A stretch of DNA of 40,141 bases. It comes from an uncultured Candidatus Saccharibacteria bacterium (GTDB taxonomy: Bacteria; Patescibacteriota; Saccharimonadia; Saccharimonadales; Saccharimonadaceae). Where the stretch lies: assembly GCA_946186455.1 (NCBI GenBank), contig CAMHNK010000004.1, positions 1-40,141 of the forward strand, given 5' to 3'. The notes below the pieces were generated by a model, which did no database searches, had not been told where the DNA came from, and worked only from the letters and a program-made list of their open reading frames with translations. Shown here piece by piece: positions 1 to 40,141 of the stretch; position 1 is the stretch's first letter, and the number at the start of each line of letters is the position of its first letter. A program made the translations under genes and the position numbers.

Positions 1-381
1 ACCGGTGACCTCGGTTACCAAAGTGACGACGGCCTCATTTACTTCGCCCAGCGCCTAAAACGTATGATCATCTCATCTGGTTACAACATCTACCCAACCC
101 ACCTCGAGTCTATCATTAACTCGCACGAAGGTGTGCTTACCTCTACGGTGATTGGTATTGATCACCCATACAAAGGTCAGGTGCCAAAAGCCTTCATTGT
201 CTTAAAAGAAGGCTACAAACCAGGGAAGAAGATTGAGAAAGAAATCCGCGAATTGCTCGAAAGAAATGTTCCAATCTACGCCCTTCCAGCCGCCTACGAA
301 TTCCGCGACAAACTTCCAACTACTCTAGTTGGTAAAGTCGCCTTCAAAAAACTTGAAGCCGAAGAAAAAGCCAAGAAATAA
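1..381 (+). CDS. Acyl-CoA synthetase (AMP-forming), C-terminal part, cut by window edge
   Basis: The frame is open from base 1 and adds 21 residues before the Met chosen by the ORF track, so the gene begins outside the window. The 126 visible residues are the C-terminal domain of the ANL (acyl/aryl-CoA ligase) superfamily: GDLGYQSDDGL is the A8-type hinge region after the adenylation domain, KRMIISSGYNIYP is the classic post-hinge motif, and the LPTTLVGKVAFKKL end carries the conserved catalytic lysine of the LP-T--GK motif. The family activates a carboxylic acid with ATP and transfers it to CoA or another thiol. The substrate cannot be told from this fragment. It is followed directly by a hairpin terminator. 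Confidence in the superfamily is high, in the substrate nil. Confidence 0.9.
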   Translation, partial: TGDLGYQSDDGLIYFAQRLKRMIISSGYNIYPTHLESIINSHEGVLTSTVIGIDHPYKGQVPKAFIVLKEGYKPGKKIEKEIRELLERNVPIYALPAAYEFRDKLPTTLVGKVAFKKLEAEEKAKK

Positions 382-413
382 AAATAGCCCCCGCTTAAGG
401 GGGTTATTTTTTA
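382..413. terminator. Bidirectional intrinsic terminator
   Basis: GCCCCC, a short loop, then GGGGG, flanked by an A-rich 5' side and a T-run (TTATTTTTT). It lies between two convergent genes and works in both directions. The stop codon of the minus-strand glycosyltransferase (404-406) is inside the stem. Confidence 0.85.
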
Positions 414-1333
414 TAATTTAATTTCACGCGCATTCTAAATTTCAATGGTTTTTGCTTCAAAAAGCGGTTTTTTCGCCATTTCGGGAAGTATTTCTTCATC
501 ATTTCGCGAGAACGCTGGAATCCCGGCTTACCCTCAGGGAATTTATCAAAATCCTTCGCCGAATCAATTAATAGATTCCAAATAAAGAACCATTCGAGTT
601 CATCGTGATAGGTTTTCTCGGCCCCAGCTTTTACAAATCTCTGATACAGCCCTTCAAGTGCTGGGAAAATATCAAAGGCGTGCGGGTCCCAACTCGTCTT
701 ATGGAGCACCGAATCTTCGTTCTGATAATAGAAGTAAATTGGCTCATCCACAGCCGCATACTTGTCTGTGTAGAGAATTAAAGCTGACATCATCTCCATA
801 TCTTCTTGAATGATACCTTCTTTAAACTTAAATCCACATTGAATCCACCACGCTCTTCTCGAAAATGCCTGCACCGGTCCGAGTCCATAGCGCACAAATC
901 TACTCTTATAATTATCTTCATCCGGCCTCACTGCCGAGAGATAATCCGTGTGGCCATCTTGATAAATTCGCTTCATGCCAAGCATCGTAAGATCGGCTTT
1001 TTTCTGTTCTGCCGCTGTTAAAAGTTTCGAAACAGAGTCTTTCGTCACCTCGTCATCGGCATCCACAAACCAAATATACTTGCCTCTCGCCTCTGTTACA
1101 CCGAAATTTCTAACTGTTCCGGCCCCTGGATTTAGGCACTGCATCGCTCGAATCACACCAGGGTATTTCTTGCGATATTTCTGAATTAATCCGACGGATT
1201 TATCGGTTGAATTATTATCAATTAAAAGAATTTCACTATGAATCCCGCTCACTGCTTTGAGCACTGAATTAACGCACCTTTCTAAGTGTTTTTCGGCATT
1301 ATAGACTGGAATAATGATTGAGACCTGAATCAT
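404..1333 (-). CDS. GT2-family glycosyltransferase (GT-A fold)
   Basis: The 309-residue protein starts with VSIIIPVYNAEKHLERCV, the standard nucleotide-sugar binding start of family 2 glycosyltransferases. LLIDNNSTDKS and WFVDADDEV (the DxD-type metal/UDP-sugar site) follow, then IQEDMEMM, the ED motif with the likely catalytic base. There are no membrane segments, so it probably acts at the inner face of the membrane on a lipid- or polysaccharide-linked acceptor. The ORF track starts six codons earlier (MCYNEV), but those codons are the -10 box itself (TGCTATAAT). The ATG at 1333 lies 6 nt after TATAAT, giving a leaderless mRNA. No partner genes for a specific glycan are nearby, so the acceptor is unknown. 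Confidence 0.9.
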   Translation of the reverse strand: MIQVSIIIPVYNAEKHLERCVNSVLKAVSGIHSEILLIDNNSTDKSVGLIQKYRKKYPGVIRAMQCLNPGAGTVRNFGVTEARGKYIWFVDADDEVTKDSVSKLLTAAEQKKADLTMLGMKRIYQDGHTDYLSAVRPDEDNYKSRFVRYGLGPVQAFSRRAWWIQCGFKFKEGIIQEDMEMMSALILYTDKYAAVDEPIYFYYQNEDSVLHKTSWDPHAFDIFPALEGLYQRFVKAGAEKTYHDELEWFFIWNLLIDSAKDFDKFPEGKPGFQRSREMMKKYFPKWRKNRFLKQKPLKFRMRVKLNYKK

Positions 1334-1339
1334 GACTTC

Positions 1340-1348
1340 ATTATAGCA
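1340..1348 (-). promoter_or_regulatory. Extended -10 promoter (TGCTATAAT), leaderless start of the GT2 gene
   Basis: On the minus strand TGCTATAAT is followed by six bases (GAAGTC) and the ATG, placing the transcription start at or next to the start codon. Confidence 0.75.
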
Positions 1349-1401
1349 CATATGAAAAACAGGGAAGAAAACGCTCTAAACTTGACATAAAGCGCTTATG
1401 C

Positions 1402-1430
1402 TTGCAAAATATAAGAATAATTGCTATAAT
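1402..1430 (+). promoter_or_regulatory. Sigma-70-type promoter of the secreted Ig-like protein gene
   Basis: TTGCAA (1402-1407), 17-nt spacer, TATAAT (1425-1430). The predicted start near 1437 gives a leader of about 58 nt with the strong SD TTAGGAGGTT at 1477-1486. Confidence 0.8.
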
Positions 1431-1494
1431 TAGTCACGATCAGAGGTTAGAGATTGATCAACTAGCAAATTAATAATTAGGAGGTTTTTTAAAG

Positions 1495-2532
1495 ATGAAA
1501 AAGATTCTCAACCTTGTCCTCGCGATTTCTCTGATCCTCACCCTCGCAATGTTCACCGCGCCGCCCGCTTTTGCGGACGGTGGAGACGTAGCAGCCGCTG
1601 AGACGACCGCCTTCGTGGTGGAGAAACACCCCACGGACGAGACAATCCCCGCTGGTGGGAAAGCCATCTTTATGGCTTACCCGAAAGGTACGCAGGTTTA
1701 TTCTGTGTACTGGACCTTTGAAACCGATGACGGCGACACTGTCGAGGCCGAAAACGCCCCGAATTATTTCAGTGGACTCATCGTCGAGTTTCCCGACAAG
1801 CAAAGAATCCGCCTGAAGAACGTACCCGAGACCATGAGTGGTCTCAAAGTCCGCGCCCACTTCGCCAAGATGAACGGTGAAACGATCGTTTCCGATCCCG
1901 CCTTCCTCTTTGTCGAACCGGGCGAAAACAATCCGGCACCTTGCACTACGGCCCAAGCGCCCGTGTCTACGGCTAGCCAGATCGTCATCACGAAGCATCC
2001 TCTCGATGAGGTTCTTCTGAGAGATGGACAGTCTTCGACTTATTTCACATCGTATGCCACCGGTTACTCCTGGATTTCCTGGGAATTCAAAATCGGTGAC
2101 AACGGCGGGCCTTTCTCCGCAGAGAAAGCCATTTCCGACTACGGCCTGTGCCTTGAAGGCATCAACAGTGAGAAAATCACTATCCGGAATATCACCTGGG
2201 GAATTAACGGGTGGTATGTGAGAGCCGTCTTCCACGACGACTGCGGTAATGTGAAATACTCCAACTGGGCCTTTATGAGGCTGGTCGAATGTACTCCGTG
2301 CAATCCGTGCCCGCCGAAGCCCTGCAGGCCTTGCGAACCGGTTTGCCCGCCCCCGTGCTGGATTCCGGATCCGTATTGCGGAACTCCGATTGCACCCTGC
2401 ACACCCTGCAACCCCTGCGAGCCGGCAGTCATCATCGTTGGTGGCTGCTATCCACCGGTTGAAACCACCGTTACTCACAGTGAATCCTACACTGTAACTG
2501 ACACTGTCAGTACTACATACTACGGCTGGTAA
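1495..2532 (+). CDS. Secreted two-domain Ig-like protein with Cys/Pro-rich C-terminus
   Basis: 345 residues. Residues 1-28 are a signal peptide (MKKILNLVLAISLILTLAM, cleavage probably after FADG or AFA). Two beta-rich repeats follow, each starting with a KHP-DE motif (VVEKHPTDETIPAGG near 38 and ITKHPLDEVLLRDGQ near 163) and each containing a W-F/WEF core and a xG(W/L)KVRA(H/V)F-type strand. The second repeat is clearly related to the Ig-like domain of the L,D-transpeptidase at 4569-5840 (shared SWEF, FSAE, INGW-VRA and NWA). The tail from about residue 255 is packed with Cys-Pro pairs (CTPCNPCPPKPC), which suggests a disulfide-crosslinked or surface-anchored stalk. G+C and codon choice look richer than in the neighbours. 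I recognise no named family; a cell-surface role is inferred. It has its own promoter and terminator and a strong SD. Confidence 0.85.
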   Translation: MKKILNLVLAISLILTLAMFTAPPAFADGGDVAAAETTAFVVEKHPTDETIPAGGKAIFMAYPKGTQVYSVYWTFETDDGDTVEAENAPNYFSGLIVEFPDKQRIRLKNVPETMSGLKVRAHFAKMNGETIVSDPAFLFVEPGENNPAPCTTAQAPVSTASQIVITKHPLDEVLLRDGQSSTYFTSYATGYSWISWEFKIGDNGGPFSAEKAISDYGLCLEGINSEKITIRNITWGINGWYVRAVFHDDCGNVKYSNWAFMRLVECTPCNPCPPKPCRPCEPVCPPPCWIPDPYCGTPIAPCTPCNPCEPAVIIVGGCYPPVETTVTHSESYTVTDTVSTTYYGW

Positions 2533-2536
2533 ACAT

Positions 2537-2553
2537 AATCTCTAACCTCCTAA
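2537..2553 (+). promoter_or_regulatory. 3'UTR segment complementary to both the 5' end and the SD of its own mRNA
   Basis: AATCTCTAACCTC (2537-2549) is an exact reverse complement of GAGGTTAGAGATT (1443-1455), near the predicted 5' end of the mRNA. The overlapping AACCTCCTAA (2544-2553) is an exact reverse complement of the SD TTAGGAGGTT (1477-1486). A regulatory role is inferred. Confidence 0.5.
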
Positions 2554-2573
2554 ACCTAGCACCTTCCCCAGCA

Positions 2574-2600
2574 AAAAAGGCCCCTCCGGGGGCCCTTTTT
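2574..2600. terminator. Bidirectional intrinsic terminator
   Basis: AAAAAGGCCCC, loop TCC, GGGGGCCCTTTTT. It serves the plus-strand secreted protein gene and the convergent minus-strand DUF853 gene. Confidence 0.9.
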
Positions 2601-2611
2601 AATGCTTTGAA

Positions 2612-4225
2612 TTATTTACCTTTAAAAATGTCTTTAAAGATTTTATTCGTGATGTTTCTACCGATGGCGCTGCCAGCGGAACCAAGCACATTACCGAGGA
2701 AACGATCAGCGGATGATTTTTGTTTCGCCTTGGCTTTTTCAGCAGCGATCCGCTCCTTTTCGGCCTGTTTAGCCCGCTCGTTGGCAAGTTTCTCGGCGGC
2801 TTTTTCCGCGGCAATTCTTTCTTTTTCAGCCAGTTTCGCCTGTTCCTGAGCGGCTTTTTCCGCGGCTTTATCAGCAGCAATGCGTTGCTTCTCAGCAGCT
2901 TCTTCCTCTAATCTCGCCTGTTCTTCAGCGGCCTTCGTCTCGGCTTTTTGCTGGATAATCTCGGCAGCCGATTCTGGATTCTGTTCCTCATCGTATTTAC
3001 CGCAAAGTGGGCTCATATTGATAACTTTATTGCGCGTAATATCGTCAATCGCACCCATTTTACTTTGTGGCGGGAGAATCGTCGCGCGCTCCACTATGGA
3101 AGGTGCGCCCTTCTCGTCCTGGAAGGAAATCAAAGCTTCGCCCGTGCCGAGCTCAAGAATTGCTTTTTCGGTATCAAACTTCTCATTTACTCTAAATGAT
3201 TGGGCAGCAGCATGCACGGCTTTTTGCTCTGATGGTGTATAAGCACGGAGTGAATGTTGAACGCGGTTACCAAGTTGCGCCAAAACTTCATCTGGCACAT
3301 CGGTTGGACTCTGTGAAATGAAGTAGAGACCAATACCACGTGAGCGAATCAGTTTCACAATCTGCGTAATCCTCTTTAGTCTATAAGCCGGCATATCGTG
3401 GAAGAGTAGATGTGCCTCATCAAAGAAGAAGACGAGTTTCGGCTTATCAAGGTCGCCCACCTCTGGAGAAGTGCTAAAGAGCGTGCTAAGTAACCAGAGT
3501 AGGAACGCCGCATACATATCTGGGCTTTCAAACAAAGTCACAGCGTGGAGAATATTAATTACGCCTCTACCATCGCTATCAACGGAGAAGAAATCGTTTA
3601 CACTTAGCGCTGGCTGGCCAAAGAAATGGTCAGCACCCTGATTTTCAAGCGTGAGGAGCGACCTCTGAATTACACCAATACTTTGAGTCGTGATATTGCC
3701 ATATCTAGTGGAATACTTATCACGGTTTTCACTCACATATTGGAGCACGGCACGGAGGTCCTTTAGATCAATCAAAGCGAGATTCTCATCTTTAGCAATC
3801 GCAAAAGCAATCGCCAGGTTGCCTTCCTGCGCCTCCGACAAACCAAGCATAATTGAAAGCACTTCTGGACCGACGGATTCTACGGTAGCACGTACTGGAT
3901 GGCCACTTTGGCCATATAAATCCCAGAATCTCACCGGATATTGCTTCGCTTCAAAACCCTTTAAGTCAAGCTTCTTCAGGCGTTTTTCGATATTTTCGTT
4001 GATTTCGCCGACACAGGCCGTGCCAGCAAGATCACCCTTTACATCCGCGAGAAACACCGGTACGCCAGCGTCCGAGAAGCTCTCCGCCATCACCTTGAGA
4101 GTGATTGTCTTACCCGAACCGCTCGCACCCGTAATAATGCCGTGGCGGTTCGCCATTTGTGGCAAAATTGCTAGCTCCTTGCCATCATCGGTTTTGCCAA
4201 TTAAAAGCCGTTTATCAATATACAT
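2612..4225 (-). CDS. HerA-like / DUF853 (YjgR-type) ATPase
   Basis: The 537-residue protein opens with the nucleotide-binding core of the HerA/FtsK-like P-loop family: GITGASGSGKT (Walker A, near residue 36), VFLADVKGDL close behind, and VFFFDEAHLLF (Walker B, near 265). LYFISQSPTDVPDEVLAQLGNRVQH is characteristic of the DUF853/YjgR group. Residues from about 420 to 505 are a highly charged Ala/Glu/Lys coiled coil (repeated AEKERIAAEKAAEK), and the end (GSAGSAIGRNITNKI) matches the family's C-terminal motif. The function of the family is not settled; DNA translocation or remodelling is inferred from the fold. A standard SD (AGGAG) sits 7 nt before the ATG, with TGCTAAAAT upstream, so this gene is leadered. 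It shares a terminator with the convergent secreted protein gene. Confidence 0.88.
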   Translation of the reverse strand: MYIDKRLLIGKTDDGKELAILPQMANRHGIITGASGSGKTITLKVMAESFSDAGVPVFLADVKGDLAGTACVGEINENIEKRLKKLDLKGFEAKQYPVRFWDLYGQSGHPVRATVESVGPEVLSIMLGLSEAQEGNLAIAFAIAKDENLALIDLKDLRAVLQYVSENRDKYSTRYGNITTQSIGVIQRSLLTLENQGADHFFGQPALSVNDFFSVDSDGRGVINILHAVTLFESPDMYAAFLLWLLSTLFSTSPEVGDLDKPKLVFFFDEAHLLFHDMPAYRLKRITQIVKLIRSRGIGLYFISQSPTDVPDEVLAQLGNRVQHSLRAYTPSEQKAVHAAAQSFRVNEKFDTEKAILELGTGEALISFQDEKGAPSIVERATILPPQSKMGAIDDITRNKVINMSPLCGKYDEEQNPESAAEIIQQKAETKAAEEQARLEEEAAEKQRIAADKAAEKAAQEQAKLAEKERIAAEKAAEKLANERAKQAEKERIAAEKAKAKQKSSADRFLGNVLGSAGSAIGRNITNKIFKDIFKGK

Positions 4226-4265
4226 ATAAACTCCTATTTTAAGCCTATTTTAGCACGATTAATGT

Positions 4266-4277
4266 TAATATTAAAAT
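4266..4277 (+). promoter_or_regulatory. -10 box and 6-nt gap of a leaderless promoter
   Basis: TAATAT (4266-4271), six bases, then ATG at 4278. No SD is present. The -35 is weak. Confidence 0.55.
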
Positions 4278-4526
4278 ATGAAAAGAGACGTATTTATTCA
4301 TGGGGTTTACAAGCATTTTAAAGGGGATTTATACCTCGTCGAAGACATTATTTATGATAGTGAGACTAAAGAGCCAATGGTGGCTTACCGCGCCCTCTAT
4401 GGCGACGGTCGCCTCTGGTGCCGCCCGATTAAAATGTTCCTAAGTGAAGTCGATCACGAAAAGTATCCGAACGTGAAGCAACAATACCGCTTCGAACTGC
4501 AAAACATTGAAAGCAAGAATAAATAA
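4278..4526 (+). CDS. DUF1653 family protein
   Basis: The 82-residue protein carries the core DUF1653 pattern: an N-terminal G-Y-H-(F/Y)KG motif (HGVYKHFKGDLYLVEDI), then EPMVAYRALYGDGRLWCRPIKMF ending near the F-----DG/EVDH segment. These small beta-rich proteins occur across bacteria and their role is not established. The start is supported by the -10-N6-ATG arrangement. It is divergent from the DUF853 gene (52 nt apart) and convergent with the L,D-transpeptidase gene. Confidence 0.85.
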   Translation: MKRDVFIHGVYKHFKGDLYLVEDIIYDSETKEPMVAYRALYGDGRLWCRPIKMFLSEVDHEKYPNVKQQYRFELQNIESKNK

Positions 4527-4554
4527 AAAAATACCCGAGCCTAAGCTCGGGTAT
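4525..4554 (-). terminator. Intrinsic terminator of the L,D-transpeptidase gene
   Basis: ATACCCGAGC, loop CTAA, GCTCGGGTAT: a 10-bp perfect stem. On the minus strand it is followed by a T-run, so it fits the minus-strand gene best. Confidence 0.88.
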
Positions 4555-4568
4555 TAAGGTGCTGGGGA

Positions 4569-5840
4569 TTAGGGAATGACAAGCACAGGAGTGCCAATCT
4601 GGGAATTGTGGTACACCAGCTCGGCGAACCAAGCCGGCGTATTTACGCATCCATGTGAGCCGTTGCCCTGGTAGATGGTTCCGCCATACTCGCTTCTCCA
4701 GTGGTCGGCATCGTGAATCGCGATACCGCCGTTAAAGAACGAAGCGTAGGTCGTGTACCAAGCGGGATTGTCCTGCATGTTGAAGTCTTCGCGGAAGCAC
4801 CACATCTGGTAAAGGCCAATCGGCGTCGGTGATGTATAAGCATCACCAGTCACGCAATCGGTGTCGCCCATCAGTGTGCCATCCACGTAGAAATAAGCAT
4901 GCTGTTCTGTCTTATCGACAATCGCGCCGGTGCCGTACATGTTGACGAAGTGGTCCCAGATGTCCCAACGATTATCAGATACGTAATTCTTGGAAATGTA
5001 ACCACTACCATCGGCCAGATGATACCAGCCGCCAGTCTCACCATCCACGGTAACAACCTGTCCGGCTTCTACTGACGTGTTCCAATCACCACCCGGCCAA
5101 AACCGGATTAGTACACCGGAACCGATGACGTAAAGCTGTCTTGCCTCAAAGTAAGTGATATTATCATCAGATGAAGGCGGATCGGGCTGCACGGGCGGTG
5201 CGGGCGGGATGTAGGGTTCGGGCTCTTCGATGAGCTGGATTCTTGCCCAGTTCGTGTAAAATTTTTCACCCATGGTGAAATTGTAGAAAATTGCACGAAC
5301 CTGCCATCCGTTGATTGCCCAAGAAGCATTCCAAATGGTTAGTGTTTCACTATTGTAACCGTCGATAATCTGTCCATGATATTTGACAGCATCTTCGGCC
5401 GAGAAGACCTCACCATTTGCGTCCATAAACTCCCAGGACATTTGCTCGTAGTTTTCAGCACGAGCGATGAAAAGCACTTTTTCTTGTCCTTCCGTCACGG
5501 AAAGCTCGTCATACGGGTCTTTCGTGATTTTGATGCCAGGAATTGGCGTCGGTGCGGGGGTCGGTGCCACGGTTGGCACAGGGGTCGGAGTCGGCGTAGG
5601 CGTCGGCTCTGGCGTGGGTGTCGGAGTCGGTGTCGGCTCCGGAGTAGGCTCAGGCGTCGGTGCTACAGTTGGAACTGTGGTCGGCGTCGGAGTCGCTGTT
5701 GGCCTAGTTCTGTTTTCTTCGGTGGACGGCTTCTCGGCCGGATCTGTGGATGTCGCCTTCGTAAAGGGAAGCGAGCAACCAGAGGTAAAAATCACCGAAA
5801 GAATCAGAAAAATGACAAACAATCTGCGAATAGTCTTCAT
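4569..5840 (-). CDS. L,D-transpeptidase lipoprotein (YkuD domain) with Ig-like and SH3-like domains
   Basis: 423 residues. A lipoprotein signal peptide with lipobox FTSGC puts the lipidated Cys near residue 22. A long Pro/Thr/Glu linker (repeats of PTPTPEPTP, about 45-105) follows, then an Ig-like domain related to the one in the gene at 1495-2532, an SH3-like domain ([12 protein letters not shown] to [10 protein letters not shown], about 235-290), and a YkuD catalytic domain. The catalytic signature is IAIHDADHW followed by GSHGCVN near residue 395, with the nucleophilic Cys and its His. Such enzymes form 3-3 peptidoglycan crosslinks or attach proteins to peptidoglycan. The SD (GGGAGG) and a TGCTATAAT promoter are clear. 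Complete and apparently active. Confidence 0.93.
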
Positions 5841-5858
5841 TTTTACTAACCTCCCTAA

Positions 5859-5872
5859 TTTTTAAGGTACGA
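5859..5872 (-). promoter_or_regulatory. Leader motif TCGTACCTTAAAAA (copy 1)
   Basis: On the minus strand TCGTACCTTAAAAA lies in the 5' leader just before the SD of the L,D-transpeptidase gene. The same 14 bases occupy the same place in the PhoH gene leader (36754-36767). Confidence 0.5.
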
Positions 5873-5879
5873 TACTATA

Positions 5880-5888
5880 ATTATAGCA
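5880..5888 (-). promoter_or_regulatory. Extended -10 (TGCTATAAT) for the L,D-transpeptidase gene
   Basis: A consensus extended -10 on the minus strand, giving a leader of about 35 nt. Confidence 0.75.
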
Positions 5889-5971
5889 CAAAATGCCGAA
5901 AAAATCAAGACATAACCAGTTATTCACCACCGGTGATTCGTGTATAGTCGGCATACCGATAGAGTGATACC

Positions 5972-6000
5972 TTGATTAATATTAGAATTTATGTTATTAT
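5972..6000 (+). promoter_or_regulatory. Promoter of the 6038 gene
   Basis: TTGATT (5972-5977), 17-nt spacer, TATTAT (5995-6000), followed by a leader with SD TAGGAGGTG. Confidence 0.7.
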
Positions 6001-6037
6001 ATTGATACCTTTTGCACATTAATAGGAGGTGTTTTAA

Positions 6038-6406
6038 ATGGGTGAGTATGGCGCGTTCTATGGCACCATCGGATTTCAATTGGAACAGTTGGCCGAGGGC
6101 TTAAAAGCCCACAGCTACGCAATGGTTCCGGAGTCATTCTATCGCGGCTGGAAGCGTCTCAGTAGCTTCAAAGAAGAGAAAGACGGTTCGTATTACGGCA
6201 CGGATTATAGTGAACATCAGATAACCACCGCCAAATTCGAAGATGATGGCCACACCTGGCTAGTTACTACAGCAATCTGTGCGCACCCCAGTGATCCCAA
6301 AGAATTCTGCTGGCGGTACATCGTCAAAATCACCAAAAATGGCGAGGTTGTCTCTCGCCCCAGAACTAGGTTCGAAGATTATCTTCAGTACATCGCTCGC
6401 CTCTAA
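6038..6406 (+). CDS. Small orphan protein, unknown function
   Basis: The 122-residue protein has no signal peptide, membrane segment or motif that I recognise. It is rich in aromatic and charged residues (YRGWKRLSSF, HTWLVTTAICAH, FCWRYIVKITKNGEV) and its pattern suggests a small alpha/beta cytoplasmic domain. It has a good promoter, a strong SD 8 nt upstream and its own terminator, so it is a real single-gene unit. It lies beside the duplicated tRNA end, which makes it a candidate cargo or relic of an integration event; this is speculation. Confidence 0.75.
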   Translation: MGEYGAFYGTIGFQLEQLAEGLKAHSYAMVPESFYRGWKRLSSFKEEKDGSYYGTDYSEHQITTAKFEDDGHTWLVTTAICAHPSDPKEFCWRYIVKITKNGEVVSRPRTRFEDYLQYIARL

Positions 6407-6410
6407 CATT

Positions 6411-6438
6411 AAATCCCCCAAATTCTCGGGGGATTTTT
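6411..6438 (+). terminator. Intrinsic terminator of the 6038 gene
   Basis: AAATCCCCC, loop AAATTCTC, GGGGGATTT followed by TT. Confidence 0.9.
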
Positions 6439-6443
6439 CTACG

Positions 6444-6473
6444 CTAAAAAAATGGCTCCCCCGGCCAGACTCG
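6444..6473. repeat. Direct repeat copy of the tRNA-Asn 3' end (att-like)
   Basis: A 30-base exact copy of 6506-6535, containing the T-run after the tRNA, the CCA, the acceptor 3' strand and part of the T-arm. The tRNA body is absent here, so this is a 3'-end fragment of the kind left by tRNA-targeting integration. Confidence 0.8.
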
Positions 6474-6505
6474 TTCGCGAAGCGCGAGTCTCCGTATGTT
6501 TTTTC

Positions 6506-6535
6506 CTAAAAAAATGGCTCCCCCGGCCAGACTCG
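6506..6535. repeat. Direct repeat at the intact tRNA-Asn 3' end
   Basis: Second copy of the 30-base repeat, part of the functional tRNA gene. The 32 bases between the copies complete a hairpin with the end of copy 1 (GACTCG ... CGAGTC). Confidence 0.8.
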
Positions 6536-6589
6536 AACTGGCAACCTCGAAGTTAACAGCTTCTTGCTCCACCATTGAGCTACAGGGGA
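6515..6589 (-). tRNA. tRNA-Asn (GTT anticodon), CCA encoded
   Basis: On the minus strand the acceptor stem is TCCCCTG / CGGGGGA with discriminator G and an encoded CCA. The D-arm is GCTC...GAGC, the anticodon loop CTGTTAA gives GTT for asparagine, and the T-arm is GCCAG TTCGAGT CTGGC. The outermost anticodon-stem pair is A-G. A run of seven T follows CCA directly. Confidence 0.93.
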
Positions 6590-6595
6590 ATATCC

Positions 6596-6628
6596 ATACG
6601 TCAAAATGTGCGTATGTCTATTATAGCA
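6596..6628 (-). promoter_or_regulatory. tRNA-Asn promoter and 5' leader hairpin
   Basis: Minus-strand TGCTATAAT at 6620-6628. Between it and the tRNA lies the inverted repeat CATACG...CGTATG (6596-6617). Confidence 0.7.
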
Positions 6629-6703
6629 TATTTTTTATTTTTGTGGTAAAATTATAAGAGTTATTTTTGTTTTGACGTCTAAAATCATGAGAAAGGAGAG
6701 CAA

Positions 6704-8470
6704 ATGGAAGAAAAAACAATTCAGATTGCCGGTTCTATTACCGTTGATGAGCTTGCCAATGCGCTCGGACTTTCTGTTACCCAATTAATCGGCGAACTCT
6801 TCAAAAACGGCATTGTTGCCACCATCAATCAGCGTCTTGATTTTGAAACTGCATCAATTATTATTGATGAATTAGGTCTAAAAAACGTTAAACTCGAGAA
6901 GAAAAACACCGCGACTAAGACTTCCGACTTTCATCGCGAACTCTCTGATAAGGCAGTTTCTAGACCACCAGTTGTCGCTGTAATGGGTCACGTCGACCAT
7001 GGTAAAACCACTCTTCTCGATACTTTGCTCCATAAGAAAACCGTTGACGACGAAGCCGGTGGTATCACCCAGCACATCTCCGCTTACCAATTAAAGCACG
7101 ATGATCGTTGGATTACCTTCCTCGATACCCCTGGTCACGAAGCCTTTGCTGCTATTCGCCAGCACGGCGCGATGCTTACCGATATCGTGGTGATTGTGGT
7201 CGCCGCCGATGACGGCGTGAAGCCTCAAACCGTCGAAGCAATTAACTTTGCCAAGTCTGCGAATGCCAAAATCATCGTCGCAATTAACAAAATCGACCGC
7301 GAAGGTGCTGATATCCCACGCACCATGGCGGATCTCAGCCAACATGGCCTCCAACCAGAGGAATGGGGCGGTGATATTACGATGGTGCCGATTTCCGCGA
7401 AGCAGGGCACTAACCTCGAACAACTGCTTGATATGATTCTTTTAACCGCCGATATTGAAGAATTAAAAGCTGATGTCGACATTCCGGCCGAAGGTCTCGT
7501 CATTGAATCCCACATGGAAACCGGTCGTGGCTCCGTTGTGAACCTTCTTGTTACCGGTGGGGAATTAAAGACTGGCGATTTTATCGTGGCCGGCTCTGCC
7601 TTTGGTAAAGTCCGCACTATGCTGGATTTCAAGGGTAAACCAAAGGGTAAGGCTACTCCATCTACCCCTGTCACAATTACTGGTTTTAAAGAGCTCCCGA
7701 ACTTCGGTGACCGCTTCGTCGAAGTCTCTGACGAAAAGACCGCTCGCAAGATGGCATTATTAAATGCCCAAGCCCTCGCAAACGAGACTGCTTCCGCAAA
7801 CGTCACCTCATCCGATCTCCTTCGTATGATGAACGTCGCTGACAATTCCAAAGTCTTTAATGTTATTATCAAAGGCGATGTGCTTGGCTCCGTCACCTCT
7901 GTCGTCGACTCACTTAAAATGATTGATACGCACGGCGAAATCACTCTAAACATCGTTTCGACCGGTGTTGGTGACATCAACGAAAACGATGTCTACATGG
8001 CTGCCGGTGGCAATACTGTGGTTTATGGCTTCAATGTCTCTGTTCCGATTAACATTTCCAAGATGGCTGCGCGCGACAATGTTCCGGTTCGTACCTATCG
8101 TGTAATTTACGAACTTCTTGACGACGCTAAGCATGAAATGGAAAACCTCCTCGACGCTGAAATTATTGAAGAAGACAAGGGCGAAATGAAGGTCCTTGGC
8201 GTCTTTCGTACCGAAAAGACCTCAATCATCGCCGGCGGGGAAGTATTAAAAGGCGATGTAAAGCCAGCCTATCTTGCCCGTGTTGTCCGCGACAAGACCT
8301 ATCTTGGTGAAGTTGAAGTCACCTCTGTTCAAAAAGAGAAAATTGATGTGAAAGAGCTCACTGCCGGCGAAACCGGTGGCCTCGCCCTTAAAACCGAGAA
8401 CAAACTCCAACTCCAAATTGGCGATCGTCTCAAATTCTTCACTCGCGAGATGAAGAAAAAGACGCTCTAG
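6704..8470 (+). CDS. infB: Translation initiation factor IF-2
   Basis: 588 residues. The N-terminal IF2-N domain ([25 protein letters not shown]) is directly followed by the GTPase domain: G1 GHVDHGKTT near residue 95, G3 DTPGHEAF, G4 NKID. Domains II, III and IV carry the usual [21 protein letters not shown] and GVFRT segments, ending in the initiator-tRNA binding C2 domain. IF-2 is a GTPase that brings fMet-tRNA to the 30S subunit and promotes subunit joining. At 588 residues it lacks the long N-terminal extension of larger homologues. The SD AAAGGAGA lies 6 nt before ATG. fmt and def, which put on and remove the formyl group used by IF-2, are 1.5-3 kb downstream on the other strand. Confidence 0.98.
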
Positions 8471-8536
8471 CTTATCTCATTCATGACAATGACCATGCTT
8501 CTTTTGCATGACGCAAATAAAAATAAAAAAATAATA

Positions 8537-8545
8537 TGCTATAAT
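8537..8545 (+). promoter_or_regulatory. Extended -10 (TGCTATAAT) for the 8583 gene
   Basis: Gives a leader of about 31 nt before the ATG. Unlike the leaderless genes, no in-frame ATG lies 6 nt downstream. Confidence 0.65.
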
Positions 8546-8582
8546 CAAAGCATAAACGTAATTTTTGGAGCAAAAACTTTCC

Positions 8583-9668
8583 ATGGACAATGTCTTGGCG
8601 AAAATCACCGCTGTCAAAGAGAAGATTATCTTTGGTGGGATTATCATCTTTACTCTCTACATTTTAATCGGCATTTTTACCTGCGCCATCGAGGTCACTA
8701 ATAATACTTCAGCTAGTAGTGCGCTTGTGGCATTCGGAAAGTTCCTTCCAACCATCTTAATGATGGGGATTTGTTTCCTCTGTTTCATTGATAATCTTAA
8801 CAAAATCAGCAATAAAAATACGCTTTGCCGTATTTTTGCAATCATTTCGATGGTTGTTATTCCATTTTTCCTAATCCTTTATTGCCTCGGCTCCTGGGAA
8901 CTGGTTAAATTCACTGAATGCGCCAAAGAAACCAATCTCTATGGGTATTCTTATTGTACGCACGAAGCTTTTAACGCCTTCGGTAAAATCACTACTATCA
9001 CCGGTTCTCTCGCTTCGCTTGGTACCATTGGCGCTCTGACGATGTCCATTAAATCTCACAACCGCAAGGTCATCGATATTTCTAAAATCATTGCCGCTTC
9101 CGCCCTTACCATCGCCATCATTCATTCACTCTATCTCACCCTGAAGAATGTTCAATTCCTTTATCTTTATGTCACTAGCACCGAAAAGGCCGATAGCATT
9201 GCTCTCTTTGCAATCTATTTCTGCCTTATCGCATGGTTCAGCCTAGTTATCTTCGCCTTTTACCTCTCAAAATTTGATAACGGTGTCGCTCCGACTCCAA
9301 TTAAGCCCCTTAATGCTAAAGTCGTTTCTGCCTCTGCTCCAGCCGTCCTTACCATCGAAGAAGTGAAGGATAAAAAGCCGGAAACTATCTATCCAGAGCC
9401 AACCAACACCCCAATTCACCATGTTGACGGCGTCAATCTTAATGCTCCAGCACCGGAAGAAAAACCGGAGGAAACCCCGGCGCCTAAACCAGAAAAACCA
9501 GAGACAATCATGCCAGAAGAGCATCACGACGACGCTCCGCTCCACGCCAGCCCTGGTGAACCACTCTTTGAGGAGCATCCAACCATCGGCCCTGCCACTT
9601 CTGGCACCTCGCACGATGTATTTGATTCTCTGGATAGTCAAGAAAATGAAAATAAGGAGGTACTCTAA
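8583..9668 (+). CDS. Membrane protein with Pro/Glu-rich cytoplasmic or surface tail
   Basis: 361 residues from the ATG at 8583; the ORF track uses a TTG 18 nt earlier. GGAG is 12 nt upstream of the ATG, rather far, so the start is not certain. Hydrophobic segments occur near residues 15-37 (IFGGIIIFTLYILIGIF), 52-72, 85-110, 135-160, 170-190 and 205-225. The last 120 residues are a low-complexity Pro/Glu/Lys tail (APAPEEKPEETPAPKPEKPE). I recognise no family. The next gene starts directly after its stop codon, so the two are one operon. Confidence 0.75.
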   Translation: MDNVLAKITAVKEKIIFGGIIIFTLYILIGIFTCAIEVTNNTSASSALVAFGKFLPTILMMGICFLCFIDNLNKISNKNTLCRIFAIISMVVIPFFLILYCLGSWELVKFTECAKETNLYGYSYCTHEAFNAFGKITTITGSLASLGTIGALTMSIKSHNRKVIDISKIIAASALTIAIIHSLYLTLKNVQFLYLYVTSTEKADSIALFAIYFCLIAWFSLVIFAFYLSKFDNGVAPTPIKPLNAKVVSASAPAVLTIEEVKDKKPETIYPEPTNTPIHHVDGVNLNAPAPEEKPEETPAPKPEKPETIMPEEHHDDAPLHASPGEPLFEEHPTIGPATSGTSHDVFDSLDSQENENKEVL

Positions 9669-9962
9669 ATGCAATTTGACGAAGAATTTCTAAAAGAAAT
9701 GGGTCTTTCCGCCATGCCGGAAGCCGAAAAACAACGTTTTCTTGATTATGTTCAAGAGGAACTTGAAGTCCGTATCGGCCAGCGCATCTCAAAAGGCCTC
9801 CCAGATACACTGTTAAACGAATTTGATCTCATAACTGATCCAAAAGAAGCCGCTGAGTGGCTCCAAAAGCACCGCCCAGATTATCGCGAGATCGTCACCC
9901 GCACCATTGCTGAGATGAAAGAAGAAATCCGCTCTAATCGCGCTAAACTCGTGATTGCTTAA
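9669..9962 (+). CDS. DUF5663-like small protein
   Basis: 97 residues, all-helical in appearance, with FLDYVQEELEVRIGQRISKGLPDTLLNEFDLI followed by EAAEWLQKHRPDYREIV. This looks like the DUF5663 group found mostly in CPR bacteria; I judge this from the FL--V---LE-R-G--I----- L-EF pattern and cannot search. SD AAGGAGG ends 7 nt before the ATG, inside the end of the upstream gene. The ATG follows the upstream stop without a gap. Its last four bases overlap the stop of the convergent fmt gene. Confidence 0.75.
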   Translation: MQFDEEFLKEMGLSAMPEAEKQRFLDYVQEELEVRIGQRISKGLPDTLLNEFDLITDPKEAAEWLQKHRPDYREIVTRTIAEMKEEIRSNRAKLVIA

Positions 9963-10735
9963 TTCTTTGCGTAGCCATTCAGGAAACTTTTCGCATCCAT
10001 TGGCTTTTTGCTCTCTGGTTGCAGCCTGTCAATCGAGAGGGCACCGTCCTTGCACGGTAGCTCAATCAGCGCTGTCTCACCCTGTTTTAGTATATGTGCC
10101 TCTAAAATGATGCAATTTAAGCCGTAAAACGTATATTTGGTTTTTGGAAAGCCCTGAAAGGCCACAATTTTTCGATAAATCGCTTCCGCCGTCTCTGCCA
10201 GTGGATTAATCTTAGACATCGATTTGTCTAATTTTTCCGTGAAAGTCGCCCCTGATTCATCCTGCGCCTCTGGCGTCGGCAAATTCGTCAAATGTTCCAC
10301 AATCCACTTCGCCCCTGTTTCTGCGAGCGCCTTATAAATTTCGACCTTTTTCATTGGCAGTCCAGAAATCGTCGTCTGATAATACACCGGACCAGCATCC
10401 ATCGCTTTGACGAGTTTCATTACAGACACTGAAAAATCGTTATCACCATTAAGAATTGCGCTTTCAATTGGCGAAGCACCCCTGTATTTTGGAAGTAAAG
10501 AAGGATGGATGTTGAGAATCCCCTCCGGCTCAAATAATTCGAGCACATCCTCTTTAATCATCACGCCATAAGACGCTAGCACCCCGTGAAGTTCCGGATG
10601 CGAAGCCTTCAACTTCTTCACAGCCTCTAAATCGCCACGCTCTTTCGCATGAAACACCACTTCGAAGTGCTTTTTGAGCACTTCCAAAGCGTTATCTGCG
10701 AGCGGTCCATTACCAAAAAAGATAATTTTTTCCAT
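9959..10735 (-). CDS. fmt: Methionyl-tRNA formyltransferase
   Basis: 258 residues. FFGNGPLADNALEVL starts the Rossmann-like formyltransferase domain, and GILNIHPSLLPKYRGASPIESAI holds the N-H-S/SLLP-YRG signature with the catalytic Asn-His pair. DAGPVYYQ completes the active site. A C-terminal OB-like domain follows (AFQGFPKTKYTFYGL). It transfers a formyl group from 10-formyl-THF to Met-tRNA. It is about 50 residues shorter than typical Fmt, mainly in the first half. SD GGAGA precedes ATG. The def gene lies 15 nt upstream on the same strand, a common pairing. Confidence 0.93.
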   Translation of the reverse strand: MEKIIFFGNGPLADNALEVLKKHFEVVFHAKERGDLEAVKKLKASHPELHGVLASYGVMIKEDVLELFEPEGILNIHPSLLPKYRGASPIESAILNGDNDFSVSVMKLVKAMDAGPVYYQTTISGLPMKKVEIYKALAETGAKWIVEHLTNLPTPEAQDESGATFTEKLDKSMSKINPLAETAEAIYRKIVAFQGFPKTKYTFYGLNCIILEAHILKQGETALIELPCKDGALSIDRLQPESKKPMDAKSFLNGYAKN

Positions 10736-10750
10736 AATCTCTCCGTTTGA

Positions 10751-11323
10751 TTAATCGTCGGGAAAAAGCTCTTTATTACCTTTGATTTCTTTATCGTAAT
10801 CTACCGGTTCCAAATCGCCCTTGTCATTCATCCGGTAGAAAGCGTCTTTTTCGTTCTTAATATGATCAATAAAGAGGATACCATCTAGGTGGTCCACCTC
10901 GTGGAGAAGTGTCCTTGCAAGTTCATCGGTTGCCTTAATGCGTACCTCTGTGCCGTCCTCTAATTTCGCCTTCACGCGAACCTTCGTCGCTCTTGGCACC
11001 ATGCCGTAAACTGATGGCACCGACAAACAACCCTCGTAATCTTTAACGGTTTTACCTTCGGTCTTCAAGATTACCGGGTCAATCAAAGCCGTAAAAGTGG
11101 CCTTTTTCTTATCTTCCATATCGTCGCGAATAATGATAATTCGCTTATTAATACCCATCTGTGGGGCCGCCATCGCCGCCGAGAGCTCGTAAGGATGCTC
11201 TTTTTCCCAATCCAGCGACAATTTCCGCATTTTTTCGATGATATCAAGAATTCCCGGCGTAATCTGGCCGACTTTCTCTGACTTCTCTCTTAAACGCGGG
11301 TCAGGCGTTGTAATAATTTCCAT
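10751..11323 (-). CDS. def: Peptide deformylase
   Basis: 190 residues from the ATG at 11323. All three motifs are present: AMAAPQMGINKR (variant of G-GLAAPQ), EGCLSVP with the metal-binding Cys, and LLHEVDHLDG with the HExxH metal ligands and catalytic Glu. It removes the N-terminal formyl group from nascent proteins using Fe2+. The ORF track starts six codons upstream (MWYNMP), but those codons are the -10 box (TATAAT) plus a 6-nt gap, so the true start is MEIITTPDPRLREK and the mRNA is leaderless. fmt follows after 15 nt with its own SD, forming a def-fmt operon. Confidence 0.96.
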   Translation of the reverse strand: MEIITTPDPRLREKSEKVGQITPGILDIIEKMRKLSLDWEKEHPYELSAAMAAPQMGINKRIIIIRDDMEDKKKATFTALIDPVILKTEGKTVKDYEGCLSVPSVYGMVPRATKVRVKAKLEDGTEVRIKATDELARTLLHEVDHLDGILFIDHIKNEKDAFYRMNDKGDLEPVDYDKEIKGNKELFPDD

Positions 11324-11329
11324 AGGCAT

Positions 11330-11335
11330 ATTATA
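11330..11335 (-). promoter_or_regulatory. -10 box TATAAT, leaderless def promoter
   Basis: TATAAT-ATGCCT-ATG on the minus strand. The expected -35 position falls in the palindrome at 11347-11422. Confidence 0.75.
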
Positions 11336-11346
11336 CCACATAATCG

Positions 11347-11422
11347 CTATAATTGAACCCTCTCGGGACTATAAGCTTGGCCAAACGGCCTTGAGTGTGT
11401 CCCGAGAAGGGTTTAATTATAG
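11347..11422. repeat. 76-bp palindrome with inward-facing TATAAT boxes at both ends
   Basis: Outer arms CTATAATT / AATTATAG, then AACCCT / AGGGTT, CTCGGGAC / GTCCCGAG, and an inner GGCC AAAC GGCC hairpin. The right arm includes the last codons of priA. It may end priA transcription, although there is no long U-run. Confidence 0.75.
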
Positions 11423-13414
11423 CAGACTCGGTGGATCAAGTGTCACGCGGAAATTCTTATCTAACTTTTTTGCGACTTCTACGAGCGCCCCACGTGAACT
11501 CGAGCGGATCATCAACTGCCATGTAAAACCCCTGTTCGTGCGTTCATGAAACGCCGGCATCGGCGGGGAAACCAGTAGTCTCTTGTCGGAGGATAGCTCG
11601 GCGTATAAATCTCGCACTTTTCTTAGTACAATCGCCTCGGTTTTTAACGTAATATCGAGCCTCATCACGTGCTTAAACGGCGGGAAACCAGAAACCGCCC
11701 GTTTCTTCAGTAAATACTTCGAAAATCCCTCATAATCCTCATTCACAGCGAACGAAAGCACCGGATGCTCCGGCCGAAACGTCTGGATAAACACCTCTGC
11801 CTTATCAATATGACCGCGCCCAACTCGGCCAATCACCTGGGTCAGTAGCTGAAACACTCTCTCTTCCGCTGAGTAATCCGGCAAATTGAGGCCCGCATCG
11901 GCCTGTACCACCCCGACAGTGGCCAGTTTTGGGAGATCTAGCCCTTTTGCTAGCGTCTGTGTGCCGACCAAAATATCCACGGACCCGTTTTTTACTTCTG
12001 TATAAACCGCCTCGAGTCCCTCACCCTTCTTATTATCGGCATCAAATCGCCGAATCTTTGCCCCCCTAAACAGCCTACCAAGCTCCGTCTCTAATAGTTT
12101 TGTTCCGAACCCCTTATGAATCAGCCCCGGCGCCTTACATTTCGGGCAGCAAACTGGCACTTTTTCATGGTAGCCACAAGTATGGCACTTAAGCTCAAAA
12201 CTATCGGCATGGAGCGTTAATGGTAGGAAACAGTTCGGGCACACCAACTCTTCGCCACAATTCTCACAAATTGTAAGGGGCGACGACCCCCGTCTATTAT
12301 GAAAAATCAGCGTCTGCCGGCCATTTGCGAGATTATCGGAAATCGCGGCAAGCAGCGCATCCGAAAAATACCGGTTTTTGCTAAAACTCTCTCTGTTTTT
12401 AAAATCAATAATCTTTATCTCCGGCTTCACTGCCGTATCTTTCGCCTTTTCCGCGAGCTTCACCAGGGTATTCTTCTTATCCGCCAGGTAATAATCTTCC
12501 ACCGTTGGCGTCGCCGACCCCAGAATGCAGTCGCATTTTAACACCGTCGCCATGTAGCTCGCCACCCGGATTGCCGAGTATTTCGGCGAATTCTCCTGAT
12601 AATAGGTCGATTCATGCGCCTCGTCGATAATAATCAGCCCCAGATTATGAAGCGGCGCAAATAGGGCGCTCCTCGGCCCTATCACAATCCTCGGCCCCTC
12701 TCCAAGTAGCAGGGCATCAAAGATCTTCTGCCTCTCTACCTCTGTTTGTTTGGAATGAATCATTGTAATCCTATCACCAAACACCTCCTGAAACACCCGC
12801 ACGAGTTGCCCCGTTAAAGCGATTTCCGGCACCAACAGCACGACGGACTGTTGCCGTTCTAGCGCATTTAGAGCCATTTCTAGGTAGATATTCGTTTTAC
12901 CACTACCAGTGACGCCAAAAAGCAGTTTCGTGGCTCCTAGGGCCTTCTGAAGGCCTTCTAGGGCCATTTTTTGCGCGGGGTTAAGCTGTATAAACGGCAA
13001 TTTGACCGCTTCAACGCCTCTACCCCTGTTAGCACCACCCTGTTCGGTTTTTGCTCTAATCTGTTCGGTTTGTTCGGTTTTTGCTGTTTTCACCCCTGTA
13101 TTTCGGCGTTTTTTCAGCACACCCACCGGCAGCATCATCCCCATTGCACCAGATAAAGGCGCCTGGTAGTATTCACTCAGCCACACGGCCGTTTTAATTA
13201 GGTGGCTTGGCAGCGGTTTTGAATACAAAATTCGTGTAATCGATTTCGTCGGAAAATTCGGTTGAGCAACTTTTTTTACAACAATACCCGGCACTTTCAT
13301 ACGTCCGAGCGGCACTTCCACGATCGCACCAACGGGTAGGGAATCACTAAAATTATAGGTTAAAGCCGTTTCCAGCCTCCCCGTACCCCTCCCTGGTATC
13401 ACCTCGTAAAACAT
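11417..13414 (-). CDS. priA: Primosomal replication-restart helicase PriA
   Basis: 665 residues. The N-terminal 3' DNA-binding domain (LETALTYNFSDSLPVGAIVEVPLG) is followed by the helicase core with GVTGSGKTNIY (Walker A, near 168), IIDEAHEST (DEAH, near 264) and motifs up to QVIGRVGRG. Between helicase lobes is the zinc-binding insert with paired CxxC motifs (CENCGEELVCPNC, CHTCGYHEKVPVCCPKC). It reloads the replicative helicase at stalled forks. A low-complexity insertion near 115-135 (KTEQTEQ, KTEQ) is encoded by copies of the word CAAAAACCGAACA that also occurs in non-coding DNA in this window. Start: TATAAT-AGGGGT-ATG, leaderless. Confidence 0.96.
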   Translation of the reverse strand: MFYEVIPGRGTGRLETALTYNFSDSLPVGAIVEVPLGRMKVPGIVVKKVAQPNFPTKSITRILYSKPLPSHLIKTAVWLSEYYQAPLSGAMGMMLPVGVLKKRRNTGVKTAKTEQTEQIRAKTEQGGANRGRGVEAVKLPFIQLNPAQKMALEGLQKALGATKLLFGVTGSGKTNIYLEMALNALERQQSVVLLVPEIALTGQLVRVFQEVFGDRITMIHSKQTEVERQKIFDALLLGEGPRIVIGPRSALFAPLHNLGLIIIDEAHESTYYQENSPKYSAIRVASYMATVLKCDCILGSATPTVEDYYLADKKNTLVKLAEKAKDTAVKPEIKIIDFKNRESFSKNRYFSDALLAAISDNLANGRQTLIFHNRRGSSPLTICENCGEELVCPNCFLPLTLHADSFELKCHTCGYHEKVPVCCPKCKAPGLIHKGFGTKLLETELGRLFRGAKIRRFDADNKKGEGLEAVYTEVKNGSVDILVGTQTLAKGLDLPKLATVGVVQADAGLNLPDYSAEERVFQLLTQVIGRVGRGHIDKAEVFIQTFRPEHPVLSFAVNEDYEGFSKYLLKKRAVSGFPPFKHVMRLDITLKTEAIVLRKVRDLYAELSSDKRLLVSPPMPAFHERTNRGFTWQLMIRSSSRGALVEVAKKLDKNFRVTLDPPSLL

Positions 13415-13420
13415 ACCCCT

Positions 13421-13426
13421 ATTATA
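13421..13426 (-). promoter_or_regulatory. -10 box TATAAT, leaderless priA promoter
   Basis: TATAAT, six bases (AGGGGT), ATG at 13414. AGGGGT is not placed as an SD because it directly abuts the ATG. Confidence 0.75.
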
Positions 13427-13450
13427 TAACAGAAAAATTCATGATTGTTG

Positions 13451-13480
13451 TTGTAATTTTTACAGCCCGTGTGCTATAAT
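13451..13480 (+). promoter_or_regulatory. Promoter of the 13503-recJ operon
   Basis: TTGTAA (13451-13456), 18-nt spacer, TATAAT (13475-13480) with TGC in front. It is followed by a leader with SD GAGGT. Confidence 0.75.
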
Positions 13481-13502
13481 AGGGAAGATTAAGCGAGGTA
13501 AC

Positions 13503-13793
13503 ATGTTAGACATATTTATCACATCTAGAGTCAGACGCAAAATTGTGGTTGTTTTTGCTAAATACCCAGATTTCAAAGCCCACGTTAGGGGCCTAGCGAA
13601 GCTTTTAAAGGAAGATCCGGGCAATATACAGAGAGAACTCGAGCGGATGGCCGAGGGTAAATTTCTAATTGTGACCAAAAAAGGCAAGACGAAAATCTAC
13701 CAAACGAACAAACAATTCCCAATTTTAAAGGAACTTCAAAGCATCGTCATTAAAAGCCAAAAGGGCAGCAAACCGTCCAAAACCATCGGCTAA
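13503..13793 (+). CDS. Small winged-helix DNA-binding protein
   Basis: 96 residues. A helix-turn-helix (AHVRGLAKLLKEDPGNIQRELERMAEGKFLIVTKKGKTKIYQTN) has the layout of ArsR-like winged helices: recognition helix, then a beta-hairpin wing with KKGKTKIY. There are no metal-sensing Cys/His pairs, so a metal sensor is unlikely. Residues 75-96 are a basic tail (IKSQKGSKPSKTIG). It is the first gene of an operon with recJ (12-nt gap). It might regulate the operon or assist DNA handling; both are inference. Confidence 0.8.
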   Translation: MLDIFITSRVRRKIVVVFAKYPDFKAHVRGLAKLLKEDPGNIQRELERMAEGKFLIVTKKGKTKIYQTNKQFPILKELQSIVIKSQKGSKPSKTIG

Positions 13794-13805
13794 CAGGGGC
13801 GCCAA

Positions 13806-15419
13806 ATGAACAAATTATTTACTCAGCTGGTGGAAACTCGGCATTTAGACGAATCTTTTTTACATCCGAAGTATGAAGACCTCGCCGACCCGTTTTTGAT
13901 GCCAGACATAGAAAAAGCCATCGACCGCATCAAAAAAGCCATTGAAACAGGGGAGAAAGTCCTGATTTATGGCGATTATGATGTCGATGGCGTCACTGCT
14001 TCGACCGTCATGGAGACTGCTTTAACCCTCGCCGGCATCAAAAATCCGGATATTATGCTCCCGGATCGCTTCGTTGATGGCTATGGCATGAGCCCGCGCC
14101 TCATCGACCGCGCCAAATCTACCGGTGTTACACTAGTGATCACCGTGGACTGCGGCTCTCGCAATCACGCGATTATTGAGGAATTAAACACTTTAAATAT
14201 CGATACTATCGTCACCGATCACCACGAATGTGAAGCCACGCTCCCAGAGGCGGTCGCCGTGATTAACCCAAAACGCCAAGATTACACTGGCCCGTCGAAA
14301 CTCCGCGACCTCGCCGGTGTAGGTGTCGCTTTTAAGGTCGCCCAGGCGCTCGTAAAAGCCGGTTTAATCGAAAACGGCAGGGAAAAATGGCTTCTTGATC
14401 TCGTGCTTCTAGGCACAATTTGCGATTCAATGCCTCTCACCGGCGAGAACCGCATTCTCTCTTATTACGGCATCAAGGTTCTCGAAAAAACCAGCCGCAA
14501 AGGTCTCCGCGAACTGATGCGGACCGCCGGCGTCAAATCTATTAATTCCGAATCGATTGGCTTCCAAATTGGCCCGCGTTTAAATGCTGCCGGCCGTCTC
14601 GACACTGCCGAACTAGCCTTAAACCTTCTTCGCACTACCTCTGCTACGGAGGCTGCCACACTCGCAAGTCAGCTTGAAGAATTAAATAAAACTAGGCGCA
14701 CCGAGCAGCGCTCCGCCACCGAAGAAATCTTGAAGCGTGGCGACAAAGATGATCCCGTGATTATCGAAACCGGTAACTGGCACGAAGGTATCCTCGGTAT
14801 TGTCGCCGGCCGTTTGGTCGAAACCAAACACAAACCTGCTTTTGTTCTCTCTGAAACCGAAACCGGTGTTTTTAAGGGGTCTGGACGCAGTTTTGGCGAT
14901 TTTAACCTCGCCGAAGCCCTCGATTATGCCAAGGATTCCATCGTGAACGGTGGTGGCCACGCGGCCGCGGCTGGTGTGCGTGTTCGCTCCGAAGATCTCT
15001 ACGCCTTCCGCGAGAAAATTAACGAATACTACCGTAGTCTGCACCTTCAAAACCAAGAAAAATACTTAAAGCTCACCGCCGATCTCGATACTGATAATAT
15101 CGGTGATTTTGACCTGAACTTCCTCGCCGAATTAAAGGAACTTGAGCCGTTTGGACCAGGGAATGAAGAGCCAATCTTCCAGCTTAACCGTCCTGAAATC
15201 CTTTTAGTTCGCCCGATGGGCGATAAAGAGCAGCATCTCCGTATTGATGTCAGGGGTAAAGACGGCAAAATCATCAAACTCGTCGCTTTTTTTGCCCCCG
15301 AACGCTGGTTCGCTCTCTCTGAAGAAGATGAGTGTAATTTTCTCTTTAAGCCCATCGAAAACGAGTGGCGTAGCGTCCGCTCCGTCGAAGGTCGCCTCCT
15401 CGATGTCCTCTGGGCCTAA
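13806..15419 (+). CDS. recJ: Single-stranded-DNA-specific exonuclease RecJ
   Basis: 537 residues. The DHH phosphoesterase motifs are in order: IYGDYDVDGVTAS (motif I, near 55), VITVDCGSRNH, and VTDHHEC (motif III, near 136). The DHHA1 domain has GGGHAAAAGV near residue 381. The C-terminal OB-like domain ends in FKPIENEWRSVRSVEGRLLDV. RecJ degrades single-stranded DNA 5' to 3' in recombination and repair using Mn2+. SD AGGGG precedes the ATG by a few bases. With priA on the other strand and dprA further on, the window carries a good part of a recombination and transformation toolkit. Confidence 0.95.
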   Translation: MNKLFTQLVETRHLDESFLHPKYEDLADPFLMPDIEKAIDRIKKAIETGEKVLIYGDYDVDGVTASTVMETALTLAGIKNPDIMLPDRFVDGYGMSPRLIDRAKSTGVTLVITVDCGSRNHAIIEELNTLNIDTIVTDHHECEATLPEAVAVINPKRQDYTGPSKLRDLAGVGVAFKVAQALVKAGLIENGREKWLLDLVLLGTICDSMPLTGENRILSYYGIKVLEKTSRKGLRELMRTAGVKSINSESIGFQIGPRLNAAGRLDTAELALNLLRTTSATEAATLASQLEELNKTRRTEQRSATEEILKRGDKDDPVIIETGNWHEGILGIVAGRLVETKHKPAFVLSETETGVFKGSGRSFGDFNLAEALDYAKDSIVNGGGHAAAAGVRVRSEDLYAFREKINEYYRSLHLQNQEKYLKLTADLDTDNIGDFDLNFLAELKELEPFGPGNEEPIFQLNRPEILLVRPMGDKEQHLRIDVRGKDGKIIKLVAFFAPERWFALSEEDECNFLFKPIENEWRSVRSVEGRLLDVLWA

Positions 15420-15422
15420 CTC

Positions 15423-15451
15423 TTTACATTTCTTATGTTTTGTGGTATAAT
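15423..15451 (+). promoter_or_regulatory. Complete leaderless promoter
   Basis: TTTACA (15423-15428), exactly 17 nt, TATAAT (15446-15451), exactly 6 nt, then ATG at 15458. This is one of the two best examples of the leaderless architecture in the window. Confidence 0.85.
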
Positions 15452-15457
15452 TGAATT

Positions 15458-15991
15458 ATGAAGAAAGTCATATTGAAGTGTAAACTTCAGAGCCGTGATA
15501 CTTTTGAAGACAAATTGTCCGATATCGGTCTTGATTTTTCTGCCATGTATTGGCAACATGATCGCGTCTATGTGCCACGCGGCTACCAGAGGGGAATGAA
15601 TTACCCTCGCATCATTATGCGCACCGAAATGGATGCCGTGAACGCTCCAGCTAAATACAGCATGATTTTGCGCCGTCACATCGAAGATTCCGGCGTCGAT
15701 ATTACCGAAGTTACCCCAATTATTGACTATACTACGATGGTAAACGTCATCCTTCAACTTGGCTTCCGTCAAGCCGGCGAAGTTTCTCGTCGTCGCCAAC
15801 ACCTAATTATGGGCGAAGGCACCAAAATCTTCCTCGATGAAATCGACGGCCGTCCAGGCGAATATTTCGCTAAAATCGAATCCGACCTCGGCGAAAACGA
15901 GTCTGTCGCTGAAGCCAGAAATGATCTTCGTAAGACTTTCGAAACTCTCGGCGAATACAACATCGTCGAGCTTCCTTACTTTGAAATGTAA
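15458..15991 (+). CDS. CYTH-like (triphosphate tunnel metalloenzyme-type) protein
   Basis: 177 residues with alternating charged beta-strands as in the CYTH fold: VILKCKL at the start in place of the usual ExExK, then PRIIMRTE, KYSMILRRH, AGEVSRRRQHL, KIFLDEIDGRPGEYFAKIE. The R-x-R and E-x-D pairs fit a tunnel that binds a triphosphate substrate and metal. Members include class IV adenylate cyclases, thiamine triphosphatases and inorganic triphosphatases; which one this is cannot be decided. The first ExExK acidic motif is altered (LKCKL), so catalysis may be lost or changed. Its stop codon directly abuts the stop codon of the convergent gene, with no intergenic base. Confidence 0.7.
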   Translation: MKKVILKCKLQSRDTFEDKLSDIGLDFSAMYWQHDRVYVPRGYQRGMNYPRIIMRTEMDAVNAPAKYSMILRRHIEDSGVDITEVTPIIDYTTMVNVILQLGFRQAGEVSRRRQHLIMGEGTKIFLDEIDGRPGEYFAKIESDLGENESVAEARNDLRKTFETLGEYNIVELPYFEM

Positions 15992-16969
15992 TTAACCTCT
16001 AGGTGGTTCGCCATCTGGCTCGCCGAGTAGTTTCTTAGACTTAATCTCATAGCGGCGGCCATTCACTGGCGACACATAATAATCTTCGTTGAGTAAATTC
16101 ACAAACATCGTGAGATCTTTATCATCCATGATGATAATTGATCCGTCATCGTCCGTCATCAGCTCAAGTTGCATCTCATCAGCGTAATCGAGGAGCTTAT
16201 CTTGTGGCATTTCTTCGGCGATATCCATTGCCTGAAGCTTTTTTAGTACCGGTTTCTTATCTTGAAGGAGACCATCGAGGGTTAAACCTTCCGCAAATGA
16301 CAACTTATATTTATCCGTTAGTTCTTTAGCTTTAGCCTCGGCAATCACTTGAGATTTATAATCGTATTGGAATAAATTCTCAAACTTAGCCTGGTTAAAT
16401 ACAATAATATTACCATCGACGATTGCGACTTGATTATCATCCGGCATTTTAAGAGCGATTTCAGCCGAAAACGGCTCGAAGCTTTCACCATTAATCTCCC
16501 AAGAAGAGGTACCTTTAAGGGCGGATGAAGCGGAAATAATCTTCGCAATATAGAAAGTTTTCATTCCAGATTCACCTGGATAAGTGAATTTAGCGATAAT
16601 CCCTTTAACTTTCTTAAAGTCATATTCATTTTCGGAGAAATAATCAATGTCTTTGTATTCGTTCTCAATTAAGTGCACCAAAGTCTCAGCGCGGCCCACC
16701 TTGGAAAGGGAAGTACGATAAATCACCTTCTCTTCACCATCGGCCTTCTCGTATTCGCGGCACTCGAGCCCCTTATCGGCCTCTTCAATGATGTAATGGA
16801 TCGCCTCTTGCATGAACATCGATTTCACCGCACCGGTGAGTTTGTCCGAGTATTTAATCTTATATGGCGTGTAATTCTTATTAAACAAAAACAGCTCTGC
16901 TGAAACGTTGTTTTTTACCTCATCAATCTCGTTCGCCCAGAGAAAGACGTCAAACGGTTCGTTTTCCAT
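15992..16969 (-). CDS. DUF4868 / KwaB-like protein (tentative)
   Basis: 325 residues from the ATG at 16969. The ORF track begins at a GTG (MEII), which is part of the SD GTGGAG. There is no signal peptide or membrane segment. The central segment VAIVDGNIIVFNQAKFENLFQYDYKSQVIAEAKAKELTDK has the pattern I recall for DUF4868, the family of KwaB from the Kiwa anti-phage system: a short strand pair ending in FE--F-Y followed by a helix. I cannot confirm by search. The small membrane partner KwaA is not adjacent; neighbours are a CYTH-like gene and the structured region before rsmH. The protein is acidic. Treat the family call as a hypothesis. Confidence 0.5.
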   Translation of the reverse strand: MENEPFDVFLWANEIDEVKNNVSAELFLFNKNYTPYKIKYSDKLTGAVKSMFMQEAIHYIIEEADKGLECREYEKADGEEKVIYRTSLSKVGRAETLVHLIENEYKDIDYFSENEYDFKKVKGIIAKFTYPGESGMKTFYIAKIISASSALKGTSSWEINGESFEPFSAEIALKMPDDNQVAIVDGNIIVFNQAKFENLFQYDYKSQVIAEAKAKELTDKYKLSFAEGLTLDGLLQDKKPVLKKLQAMDIAEEMPQDKLLDYADEMQLELMTDDDGSIIIMDDKDLTMFVNLLNEDYYVSPVNGRRYEIKSKKLLGEPDGEPPRG

Positions 16970-16993
16970 GATTATCTCCACTTATTTGAAGTC

Positions 16994-17002
16994 ATTATAG
17001 CA
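16994..17002 (-). promoter_or_regulatory. Extended -10 (TGCTATAAT) of the DUF4868-like gene
   Basis: Minus-strand TGCTATAAT, leader about 20 nt with SD GTGGAG. Confidence 0.75.
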
Positions 17003-17246
17003 CAAATCCCGAATTTACCAAATTTCCTCTGTTTGTTCGGTTTTTACACCACAAAATTAAAACAAATGCAATAACACGTGTTCGGTTTTTTAACAGGGGA
17101 GTTGTCCACAACTTGTGCAAAACTATAGGATCAAAAAAATCTAAAAAAAGTCTAAAAAAGCTCTTGCTTTTTATTAGAAAGTAGTATAAACTAGAGTCAA
17201 GTGGAAATCATACATAAACACCACAAACAAACAGCACATTAAAAAA
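17003..17246. other. Non-coding stretch upstream of the rsmH structured element
   Basis: No ORF of note. It contains two copies of the word TTCGGTTTTT (near 17035 and 17084), one AACAGGGG, and the inverted repeat AGTTGTCCACAACT (17100-17113), whose centre TTGTCCACA differs by one base from the DnaA box TTATCCACA. A possible promoter reads TTGCTT (17164) and TATAAA (17185) but with a 15-nt spacer. It could drive an RNA running into the element at 17247. Confidence 0.4.
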
Positions 17247-17515
17247 GTTTGAGATCGGCCAACTAGGAGCTTTAGCACGCATTAATTTGTAGCGAGATGC
17301 GTCAAAACAATCGTGTGCACCTTCCTCAAAAACACACCTCCCAATAAAACTCTATAGACCAATAGGTCAATCTAATTAACACAATAAGTCTCTCAACGGC
17401 TGCGATTATATGATTAGCTTCGCGCTGGTACAATCGTGGTAGATTCATTGTGAAAATCAAACAAAAATCATAACAGAAACAAAAATGCTAAGTTTCTAGT
17501 TGATCGGTCTCAAAC
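17247..17515. ncRNA. Candidate structured RNA closed by a 20-bp terminal stem
   Basis: GTTTGAGATCGGCCAACTAG at 17247-17266 pairs with CTAGTTGATCGGTCTCAAAC at 17496-17515: 17 Watson-Crick pairs, two G-U and one mismatch. After a small internal loop the pairing continues with TTAGCA / TGCTAA. Inside are ACGCAT...ATGCGT (near 17277-17302) and GACC AATA GGTC (near 17357). There is no long ORF in it. The region ends 5 nt before the -10 box of rsmH, so it is not part of the leaderless rsmH mRNA. It lacks the GAGGAAAGUCC core of RNase P RNA, a tRNA-like end as in tmRNA, and the GGAA/AGCAG core of SRP RNA. Strand and identity are unknown. Confidence 0.6.
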
Positions 17516-17519
17516 AATG

Positions 17520-17525
17520 TATAAT
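17520..17525 (+). promoter_or_regulatory. -10 box TATAAT, leaderless rsmH promoter
   Basis: TATAAT, six bases (ATTGGT), ATG at 17532. The -35 is poor, and its place is taken by the 3' arm of the 17247-17515 stem. Confidence 0.7.
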
Positions 17526-17531
17526 ATTGGT

Positions 17532-18404
17532 ATGGAGAACCAACATATCCCTGTACTAATGTCTGAAGTGTTAGCAAACCTTAACCCCAGACCAGGCGAA
17601 AAATATTTAGATCTAACCGCTGGCCTCGGTGGGCACGCTAAGTCAATTTTGGATGTAACACTGAATTATAAAGAATCGGTTTTGGTTGACCGCGATGAAT
17701 TTGCAATAGCTCATCTAAAGCAAAAATTCAAAGAGGGAATCGAGATCATAAACACAGACTTTTATGGCGCAGTGCTACAGTTAATTGAGTGTGGAAAAAC
17801 TTTTGACATTATACTCGCTGATTTTGGTGTCTCATCGCCGCAACTAGACAATGGGGAACGTGGCTTTTCTTTTAAGAACGACGGACCACTAGATATGCGG
17901 ATGGATCGGCGCCAGGCCTTGACAGCAGATGAAATTGTCAATCACTGGAGCGAAAAAAACCTTGCGGAAATCTTTGCGAAATATGGAGAAGAGAAACCCG
18001 GTCACGCAAGGCTCTTAGCACGGGAAATAGTACATGAGCGCCCGATCAAATCAACCGCAGAACTTGCCAGTATCATAGCCAGTAAGTCCAGACACTCTTC
18101 CATCCACCCAGCTACGAAAATCTTCCAAGCCATTCGGATAGTAGTAAACGACGAACTGACAGAGATTGAAAAAACTCTGCCTCTTCTACCGAAACTACTA
18201 AATAAAGATGGTAGGGTCGGCATCATCACCTTCCATAGCCTCGAAGATCGCCTTGTCAAAGACTTTTTTAGGGAGGCCTCAAGCCACGGTGAAGAATCTG
18301 AACTTCGTCTAGTTAATAAAAAACCAATTGAAGCGGCAAAACCGGAGTTAGTTATCAACCCGCGTTCTAGAAGCGCCAAATTGCGAGTAGCAGCGCGGAA
18401 TTGA
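17532..18404 (+). CDS. rsmH: 16S rRNA m4C1402 methyltransferase RsmH (MraW)
   Basis: 290 residues from ATG 17532; the ORF-track start MYNIG is the -10 box. HIPVLMSEVL is the family start; YLDLTAGLGGHA is the SAM-binding motif; DIILADFGVSSPQLDNGERGFSF and DMRMD are hallmark motifs; the end has FHSLEDRLVKDFF and NPRSRSAKLR. It N4-methylates C1402 in 16S rRNA at the P site. In most bacteria it follows mraZ at the head of the dcw cluster; here no mraZ is seen and a structured element sits in its place. It stops with TGA, which shows that TGA is a stop codon in this genome. Confidence 0.97.
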   Translation: MENQHIPVLMSEVLANLNPRPGEKYLDLTAGLGGHAKSILDVTLNYKESVLVDRDEFAIAHLKQKFKEGIEIINTDFYGAVLQLIECGKTFDIILADFGVSSPQLDNGERGFSFKNDGPLDMRMDRRQALTADEIVNHWSEKNLAEIFAKYGEEKPGHARLLAREIVHERPIKSTAELASIIASKSRHSSIHPATKIFQAIRIVVNDELTEIEKTLPLLPKLLNKDGRVGIITFHSLEDRLVKDFFREASSHGEESELRLVNKKPIEAAKPELVINPRSRSAKLRVAARN

Positions 18405-18442
18405 TAAAACAAAAAATAAAAACAAAATAAAAGGAGGCAATT

Positions 18443-18508
18443 ATGCCAAAGCAAATTTTAATTGCGAACAAATCTCGCAAACAAATCATCAAAGTCAACT
18501 TCCGCTAG
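18443..18508 (+). CDS. 21-codon ORF, possible leader peptide
   Basis: Too short for the ORF track. ATG at 18443 has the strong SD AAGGAGG 5 nt upstream and encodes MPKQILIANKSRKQIIKVNFR, a basic peptide ending in TAG at 18506-18508. The stop codon overlaps the start of a stacked hairpin (GTCTTT ... AAAGAC), so a ribosome finishing this ORF would open the stem. It lies between rsmH and ftsL in the same orientation. The peptide resembles nothing I know. A cis-acting leader function is inferred from the position. Confidence 0.6.
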   Translation: MPKQILIANKSRKQIIKVNFR

Positions 18509-18680
18509 TCTTTCCGCTGGGCGGGGAAACACAAACCCGCCCAGATTCTAAAGACCAGTGACATGGGCCTTCGGGTCCGCCAAAACTTAGAGTTTTTCAC
18601 GAGAGTGTGAAGTGTATGACCTTCCCGGGCAAGCTTTTATGGGTCACTTATAGCTCTGCTCATAAAAGCCCCGGACTAAG
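18508..18680 (+). promoter_or_regulatory. Pseudoknotted structured RNA region before ftsL
   Basis: Directly after the 21-codon ORF: stacked stems GTCTTT/AAAGAC (18508-18513/18550-18555) and CTGGGCGGG/CCCGCCCAG (18517-18525/18536-18544); a UUCG-capped stem GGGCC/GGTCC (18565-18578); then a domain closed by CTTAG/CTAAG (18586-18590/18676-18680) with TTCAC/GTGAA, CCGGG/CCCGG and a 9-bp GCTTTTATG/CATAAAAGC. TGACC (18617-18621) pairs with GGTCA (18642-18646) in the loop of the last helix, forming an H-type pseudoknot. No known riboswitch core was recognised. An A-rich unstructured stretch of about 70 nt follows to ftsL. Confidence 0.65.
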
Positions 18681-18750
18681 AATACAAAAACCCTAAAAAC
18701 AAATACAAAAACAAAAGATATTATTAAACAAGCGAGGATAAAAACAAAAA

Positions 18751-19095
18751 ATGATCAGTCAAACATACGTGTCGAGGAGAGAGGCGAGTGCTGGATTTGT
18801 CCGAAATCGCAACATTGTCCGTCACACCAAAAGAAATCTCGGTTCCATTTCACAGACTATTATTGTTGCCATGCTTACGCTTGTATTCGGACTAATTTAT
18901 GTAGCCGAGGGGACCAAAGCTACCAGTCTTGATTATCAAATCTCTGACGTTGAATCTGAAATTTCTGAAATGACCGCCCGTCGTGACGATCTCGCTGTAG
19001 AAAAAGCGCGCCTCACCTCTGTCGTCGCAGCCAAAAATAGCACTGTTGCTGCCGCCATGGAAGACGCCGTGGTGACGGGTTATGTCGCGGATTAA
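18751..19095 (+). CDS. ftsL: FtsL-like division protein
   Basis: 114 residues: a basic cytoplasmic N-terminus (SRREASAGFVRNRNIVRHTKRNLG), one membrane segment (TIIVAMLTLVFGLIYVA, about 36-52) and a short heptad-type coiled coil (YQISDVESEISEMTARRDDLAVEKARLTSV). This topology and its place directly before ftsI match FtsL, which with FtsB and FtsQ holds and activates the FtsW-FtsI septal synthase. Sequence similarity is weak, as usual for FtsL, so the call rests on topology and synteny. SD GCGAGGA is 12 nt upstream. The 3' end overlaps the ftsI start by 14 nt. Confidence 0.8.
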   Translation: MISQTYVSRREASAGFVRNRNIVRHTKRNLGSISQTIIVAMLTLVFGLIYVAEGTKATSLDYQISDVESEISEMTARRDDLAVEKARLTSVVAAKNSTVAAAMEDAVVTGYVAD

Positions 19096-20812
19096 TTTAT
19101 TAAAGAAAATTGTTTTTGTCGCATTAGCGATTATTGCTGTGCGGCTATTTTTTATCCAAATCATCGAGCACGACATGTGGGTGGCAAAGGCCAACGACCA
19201 ACACACTTTAGTTGAAACCATCACGCCAAAGCGTGGCGAAATTTACATGATGGATCATAACGAGCCAGTCGCCGTCGTCTTAAATCAAACCGTTTATTCA
19301 GTGATTATTGACCCAGCTGTCACCGAAAAAGACAAGATTAAAGCTGCGCTCGAAACTCACGCCAAGAATTATATTACGGCGAATCTCGACGAAATCTACG
19401 AAATTGAAGGACTGAGATATTATATAGTGGCAAAAAACGTGCCATACACAAACGCCGTTGAAATTGCCGAAGAGGGCATTAGCTCCGTCTGGCTCAAAGA
19501 GGGCAACGCCCGCGTCTATCCAGAAGGCGAAATGGCCTCCACGACGCTTGGCTTCGTCAATGCCGATGGCCTTGGCCAATATGGTGTCGAAGGGTCACTT
19601 AACACACTTTTGACCGGCAAAGAGGGAACATTGAAGACTATCGCAGACGTCAACAAAGTCGCTCTCTCGATCGGTAAAGATAACGTCAAAATCCCAGCCG
19701 AAGATGGTAAAGACGTCGTGTTAAGCATTGATCGAAACTTTGAAAAAGGCGTTGAAGAGCATGGCATGAACGCCGTAAACGGCACTCAAGCCGACCATGC
19801 CGCCATCCTGGTGATGAACCCAAACACTGGCGAAGTCGTCGCTATGGCGACACTGCCAAACTATAACCCAGCAAACTATGGTATGGTAAAAGACGCCTCC
19901 GCCTACATCAACCAAACCACCGAAGTCCCATACGAACCGGCCTCTATCTGCAAGACCTTCACTTATTCCGCTGCCATTAACGAAGGTAAAATGACTCCAG
20001 ACACTACTTATAATAATAAACACTACGAAATCGTCGATGGCTGGAAGATTTGGAACGCTGAAACCCGTTCTAAGCTTTACGGCACGATTTCGATGCGTGA
20101 TGCGCTTTATTGGTCGCTTAACACTGGCTCCATCCACGCTCTGAAACTCCTCGGCGACAACCCAGAATCCATTACTCAGGCGGGTAGGGAAAAGCTTTAC
20201 GACTACTATCATAATAAATTCCGCCTTGGCCAAGCTACTGGTATCGAGCTTATCGAAGCTGAAGGCTATATCGAAGATCCAAACGAAGGCTGGGGTCGCG
20301 ATTCGACCTACGCCAACATGACTTTCGGCCAGAACCTCGGTATCACCATGATTCAGACCGCCACGGCTTTCTCCGCCGTTGTGAATGGTGGCTACTGGCG
20401 CACTCCGACCGTCGTCAAAGGTACGCTTGAAAATGGCACTATTAAGCCACTAAACAACGAAAAAGTCTCTGAGCAAATCCTCTCCGCTGAAACCAGCGCC
20501 ACTATGCGTGAACTCTTAATGAATAACCGTAGTTGGAAGGTCCGTAATGGTACCGATCGCGCCGGTTATTCTATCGGTGGTAAAACTGGTACCGCCCAGG
20601 TAATCGTCGACGGCTCTTATGATAATGAAATGAATAACCTCATTGGCTCCTATATGGGCTTCGTTGGTACTGCTGGCGAACTTCCACAATATGTCGTCAT
20701 GGTCAAGATGTGGGGCGAGGGCAAAGCCATCGGCTCCGGTGACGCCATGAATCTCTTTGATAATTTATCCCGTTACATTATTGATTACTATAAAATCAAA
20801 CCGAAAGCGTAG
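19082..20812 (+). CDS. ftsI: Peptidoglycan D,D-transpeptidase FtsI (PBP3, class B)
   Basis: 576 residues. An N-terminal membrane anchor (IVFVALAIIAVRLFFIQII, about 7-25) precedes the pedestal domain (RGEIYMMDHNEPVAV) and the transpeptidase domain. The active-site motifs are PASICKTF (SxxK, Ser near 289), SLN (YWSLNTGS) and KTG (GGKTGTAQV, near 500). It crosslinks septal peptidoglycan in the periplasm together with FtsW. The C-terminus lacks a PASTA domain. Length and motif spacing are normal. It overlaps ftsL and its TAG stop directly abuts the -10 box of mraY. Confidence 0.96.
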   Translation: MSRINLLKKIVFVALAIIAVRLFFIQIIEHDMWVAKANDQHTLVETITPKRGEIYMMDHNEPVAVVLNQTVYSVIIDPAVTEKDKIKAALETHAKNYITANLDEIYEIEGLRYYIVAKNVPYTNAVEIAEEGISSVWLKEGNARVYPEGEMASTTLGFVNADGLGQYGVEGSLNTLLTGKEGTLKTIADVNKVALSIGKDNVKIPAEDGKDVVLSIDRNFEKGVEEHGMNAVNGTQADHAAILVMNPNTGEVVAMATLPNYNPANYGMVKDASAYINQTTEVPYEPASICKTFTYSAAINEGKMTPDTTYNNKHYEIVDGWKIWNAETRSKLYGTISMRDALYWSLNTGSIHALKLLGDNPESITQAGREKLYDYYHNKFRLGQATGIELIEAEGYIEDPNEGWGRDSTYANMTFGQNLGITMIQTATAFSAVVNGGYWRTPTVVKGTLENGTIKPLNNEKVSEQILSAETSATMRELLMNNRSWKVRNGTDRAGYSIGGKTGTAQVIVDGSYDNEMNNLIGSYMGFVGTAGELPQYVVMVKMWGEGKAIGSGDAMNLFDNLSRYIIDYYKIKPKA

Positions 20813-20818
20813 TATAAT
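20813..20818 (+). promoter_or_regulatory. -10 box TATAAT, leaderless internal mraY promoter
   Basis: The stop codon of ftsI (TAG, 20810-20812) is followed at once by TATAAT, six bases and the mraY ATG. No SD exists, so mraY seems to need its own leaderless start inside the cluster. Confidence 0.7.
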
Positions 20819-20824
20819 ATATAT

Positions 20825-21847
20825 ATGAGTATTAATGACGAAATGTTTTATGGGCTATTACTCGCGCTGACAGCTTTTCTTTTGTCCATGCTCTTAACGC
20901 CTGTTTATACCTACGTTGCTTATAAATATAAATTCTGGAAAAAGCAGAAAAAGACCACCGTGGACGGGGAAGCACTCCCGGTCATGACCAAACTTCACGC
21001 CCACAAATTCAAACACACCTTCCCGACTATGGCCGGCCTAATTGGTGTGGTTGTCGTTACGCTCGTCACTTGGATTTTTAACCTCGATCGTGGTCAAACT
21101 TGGCTACCACTCGTCGGGTTCCTCGGCGGTTCTTTCGTCGGTGTCATCGATGATTCTATCAACATCTTCGGCTCTGGTCGTGGTGCGGCCGGTCTCCGTG
21201 GGCCAGTGAAATTCTTCTTAATTACGGTTGTTGGTCTTATCCTTGGTTGGTTCTTCGCCTTCAAACTCGGCTGGACCAGCATTAATGTCCCATTCCTCGG
21301 TGACTGGGAGCTTGGCGCCTTCGCCATGATGCTCATCTTCGCCTTTGCCGTCGTCGCAACCTCAAACGCTGTTAATATCACCGATGGTCTTGACGGCCTT
21401 TCCGGTGGCCTCGCCATGTTAGCTTACGGTGCCTTTGGTGTAATTGCGATGTTCCAGGGTAAAATGCTATTATTTGGCTTTTGTATGACTGTCGTTGGCT
21501 GGCTTCTTTCTTACATTTGGTTCAACGTGCCACCAGCTCGTTTTATGATGGGTGATACCGGCTCCTTCGCACTTGGCGCCGGCCTCGGCATTGTTTCAAT
21601 GATGACCAATTCATTCTTACTCCTTCCAATTATCGGCCTCATGTTCGTGATTGAAACCGGCTCCAGCCTAATCCAACTCATCAGTAAGAGGTTCTTCCAT
21701 AAAAAAATCTTTATCTCCGCCCCGCTTCATCATCATCTCGAAGCTAAAGGTTGGGGTGAAGCGAAGATTGTGATGCGTTTCTGGATTATTGCCGGCGTCT
21801 GTGCATTTGTAGGCATCTTTCTCGCTGCCGTCGGAGGCGCCATCTAG
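20825..21847 (+). CDS. mraY: Phospho-N-acetylmuramoyl-pentapeptide transferase MraY
   Basis: 340 residues, about ten membrane segments. Family motifs: KLHAHKFKHTFPTMAG near the N-terminus, GVIDDSINI (the DDxxN-type metal site), NITDGLDGLSGG (catalytic loop), MGDTGS, and the histidine loop APLHHHLEAKGW. It transfers phospho-MurNAc-pentapeptide to undecaprenyl phosphate, making lipid I, the first membrane step of peptidoglycan synthesis. The last base of its TAG stop is the first base of the GTG start of ftsW. Confidence 0.97.
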   Translation: MSINDEMFYGLLLALTAFLLSMLLTPVYTYVAYKYKFWKKQKKTTVDGEALPVMTKLHAHKFKHTFPTMAGLIGVVVVTLVTWIFNLDRGQTWLPLVGFLGGSFVGVIDDSINIFGSGRGAAGLRGPVKFFLITVVGLILGWFFAFKLGWTSINVPFLGDWELGAFAMMLIFAFAVVATSNAVNITDGLDGLSGGLAMLAYGAFGVIAMFQGKMLLFGFCMTVVGWLLSYIWFNVPPARFMMGDTGSFALGAGLGIVSMMTNSFLLLPIIGLMFVIETGSSLIQLISKRFFHKKIFISAPLHHHLEAKGWGEAKIVMRFWIIAGVCAFVGIFLAAVGGAI

Positions 21848-23073
21848 TGAACCGTAAACATAAATCCGATCTCGGGATTTTGTTTGCTACACTTGGACTT
21901 ATGATTCTGGGTTTAATCGTGATTTATGCGATTGGCCCGATGCGTGCGAACGTCTTAAATTCAACTTACGGCACAAACTATGGTGCTAATGACTTCTTTT
22001 TCGGTCAACTCCGCTCTGTCGCACTTTCACTTGCGGCTTTTTTCTTAGCCTTTAAAGTTATCCCTTACGATTTAGTCAAAAAATGTGCCAAACCGGCTAT
22101 TATTATCGCGCTATTTTTATCTGTTTTACTCTGGATTTTAGCCCAGTCCGGTTCCTCACTTGCAAAATGCGAACTCGGTGAATGCCGTTGGTACAATCTT
22201 GGTCCGGTCAGCTTCCAGCCAGCCGAATTCTTGAAACTTGCCATGGCGATTTACCTCGCAGATTTTCTAGACCGTAAAAAAGAAGAGGGAAGCATCGGTA
22301 AATTCAAAGAATTCTGGGTGCCACTCATCATTGTTTGTGGCCTCGCCCTCGGCCTTGTCGTCGTTGCTCAAGGCGATCTCGGCACTGGTGTTGCTCTAAT
22401 GGCAATTATTTTAGGCGCGCTTCTTGTCTCCGGTGTTTCGGCGAAACAATACATCATTATGCTTGCAATTATTATCGCCGTCGCCGTTGGCGCTGTGGCG
22501 ACTTCTAGTCACCGTATGCAACGTATTAACGCTTGGATCGATACGATTTCAGGGGCCGAGGTTTCCGATTCAACCTACCACATCGAAAACGCCATGCTCG
22601 CCATCGGTACCGGTGGGTTCTTTGGTGTCGGCATCGGTAATTCCGTCCAAGCCACCGGCTATCTCCCAGAATCCATCAACGACTCCGTCTTCGCCATCAT
22701 GGGTGAAACCTTTGGTTTCGTCGGGCTATTCGTGATTATCGCCGTCTTTGGTGCCATGTTAATCCGTATGTTAAAGGTCGCCGAGCATACGCCCGGACGC
22801 AATGAACGGTATTACATTGTCGCCGTTTTCGCTTGGACACTTGCTCAAGTGGCGGTCAATATTATGGCGATGACCGGTCTCGTTCCGGTCACTGGTATCA
22901 CCTTACCACTCCTGTCGTATGGCGGTACAAGCATGATCTTTATCTCGTTCGCAATCGGCCTCGTTTTACAACTTTCATGCTATACTAGTAGAGAGGTAAT
23001 CAAAAATGAAGATATTAGTAGTCGGCGGGGGGTCGGGCGGACACATTACTCCAGCCGTCGCCGTCGTTCGTGA
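21847..23073 (+). CDS. ftsW: SEDS peptidoglycan glycosyltransferase FtsW
   Basis: 408 residues, ten membrane segments. SEDS signatures include FQPAEFLKLAMAIYLADFL, AQGDLGTG, RINAW, GIGNSVQATGYLPESINDSVFAIMGETFGFVG and the end motif LPLLSYGGTSM. It polymerises glycan strands from lipid II and pairs with FtsI. The start is GTG (21847) with GGAGG 9 nt upstream inside mraY. It could also be called RodA, but the place next to ftsI, mraY and murG favours FtsW. The 3' end overlaps murG by 68 nt in another frame. Confidence 0.94.
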   Translation: MNRKHKSDLGILFATLGLMILGLIVIYAIGPMRANVLNSTYGTNYGANDFFFGQLRSVALSLAAFFLAFKVIPYDLVKKCAKPAIIIALFLSVLLWILAQSGSSLAKCELGECRWYNLGPVSFQPAEFLKLAMAIYLADFLDRKKEEGSIGKFKEFWVPLIIVCGLALGLVVVAQGDLGTGVALMAIILGALLVSGVSAKQYIIMLAIIIAVAVGAVATSSHRMQRINAWIDTISGAEVSDSTYHIENAMLAIGTGGFFGVGIGNSVQATGYLPESINDSVFAIMGETFGFVGLFVIIAVFGAMLIRMLKVAEHTPGRNERYYIVAVFAWTLAQVAVNIMAMTGLVPVTGITLPLLSYGGTSMIFISFAIGLVLQLSCYTSREVIKNEDISSRRGVGRTHYSSRRRRS

Positions 23074-24244
23074 GATTCTAGAGCAAAAACCGCGTACCAA
23101 AATTGAATTTTGGACTGATTTTAAATACTATAAAAATGTCACCAAACTCACTACCGAACTCGGCGTTTCTTGGGCGGACGCCCACGAAAAGAAGAAGGGA
23201 AGCTTCATTCGTGTTCGTCGTCTCCCAGCTGGTAAATTCCACCGCTATTCCGGTTGGTCCTTCAAAGATTATTTTGTCCACATCGACATCACGATTAAAG
23301 ATCTCATTTTTGGTAATATCTTCGGCTTCTTCGGCTTTATCACCGGCCTTATCACTTGTTTCTTCCGCCTAGTTCGTAAAGCCACTCGTCCGAATGTGAT
23401 TTTCTTAAAAGGTGGTTATGTCGGCCTACCGGTTGGTTTAATGGCGAGACTATTCAAAATCCCATACGTAATTCACGAATCCGACGCCGTCGCCGGTCTC
23501 GCAAACCGCATTCTTATGAAAAAAGCTTCGAAAGTCGCCTTTGGTATTCCACCATCCGACGAAGTTTTAGAAGCCCATCAGAGTTACGTTTGGACCGGCA
23601 TTCCGGTTGGTCCAGAATTTAAATCTGTCAGTGGCACAAAGGCGATGTCGCTTAAAAAAGCCTTCTCCTTTAACGAAGATAAGCCACTCGTCGTGATTAC
23701 TGGCGGTTCACAGGGTTCCGAAAACTTAAACGAAGCCACTCGTGTCATCCTTCCGGAACTCCTCAAGATTACTTCCGTTGGCCTCGTCGCCGGTCGTAAG
23801 CACTACGAAGATATGGTCGACTTAAAGCGCTATGAAAACTGGGAGAACGCCTCCCTTGAATCGAACTTCCGCATGTGGGAATTCAATACCACGATGAACG
23901 AGTTAATGGGCGCCGCCGATGTAGTCGTTTCTCGCGCCGGTGCTACCACGATTGCTGAGCTTGCCGCGCTTAAAAAAGCCGTCATTCTCGTCCCGTTTGA
24001 GCGTTTACCAGGCAGCCACCAAGTTCGCAACGCTGAACGCCTCAAAGCTTCTGGCGCCGTTGCCGTTCTTAACGATTCCGAAATGATGGAAGATCCAAAT
24101 AAACTCTTAGAAATCATTCGTCATTTAATTAAATCTCCGCGTGAGCGTGCCGACATGGCCGATGCTCTCCATAAAGAAGCCCGTGCCGATGCCGCCTCCC
24201 GTCTTGCTGAAATAATTCTTGGGGTGGCTTCTAGTGAAACATAA
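23006..24244 (+). CDS. murG: UDP-GlcNAc--lipid I GlcNAc transferase MurG
   Basis: 412 residues. VVGGGSGGHITPAVAVV is the diphosphate-binding G-loop 1 of the GT-B fold; KGGYVGLPVGLMA and HESDAVAGLANRIL are the acceptor-side motifs; TGGSQGSENLNE and SRAGATTIAELAALKK form the UDP-GlcNAc site. It converts lipid I to lipid II at the inner face of the membrane. It is some 50 residues longer than typical, with an insertion near 95-125 that is hydrophobic (FGNIFGFFGFITGLITCFFRLV) and may deepen membrane contact. SD GAGAGG is 10 nt upstream of ATG, inside ftsW. Confidence 0.96.
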   Translation: MKILVVGGGSGGHITPAVAVVREILEQKPRTKIEFWTDFKYYKNVTKLTTELGVSWADAHEKKKGSFIRVRRLPAGKFHRYSGWSFKDYFVHIDITIKDLIFGNIFGFFGFITGLITCFFRLVRKATRPNVIFLKGGYVGLPVGLMARLFKIPYVIHESDAVAGLANRILMKKASKVAFGIPPSDEVLEAHQSYVWTGIPVGPEFKSVSGTKAMSLKKAFSFNEDKPLVVITGGSQGSENLNEATRVILPELLKITSVGLVAGRKHYEDMVDLKRYENWENASLESNFRMWEFNTTMNELMGAADVVVSRAGATTIAELAALKKAVILVPFERLPGSHQVRNAERLKASGAVAVLNDSEMMEDPNKLLEIIRHLIKSPRERADMADALHKEARADAASRLAEIILGVASSET

Positions 24245-24797
24245 TTCTTCAATCCAATCCGGCCGCACAATTGCCGAGCGCAGGGAAAAACTCGAAACTG
24301 CCTCGGAACGCGCCGAAACGCACAAGAAAAACCGCACCAAACAGATTCTCCGGGTTACTTTTACCGTGGTCGGCTTTGTGGCAGCCGCTCTTGGCCTCGT
24401 ACGCCTCGCGATTCTATTTTTTACGCCTGATGGCGCCAATCCCGAGCCTGACACTATCACTGTCGTGCCTCAGCCGACTATTGAAGTAGTTGATGAAGCC
24501 ACCGGCAACAGCTCCGGTCTCACCTCTCGTATGAAAGAATACATCGGTCAAGCCGAGATCGATTTCCGTGACCTCAGTTATAACCCTTCAAAAGCCGTTA
24601 TTCCTCAGGGGTCCGTAAGAGAAGTAGATTTCTATCTCGAAGGTTACAAAGGATATATTAAAATGACAATCGACCGGGGCACCGCCGTCTCTGTTGAAGA
24701 CGCCGATCGCATGCTTCACTATCTTAAAACCATCGGTCAGATAGAGAATTATACCTATATTGATGTCCGGATAGAGGGCAAAGCCTACTGGAAATAG
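24234..24797 (+). CDS. Bitopic membrane protein in the ftsQ position (FtsQ-like, tentative)
   Basis: 187 residues from the GTG at 24234, which overlaps the end of murG; the ORF track uses a TTG five codons earlier. A basic, coiled N-terminus (GRTIAERREKLETASERAETHKKNRTKQ) is followed by one membrane segment (ILRVTFTVVGFVAAALGLVRLAILFF) and a 120-residue external domain ending in IENYTYIDVRIEGKAYWK. Topology and place after murG match FtsQ/DivIB, and the final strand with a short basic tail is reminiscent of the FtsQ end. The external domain, however, is too short for a full POTRA plus beta domain. It might be a minimal FtsQ or a lineage-specific protein. It is the last gene of the cluster. 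Confidence 0.6.
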   Translation: MKHNSSIQSGRTIAERREKLETASERAETHKKNRTKQILRVTFTVVGFVAAALGLVRLAILFFTPDGANPEPDTITVVPQPTIEVVDEATGNSSGLTSRMKEYIGQAEIDFRDLSYNPSKAVIPQGSVREVDFYLEGYKGYIKMTIDRGTAVSVEDADRMLHYLKTIGQIENYTYIDVRIEGKAYWK

Positions 24798-25036
24798 GGA
24801 ACTGTTCGGTTTTTGTTCGGCTAGTGTTCTCTGCTCTTTTGTTCGGTTTTTGTTCGGTTAGGGGGTTTCATTATGATGCTATGAGGGCGGGGAATATGGA
24901 AAATAACAGGGAAAAATGAAAAAAAGGGAAATATAACAAGGGAAAAGTCAAATTGTGGAAAACTCGGGCCAAAAATCGCCAACAACAGGGGTGGCGGTCA
25001 AAAACGGCCCAAAATGCACGAACTGACGGCCCATGG
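24798..25036. other. Non-coding stretch after the dcw cluster, with repeated words
   Basis: Two exact copies of TTCGGTTTTTGTTCGG (24805-24820 and 24842-24857), then a purine-rich A/G stretch (24890-24950) and a small two-layer stem GGGCC...CGCC...GGCG...GGCCC (near 24966-25030) around AACAGGGGTGG. TATGAT near 24872 could be a -10. No credible ORF. Confidence 0.5.
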
Positions 25037-25215
25037 ATGATCCAAATTGGCTGGTATTTATATTTAGCTCGCTTAGAATTTCGCCTGATTTAAATTTCAA
25101 ATTTTAGGCGGCTCTGCGCCGGTATTTCAGTACCGTGCTCGAGCCGTAAAATTTGTCATTTAAATGGGAAATTCTAAATGCTCGATAAATACAAATACCA
25201 GCCACGTGGAATCAT
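25037..25215. repeat. Giant imperfect palindrome (about 180 bp)
   Basis: The left arm (ATGATCCA, TGGCTGGTATTT, TATTTA, TTAGAATTTC, ATTTAAAT, AAATTTTA, GGCTC) pairs in order with the right arm (GAGCC, TAAAATTT, ATTTAAAT, GAAATTCTAA, TAAATA, AAATACCAGCCA, TGGAATCAT). The loop is itself a hairpin, CGGTA TTTCAG TACCG. More than 55 base pairs form with only short internal loops. It contains no gene. It could be an RNA hairpin, a binding-site palindrome or a small mobile element. Confidence 0.8.
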
Positions 25216-25258
25216 ACATACGCCGTAATTCCCGCCCGGCCCCGCATATTTACCCTAT

Positions 25259-25284
25259 AAAAGACGTATAGACAATCGTCTTTT
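25259..25284. repeat. Hairpin AAAAGACG ... CGTCTTTT
   Basis: An 8-bp perfect stem with a 10-nt loop between the giant palindrome and the terminator; probably part of the same structured region. Confidence 0.6.
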
Positions 25285-25367
25285 GCCGATATCTGTAATG
25301 TCTTAAAATCTGTATTGTGCGACATTTGACGTATGTGGATTTGGACATATGTTGATGCGTCTAAAAT

Positions 25368-25392
25368 CCGGCCCGTTTTTTCGTCGGGCCGG
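25368..25392. terminator. Bidirectional terminator-like hairpin
   Basis: CCGGCCCG, loop TTTTTTCGT, CGGGCCGG. Plus-strand tail CTAATTTTTAATTTT, minus-strand tail ATTTTAG. It can end the minus-strand VirD4-like gene and any plus-strand RNA from the palindrome region. Confidence 0.8.
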
Positions 25393-25417
25393 CTAATTTT
25401 TAATTTTGTTTAGTTTC

Positions 25418-28400
25418 CTAGTGTTTGATTGCCAAAAATCCGTCCGACGAATTGTCTTTTTCTGCATAATGGTCTGGACGGTTGACTGGTCGGTCGAGTG
25501 GCGCCTGATTATGGGATGGATAGATCTCTACCACTGATTTCTCCTGGTAGACGACCTCTGGTTTAACAGGGGTGGTAACAGGGGTGGGAACTGTAGGTGC
25601 TGCTGGGGTAGTATTAACAGGGGTGGTAACAGGGGTAGGGGATTGCATAACAGGGGAAGCATCGAGGGCCTTTTTACCGGCCTTTCTACGGGATTTTCGG
25701 TCCTTTCCCTTCCCTTTACTCGGTTCTGGGGCTTTCGGGGCCTCTACGGGCCGTTTTTCAGCTTCAGGAGCCTTTTTCTGCTTCGGCTCTTCCTTCGGTT
25801 TTACAGTTTCCTGCTTTTTTTCGACCTTCTGCTGTACTATCTTAGCTAGATCTTTTAAGCCCAGTCTTTCTTTACCTTCAGCGGCGTTCGGGCTGAGGTT
25901 TTGGCGACGGAAATCTTCTTGTGGCGTAGCCGGTTTCTTTAAGTTCGGTTTTTGTTCGGGTTTAAGCACAATGGTGTTGGTCGGCATGGATGGGGCATCG
26001 GTGACCATTTGGCGGGAAACCGGAGCAAACACCGGCGCTTCATTCTGACGGCCGGAATCTGATAATTCCCTCTTATACTTCTCAGATTGCTCAATCGTTT
26101 CACGGATTTCTTCCTCCACATCATAGCGTGGACGGGCATAAGTAGCTCTAGAATGTTCGACAATCTCGTTGAAATTATCCTTTGGTGTATCTGGAATCTG
26201 AAGTGTAGTAGCAGAGAAAGCCGGCACCTTTTCGCCATTAATAATCATCGAAATGACGAAGTTACGGTTGTTAAGTTGTAAGAGGTCAGAAGCCTCGAAA
26301 ATCGGCTCAAATTGCTTCGACAGAATCGGTGCATCATCGGCAGAAACGCGGAATGAAATGGTAGTACCGACGTTACCAAATACGGCATCGCGAACCGACT
26401 CGGTCATCTGGGCGACGTATTGGTTCGCTACGGTGAGGTTAAGGCCGTATTTACGGGCCTCCGAGAGAATCACGGCAAACGAATCGGTGGCAAAGTTTTG
26501 GAACTCATCTACATATAGGTAGAATGGACGACGATCCTTGACATCCGGAATATCCGAGCGGCTCATGGCAGCGAGCTGGACTTTAGTGACGAGGAAGGCA
26601 CCGAGAATACCGGCATTATCTTCACCGATGAGACCCTTTGAAAGGTTTACGACGAGAATTTTACCTTCATCCATAATCTTACGGATATCAAACGATGACT
26701 TTGGCTGACCGATGATATTACGAATGATTGGGTTTGCCGTGAAGGCACCGACCTTGTTTAGGACTGGCGCAATCGACTCGTTAACCTGCTTTTCGTTCCA
26801 TTGGCCAAACTCGTGCTTCCAGAACTGGAGAACGGTCACATCGTGACAGTATTCCAAAGTTTCTTTACGGAAATCCTTGTCTGTTAACATCCTCGAGATG
26901 TCAAGGAGCGTAGTTTCTGGGCGATCGAGCAACGCGAGCAACGTATAGCGAAGAATATGCTCAAGCCTTGGACCCCAAGAATCGCCAAACATGCGCTTCA
27001 AAACGCCAATTACTTCGGAACAAATATTTGGTTTCTTGGCTGGATCGGAAATCTCGAGTGGGTTAAAGGCGACCGGGAAAGCGGTATCGGCCGGATTGAA
27101 GTAAACAACGTCTTTTATGCGTGATTCTGGCACGAATTTCAGGTTGTCAATCGCAAAATCACCATGCGGATCGATAATACAATAGCCCTGGTTATAGAAG
27201 AGGTCCGAGAGCGCCATGAGCTCAAGCAGGCCAGACTTACCGGCACCAGTTTGGCCAATAATATAAACGTGGCGTGAACGGTCACGACGAATTAGGCCAA
27301 ACTGATGATTGATACCACGGAAGTTAGTGAGGCCAAAGGCGGAAATATTCTCGTCGTTCTCCATCTCACCAGTGAGAACCGGGAGTTTAGCTGGTGGTTC
27401 CGCGGTCTTTGAGCTGGCCCACACGATATTTGGCGTCTCGACGGAAGTATGCGGCAAATGATAAACCGAAGCGAGCTCTGAGATATTTAGAATAAAGCCC
27501 GTGTCCGCAAATGAACGCATCTTATAAGCAGCGAGTTCATCCCTACTGAAAGTACCACCGACCTGCTTAAAGCCGTTCAAGTTCGTGGAATTAAACTGCT
27601 TAAATGTACCGACAAGCGCCTGCATATTGAGTTTTGCATCAATGTCGCTCTGGCCAAGATATACCAAGCGAATCTTTACTTCGTAGCCTAATTTCGTAGC
27701 CTTCTCTTCTGCCTTACTAATCTGGGTTTTGGCGCGATCCGAGAGTTCAACTTTTACATCCGAACCGGTACCACCGGCAGGTGGACGGAATAATGCCCCG
27801 AGAATTTCGACCACATAAGTCCAGTCGAAATTAAAACCAAACGCAGTCTTCTTCCCAGCTTTTACGCCCTTGACCCATTTGTCGGTCGTGGATTTATGCC
27901 AATCATCCGGAATCGGGCGGGCGAGAATTTGAATCCACATTTCTTCGGTCTTCTCCGGGCTAAGTTTGGCGAGCGTACCCGTAATACCCGCGAGCGGATC
28001 AACTTCAAACGATTCGAAGGTTTTAATTGGCAGTGCCGAGTTGTCTACTAAAGTTAATTCGGATGTATAACTAACTGGATACTTCGTTCTCGCATCCACA
28101 TAGTCTTCATTCATTTTATAAATTTGGACGGTTGGGTACTGCGAATAAATCTGCCCTTCGACGAAACTTTGCAATACTTTTGGCACCCAGACGTAAAAAC
28201 GAATCTGCCCTGCCGTTGAGACAATTTCAAATGACAAATGTTCCTGCACGCCACCGGAGTTCTTAAGTTCCTGTTTATCACGGAGAATACCATGTAGAGA
28301 TGCAAATAACTGCTCCGCCGCGAGCTCTTTCTTGTCGTTCGTGCGTGGGATTTCGAGCATGAGAAGCACGGAATCGACATTGAGAACCTTCAGAGTATTT

Positions 28401-28495
28401 AATTTTTTATAATTTCGATAAGTAAAATAAGCCAGAATCGCAACCGCGGGAATCCAAAACATCGGCGTTAAAATAAAGTGTATGACTTGATCCAT
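25418..28495 (-). CDS. Large membrane-anchored VirD4/VirB4-like ATPase (DUF87/TraG-type)
   Basis: 1025 residues. One N-terminal membrane segment (FILTPMFWIPAVAILAYFTY, about 6-26), a region of about 350 residues specific to this group, then the ATPase core: YIIGQTGAGKSGLLELMAL (Walker A, near 412), CIIDPHGDFAIDNL, and FYLYVDEFQNFATDSFAVILSEARKYGLNLTVANQY (Walker B and the VirD4/TraD-type sensor, near 655). The last 200 residues are a Lys/Pro-rich linker with TPVTTPVN repeats. Such proteins are coupling or assembly ATPases of type IV secretion; in CPR they often stand without a full conjugation set, as here. A role in pili or DNA uptake is inferred. Start: TGCTAAAAT-N6-ATG, leaderless. Confidence 0.85.
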   Translation of the reverse strand: MDQVIHFILTPMFWIPAVAILAYFTYRNYKKLNTLKVLNVDSVLLMLEIPRTNDKKELAAEQLFASLHGILRDKQELKNSGGVQEHLSFEIVSTAGQIRFYVWVPKVLQSFVEGQIYSQYPTVQIYKMNEDYVDARTKYPVSYTSELTLVDNSALPIKTFESFEVDPLAGITGTLAKLSPEKTEEMWIQILARPIPDDWHKSTTDKWVKGVKAGKKTAFGFNFDWTYVVEILGALFRPPAGGTGSDVKVELSDRAKTQISKAEEKATKLGYEVKIRLVYLGQSDIDAKLNMQALVGTFKQFNSTNLNGFKQVGGTFSRDELAAYKMRSFADTGFILNISELASVYHLPHTSVETPNIVWASSKTAEPPAKLPVLTGEMENDENISAFGLTNFRGINHQFGLIRRDRSRHVYIIGQTGAGKSGLLELMALSDLFYNQGYCIIDPHGDFAIDNLKFVPESRIKDVVYFNPADTAFPVAFNPLEISDPAKKPNICSEVIGVLKRMFGDSWGPRLEHILRYTLLALLDRPETTLLDISRMLTDKDFRKETLEYCHDVTVLQFWKHEFGQWNEKQVNESIAPVLNKVGAFTANPIIRNIIGQPKSSFDIRKIMDEGKILVVNLSKGLIGEDNAGILGAFLVTKVQLAAMSRSDIPDVKDRRPFYLYVDEFQNFATDSFAVILSEARKYGLNLTVANQYVAQMTESVRDAVFGNVGTTISFRVSADDAPILSKQFEPIFEASDLLQLNNRNFVISMIINGEKVPAFSATTLQIPDTPKDNFNEIVEHSRATYARPRYDVEEEIRETIEQSEKYKRELSDSGRQNEAPVFAPVSRQMVTDAPSMPTNTIVLKPEQKPNLKKPATPQEDFRRQNLSPNAAEGKERLGLKDLAKIVQQKVEKKQETVKPKEEPKQKKAPEAEKRPVEAPKAPEPSKGKGKDRKSRRKAGKKALDASPVMQSPTPVTTPVNTTPAAPTVPTPVTTPVKPEVVYQEKSVVEIYPSHNQAPLDRPVNRPDHYAEKDNSSDGFLAIKH

Positions 28496-28501
28496 ATGCT
28501 T

Positions 28502-28510
28502 ATTTTAGCA
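28502..28510 (-). promoter_or_regulatory. Extended -10 (TGCTAAAAT), leaderless
   Basis: TAAAAT (28502-28507), six bases, ATG at 28495. Confidence 0.7.
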
Positions 28511-28514
28511 TATA

Positions 28515-29543
28515 TTACGCTAAAGTATAAGAGTTCTTATCAACTTTCTTAAACAATTTTTTGTTCTGAAGGTTTAAGAGAATCGTAGTTTCTTTGACTT
28601 TGCGAACGCGAAGCACCTGCTTCACGATCTCTTCACGGGTGAGTGAATCTTCGGCCTTCTCGAGAATTGAAGTAATAATTTCGGAAATCGTTCCCTTCTT
28701 GTAACCCCAAGAAGACAGTGCATAAATACCACGGCCAATCAATACGAAGCGAGAATCTTTAATCAGTTCGTTATGGATGGCTTGGACAGTCACGTTTTTA
28801 CGCTTGAAATTTGAATCAGCAATTTCTTTAGCAATCTCGGAGAAGTGCATTGGCTCCTTCTTGGCTTCGAGAATCACGAAAATCTTATCGCGGATGTTTT
28901 TCGGGTTTACAGTTGGCCATTTGGCAAGTCCCCAGAGTCCATTTAGCGTTGCTAACAGCTTAGAAATTGACGCAATCGCTTTAATATGGTCAGGATGCTC
29001 ATAATCTAGTTTATTGTCAAGTTCATCTAGTGTCATCGGCGCTTTATTCTCGCGAATCACCTTCACAATCTCGTCAGCCTTGTTTCTAATGGTCTTTTCA
29101 TCACCATATTCAGCGATGCCAACAGCGGCATAGTACTTATCGTTCTCTTCTACAACAGAGAGTGCCTTTGAGAAAGTCGCAATAAAATAAATACCAGTCT
29201 TCTCCGATGCGGTCGCTGGACGACCATAAACTTTGTCAGCTAAATCAGATAGTCTAGCGACACGACCGGTTTCAGTAAGATTTCTAATTAAGATCTTTTC
29301 AGCAGCTTGGAGTTCAGGGATTTGGTTGTCTTCTGCGGAAATTTGAAGACGGATTAAAATGGCTTTTTCGAGTTGGCGAACACGCTCACGTGTAATTGAT
29401 AACATTTCGCCGATTTGTTCAAGTGTTTCTTTGTTTCCGTTTAAGCCGAAGCGGCGGGAAATAATTTCCCTTTCCCGTTTTTGCTCAATGATTTTTAGGC
29501 TTCCGGAGATTGCTTTTTTGAGGATTTCCGCATTTTGGTCCAT
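28515..29543 (-). CDS. Sigma-region-4-like / HARE-HTH transcription factor
   Basis: 342 residues. Residues 15-65 are a sigma-70 region 4 type HTH (EREIISRRFGLNGNKETLEQIGEMLSITRERVRQLEKAIL), which in sigma factors reads the -35 box. Two to three further winged-helix modules follow; PMHFSEIAKEIADSNFKRKNVTVQAIHNELIKDSRFVLIGRGIYAL (about 215-265) is a HARE-HTH domain as in RNA polymerase delta. Sigma regions 1-3 are absent, so it cannot be a complete sigma factor. It may be a polymerase-binding regulator; that is inference. It has a consensus promoter, a 40-nt leader and SD AAAGGAA. It is downstream of topA on the same strand but separately transcribed. Confidence 0.85.
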   Translation of the reverse strand: MDQNAEILKKAISGSLKIIEQKREREIISRRFGLNGNKETLEQIGEMLSITRERVRQLEKAILIRLQISAEDNQIPELQAAEKILIRNLTETGRVARLSDLADKVYGRPATASEKTGIYFIATFSKALSVVEENDKYYAAVGIAEYGDEKTIRNKADEIVKVIRENKAPMTLDELDNKLDYEHPDHIKAIASISKLLATLNGLWGLAKWPTVNPKNIRDKIFVILEAKKEPMHFSEIAKEIADSNFKRKNVTVQAIHNELIKDSRFVLIGRGIYALSSWGYKKGTISEIITSILEKAEDSLTREEIVKQVLRVRKVKETTILLNLQNKKLFKKVDKNSYTLA

Positions 29544-29589
29544 CAGTATTTCCTTTATTCCATCCCTGTTAAATGTGTTAATAATGCTT

Positions 29590-29618
29590 ATAATACCATA
29601 GTTTTATATAGTTGTCAA
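29590..29618 (-). promoter_or_regulatory. Consensus promoter of the sigma-like gene
   Basis: Minus strand: TTGACA (29613-29618), 17-nt spacer, TATTAT (29590-29595) preceded by TGG. It is the closest to consensus in the window. Confidence 0.88.
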
Positions 29619-29677
29619 CTACGGATTTTTTATTTGCTTATAATATTGTATCACATTTTTTACATTTGTGAAAAAAA

Positions 29678-29702
29678 ATTCTAGAAGCATAACAATTATG
29701 CT
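29678..29702 (-). terminator. topA terminator
   Basis: On the minus strand AGCATAA TTG TTATGCT (29686-29702) is followed by TCTAGAATTTTTTTT. Confidence 0.65.
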
Positions 29703-29717
29703 AAAAATATGGTAAAA

Positions 29718-32030
29718 CTAAGACTTTTTCGTCGACTTTTTAGTAGTCTTTTTCGCGGTCGTTTTCTTGGCCGTTCTGCCACCACGGACGCCCCGGCGGG
29801 TCGCCTTTGGCTTATTCTTTAAGAGCTCTTCGGCTTCCGCGCGAGTGAGTTTCTTTGGATCCATCCCACTCGGTACTTTGACATTATTGCGTCTACCTGG
29901 CCCCTTTACATAAGGTCCATACGCACCATTGATAATCATAATATCGTCCCAATCGGCGATAATGGAATCGACTTTCGCCTGGTAAAGCGGTAAAACTTCT
30001 TCAAACGTTACGGTATAAGGGTCGTGTTCTTTCATCGGAATATTATATTTACCACCCTTAAGATACGGACCAAACGGACCGTTTGCCGCAATCAGCTCAT
30101 TGCCGTCCGGTGCTTTACCGAGTACGCGTGGGAGCGTCGGGAGGGCGAGTTGTTTAATCGCCTGCTCAAGCGTTACGGTCTTAACCGATTTTCGTCTCGG
30201 GAGCGGTGCAAAGCGTGGCTTCTCGCCAGCTTCCTTCTCGTTGTCACCGAGTTGGATAAATCCACCATTCTTGCCGACTTTGGCATAAATCGGCTTGCCG
30301 GTTTCCGGATCGTGCCCCAGTAATTTTGCGTTATTATAGCGTTCTACGCCCTGTGCAACTAGTACGGTATCACGGAACGGACCGTAGAAATCCCGGAGCA
30401 TCTTCACGCGCTCCAATTTGGCTTCCGCGACAAGGTCAAGATCCTTTTCGATATTTGCTGTAAACTTATAATCCACGATATTCTTGAAATTATCGACGAG
30501 GAAACTTGCTACGAGTTCGCCAATCGGTGTCGGAATCAATTTGCCTTTGTTAGCGCCATATTTCTCGGTCACAGTCTCGCGGGAAATCTTCCCATTTTCA
30601 GCGCGAAGCTCAATAATATTACGGTTTGACCCTTCACTTTCGCCCTTTACCACATAGCCGCGCACCTGAATGGCCGTCATAATCGTTGCGTAAGTCGACG
30701 GGCGACCAATGCCGAGTTCTTCGAGTTTCTTGACGAGTGAACCTTCTGTGTACCTCGCCGGCGCTTTTGAATAGTTCTGGCGCGCGTAGAGGCCTAAATT
30801 AGCCACTTTGTCGCCACGAACGAGTTTCGGTAGCTCCAAGTCGCGAGACTTGCCATAAACGCGTAAAAAGCCGTCAAACACGACTACTTCGCCCTTCGCG
30901 ACGAATGGTTCGTTTTTGCCTTCGAGTTTAATCGTCGTTTTCGCCACTTTGGCATTTGCCATTTGGGTAGCAAGTGTTCTTGCCCAGATTAACTGATATA
31001 ATTTCTTCTCGTAATCATTCTTACCAGCCGATGTTCTCGTAATACTGGTTGGACGGATGGCTTCGTGCGCTTCCTGCGCGGATGCATCTTTCGTCTTAAA
31101 TGCACGGACTTTCAGATAATTCTTTCCAAAAGTGCCCTCGATATATTTTGCCATTTCGGCCACGGCTTGGCGCGACAAATTCAGCGAATCGGTTCTATGA
31201 TAAGTGATTAAACCGGCCTGGTATAACCCTTGCGCCGCGTTCATGGTCGTGCGGGACGAAAATCCGAGCTTAGCGTTTGCTTCAATCTGAAGTGCTGCAG
31301 TCGTAAATGGTACCGGACCGGCTTTCACGCCCTCTTCTTCATCCATTTCGGTCACTGTAAATTCCGCATCCTTCAGTTTTTCGAGCAAAGCGGTCGCCTC
31401 TTCTTCCGTATCTGGTGTTTTGCCGTCATAAGTCGCTTCAAATTCGGCATTCTTCTTGAATTTGCCGGTCACTTTGTAATTAAATTTCGATTCAAACTTC
31501 TCAATTTCTTTTTCGCGCTCGACAATCAGCCTGAGAGCTGGGCTCTGGACGCGTCCAGCGGAAATTGCGCCTGGTACCTTCTTACGGACCATATCAGAAA
31601 GATCGTAACCTACCAGCATATCAAGCGTCTGACGCGCTTGCTGCGACGCCACCATGTCCATATCAACAGTGCGTGGATTCTTAATCGCCTCTTCAAGTGC
31701 CGACTTCGTAATTTCATGGAAAGTAATTCTCGCCGTGTTCTTCGGAAGGCCTAGCACCTCTAAGAGATGCCAAGAAATCGACTCTCCTTCACGGTCTTCA
31801 TCGGTTGCGAGCCAGATTTTATCGGCGGCTTTCACTTCTTTTTTTAGTTCCGAAATAATGTTTTTGTGTTCCGGATCAATCTCATAAGTCACTTCAAGAG
31901 TCGATTTGTCAACCTTAGTATCCTTACGAATGTGCCCTACACTAGCTAACACCTTAAAATCACCACCGAGATACTTCTCGATAGTGTGGGCTTTGGCCGG
32001 GCTCTCTACGATCACTAAATTTTTAGACAT
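29718..32030 (-). CDS. topA: DNA topoisomerase I (type IA)
   Basis: 770 residues. TOPRIM domain at the start (LVIVESPAKAHTIEKYLG; TDEDREGESISWH), catalytic Tyr in LITYHRTDS near residue 277, GIGRPSTYATI near 430. In place of zinc fingers the C-terminus has repeats ending in GPFGPYLKGG and GAYGPYVKG, then a Lys/Thr tail (TAKKTTAKKTTKKS). It relaxes negative supercoils. The gene start fits TGATAT-N6-ATG with no SD, a weaker -10 than in other leaderless genes. Complete. Confidence 0.97.
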   Translation of the reverse strand: MSKNLVIVESPAKAHTIEKYLGGDFKVLASVGHIRKDTKVDKSTLEVTYEIDPEHKNIISELKKEVKAADKIWLATDEDREGESISWHLLEVLGLPKNTARITFHEITKSALEEAIKNPRTVDMDMVASQQARQTLDMLVGYDLSDMVRKKVPGAISAGRVQSPALRLIVEREKEIEKFESKFNYKVTGKFKKNAEFEATYDGKTPDTEEEATALLEKLKDAEFTVTEMDEEEGVKAGPVPFTTAALQIEANAKLGFSSRTTMNAAQGLYQAGLITYHRTDSLNLSRQAVAEMAKYIEGTFGKNYLKVRAFKTKDASAQEAHEAIRPTSITRTSAGKNDYEKKLYQLIWARTLATQMANAKVAKTTIKLEGKNEPFVAKGEVVVFDGFLRVYGKSRDLELPKLVRGDKVANLGLYARQNYSKAPARYTEGSLVKKLEELGIGRPSTYATIMTAIQVRGYVVKGESEGSNRNIIELRAENGKISRETVTEKYGANKGKLIPTPIGELVASFLVDNFKNIVDYKFTANIEKDLDLVAEAKLERVKMLRDFYGPFRDTVLVAQGVERYNNAKLLGHDPETGKPIYAKVGKNGGFIQLGDNEKEAGEKPRFAPLPRRKSVKTVTLEQAIKQLALPTLPRVLGKAPDGNELIAANGPFGPYLKGGKYNIPMKEHDPYTVTFEEVLPLYQAKVDSIIADWDDIMIINGAYGPYVKGPGRRNNVKVPSGMDPKKLTRAEAEELLKNKPKATRRGVRGGRTAKKTTAKKTTKKSTKKS

Positions 32031-32036
32031 ATAATA

Positions 32037-32042
32037 ATATCA
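32037..32042 (-). promoter_or_regulatory. Probable -10 (TGATAT), leaderless topA promoter
   Basis: Minus-strand TGATAT, six bases (TATTAT), ATG at 32030. Less certain because the region is AT-repetitive. Confidence 0.45.
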
Positions 32043-32075
32043 TATCATACGCCGTCAACCATAAGTGATTTATGT

Positions 32076-32081
32076 TAAAAT
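32076..32081 (+). promoter_or_regulatory. -10 box TAAAAT, leaderless
   Basis: TGTTAAAAT (extended -10), six bases (AAAACT), ATG at 32088. Confidence 0.7.
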
Positions 32082-32087
32082 AAAACT

Positions 32088-32882
32088 ATGGCGAAATTAG
32101 ACCCGTCGAAAATCTATTTTACTCCGTCAAAAATAACCAAAGAAGAGCGGAGTATCGCTGCTAAAAAATACCGTACTGCCAGTAAACTCAAGAATAAACG
32201 CACCGTAGCGATTATTATCTGTTGCGTTCTTGCCGTTGCCGCAATCCCAACGATTACGATTCTATATCATAAATACCGTTTCGACACCACTTTTGAAGCG
32301 CTCGGCTTACCAGACTACAGTGATAGATTAACTTCCTCCATTAACCAAGATCCCATTCAAATTGATGTCAGTGGCAAAGAATATGGCTCTCTTAATGGCA
32401 TCAAAGCCACGCTAAAATACCTCGCTTATTACGATATCACTGGGGTCGTGACTAGTGTGCACGACTATTTTGGCTTCGGTTTCTTCGATACCTATGTCCC
32501 GCGCGATGTCTGTCTCGCCTGGGGTGACTTACAAAATAGCCTGAGTGACCCCGATATTTCCTATCGCCAGTACGACCGCAAGTGCTATCTTTCCTTCCAG
32601 AACTTCGAGGTCGATGATATCAGTAAATATTATTATGGCGCCTTCCGCAATAAGTATTCCGATTTTAATATGTCCAATAATCACCTAATCCCAGCCACGA
32701 AAGAGGTCCGTAACCAGATTCTCGGTCTCCGCCGGGGCGAAACCGTTCGCCTCGTCGGTTATCTTGTCAGTATGTATTCGGATCGCCCAGGCGAACCCGT
32801 CTATACTTCCAGTCTTCGCCGTGACGACGGTGGCAATGGCGCCTGTGAAATCATGTTTGTCACCAAGGTCGAAAAGTATTAG
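32088..32882 (+). CDS. Bitopic membrane protein with conserved extracytoplasmic domain, unknown
   Basis: 264 residues. A basic N-terminus is followed by one membrane segment (TVAIIICCVLAVAAIPTITILY, about 39-60) and a 200-residue external domain. The domain contains LAYYDITGVVTSVHDYFGFGFFD, PRDVCLAWGDL, SNNHLIPATKEVRNQILGLRRGETVRLVGYLVSM and RRDDGGNGACEIMFV. I recall a similar order (HDY, LAWG, NxHLIP, a CE(I/V)-(F/L)V end) in uncharacterised membrane proteins of proteobacteria, so this is a real conserved family, but I cannot name it. It diverges from topA (57 nt) and converges with the next gene (12 nt). Confidence 0.75.
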   Translation: MAKLDPSKIYFTPSKITKEERSIAAKKYRTASKLKNKRTVAIIICCVLAVAAIPTITILYHKYRFDTTFEALGLPDYSDRLTSSINQDPIQIDVSGKEYGSLNGIKATLKYLAYYDITGVVTSVHDYFGFGFFDTYVPRDVCLAWGDLQNSLSDPDISYRQYDRKCYLSFQNFEVDDISKYYYGAFRNKYSDFNMSNNHLIPATKEVRNQILGLRRGETVRLVGYLVSMYSDRPGEPVYTSSLRRDDGGNGACEIMFVTKVEKY

Positions 32883-32894
32883 TCTTGATATCAA

Positions 32895-33242
32895 TTAATG
32901 CCAAGTCGCAAACAGAATGATAATACTAGCAAAACATAAAGCTAAGGTTGCGCTCAGCAAAGCAAAAGAGATAGCCAGAATAGTTGCCACGACTTTATCG
33001 CCTTTTTCTCGTTTTTTAAGGCCGATCATCCCAGACACTAGAGCAATCACCGCAGCACTAAAAGAACCAAAAAGGCCAAAAATCAGGCCCCAGGCATACC
33101 CTTCCCCACAGCTAGTTCCCTCACAGTTCTTAGTGATAAAAATTGGGGCAAACCAACTAATGGTCCAAATAAAAGAAGCAATAGAAATGAAGAAACTTAA
33201 ACAAGACAGAACCGTGGATTTGCTACGTCCGTGTTTTTCCAT
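32895..33242 (-). CDS. Small membrane protein, three to four membrane segments
   Basis: 115 residues. Hydrophobic stretches at about 11-33 (LSCLSFFISIASFIWTISWFAP), 48-72 (AWGLIFGLFGSFSAAVIALVSGMIGLKKREKG) and 83-113 (VVATILAISFALLSATLALCFASIIILF). The GMIGLKKREKG loop resembles that of DUF4190-type small membrane proteins, though I do not assign it. A Cys pair (NCEGTSC) lies in the first external loop. Start: TGCTATAAT-N6-ATG, leaderless. Confidence 0.75.
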   Translation of the reverse strand: MEKHGRSKSTVLSCLSFFISIASFIWTISWFAPIFITKNCEGTSCGEGYAWGLIFGLFGSFSAAVIALVSGMIGLKKREKGDKVVATILAISFALLSATLALCFASIIILFATWH

Positions 33243-33248
33243 ATTTCA

Positions 33249-33257
33249 ATTATAGCA
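33249..33257 (-). promoter_or_regulatory. Extended -10 (TGCTATAAT), leaderless
   Basis: TATAAT (33249-33254 on the minus strand), six bases (TGAAAT), ATG at 33242. Confidence 0.75.
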
Positions 33258-33280
33258 TAAAAGCATTCTTTTTAGCGATC

Positions 33281-33318
33281 AAAAAAGCCTCAGGTAAGGG
33301 TGGGCATCACCTGAGGCT
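33281..33318 (-). terminator. Intrinsic terminator of the structured RNA
   Basis: AGCCTCAGGT / ACCTGAGGCT with 13-nt loop; minus-strand tail TTTTTT. Confidence 0.88.
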
Positions 33319-33537
33319 ATTTTGGCCCTCTAACGCTTCTCTATGATACCGGGAGAACCCCGGAAGCGTAACCCACCTCACACAAATTGGGGCCCGCCGG
33401 TTAGAGGGATTGCTATGCCTTCGAAGACTCCCTTTCAAAGTGGAGGTAATACTTATAAAACTTTAAACCATTAAGAAATCTAAAGCTCGAAAGGGTTTCA
33501 AAAGCACGCAATTTCTGCTACACTATAGGAAGTATAG
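33281..33537 (-). ncRNA. Candidate stand-alone structured RNA gene, about 255 nt
   Basis: On the minus strand a TATAAT box (33543-33548) predicts a start near 33536, and a 10-bp terminator with six T ends it at 33281. Between them are CCCTTTC/GAAAGGG, CTTTA/TAAAG, a 9-bp CCCTCTAAC/GTTAGAGGG (33400-33408/33326-33334), ACGCTT/AAGCGT and CCGGG/CCCGG. GGTGGG near 33373 can pair with CCCACC in the terminator loop (33298-33303), a possible pseudoknot. No ORF with an SD is inside. It has no tmRNA, SRP or RNase P signature. It fills the gap between the 33242 gene and dprA. Confidence 0.65.
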
Positions 33538-33618
33538 CTGAAATTATAACTTATTTAGGTGCGGTGTAGGACATTTTTGTGCCCTAACTGTCTATGATTA
33601 TATCACACAGGAGATAAT

Positions 33619-34512
33619 ATGTCAACACTTTTTTCACACTTTTTTGAAAAAATCAACCAAATTACGCCCCTAGAAGCAAAATATACAGAGGTGTTGGGTA
33701 CTATTGCGGTTATGCCTAAAATGTTGTATTATTATGGCAAAATCCCGCAAAAACGTACGAAAACGGTCGCCATTGTGGGCTCCAGACACAATACCAGATA
33801 CGGTGAAGAGGTCGCTTATCAGCTAGGGTACACGCTCGCAAAGCACGGCGTCATCGTGATCTCTGGCCTAGCCTACGGCATTGATTCGATTGGCCACCAA
33901 GCCGCGCTGGATGCCGATGGTACTACAATCGCGGTGCTCGGCACGCCAATTAACGAAATCTACCCCAGAAATCACCGGAAACTCGCTACGGAGATTATCG
34001 AGACTGGTGGTGCCATTATTAGCGAATACGCCCCTGGCACCAAAGTCTACCCAAAAACGAGTTTTCTTGAGCGAAATCGTATCATTTCTGGGCTCTCCGA
34101 TATCGTGGTAGTAGTGGAAGCAGCTGAAAGGTCCGGTTCCCTCAATACCGCGACGCATGCTCTTGAGCAAGGTAAAGAGGTATTTGCCGTCCCAGGCAAC
34201 ATTACGAATCCTTATTCACAGGGGTGCAATAAACTGATTCGCCAGGGTGCTTTTCCATATACTGAGCCGGATGACATTTTGAGAGAACTCTTCCCAGAAG
34301 AATTCCTTGCTCGTAAAAAGAAATGCCACCTAAAAGGCGATACTGATGTCGAAACTTTAATCCTGAATTCCCTGGCCGGTGGTCTTCGCTCTGGTGAAGA
34401 AATTATGACGAGCACCAAGCTTCCGCCGGAGGTATTTAACCAATCTGTGACGTTACTCGAAATCAAAGGTCGCATCCGCGCCCTCGGGGCGAATGCCTGG
34501 GCTCTTAATTAG
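33619..34512 (+). CDS. dprA: DNA processing protein DprA
   Basis: 297 residues. The Rossmann-like core shows VAIVGSRHNTRYGEEVA, VISGLAYGIDSIGHQAAL, TIAVLGTPINEIYP, GAIISEYAPGT, FLERNRIISGLSDIVVVVEA, SGSLNTATHALEQGKEVFAVPGN. A C-terminal winged helix (LILNSLAGGLRSGEEIMTSTKLPPEVFNQSVTLLEIKGRIRALG) follows; the N-terminal SAM domain of longer homologues is missing or very short. DprA protects incoming single-stranded DNA and loads RecA during natural transformation. SD AGGAGA is 7 nt before ATG. Its last four bases overlap the stop of convergent pth. With the VirD4-like ATPase and recJ it suggests competence. Confidence 0.96.
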   Translation: MSTLFSHFFEKINQITPLEAKYTEVLGTIAVMPKMLYYYGKIPQKRTKTVAIVGSRHNTRYGEEVAYQLGYTLAKHGVIVISGLAYGIDSIGHQAALDADGTTIAVLGTPINEIYPRNHRKLATEIIETGGAIISEYAPGTKVYPKTSFLERNRIISGLSDIVVVVEAAERSGSLNTATHALEQGKEVFAVPGNITNPYSQGCNKLIRQGAFPYTEPDDILRELFPEEFLARKKKCHLKGDTDVETLILNSLAGGLRSGEEIMTSTKLPPEVFNQSVTLLEIKGRIRALGANAWALN

Positions 34513-35027
34513 ATCTTTTCGGCTACTTCTCTTAAAATCTCCGGTAATTTTTCTTTTTCTTCCGGAGTGAATTTCGAAAGCACAAAATCAACATCGCCAA
34601 TTTTATTGCGGAGCTCGTCATTCCCTGTACCGATACGAAGTCTTGGGAATTCATCGGTGCCGAGCTGCGCAATAATCGATTTTAACCCGTTATTTCCCCC
34701 AGCCGAGCCGTTCGCGCGGTAGCGGATCTTGCCAAATTCCAGATTGAAATCATCACAAATCACCAGAATATCGGATAATGCTAAATTATGATAGCGCATA
34801 AATTCGCGTACAGATTTACCGCTCTCGTTGTAATAATCTTGCGGTTTTAAGAATATATATTTCTCACCATCGATCGTTTCTTCACCGTAAATTGCCCCGA
34901 ATTTCGGCTTTTCGGCCCACTTGAAGCCATTTAGTTTAAAATAAAAATCCAGCGCCAAAAAACCCGAATTATGACGTGTAAAATTATACTGATTGCCCGG
35001 ATTGCCGAGGCCAACAACTAGTTTCAT
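34509..35027 (-). CDS. pth: Peptidyl-tRNA hydrolase
   Basis: 172 residues from the ATG at 35027. MKLVVGLGNPGNQYNFTRHNSGFLALD contains the catalytic His (TRHN), and FLKPQDYYNESGKSV and ICDDFNLEFGKIRYRANGSAGGNNGLKSI are the other family motifs. It frees tRNA from peptidyl-tRNA that falls off ribosomes. The ORF track adds 22 residues (MANTPSPSG...), but that stretch covers the PhoH terminator and the -10 box, and TATAAT-ATAGAT-ATG fixes the start. The mRNA is leaderless. Confidence 0.97.
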   Translation of the reverse strand: MKLVVGLGNPGNQYNFTRHNSGFLALDFYFKLNGFKWAEKPKFGAIYGEETIDGEKYIFLKPQDYYNESGKSVREFMRYHNLALSDILVICDDFNLEFGKIRYRANGSAGGNNGLKSIIAQLGTDEFPRLRIGTGNDELRNKIGDVDFVLSKFTPEEKEKLPEILREVAEKI

Positions 35028-35033
35028 ATCTAT

Positions 35034-35039
35034 ATTATA
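35034..35039 (-). promoter_or_regulatory. -10 box TATAAT, leaderless pth promoter
   Basis: TGG-TATAAT, six bases (ATAGAT), ATG at 35027. It starts only a few bases after the PhoH terminator. Confidence 0.75.
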
Positions 35040-35044
35040 CCATG

Positions 35045-35069
35045 AAAAAGGCCCTACATACGTAGGGCC
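35045..35069 (-). terminator. PhoH gene terminator
   Basis: GGCCCTAC, loop ATAC, GTAGGGCC; minus-strand tail TTTTT. Confidence 0.88.
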
Positions 35070-35095
35070 CGAGGGTGAGGGGGTATTTGCCAAGT

Positions 35096-36739
35096 TTATT
35101 CGACAGGCGCTTTCGCCTTCTGGCGTTCGGCAATCTCTCGAATAAGCGGGTGACGAATGACTTCTTCTTCAACAAAACAGGTTTGTGCGACCCTGGTACT
35201 GCCGAGGAGAAGCCTCTGCGCATAGACTAGACCATTATTAGTCTGATCAAGGTAGGGTGCGTGGATTTGTTCCACGTCGCCAGTGATAATGATTTTGCCT
35301 TCGGCACCGAGACGCTTAATCAGAGTATCCATCTGAGTGGCGTTCTGGTCCTGGGCTTCATCATAGATTGCCAGCTCGTACGCGAAATCGCGTCCTCTAG
35401 CCGACTCGACCGGGATATTGGAAAACCAGTTGTCCCAAATCAAATCAACCTGCTCTTTGAGCCGGACCTTAATCGAACGTTTATCTGGAGCGTCATCATC
35501 TGCATCATCCGAACAGTTGCCGTTTTTACCGTTTTTACCATTCTTGCATGCAGCACGCGCAGCTTTGCCAGTACCATATTTACGCAGATTCTCGAGCTCT
35601 TTCCTGAATTTCTGATTATCGCTCAGGAGGAAATTCCGAAGCGCATTCTTAATTGGCTGGACGTCGGGGTCCATCTTATCGTTCAGGTCTCCAGGGAGAG
35701 CGCCGATATTGCTTCGGCCTTCGCACGGTACCACGGTGACACCGATGTACTGTCCGTCTTTGCAGGCCATATATCCGTAGATTGTCGGCATATAAGTCTT
35801 ACCGGAGCCAGCCGGCCCAGTACAGACTACTGCTGAAAATTGCGGGTTATTGAGACATTCTGCATAGATTGCTTGTCCGGGATTTGTAAGTCCAATCGGG
35901 AAATCATTGGCATATTTCAAAGGAACTATGCCGTCCTCGTCGAAGTCGTAACGACCCACGAAAGTGAAATAAGGATCCTCTTTTGGATAAAACCCGGGCG
36001 GATAATCATTCTCGTCTTCGAGCCTCATTACGAGGAACTCGTTTGCGACAAGCTTCGGCGTATCAGCCGGCATATGCTCTTCAAAGAATTCGCGCGACAT
36101 AAATCTGGCACTTAAGAATTCCATGAAAACATCTTTCGGCACGACGATATCACGCCGTCCAGTGTAAGCTTCCGGATACTTGTAGCCATAACGGCTAGTT
36201 TGTATCCCTCGTTCTCTGGCTCTGATGGCCAGGCCATTGTCGTTCGTAAGGAGCACTACGTTGTTAAACATAGTTTCTCTTACGGTTTGCTTATCTGCAG
36301 TTCCGTCCACTTCAAGACCAAGGTCAATCATCGCAGCTGCAATGGAAGTCAGGATAATTTGTCCGTCCATGTCGTTTTCAGCGGGACTAAACGGAAGACA
36401 TCTCCGAAAATCCTTGTGCACGGGCAGAATGTAGATTTCCTGCTTGTCATTGTTCAGCGTGGTTGCGACAGACATCCCGTAACTGCAGTCCATTGGGTGG
36501 ATCTCCGTTTCCGAGAGAGCTCTGAGCCGCCGAAGGGCTACGCGCGCGGCTTTTCCGCGGTCGGTCTTCTCCTTCTTAAAGCTCGAAAGCTCTCGCACAA
36601 CTACGGAAGGGATCACAATGCGCGCTTCAGAGAGGTCGATTGTCGGTTCGGCCGGCTGACGCCCGCCATTTCCGGGGATGATATCAACATAGTCCACGAG
36701 GATGTTGGTATCCAGAACATAGATGGGTCTTTCCGCCAT
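35096..36739 (-). CDS. PIN domain - PhoH ATPase fusion protein
   Basis: 547 residues. Residues 1-190 are a PIN nuclease domain (YVLDTNILVDYVDI with the first catalytic Asp; LLTNDNGLAIRARERG with later acidic residues). Residues about 290-540 are a PhoH-type P-loop domain: CTGPAGSGKTYM (Walker A, near 306), AIYDEAQDQNATQMDTLIKRLG (Walker B), IITGDVEQI. A short Gly/Asn/Lys stretch (KNGKNGKNGNCSDDADDD) interrupts it near 410. PIN-PhoH proteins are thought to unwind and cut RNA. The SD AAGGAGGT is strong; the leader is about 95 nt with a double hairpin and the motif shared with the L,D-transpeptidase gene. Confidence 0.94.
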   Translation of the reverse strand: MAERPIYVLDTNILVDYVDIIPGNGGRQPAEPTIDLSEARIVIPSVVVRELSSFKKEKTDRGKAARVALRRLRALSETEIHPMDCSYGMSVATTLNNDKQEIYILPVHKDFRRCLPFSPAENDMDGQIILTSIAAAMIDLGLEVDGTADKQTVRETMFNNVVLLTNDNGLAIRARERGIQTSRYGYKYPEAYTGRRDIVVPKDVFMEFLSARFMSREFFEEHMPADTPKLVANEFLVMRLEDENDYPPGFYPKEDPYFTFVGRYDFDEDGIVPLKYANDFPIGLTNPGQAIYAECLNNPQFSAVVCTGPAGSGKTYMPTIYGYMACKDGQYIGVTVVPCEGRSNIGALPGDLNDKMDPDVQPIKNALRNFLLSDNQKFRKELENLRKYGTGKAARAACKNGKNGKNGNCSDDADDDAPDKRSIKVRLKEQVDLIWDNWFSNIPVESARGRDFAYELAIYDEAQDQNATQMDTLIKRLGAEGKIIITGDVEQIHAPYLDQTNNGLVYAQRLLLGSTRVAQTCFVEEEVIRHPLIREIAERQKAKAPVE

Positions 36740-36753
36740 AAAACAATACCTCC

Positions 36754-36767
36754 TTTTTAAGGTACGA
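36754..36767 (-). promoter_or_regulatory. Leader motif TCGTACCTTAAAAA (copy 2)
   Basis: The same 14-base motif as at 5859-5872, again directly before the SD. Confidence 0.5.
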
Positions 36768-36771
36768 AAAG

Positions 36772-36818
36772 ACGAAATAGGAAATTTTGCTTTCTCGGAT
36801 GAGAAAAACCTATTTCGT
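36772..36818 (-). promoter_or_regulatory. Two-layer hairpin in the PhoH mRNA leader
   Basis: ACGAAATAGG / CCTATTTCGT (10 bp) encloses TTTCTC / GAGAAA. On the minus strand it is followed by CTTTTCG, so it could act as a weak attenuator or stabiliser. Confidence 0.6.
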
Positions 36819-36841
36819 TTAAAATACCCCCACTTCTTACT

Positions 36842-36850
36842 ATTTTATCA
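36842..36850 (-). promoter_or_regulatory. Extended -10 (TGATAAAAT) of the PhoH gene
   Basis: Minus-strand TGATAAAAT; start predicted near 36834, so the leader is about 95 nt. Confidence 0.55.
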
Positions 36851-36857
36851 CTTTTCT

Positions 36858-38207
36858 CTATTTTTCGCCATCACTTTTGTCGTTTCGAAACGAAAACATG
36901 ATCGGCGTCCCAATAAATGGGTACTTTTCGCGAATCTTGCGCTCCAAAAAGCGCTTCCAAGACCAGTGTAAGAGTCCGAGGTCGTGGCCGTGCACCACAA
37001 ACCAAGGTGGGCAAGTATCGGTTTGCACGATGTATTTTGGCTTCGGACGGGTGTTTTTGAGCCCGGCTGGCGCGTGCTCGAGAATGGCTTCATTCAAGAT
37101 TTTATTGAGGTCAGAAGTCTTGATTTCAGCCTTGCGATTTTCGGAGACCTGGAGAGCGAGCTCAAAGAGCCTAGTAACATTTTCGCCCGTTTCGGAACTA
37201 GTTAAAACTACCGGCGCATAAGGAAGGAAGTTAAAGTCTTTTTCCAGTCCGTCGATTAAGAAATCGGCGGCGGTACGGTTTTTGATGTTCTCATCGCCGA
37301 AATAATTGGTTGGGGTGGCATTTTCGAGTAGATCAGACTTCGTTACGACGATAATAATTCCCTTACCGGCCTCAATAATCTGGCCAGCGAGTGATTGATC
37401 GAGTTTCGAATGAGCTTCAGTCGCATCAACGAGCAGAGCACAAACATCCGCCTCTTCAATTGCAGCGAGCGTGCGAATAGCAGAAAACTTTTCGATTCCT
37501 ACCTCGCGTTTGCCTGGTTTTCTTAGGCCGGCTGTATCAAGGATTTCAATTTCTTTACCTTTATATTTTACGTTTACGCGATTAACATCGCGCGTTGTGC
37601 CCTGTTTTGAGCTCACAATTGCCTGTTGCTTCTTGCCGAGCGCATTAAACAGACTAGATTTTCCTACATTTGGGCGCCCAATGAGGGCGAGTTTAATCTT
37701 ATCGCCCGCCTCTTCGTGGATTCTTTCGCTTGGGAGCACCGAGAGAAGTTTATTAATTCCCTCTCCGGTCGTCGCGGAAACGTAAAAGATGTTTTCCGGA
37801 GCAATGCCTAGCGCCCTAAATTCGTTAATTTCAAGCGACTCACCGAGATCGCACTTATTCAGTACCAGATAGACGGTTTTCTTGGAACGGAGTGCATCCT
37901 TCGCAATACGCGCATCTCTATGGTCGAAGTATTTGGTCGAATCAAGCGTTACAAGAATTACATCCGCGGTATCGATTGCGTCATTAATTTGCTCCTGAAT
38001 CGAAGCCTCAAAATCATCGGATGGATCCTTAAGACCAGCCGTGTCAATCAAAATAAAGCGGTTATCGATATTTGCCATCACGTTATCACGCGTGGTGCCC
38101 TCTTCACGGGCCACAATGGCGATATTTTTATGCGCCATGCGGTTCAAAATACTCGATTTACCGGCGTTAGTTTGACCAATTAATGCTACAATCGGTAAGT
38201 TTTTCAT
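36858..38207 (-). CDS. der: Ribosome-assembly GTPase Der (EngA)
   Basis: 449 residues from ATG 38207. Two tandem GTPase domains: GQTNAGKSS near residue 9, DTAGL, NKCD; then GRPNVGKSS near 174, DTAGL, TKSD. The C-terminal KH-like domain includes PKPKYIVQTDTCPPWFVVHGHD. Der is needed for 50S subunit maturation. The ORF track starts 33 residues earlier, inside the upstream terminator; the promoter places the start at MKNLPIVALIG. The first P-loop has GQTNAGKS where GRPNVGKS is usual, a conservative change. The end of the gene (KNDKSDGEK) is only 119 nt from the PhoH start. Confidence 0.95.
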   Translation of the reverse strand: MKNLPIVALIGQTNAGKSSILNRMAHKNIAIVAREEGTTRDNVMANIDNRFILIDTAGLKDPSDDFEASIQEQINDAIDTADVILVTLDSTKYFDHRDARIAKDALRSKKTVYLVLNKCDLGESLEINEFRALGIAPENIFYVSATTGEGINKLLSVLPSERIHEEAGDKIKLALIGRPNVGKSSLFNALGKKQQAIVSSKQGTTRDVNRVNVKYKGKEIEILDTAGLRKPGKREVGIEKFSAIRTLAAIEEADVCALLVDATEAHSKLDQSLAGQIIEAGKGIIIVVTKSDLLENATPTNYFGDENIKNRTAADFLIDGLEKDFNFLPYAPVVLTSSETGENVTRLFELALQVSENRKAEIKTSDLNKILNEAILEHAPAGLKNTRPKPKYIVQTDTCPPWFVVHGHDLGLLHWSWKRFLERKIREKYPFIGTPIMFSFRNDKSDGEK

Positions 38208-38214
38208 AAACATT

Positions 38215-38243
38215 ATTATACTATAAAAAACCGCCTTTTGCAA
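38215..38243 (-). promoter_or_regulatory. der promoter embedded in the upstream terminator
   Basis: Minus strand: TTGCAA (38238-38243), exactly 17 nt, TATAAT (38215-38220), 7 nt, ATG at 38207. The -35 lies in the loop and stem of the terminator hairpin. Confidence 0.85.
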
Positions 38244-38249
38244 GGCGGT
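38225..38249 (-). terminator. Terminator of the 38255 gene
   Basis: ACCGCCTT, loop TTGC, AAGGCGGT; minus-strand tail TTTTTT. Confidence 0.88.
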
Positions 38250-38254
38250 ATGAC

Positions 38255-38533
38255 CTAGAGAATGTATCTTGAATGCTGTTTTGCTGTGCGTTCGTGATGT
38301 TTCCAAAAATCACATTCATCGTTCCACTTATTAATAGTGTAGGCCAGGATGTCATCTTCGGAATCACCACCGTTAAAGACTTTTTCGCGGCCACAAGTGT
38401 CGCACTGGATCTTGGCGTAAAATGTGCCGTTCTTTTCCCACGACCAGACTGTGATGTCTTTGCCGTTGCAACTGCAACAGTTGGCAATCCTAGGTGTAAA
38501 AAGTAAACTGCGAAGCCTCTCGAGCACGCTCAT
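38255..38533 (-). CDS. Small zinc-ribbon-like protein
   Basis: 92 residues. CCSCNG and QCDTCG form two CxxC pairs spaced as in a zinc ribbon, followed by ILAYTINKWNDECDFW. The ribbon plus a W-N near the end recalls the Lar/restriction-alleviation and phage zinc-ribbon type of small proteins, but the similarity is slight and I do not assign it. SD GGAGGG is 9 nt before ATG and a TGCTATAAT promoter lies at 38574-38582. Single-gene unit. Confidence 0.75.
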   Translation of the reverse strand: MSVLERLRSLLFTPRIANCCSCNGKDITVWSWEKNGTFYAKIQCDTCGREKVFNGGDSEDDILAYTINKWNDECDFWKHHERTAKQHSRYIL

Positions 38534-38573
38534 ATCCCTTCCCTCCTAATAAAAGAATATAGCTTCATCTATT

Positions 38574-38582
38574 ATTATAGCA
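38574..38582 (-). promoter_or_regulatory. Extended -10 (TGCTATAAT) of the 38255 gene
   Basis: Minus-strand TGCTATAAT, leader about 35 nt. Confidence 0.7.
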
Positions 38583-38679
38583 CAAGTTTAATGAAATGTC
38601 AATGTCTATTCATTGAAAACGGTTATTGTATTATTCTAATTAATAATATACAATATAAGTATAAATTGAGGTCTAAACA

Positions 38680-38976
38680 ATGAAAAAAACTATCGCAGGA
38701 TTAGCTATTAGTACCACTATAGTGACACTTTGTTCATCCGCTGCTTTTGCAACAAAGGTTTATATTAACGACCTACAAAAAGTATGTGCATGGCAATACC
38801 CAGGAACTACTGCTATACTATCTGGGACATCTGTGTACAATTGGAAATGCAAAACGTCCAGCAATCAGTTTCTAGACTTAAATATTTACGGATATTGCCA
38901 GTATAAATACGGTTCAACAGCAAATACTAGCTTTGACGATTATGCTCTGCCATATAGTTGGTACTGCTATTATTAA
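38680..38976 (+). CDS. Small secreted protein with two Cys-Trp modules
   Basis: 98 residues. A signal peptide (MKKTIAGLAISTTIVTLCSSAAFA, cleavage near 24) leaves a 74-residue mature protein with two repeats: CAWQYPGTTAILSGTSVYNWKC and CQYKYGSTANTSF..LPYSWYC. Each has the form C---Y-x(12-17)-Y-W-C, so two intramodule disulfides are likely. I recall similar QYG...NPYSWRC modules in secreted proteins of Actinobacteria, the usual hosts of Saccharibacteria; this is from memory. It is followed after 4 nt by an ABC exporter. It might be a bacteriocin-like or host-interaction peptide; function not shown. SD TGAGGT. The region is more AT-rich than the rest. Confidence 0.8.
   Translation: MKKTIAGLAISTTIVTLCSSAAFATKVYINDLQKVCAWQYPGTTAILSGTSVYNWKCKTSSNQFLDLNIYGYCQYKYGSTANTSFDDYALPYSWYCYY
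38968..38973 (+). promoter_or_regulatory. -10-like TATTAT just upstream of the stop codon of the secreted protein gene
   Basis: TGCTATTAT, 7 nt, ATG at 38981. No SD precedes the ABC gene, so a leaderless start within the operon is possible. Confidence 0.45.
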
Positions 38977-38980
38977 AATT

Positions 38981-39643
38981 ATGATCGAAATAAATAATGT
39001 TTCAAAAAGATTTGGCGCAAAAACTATCCTTGAAGATGTGTCGTTGATAATTGGTGATGGAGAAAAAATCTCCATTACTGGTCAAACTGGCTGTGGTAAG
39101 AGTACTCTGCTCAACATCATTTCTGGCCTTGATTCTCCAGACTCTGGTACAGTAAAAATCGACAATGAATACATATCTAATCTAACCCAAAACCAACGCG
39201 CTAAGATTCGTGCCGACAAAATCGGTTTCGTTTTTCAGTCGTTTTATTTGCAACGGCATTTAACCGTACTTGAGAACGTCAAAATACCTAGTTTCGTTAA
39301 TAAAAAGTGTTCAGAGATAGAATATGATAAACGTGCCCGACTTCTATTGGAGTTGGTAGGACTTAGGGATAGGATTGATTCTATGCCATATATTCTTTCC
39401 GGTGGAGAAATGCAACGTGTTGCCATCGCGCGCGCACTCGTAAATCTTCCAAAATACATTTTTGCAGACGAGCCAACTGGTAACCTAGATCGAAACGCTG
39501 CACAAGTAGTAATAAACTTGCTATCAGAACTGCAGTCCCGTTTCGGATGTACATTGATTATGGTCACGCATGATCCGGCTATTGCTGGACAAATGAGTAG
39601 GCATATCTCAATGGCTGAGGGGAGGCTAACGGATGAGAATTAA
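38981..39643 (+). CDS. ABC transporter ATP-binding protein (MacB/LolD type)
   Basis: 220 residues from MIEINNVSKRF; the longer ORF-track start runs through the previous gene. Walker A GQTGCGKST, Q-loop VFQSFYLQRHLTV, signature LSGGEMQR, Walker B YIFADEPTG, H-loop MVTHD. The length and the FYL-RHLTVLENV stretch are typical of the MacB/LolD/FtsE branch that pairs with FtsX-like permeases and does not import. It overlaps the permease gene by 11 nt. The substrate may be the preceding secreted protein or antimicrobial peptides. Confidence 0.93.
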   Translation: MIEINNVSKRFGAKTILEDVSLIIGDGEKISITGQTGCGKSTLLNIISGLDSPDSGTVKIDNEYISNLTQNQRAKIRADKIGFVFQSFYLQRHLTVLENVKIPSFVNKKCSEIEYDKRARLLLELVGLRDRIDSMPYILSGGEMQRVAIARALVNLPKYIFADEPTGNLDRNAAQVVINLLSELQSRFGCTLIMVTHDPAIAGQMSRHISMAEGRLTDEN

Positions 39644-40141
39644 ACATGCATTTATTCTAGCCAAGACGAAATTTCGTATTCGTAGAGTGCGCTTGTTCAT
39701 TGGCATTATCACCTCAGGGTTGCTATTTGGTTTGACGGCGGCCCTCATTTCAATGATGTTTAATCTAAAAAACGGGATAAAGCCATATTTGGATTATGGT
39801 ATCAATAATAAATATCTTGTAGAGGCACGAAATATGCAGTTTTCGATCATGTCGAATAATGATCTACTTATGAAACGCGCATTGGAAATTTACGAACAAA
39901 ACAAAAAGAATGGCCTATACTCTGACGAAGAAATCATTTTTGAATATCCAATAGAAAAATATACGGATGGCACATCTGATATTAAAATGGGCACTAAAGC
40001 ATCAACGGCAGCTATTATTGAGGCCGCAATGACCCAGAACAATTATAACCTAGAGGACGCCGAAAAACTATCAGAACAAGCTGGCGCCAAAGATTTAAAC
40101 CATTATAGTGCGACCTTACACCCTAGTAACGGCGGCGCTCT
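39633..40141 (+). CDS. FtsX/MacB-like ABC permease, N-terminal part, cut by window edge
   Basis: This gene is absent from the ORF track because it runs off the window. ATG at 39633 overlaps the ATPase gene; GGGGAGG lies 8 nt upstream. The 169 visible codons have no stop: a basic start (MRIKHAFILAKTKFRIRRVR), a membrane segment (LFIGIITSGLLFGLTAALISMMF, about 21-43) and then an external domain (KYLVEARNMQFSIMSNNDLLMKRALEIY...). This is the expected N-terminus of an FtsX-type permease with a large periplasmic or external domain. The remaining membrane segments should lie beyond the edge. Confidence 0.85.
   Translation, partial: MRIKHAFILAKTKFRIRRVRLFIGIITSGLLFGLTAALISMMFNLKNGIKPYLDYGINNKYLVEARNMQFSIMSNNDLLMKRALEIYEQNKKNGLYSDEEIIFEYPIEKYTDGTSDIKMGTKASTAAIIEAAMTQNNYNLEDAEKLSEQAGAKDLNHYSATLHPSNGGA

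Follow-up and report, generated by a model that had tools for sequence, protein, structure and literature searches.

Short reading frames led by a Shine-Dalgarno (SD) sequence and placed upstream of a folded RNA and an essential operon are a feature of leader-peptide attenuators, such as those of amino-acid operons and of the erm type, and the locus described here, between rsmH and ftsL of an uncultured Candidatus Saccharibacteria bacterium, shares this layout. However, no terminator or SD sequestration was detected at this locus, and its ORF extends well past the range of the RNA, being conserved even where there is no hairpin. With lineage-specific, riboswitch-like cis-regulatory RNAs the locus has in common a single-copy, covarying and partly invariant RNA at a fixed place before one operon, but this RNA is not in Rfam, it is placed after a conserved micro-ORF and it has simple hairpin forms in relatives. 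A third likeness is to the minihelix substrates of RNase P, an enzyme that measures its substrates by the 12-bp acceptor/T stem, base-pairs with the 3' RCCA and also cuts model substrates in hairpin form (PMC11143913). In many relatives N-CCA comes after a stem of some 12 bp, whereas the hairpin of this genus is short and lies within a larger fold, and the likeness is one of sequence and predicted fold. The micro-protein and the structured leader belong to known kinds; what appears to be new is the protein family, the RNA class and the way in which the two are arranged. The open-licence papers searched yielded nothing on the micro-ORF, the RNA, small proteins, non-coding RNA or riboswitches of Saccharibacteria, ftsL leader peptides, or small ORFs near mraW-ftsL. 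For these bacteria, translation regulation is thought to be key to the switch between the host-attached and the free state (PMC11665869).

The window, that is, the whole stretch of 40,141 nucleotides that was analysed, belongs to contig C4 of a 707-kb genome that is 83% complete. The terms genus, family, order and class are used below as kinship labels from the genome search. The features of the locus are as follows.

17517–18404, + strand: rsmH (mraW), the upstream operon gene; Pfam MraW methylase PF01795, E 9e-93
18432–18437, + strand: SD of the micro-ORF, AGGAGG, read directly; same SD and place in nearly all genus loci
18443–18508, + strand: micro-ORF of 21 codons, MPKQILIANKSRKQIIKVNFR; ATG at 18443, TAG at 18506–18508
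18503–18560, + strand: P1, a variable two-layer stem of the predicted fold; a similar stem is predicted in close relatives, not uniformly across the genus
18563–18682, + strand: conserved RNA core (covariance model R1); 122.5 bits, one copy in the genome
18564–18579, + strand: P2 hairpin, here with a UUCG loop; 6 pairs, each with changes at both bases; pairing in 99.6% of cells
18580–18582, + strand: CCA directly 3' of P2; C in 54, C in 54 and A in 51 of 55 sequences
18588–18593, + strand: proposed 5' strand of a pseudoknot, TAGAGT, complementary to 18653–18658
18596–18611, + strand: P3 hairpin with the conserved GAGTGTG; MFE prediction
18615–18621, + strand: unpaired motif TATGACC, conserved in the genus alignment A1
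18625–18629 with 18670–18674, + strand: P4, the helix that closes the domain; pairing in 100% of cells, double changes in 4 of its 5 pairs
about 18633–18643 with 18659–18668, + strand: P5, inside P4 (helices 4 and 5); double changes at all pairs
18653–18658, + strand: proposed 3' strand of the pseudoknot, GCTCTG, in the P5 loop; hardly variable, including in loci that the pattern had not selected
18751–19095, + strand: ftsL-like gene for a short protein with one hydrophobic segment, SD at about 18732–18738; precedes ftsI
19082–20812, + strand: ftsI (PBP transpeptidase); PF00905, E 3e-49, and PF03717

The ftsL-like protein had no Pfam match, so the name ftsL rests on synteny. Two elements described in an earlier sequence-only reading, a 21-codon ORF with a near-perfect SD and a UUCG hairpin downstream of it, were found at the positions listed above. 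Of the 59 genomes drawn from the genus, most were shown by a BLAST search with 321 bases to have the locus, and nearly all genus loci had an ORF of 20–24 residues in the same place behind AGGAGG. A check suggested in that reading, whether relatives keep the reading frame, came out in its favour: the 52 distinct 21-codon ORFs from the genus gave a pN of 0.148 and a pS of 0.646 (pN/pS 0.23), as against pN/pS values of 1.35 and 2.87 when read out of frame, and third codon positions were the most variable. This pattern of codon change indicates that the micro-ORF is under purifying selection, i.e. that it is a gene.

The micro-ORF was found between rsmH and ftsL in all 59 order loci read and in all 20 further class loci from outside the order, two of which had GTG starts and were read by eye. 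It was seen in none of 20 loci from other classes of Patescibacteria; an ftsL-like ORF followed rsmH instead. Since reading ORFs by eye might bias these counts, we built a 19-position profile of the micro-ORF (A3) and scanned it against whole genomes. Among 13 chosen genomes, 10 of the 11 from the class were matched, with the rsmH-ftsL locus as the only site in nine, and neither of the two outsiders was. In 192 genomes of the phylum, the profile matched 12 of 15 class genomes and one of the 177 others, the latter weakly and in part. Two genomes absent from the profile (G094 and G089) were matched just 3' of their rsmH. The profile is not perfect, since in one class genome (G076) with two matches the site away from the rsmH locus outscored the expected one; apart from these two matches, no second genomic copy of the micro-ORF was found. 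In the reading that we prefer, the micro-ORF would be a constant part of the division gene cluster in the whole class Saccharimonadia. A class-wide gene as small as this is easily missed by annotation.

The class-wide consensus of the product is MxIxVxxxSRAxKVxVRxx, with a length of 19–24 residues, rarely up to 27; a related ORF from the order reads MPIQVKSSSRAYKVHVKVV. Outside the genus, the C-terminal residues, the length and the position of the stop vary. Pfam and NCBIfam returned no family for three diverse members. The alternating I-x-V ... V-x-V pattern suggests a beta-hairpin, and the micro-protein is probably a basic beta-hairpin. The best profile likeness among PDB sequences was to the N-terminal beta-hairpin of ubiquitin (residues 1–17), with M-x-I-x-V-K, a turn and x-V. 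However, at about 4 bits per domain this match was not significant; we consider it a likeness of pattern, and ubiquitin-like homology was rejected.

The region downstream of the micro-ORF is strongly folded. Positions 18430–18700 fold at -85.4 kcal/mol (z = -5.3), and none of 200 shuffled sequences was as stable. In 78 distinct sequences, 96.0% of the pair cells of the RNA were standard, against 78.8% in shuffled and 32–48% in slid controls; double-changed cells numbered 354, against 83 and 26–49, respectively, and 20 of the 27 pairs had double changes. P2, P4 and P5 are established because their covariation and pairing exceed these controls, and P3 was left out of the count since the alignment is uncertain there. 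The suggested check on whether all helices covary thus came out positive for P2, P4 and P5 but not for P1, which is variable, or for the pseudoknot. The sequence-only reading had described a closed domain with an H-type pseudoknot: the P4/P5 domain does covary and its loop is complementary to the upstream strand, but there is no compensatory change in the pseudoknot among the aligned RNA sequences, since the P5 loop hardly varies. Pairing of TAGAGT with GCTCTG is compatible with most sequences, and a single pair is disrupted by each of two variants of the loop; the genus RNA is probably closed by this loop pseudoknot. At gathering score, Rfam identified only a tRNA in the window, and no relevant match was obtained at the locus up to E 10, so the suggestion of an unrecognised RNA class stands as far as these tools reach. 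The ORF and helices P2, P4 and P5 are conserved in close relatives, so neither of the outcomes named beforehand as speaking against the sequence-only reading came about.

The invariance of TATGACCTTCC and ACTTATNGCTCTG in A2 is forced, since the 80 loci of this set were found by an exact pattern, and the same holds for TATGACC; for A1 and A4, most of the loci were picked on overall similarity. In four loci (L030, L032, L063 and L065) the P2 loop is CAGAGTGTG, so that GAGTGTG, the motif of P3, is present a second time in these RNAs. In three diverged members of the genus (L039, L040 and L043) a loop with GCGATGGTGC or a similar sequence replaces ACTTATAGCTCTG, and these may perhaps represent a second subtype of the RNA.

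A covariance model built from 29 sequences gave 63 matches at E<=1 in 70 loci from the genus and its neighbours, and matched all 80 pattern-derived loci. Among 151 genomes of the family, the RNA was found in 11, once each and with no second copy; of the 61 genera, only this genus and one sister genus had it, the match in the latter being weak. The exact pattern, run against a library that covers 84,980 species, yielded 102 matching stretches, and all of the 80 listed are from Saccharibacteria. Named carriers among the matches listed are all Candidatus Saccharibacteria, for the most part from ruminant gut, and Candidatus Nanosyncoccus alces is one of them. The micro-ORF lies upstream of the RNA in 79 of the 80 loci, the remaining one being cut by the end of its contig, and ftsL lies about 50 nt downstream; this placement includes loci that the automatic filter missed, in which the printed sequence shows the start of ftsL. 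The RNA is a feature separate from the micro-ORF and younger than it. In five loci of the sister genus (L068, L069, L072, L074 and L075) the gap contains several copies of TTTTGACC or TTTGACC, partly in predicted hairpin loops, and the genus RNA has a single TATGACC; the repeated motif looks like a putative repeated binding motif.

A compact fold, a single copy per genome and invariant unpaired motifs would also suit an independent, trans-acting non-coding RNA that lies between the two genes by happenstance. However, the RNA was never found away from ftsL, promoter-like sites are at chance level and no terminator follows the RNA, and we regard this origin as highly improbable.

Outside the genus, the leader takes a simpler form. 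A hairpin was found in the rsmH-ftsL gap in 82 of 90 other class loci, with a median stem of 12 bp and a start at a median of 15 nt 3' of the micro-ORF stop. In 23 of these 82 hairpins CCA stands exactly one base past the helix, against 2 of 156 control hairpins taken from genus loci and the window (Fisher p 4e-10); at each later position, CCA occurs in at most 4 hairpins. The base before CCA is usually A or G. A tRNA ends in this way, with N-CCA following a helix. P2 is probably a descendant of the ancestral class hairpin, as the genus RNA keeps CCA after P2. Four class loci (L255, L258, L260 and L267) have the micro-ORF and no stable hairpin. The leader would therefore be dispensable in some lineages, and the micro-ORF is not merely a sensor for the RNA, since several lineages keep the ORF without any hairpin.

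These hairpins raise the question of mRNA processing, in which a hairpin with N-CCA would mimic the acceptor/T-arm minihelix of a tRNA and serve as a cleavage site for RNase P, or for a nuclease related to it, splitting the rsmH message from that of ftsL. The median stem of 12 bp, the CCA one base past the helix and the A or G that usually precedes it speak for such a cut, as RNase P recognises a stem of 12 bp together with RCCA (PMC11143913); the tRNA genes here encode CCA, and a type A RNase P RNA is present. However, CCA is found on only about a third of the hairpins, P2 has 6 pairs in this genus rather than 12, and an inspection by eye of P15 in the genus's RNase P RNA did not find a GGU that could pair with RCCA. 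Because of this last result, processing by RNase P is kept as a rival and not as a verdict, and we consider it quite unlikely. In one genome (G443, locus L293), the RNase P RNA gene appears to hold an insert of more than 100 nt between inverted GCACCTGAAAATGAT repeats.

The position of P1 bears on a possible coupling between the micro-ORF and the RNA. The ORF had been described as ending exactly where the two-layer stem begins; P1 is indeed predicted at this junction, but the stem takes in the last codon and some of the stop codon. In many close relatives, the predicted P1 overlaps the stop codon. The stop was fully paired in 22 of 69 predicted folds and wholly unpaired in 23, so an exact abutment of stop and stem is not a fixed trait, and a model in which P1 always locks the stop codon was rejected on the latter 23 folds.

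Several routes by which the RNA might control ftsL-ftsI were explored. No terminator-like site was found in 17000–18800, and the sequence 3' of the folded RNA is A-rich. Sigma-70 promoter-like sites in the region were at about chance level. The ftsL SD is unpaired in the centroid fold, with no sequestration by the RNA. Pairing between the micro-ORF and the ftsL SD (UCUCGC/GCGAGG in the MFE structure) gave -8.5 kcal/mol, against -8.8 kcal/mol for permuted partners, with the same outcome on synonymous resampling, and was rejected. Classic attenuation is therefore unsupported, given the lack of a terminator, the free ftsL SD in the centroid fold and an ORF:SD pairing no better than that of permuted partners.

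A rival explanation is leader-peptide regulation along the lines of the sequence-only reading: the nascent 21-aa peptide, or the rate at which it is translated, would decide the fold of the RNA and hence the expression of ftsL-ftsI. The micro-ORF has a strong SD, a strict position and length and conserved amino acids, and the predicted P1 overlaps its end in many genus members. With a length of about 20 aa, the peptide would not yet have left the ribosome tunnel, which also counts for such a mechanism. However, the micro-ORF is class-wide whereas the RNA is limited to roughly one genus, and the ORF is kept in lineages without a hairpin. Beyond the genus, neither its C-terminal residues nor the place of its stop are constant, unlike those of termination-arrest peptides. 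There is also no terminator, the centroid fold leaves the ftsL SD unpaired, ORF and SD do not co-vary, and pairing of the stop codon is not uniform. Leader-peptide regulation thus seems unlikely to us, and the translation-coupled control of ftsL-ftsI put forward in the sequence-only reading may operate at this locus.

We lean slightly towards a different reading, in which the rsmH-ftsL gap holds two neighbours, a translated micro-protein gene and a cis-acting structured leader of ftsL-ftsI. The leader would be, in most of the class, one strong hairpin, often with N-CCA directly after it, and in this genus it would have grown into a compact multi-helix RNA. Transcribed with the surrounding genes as one message, it would set the output of ftsL-ftsI via mRNA processing, stability or translation, and a cellular factor would bind the unpaired motifs conserved in it. 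P1 would be melted by a ribosome that reaches the end of the micro-ORF, so that some coupling may occur in this genus. A stronger version of this two-neighbour arrangement, in which a universal micro-protein family restricted to Saccharibacteria and a tRNA-end-like RNA, with a new pseudoknotted class in one genus, make up a unique division-control module, appears doubtful.

A fixed micro-gene and a folded leader before ftsL-ftsI offer a concrete and testable candidate control point for division, and transformation and Tn-seq now exist for Saccharibacteria (PMC10633639). The RNA family, with more than 75 distinct sequences, is ready for inclusion in RNA libraries.

Elsewhere in the window, TGTTCGGTTTTT occurs eight times with at most one mismatch, always on the + strand (13041–13082, 17034–17090, 24803–24851 and 25942), against 0.6 expected. 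The divergent gap of 535 bases before rsmH (16982–17516) is more folded than its shuffles (z -4.1). A convergent gap of 620 bases (24798–25417) has a z of -7.2 and, by eye, a long inverted repeat, GGCTGGTATTTATATTTAGC ... AAATACAAATACCAGCC; it is possibly a mobile or repeat element.
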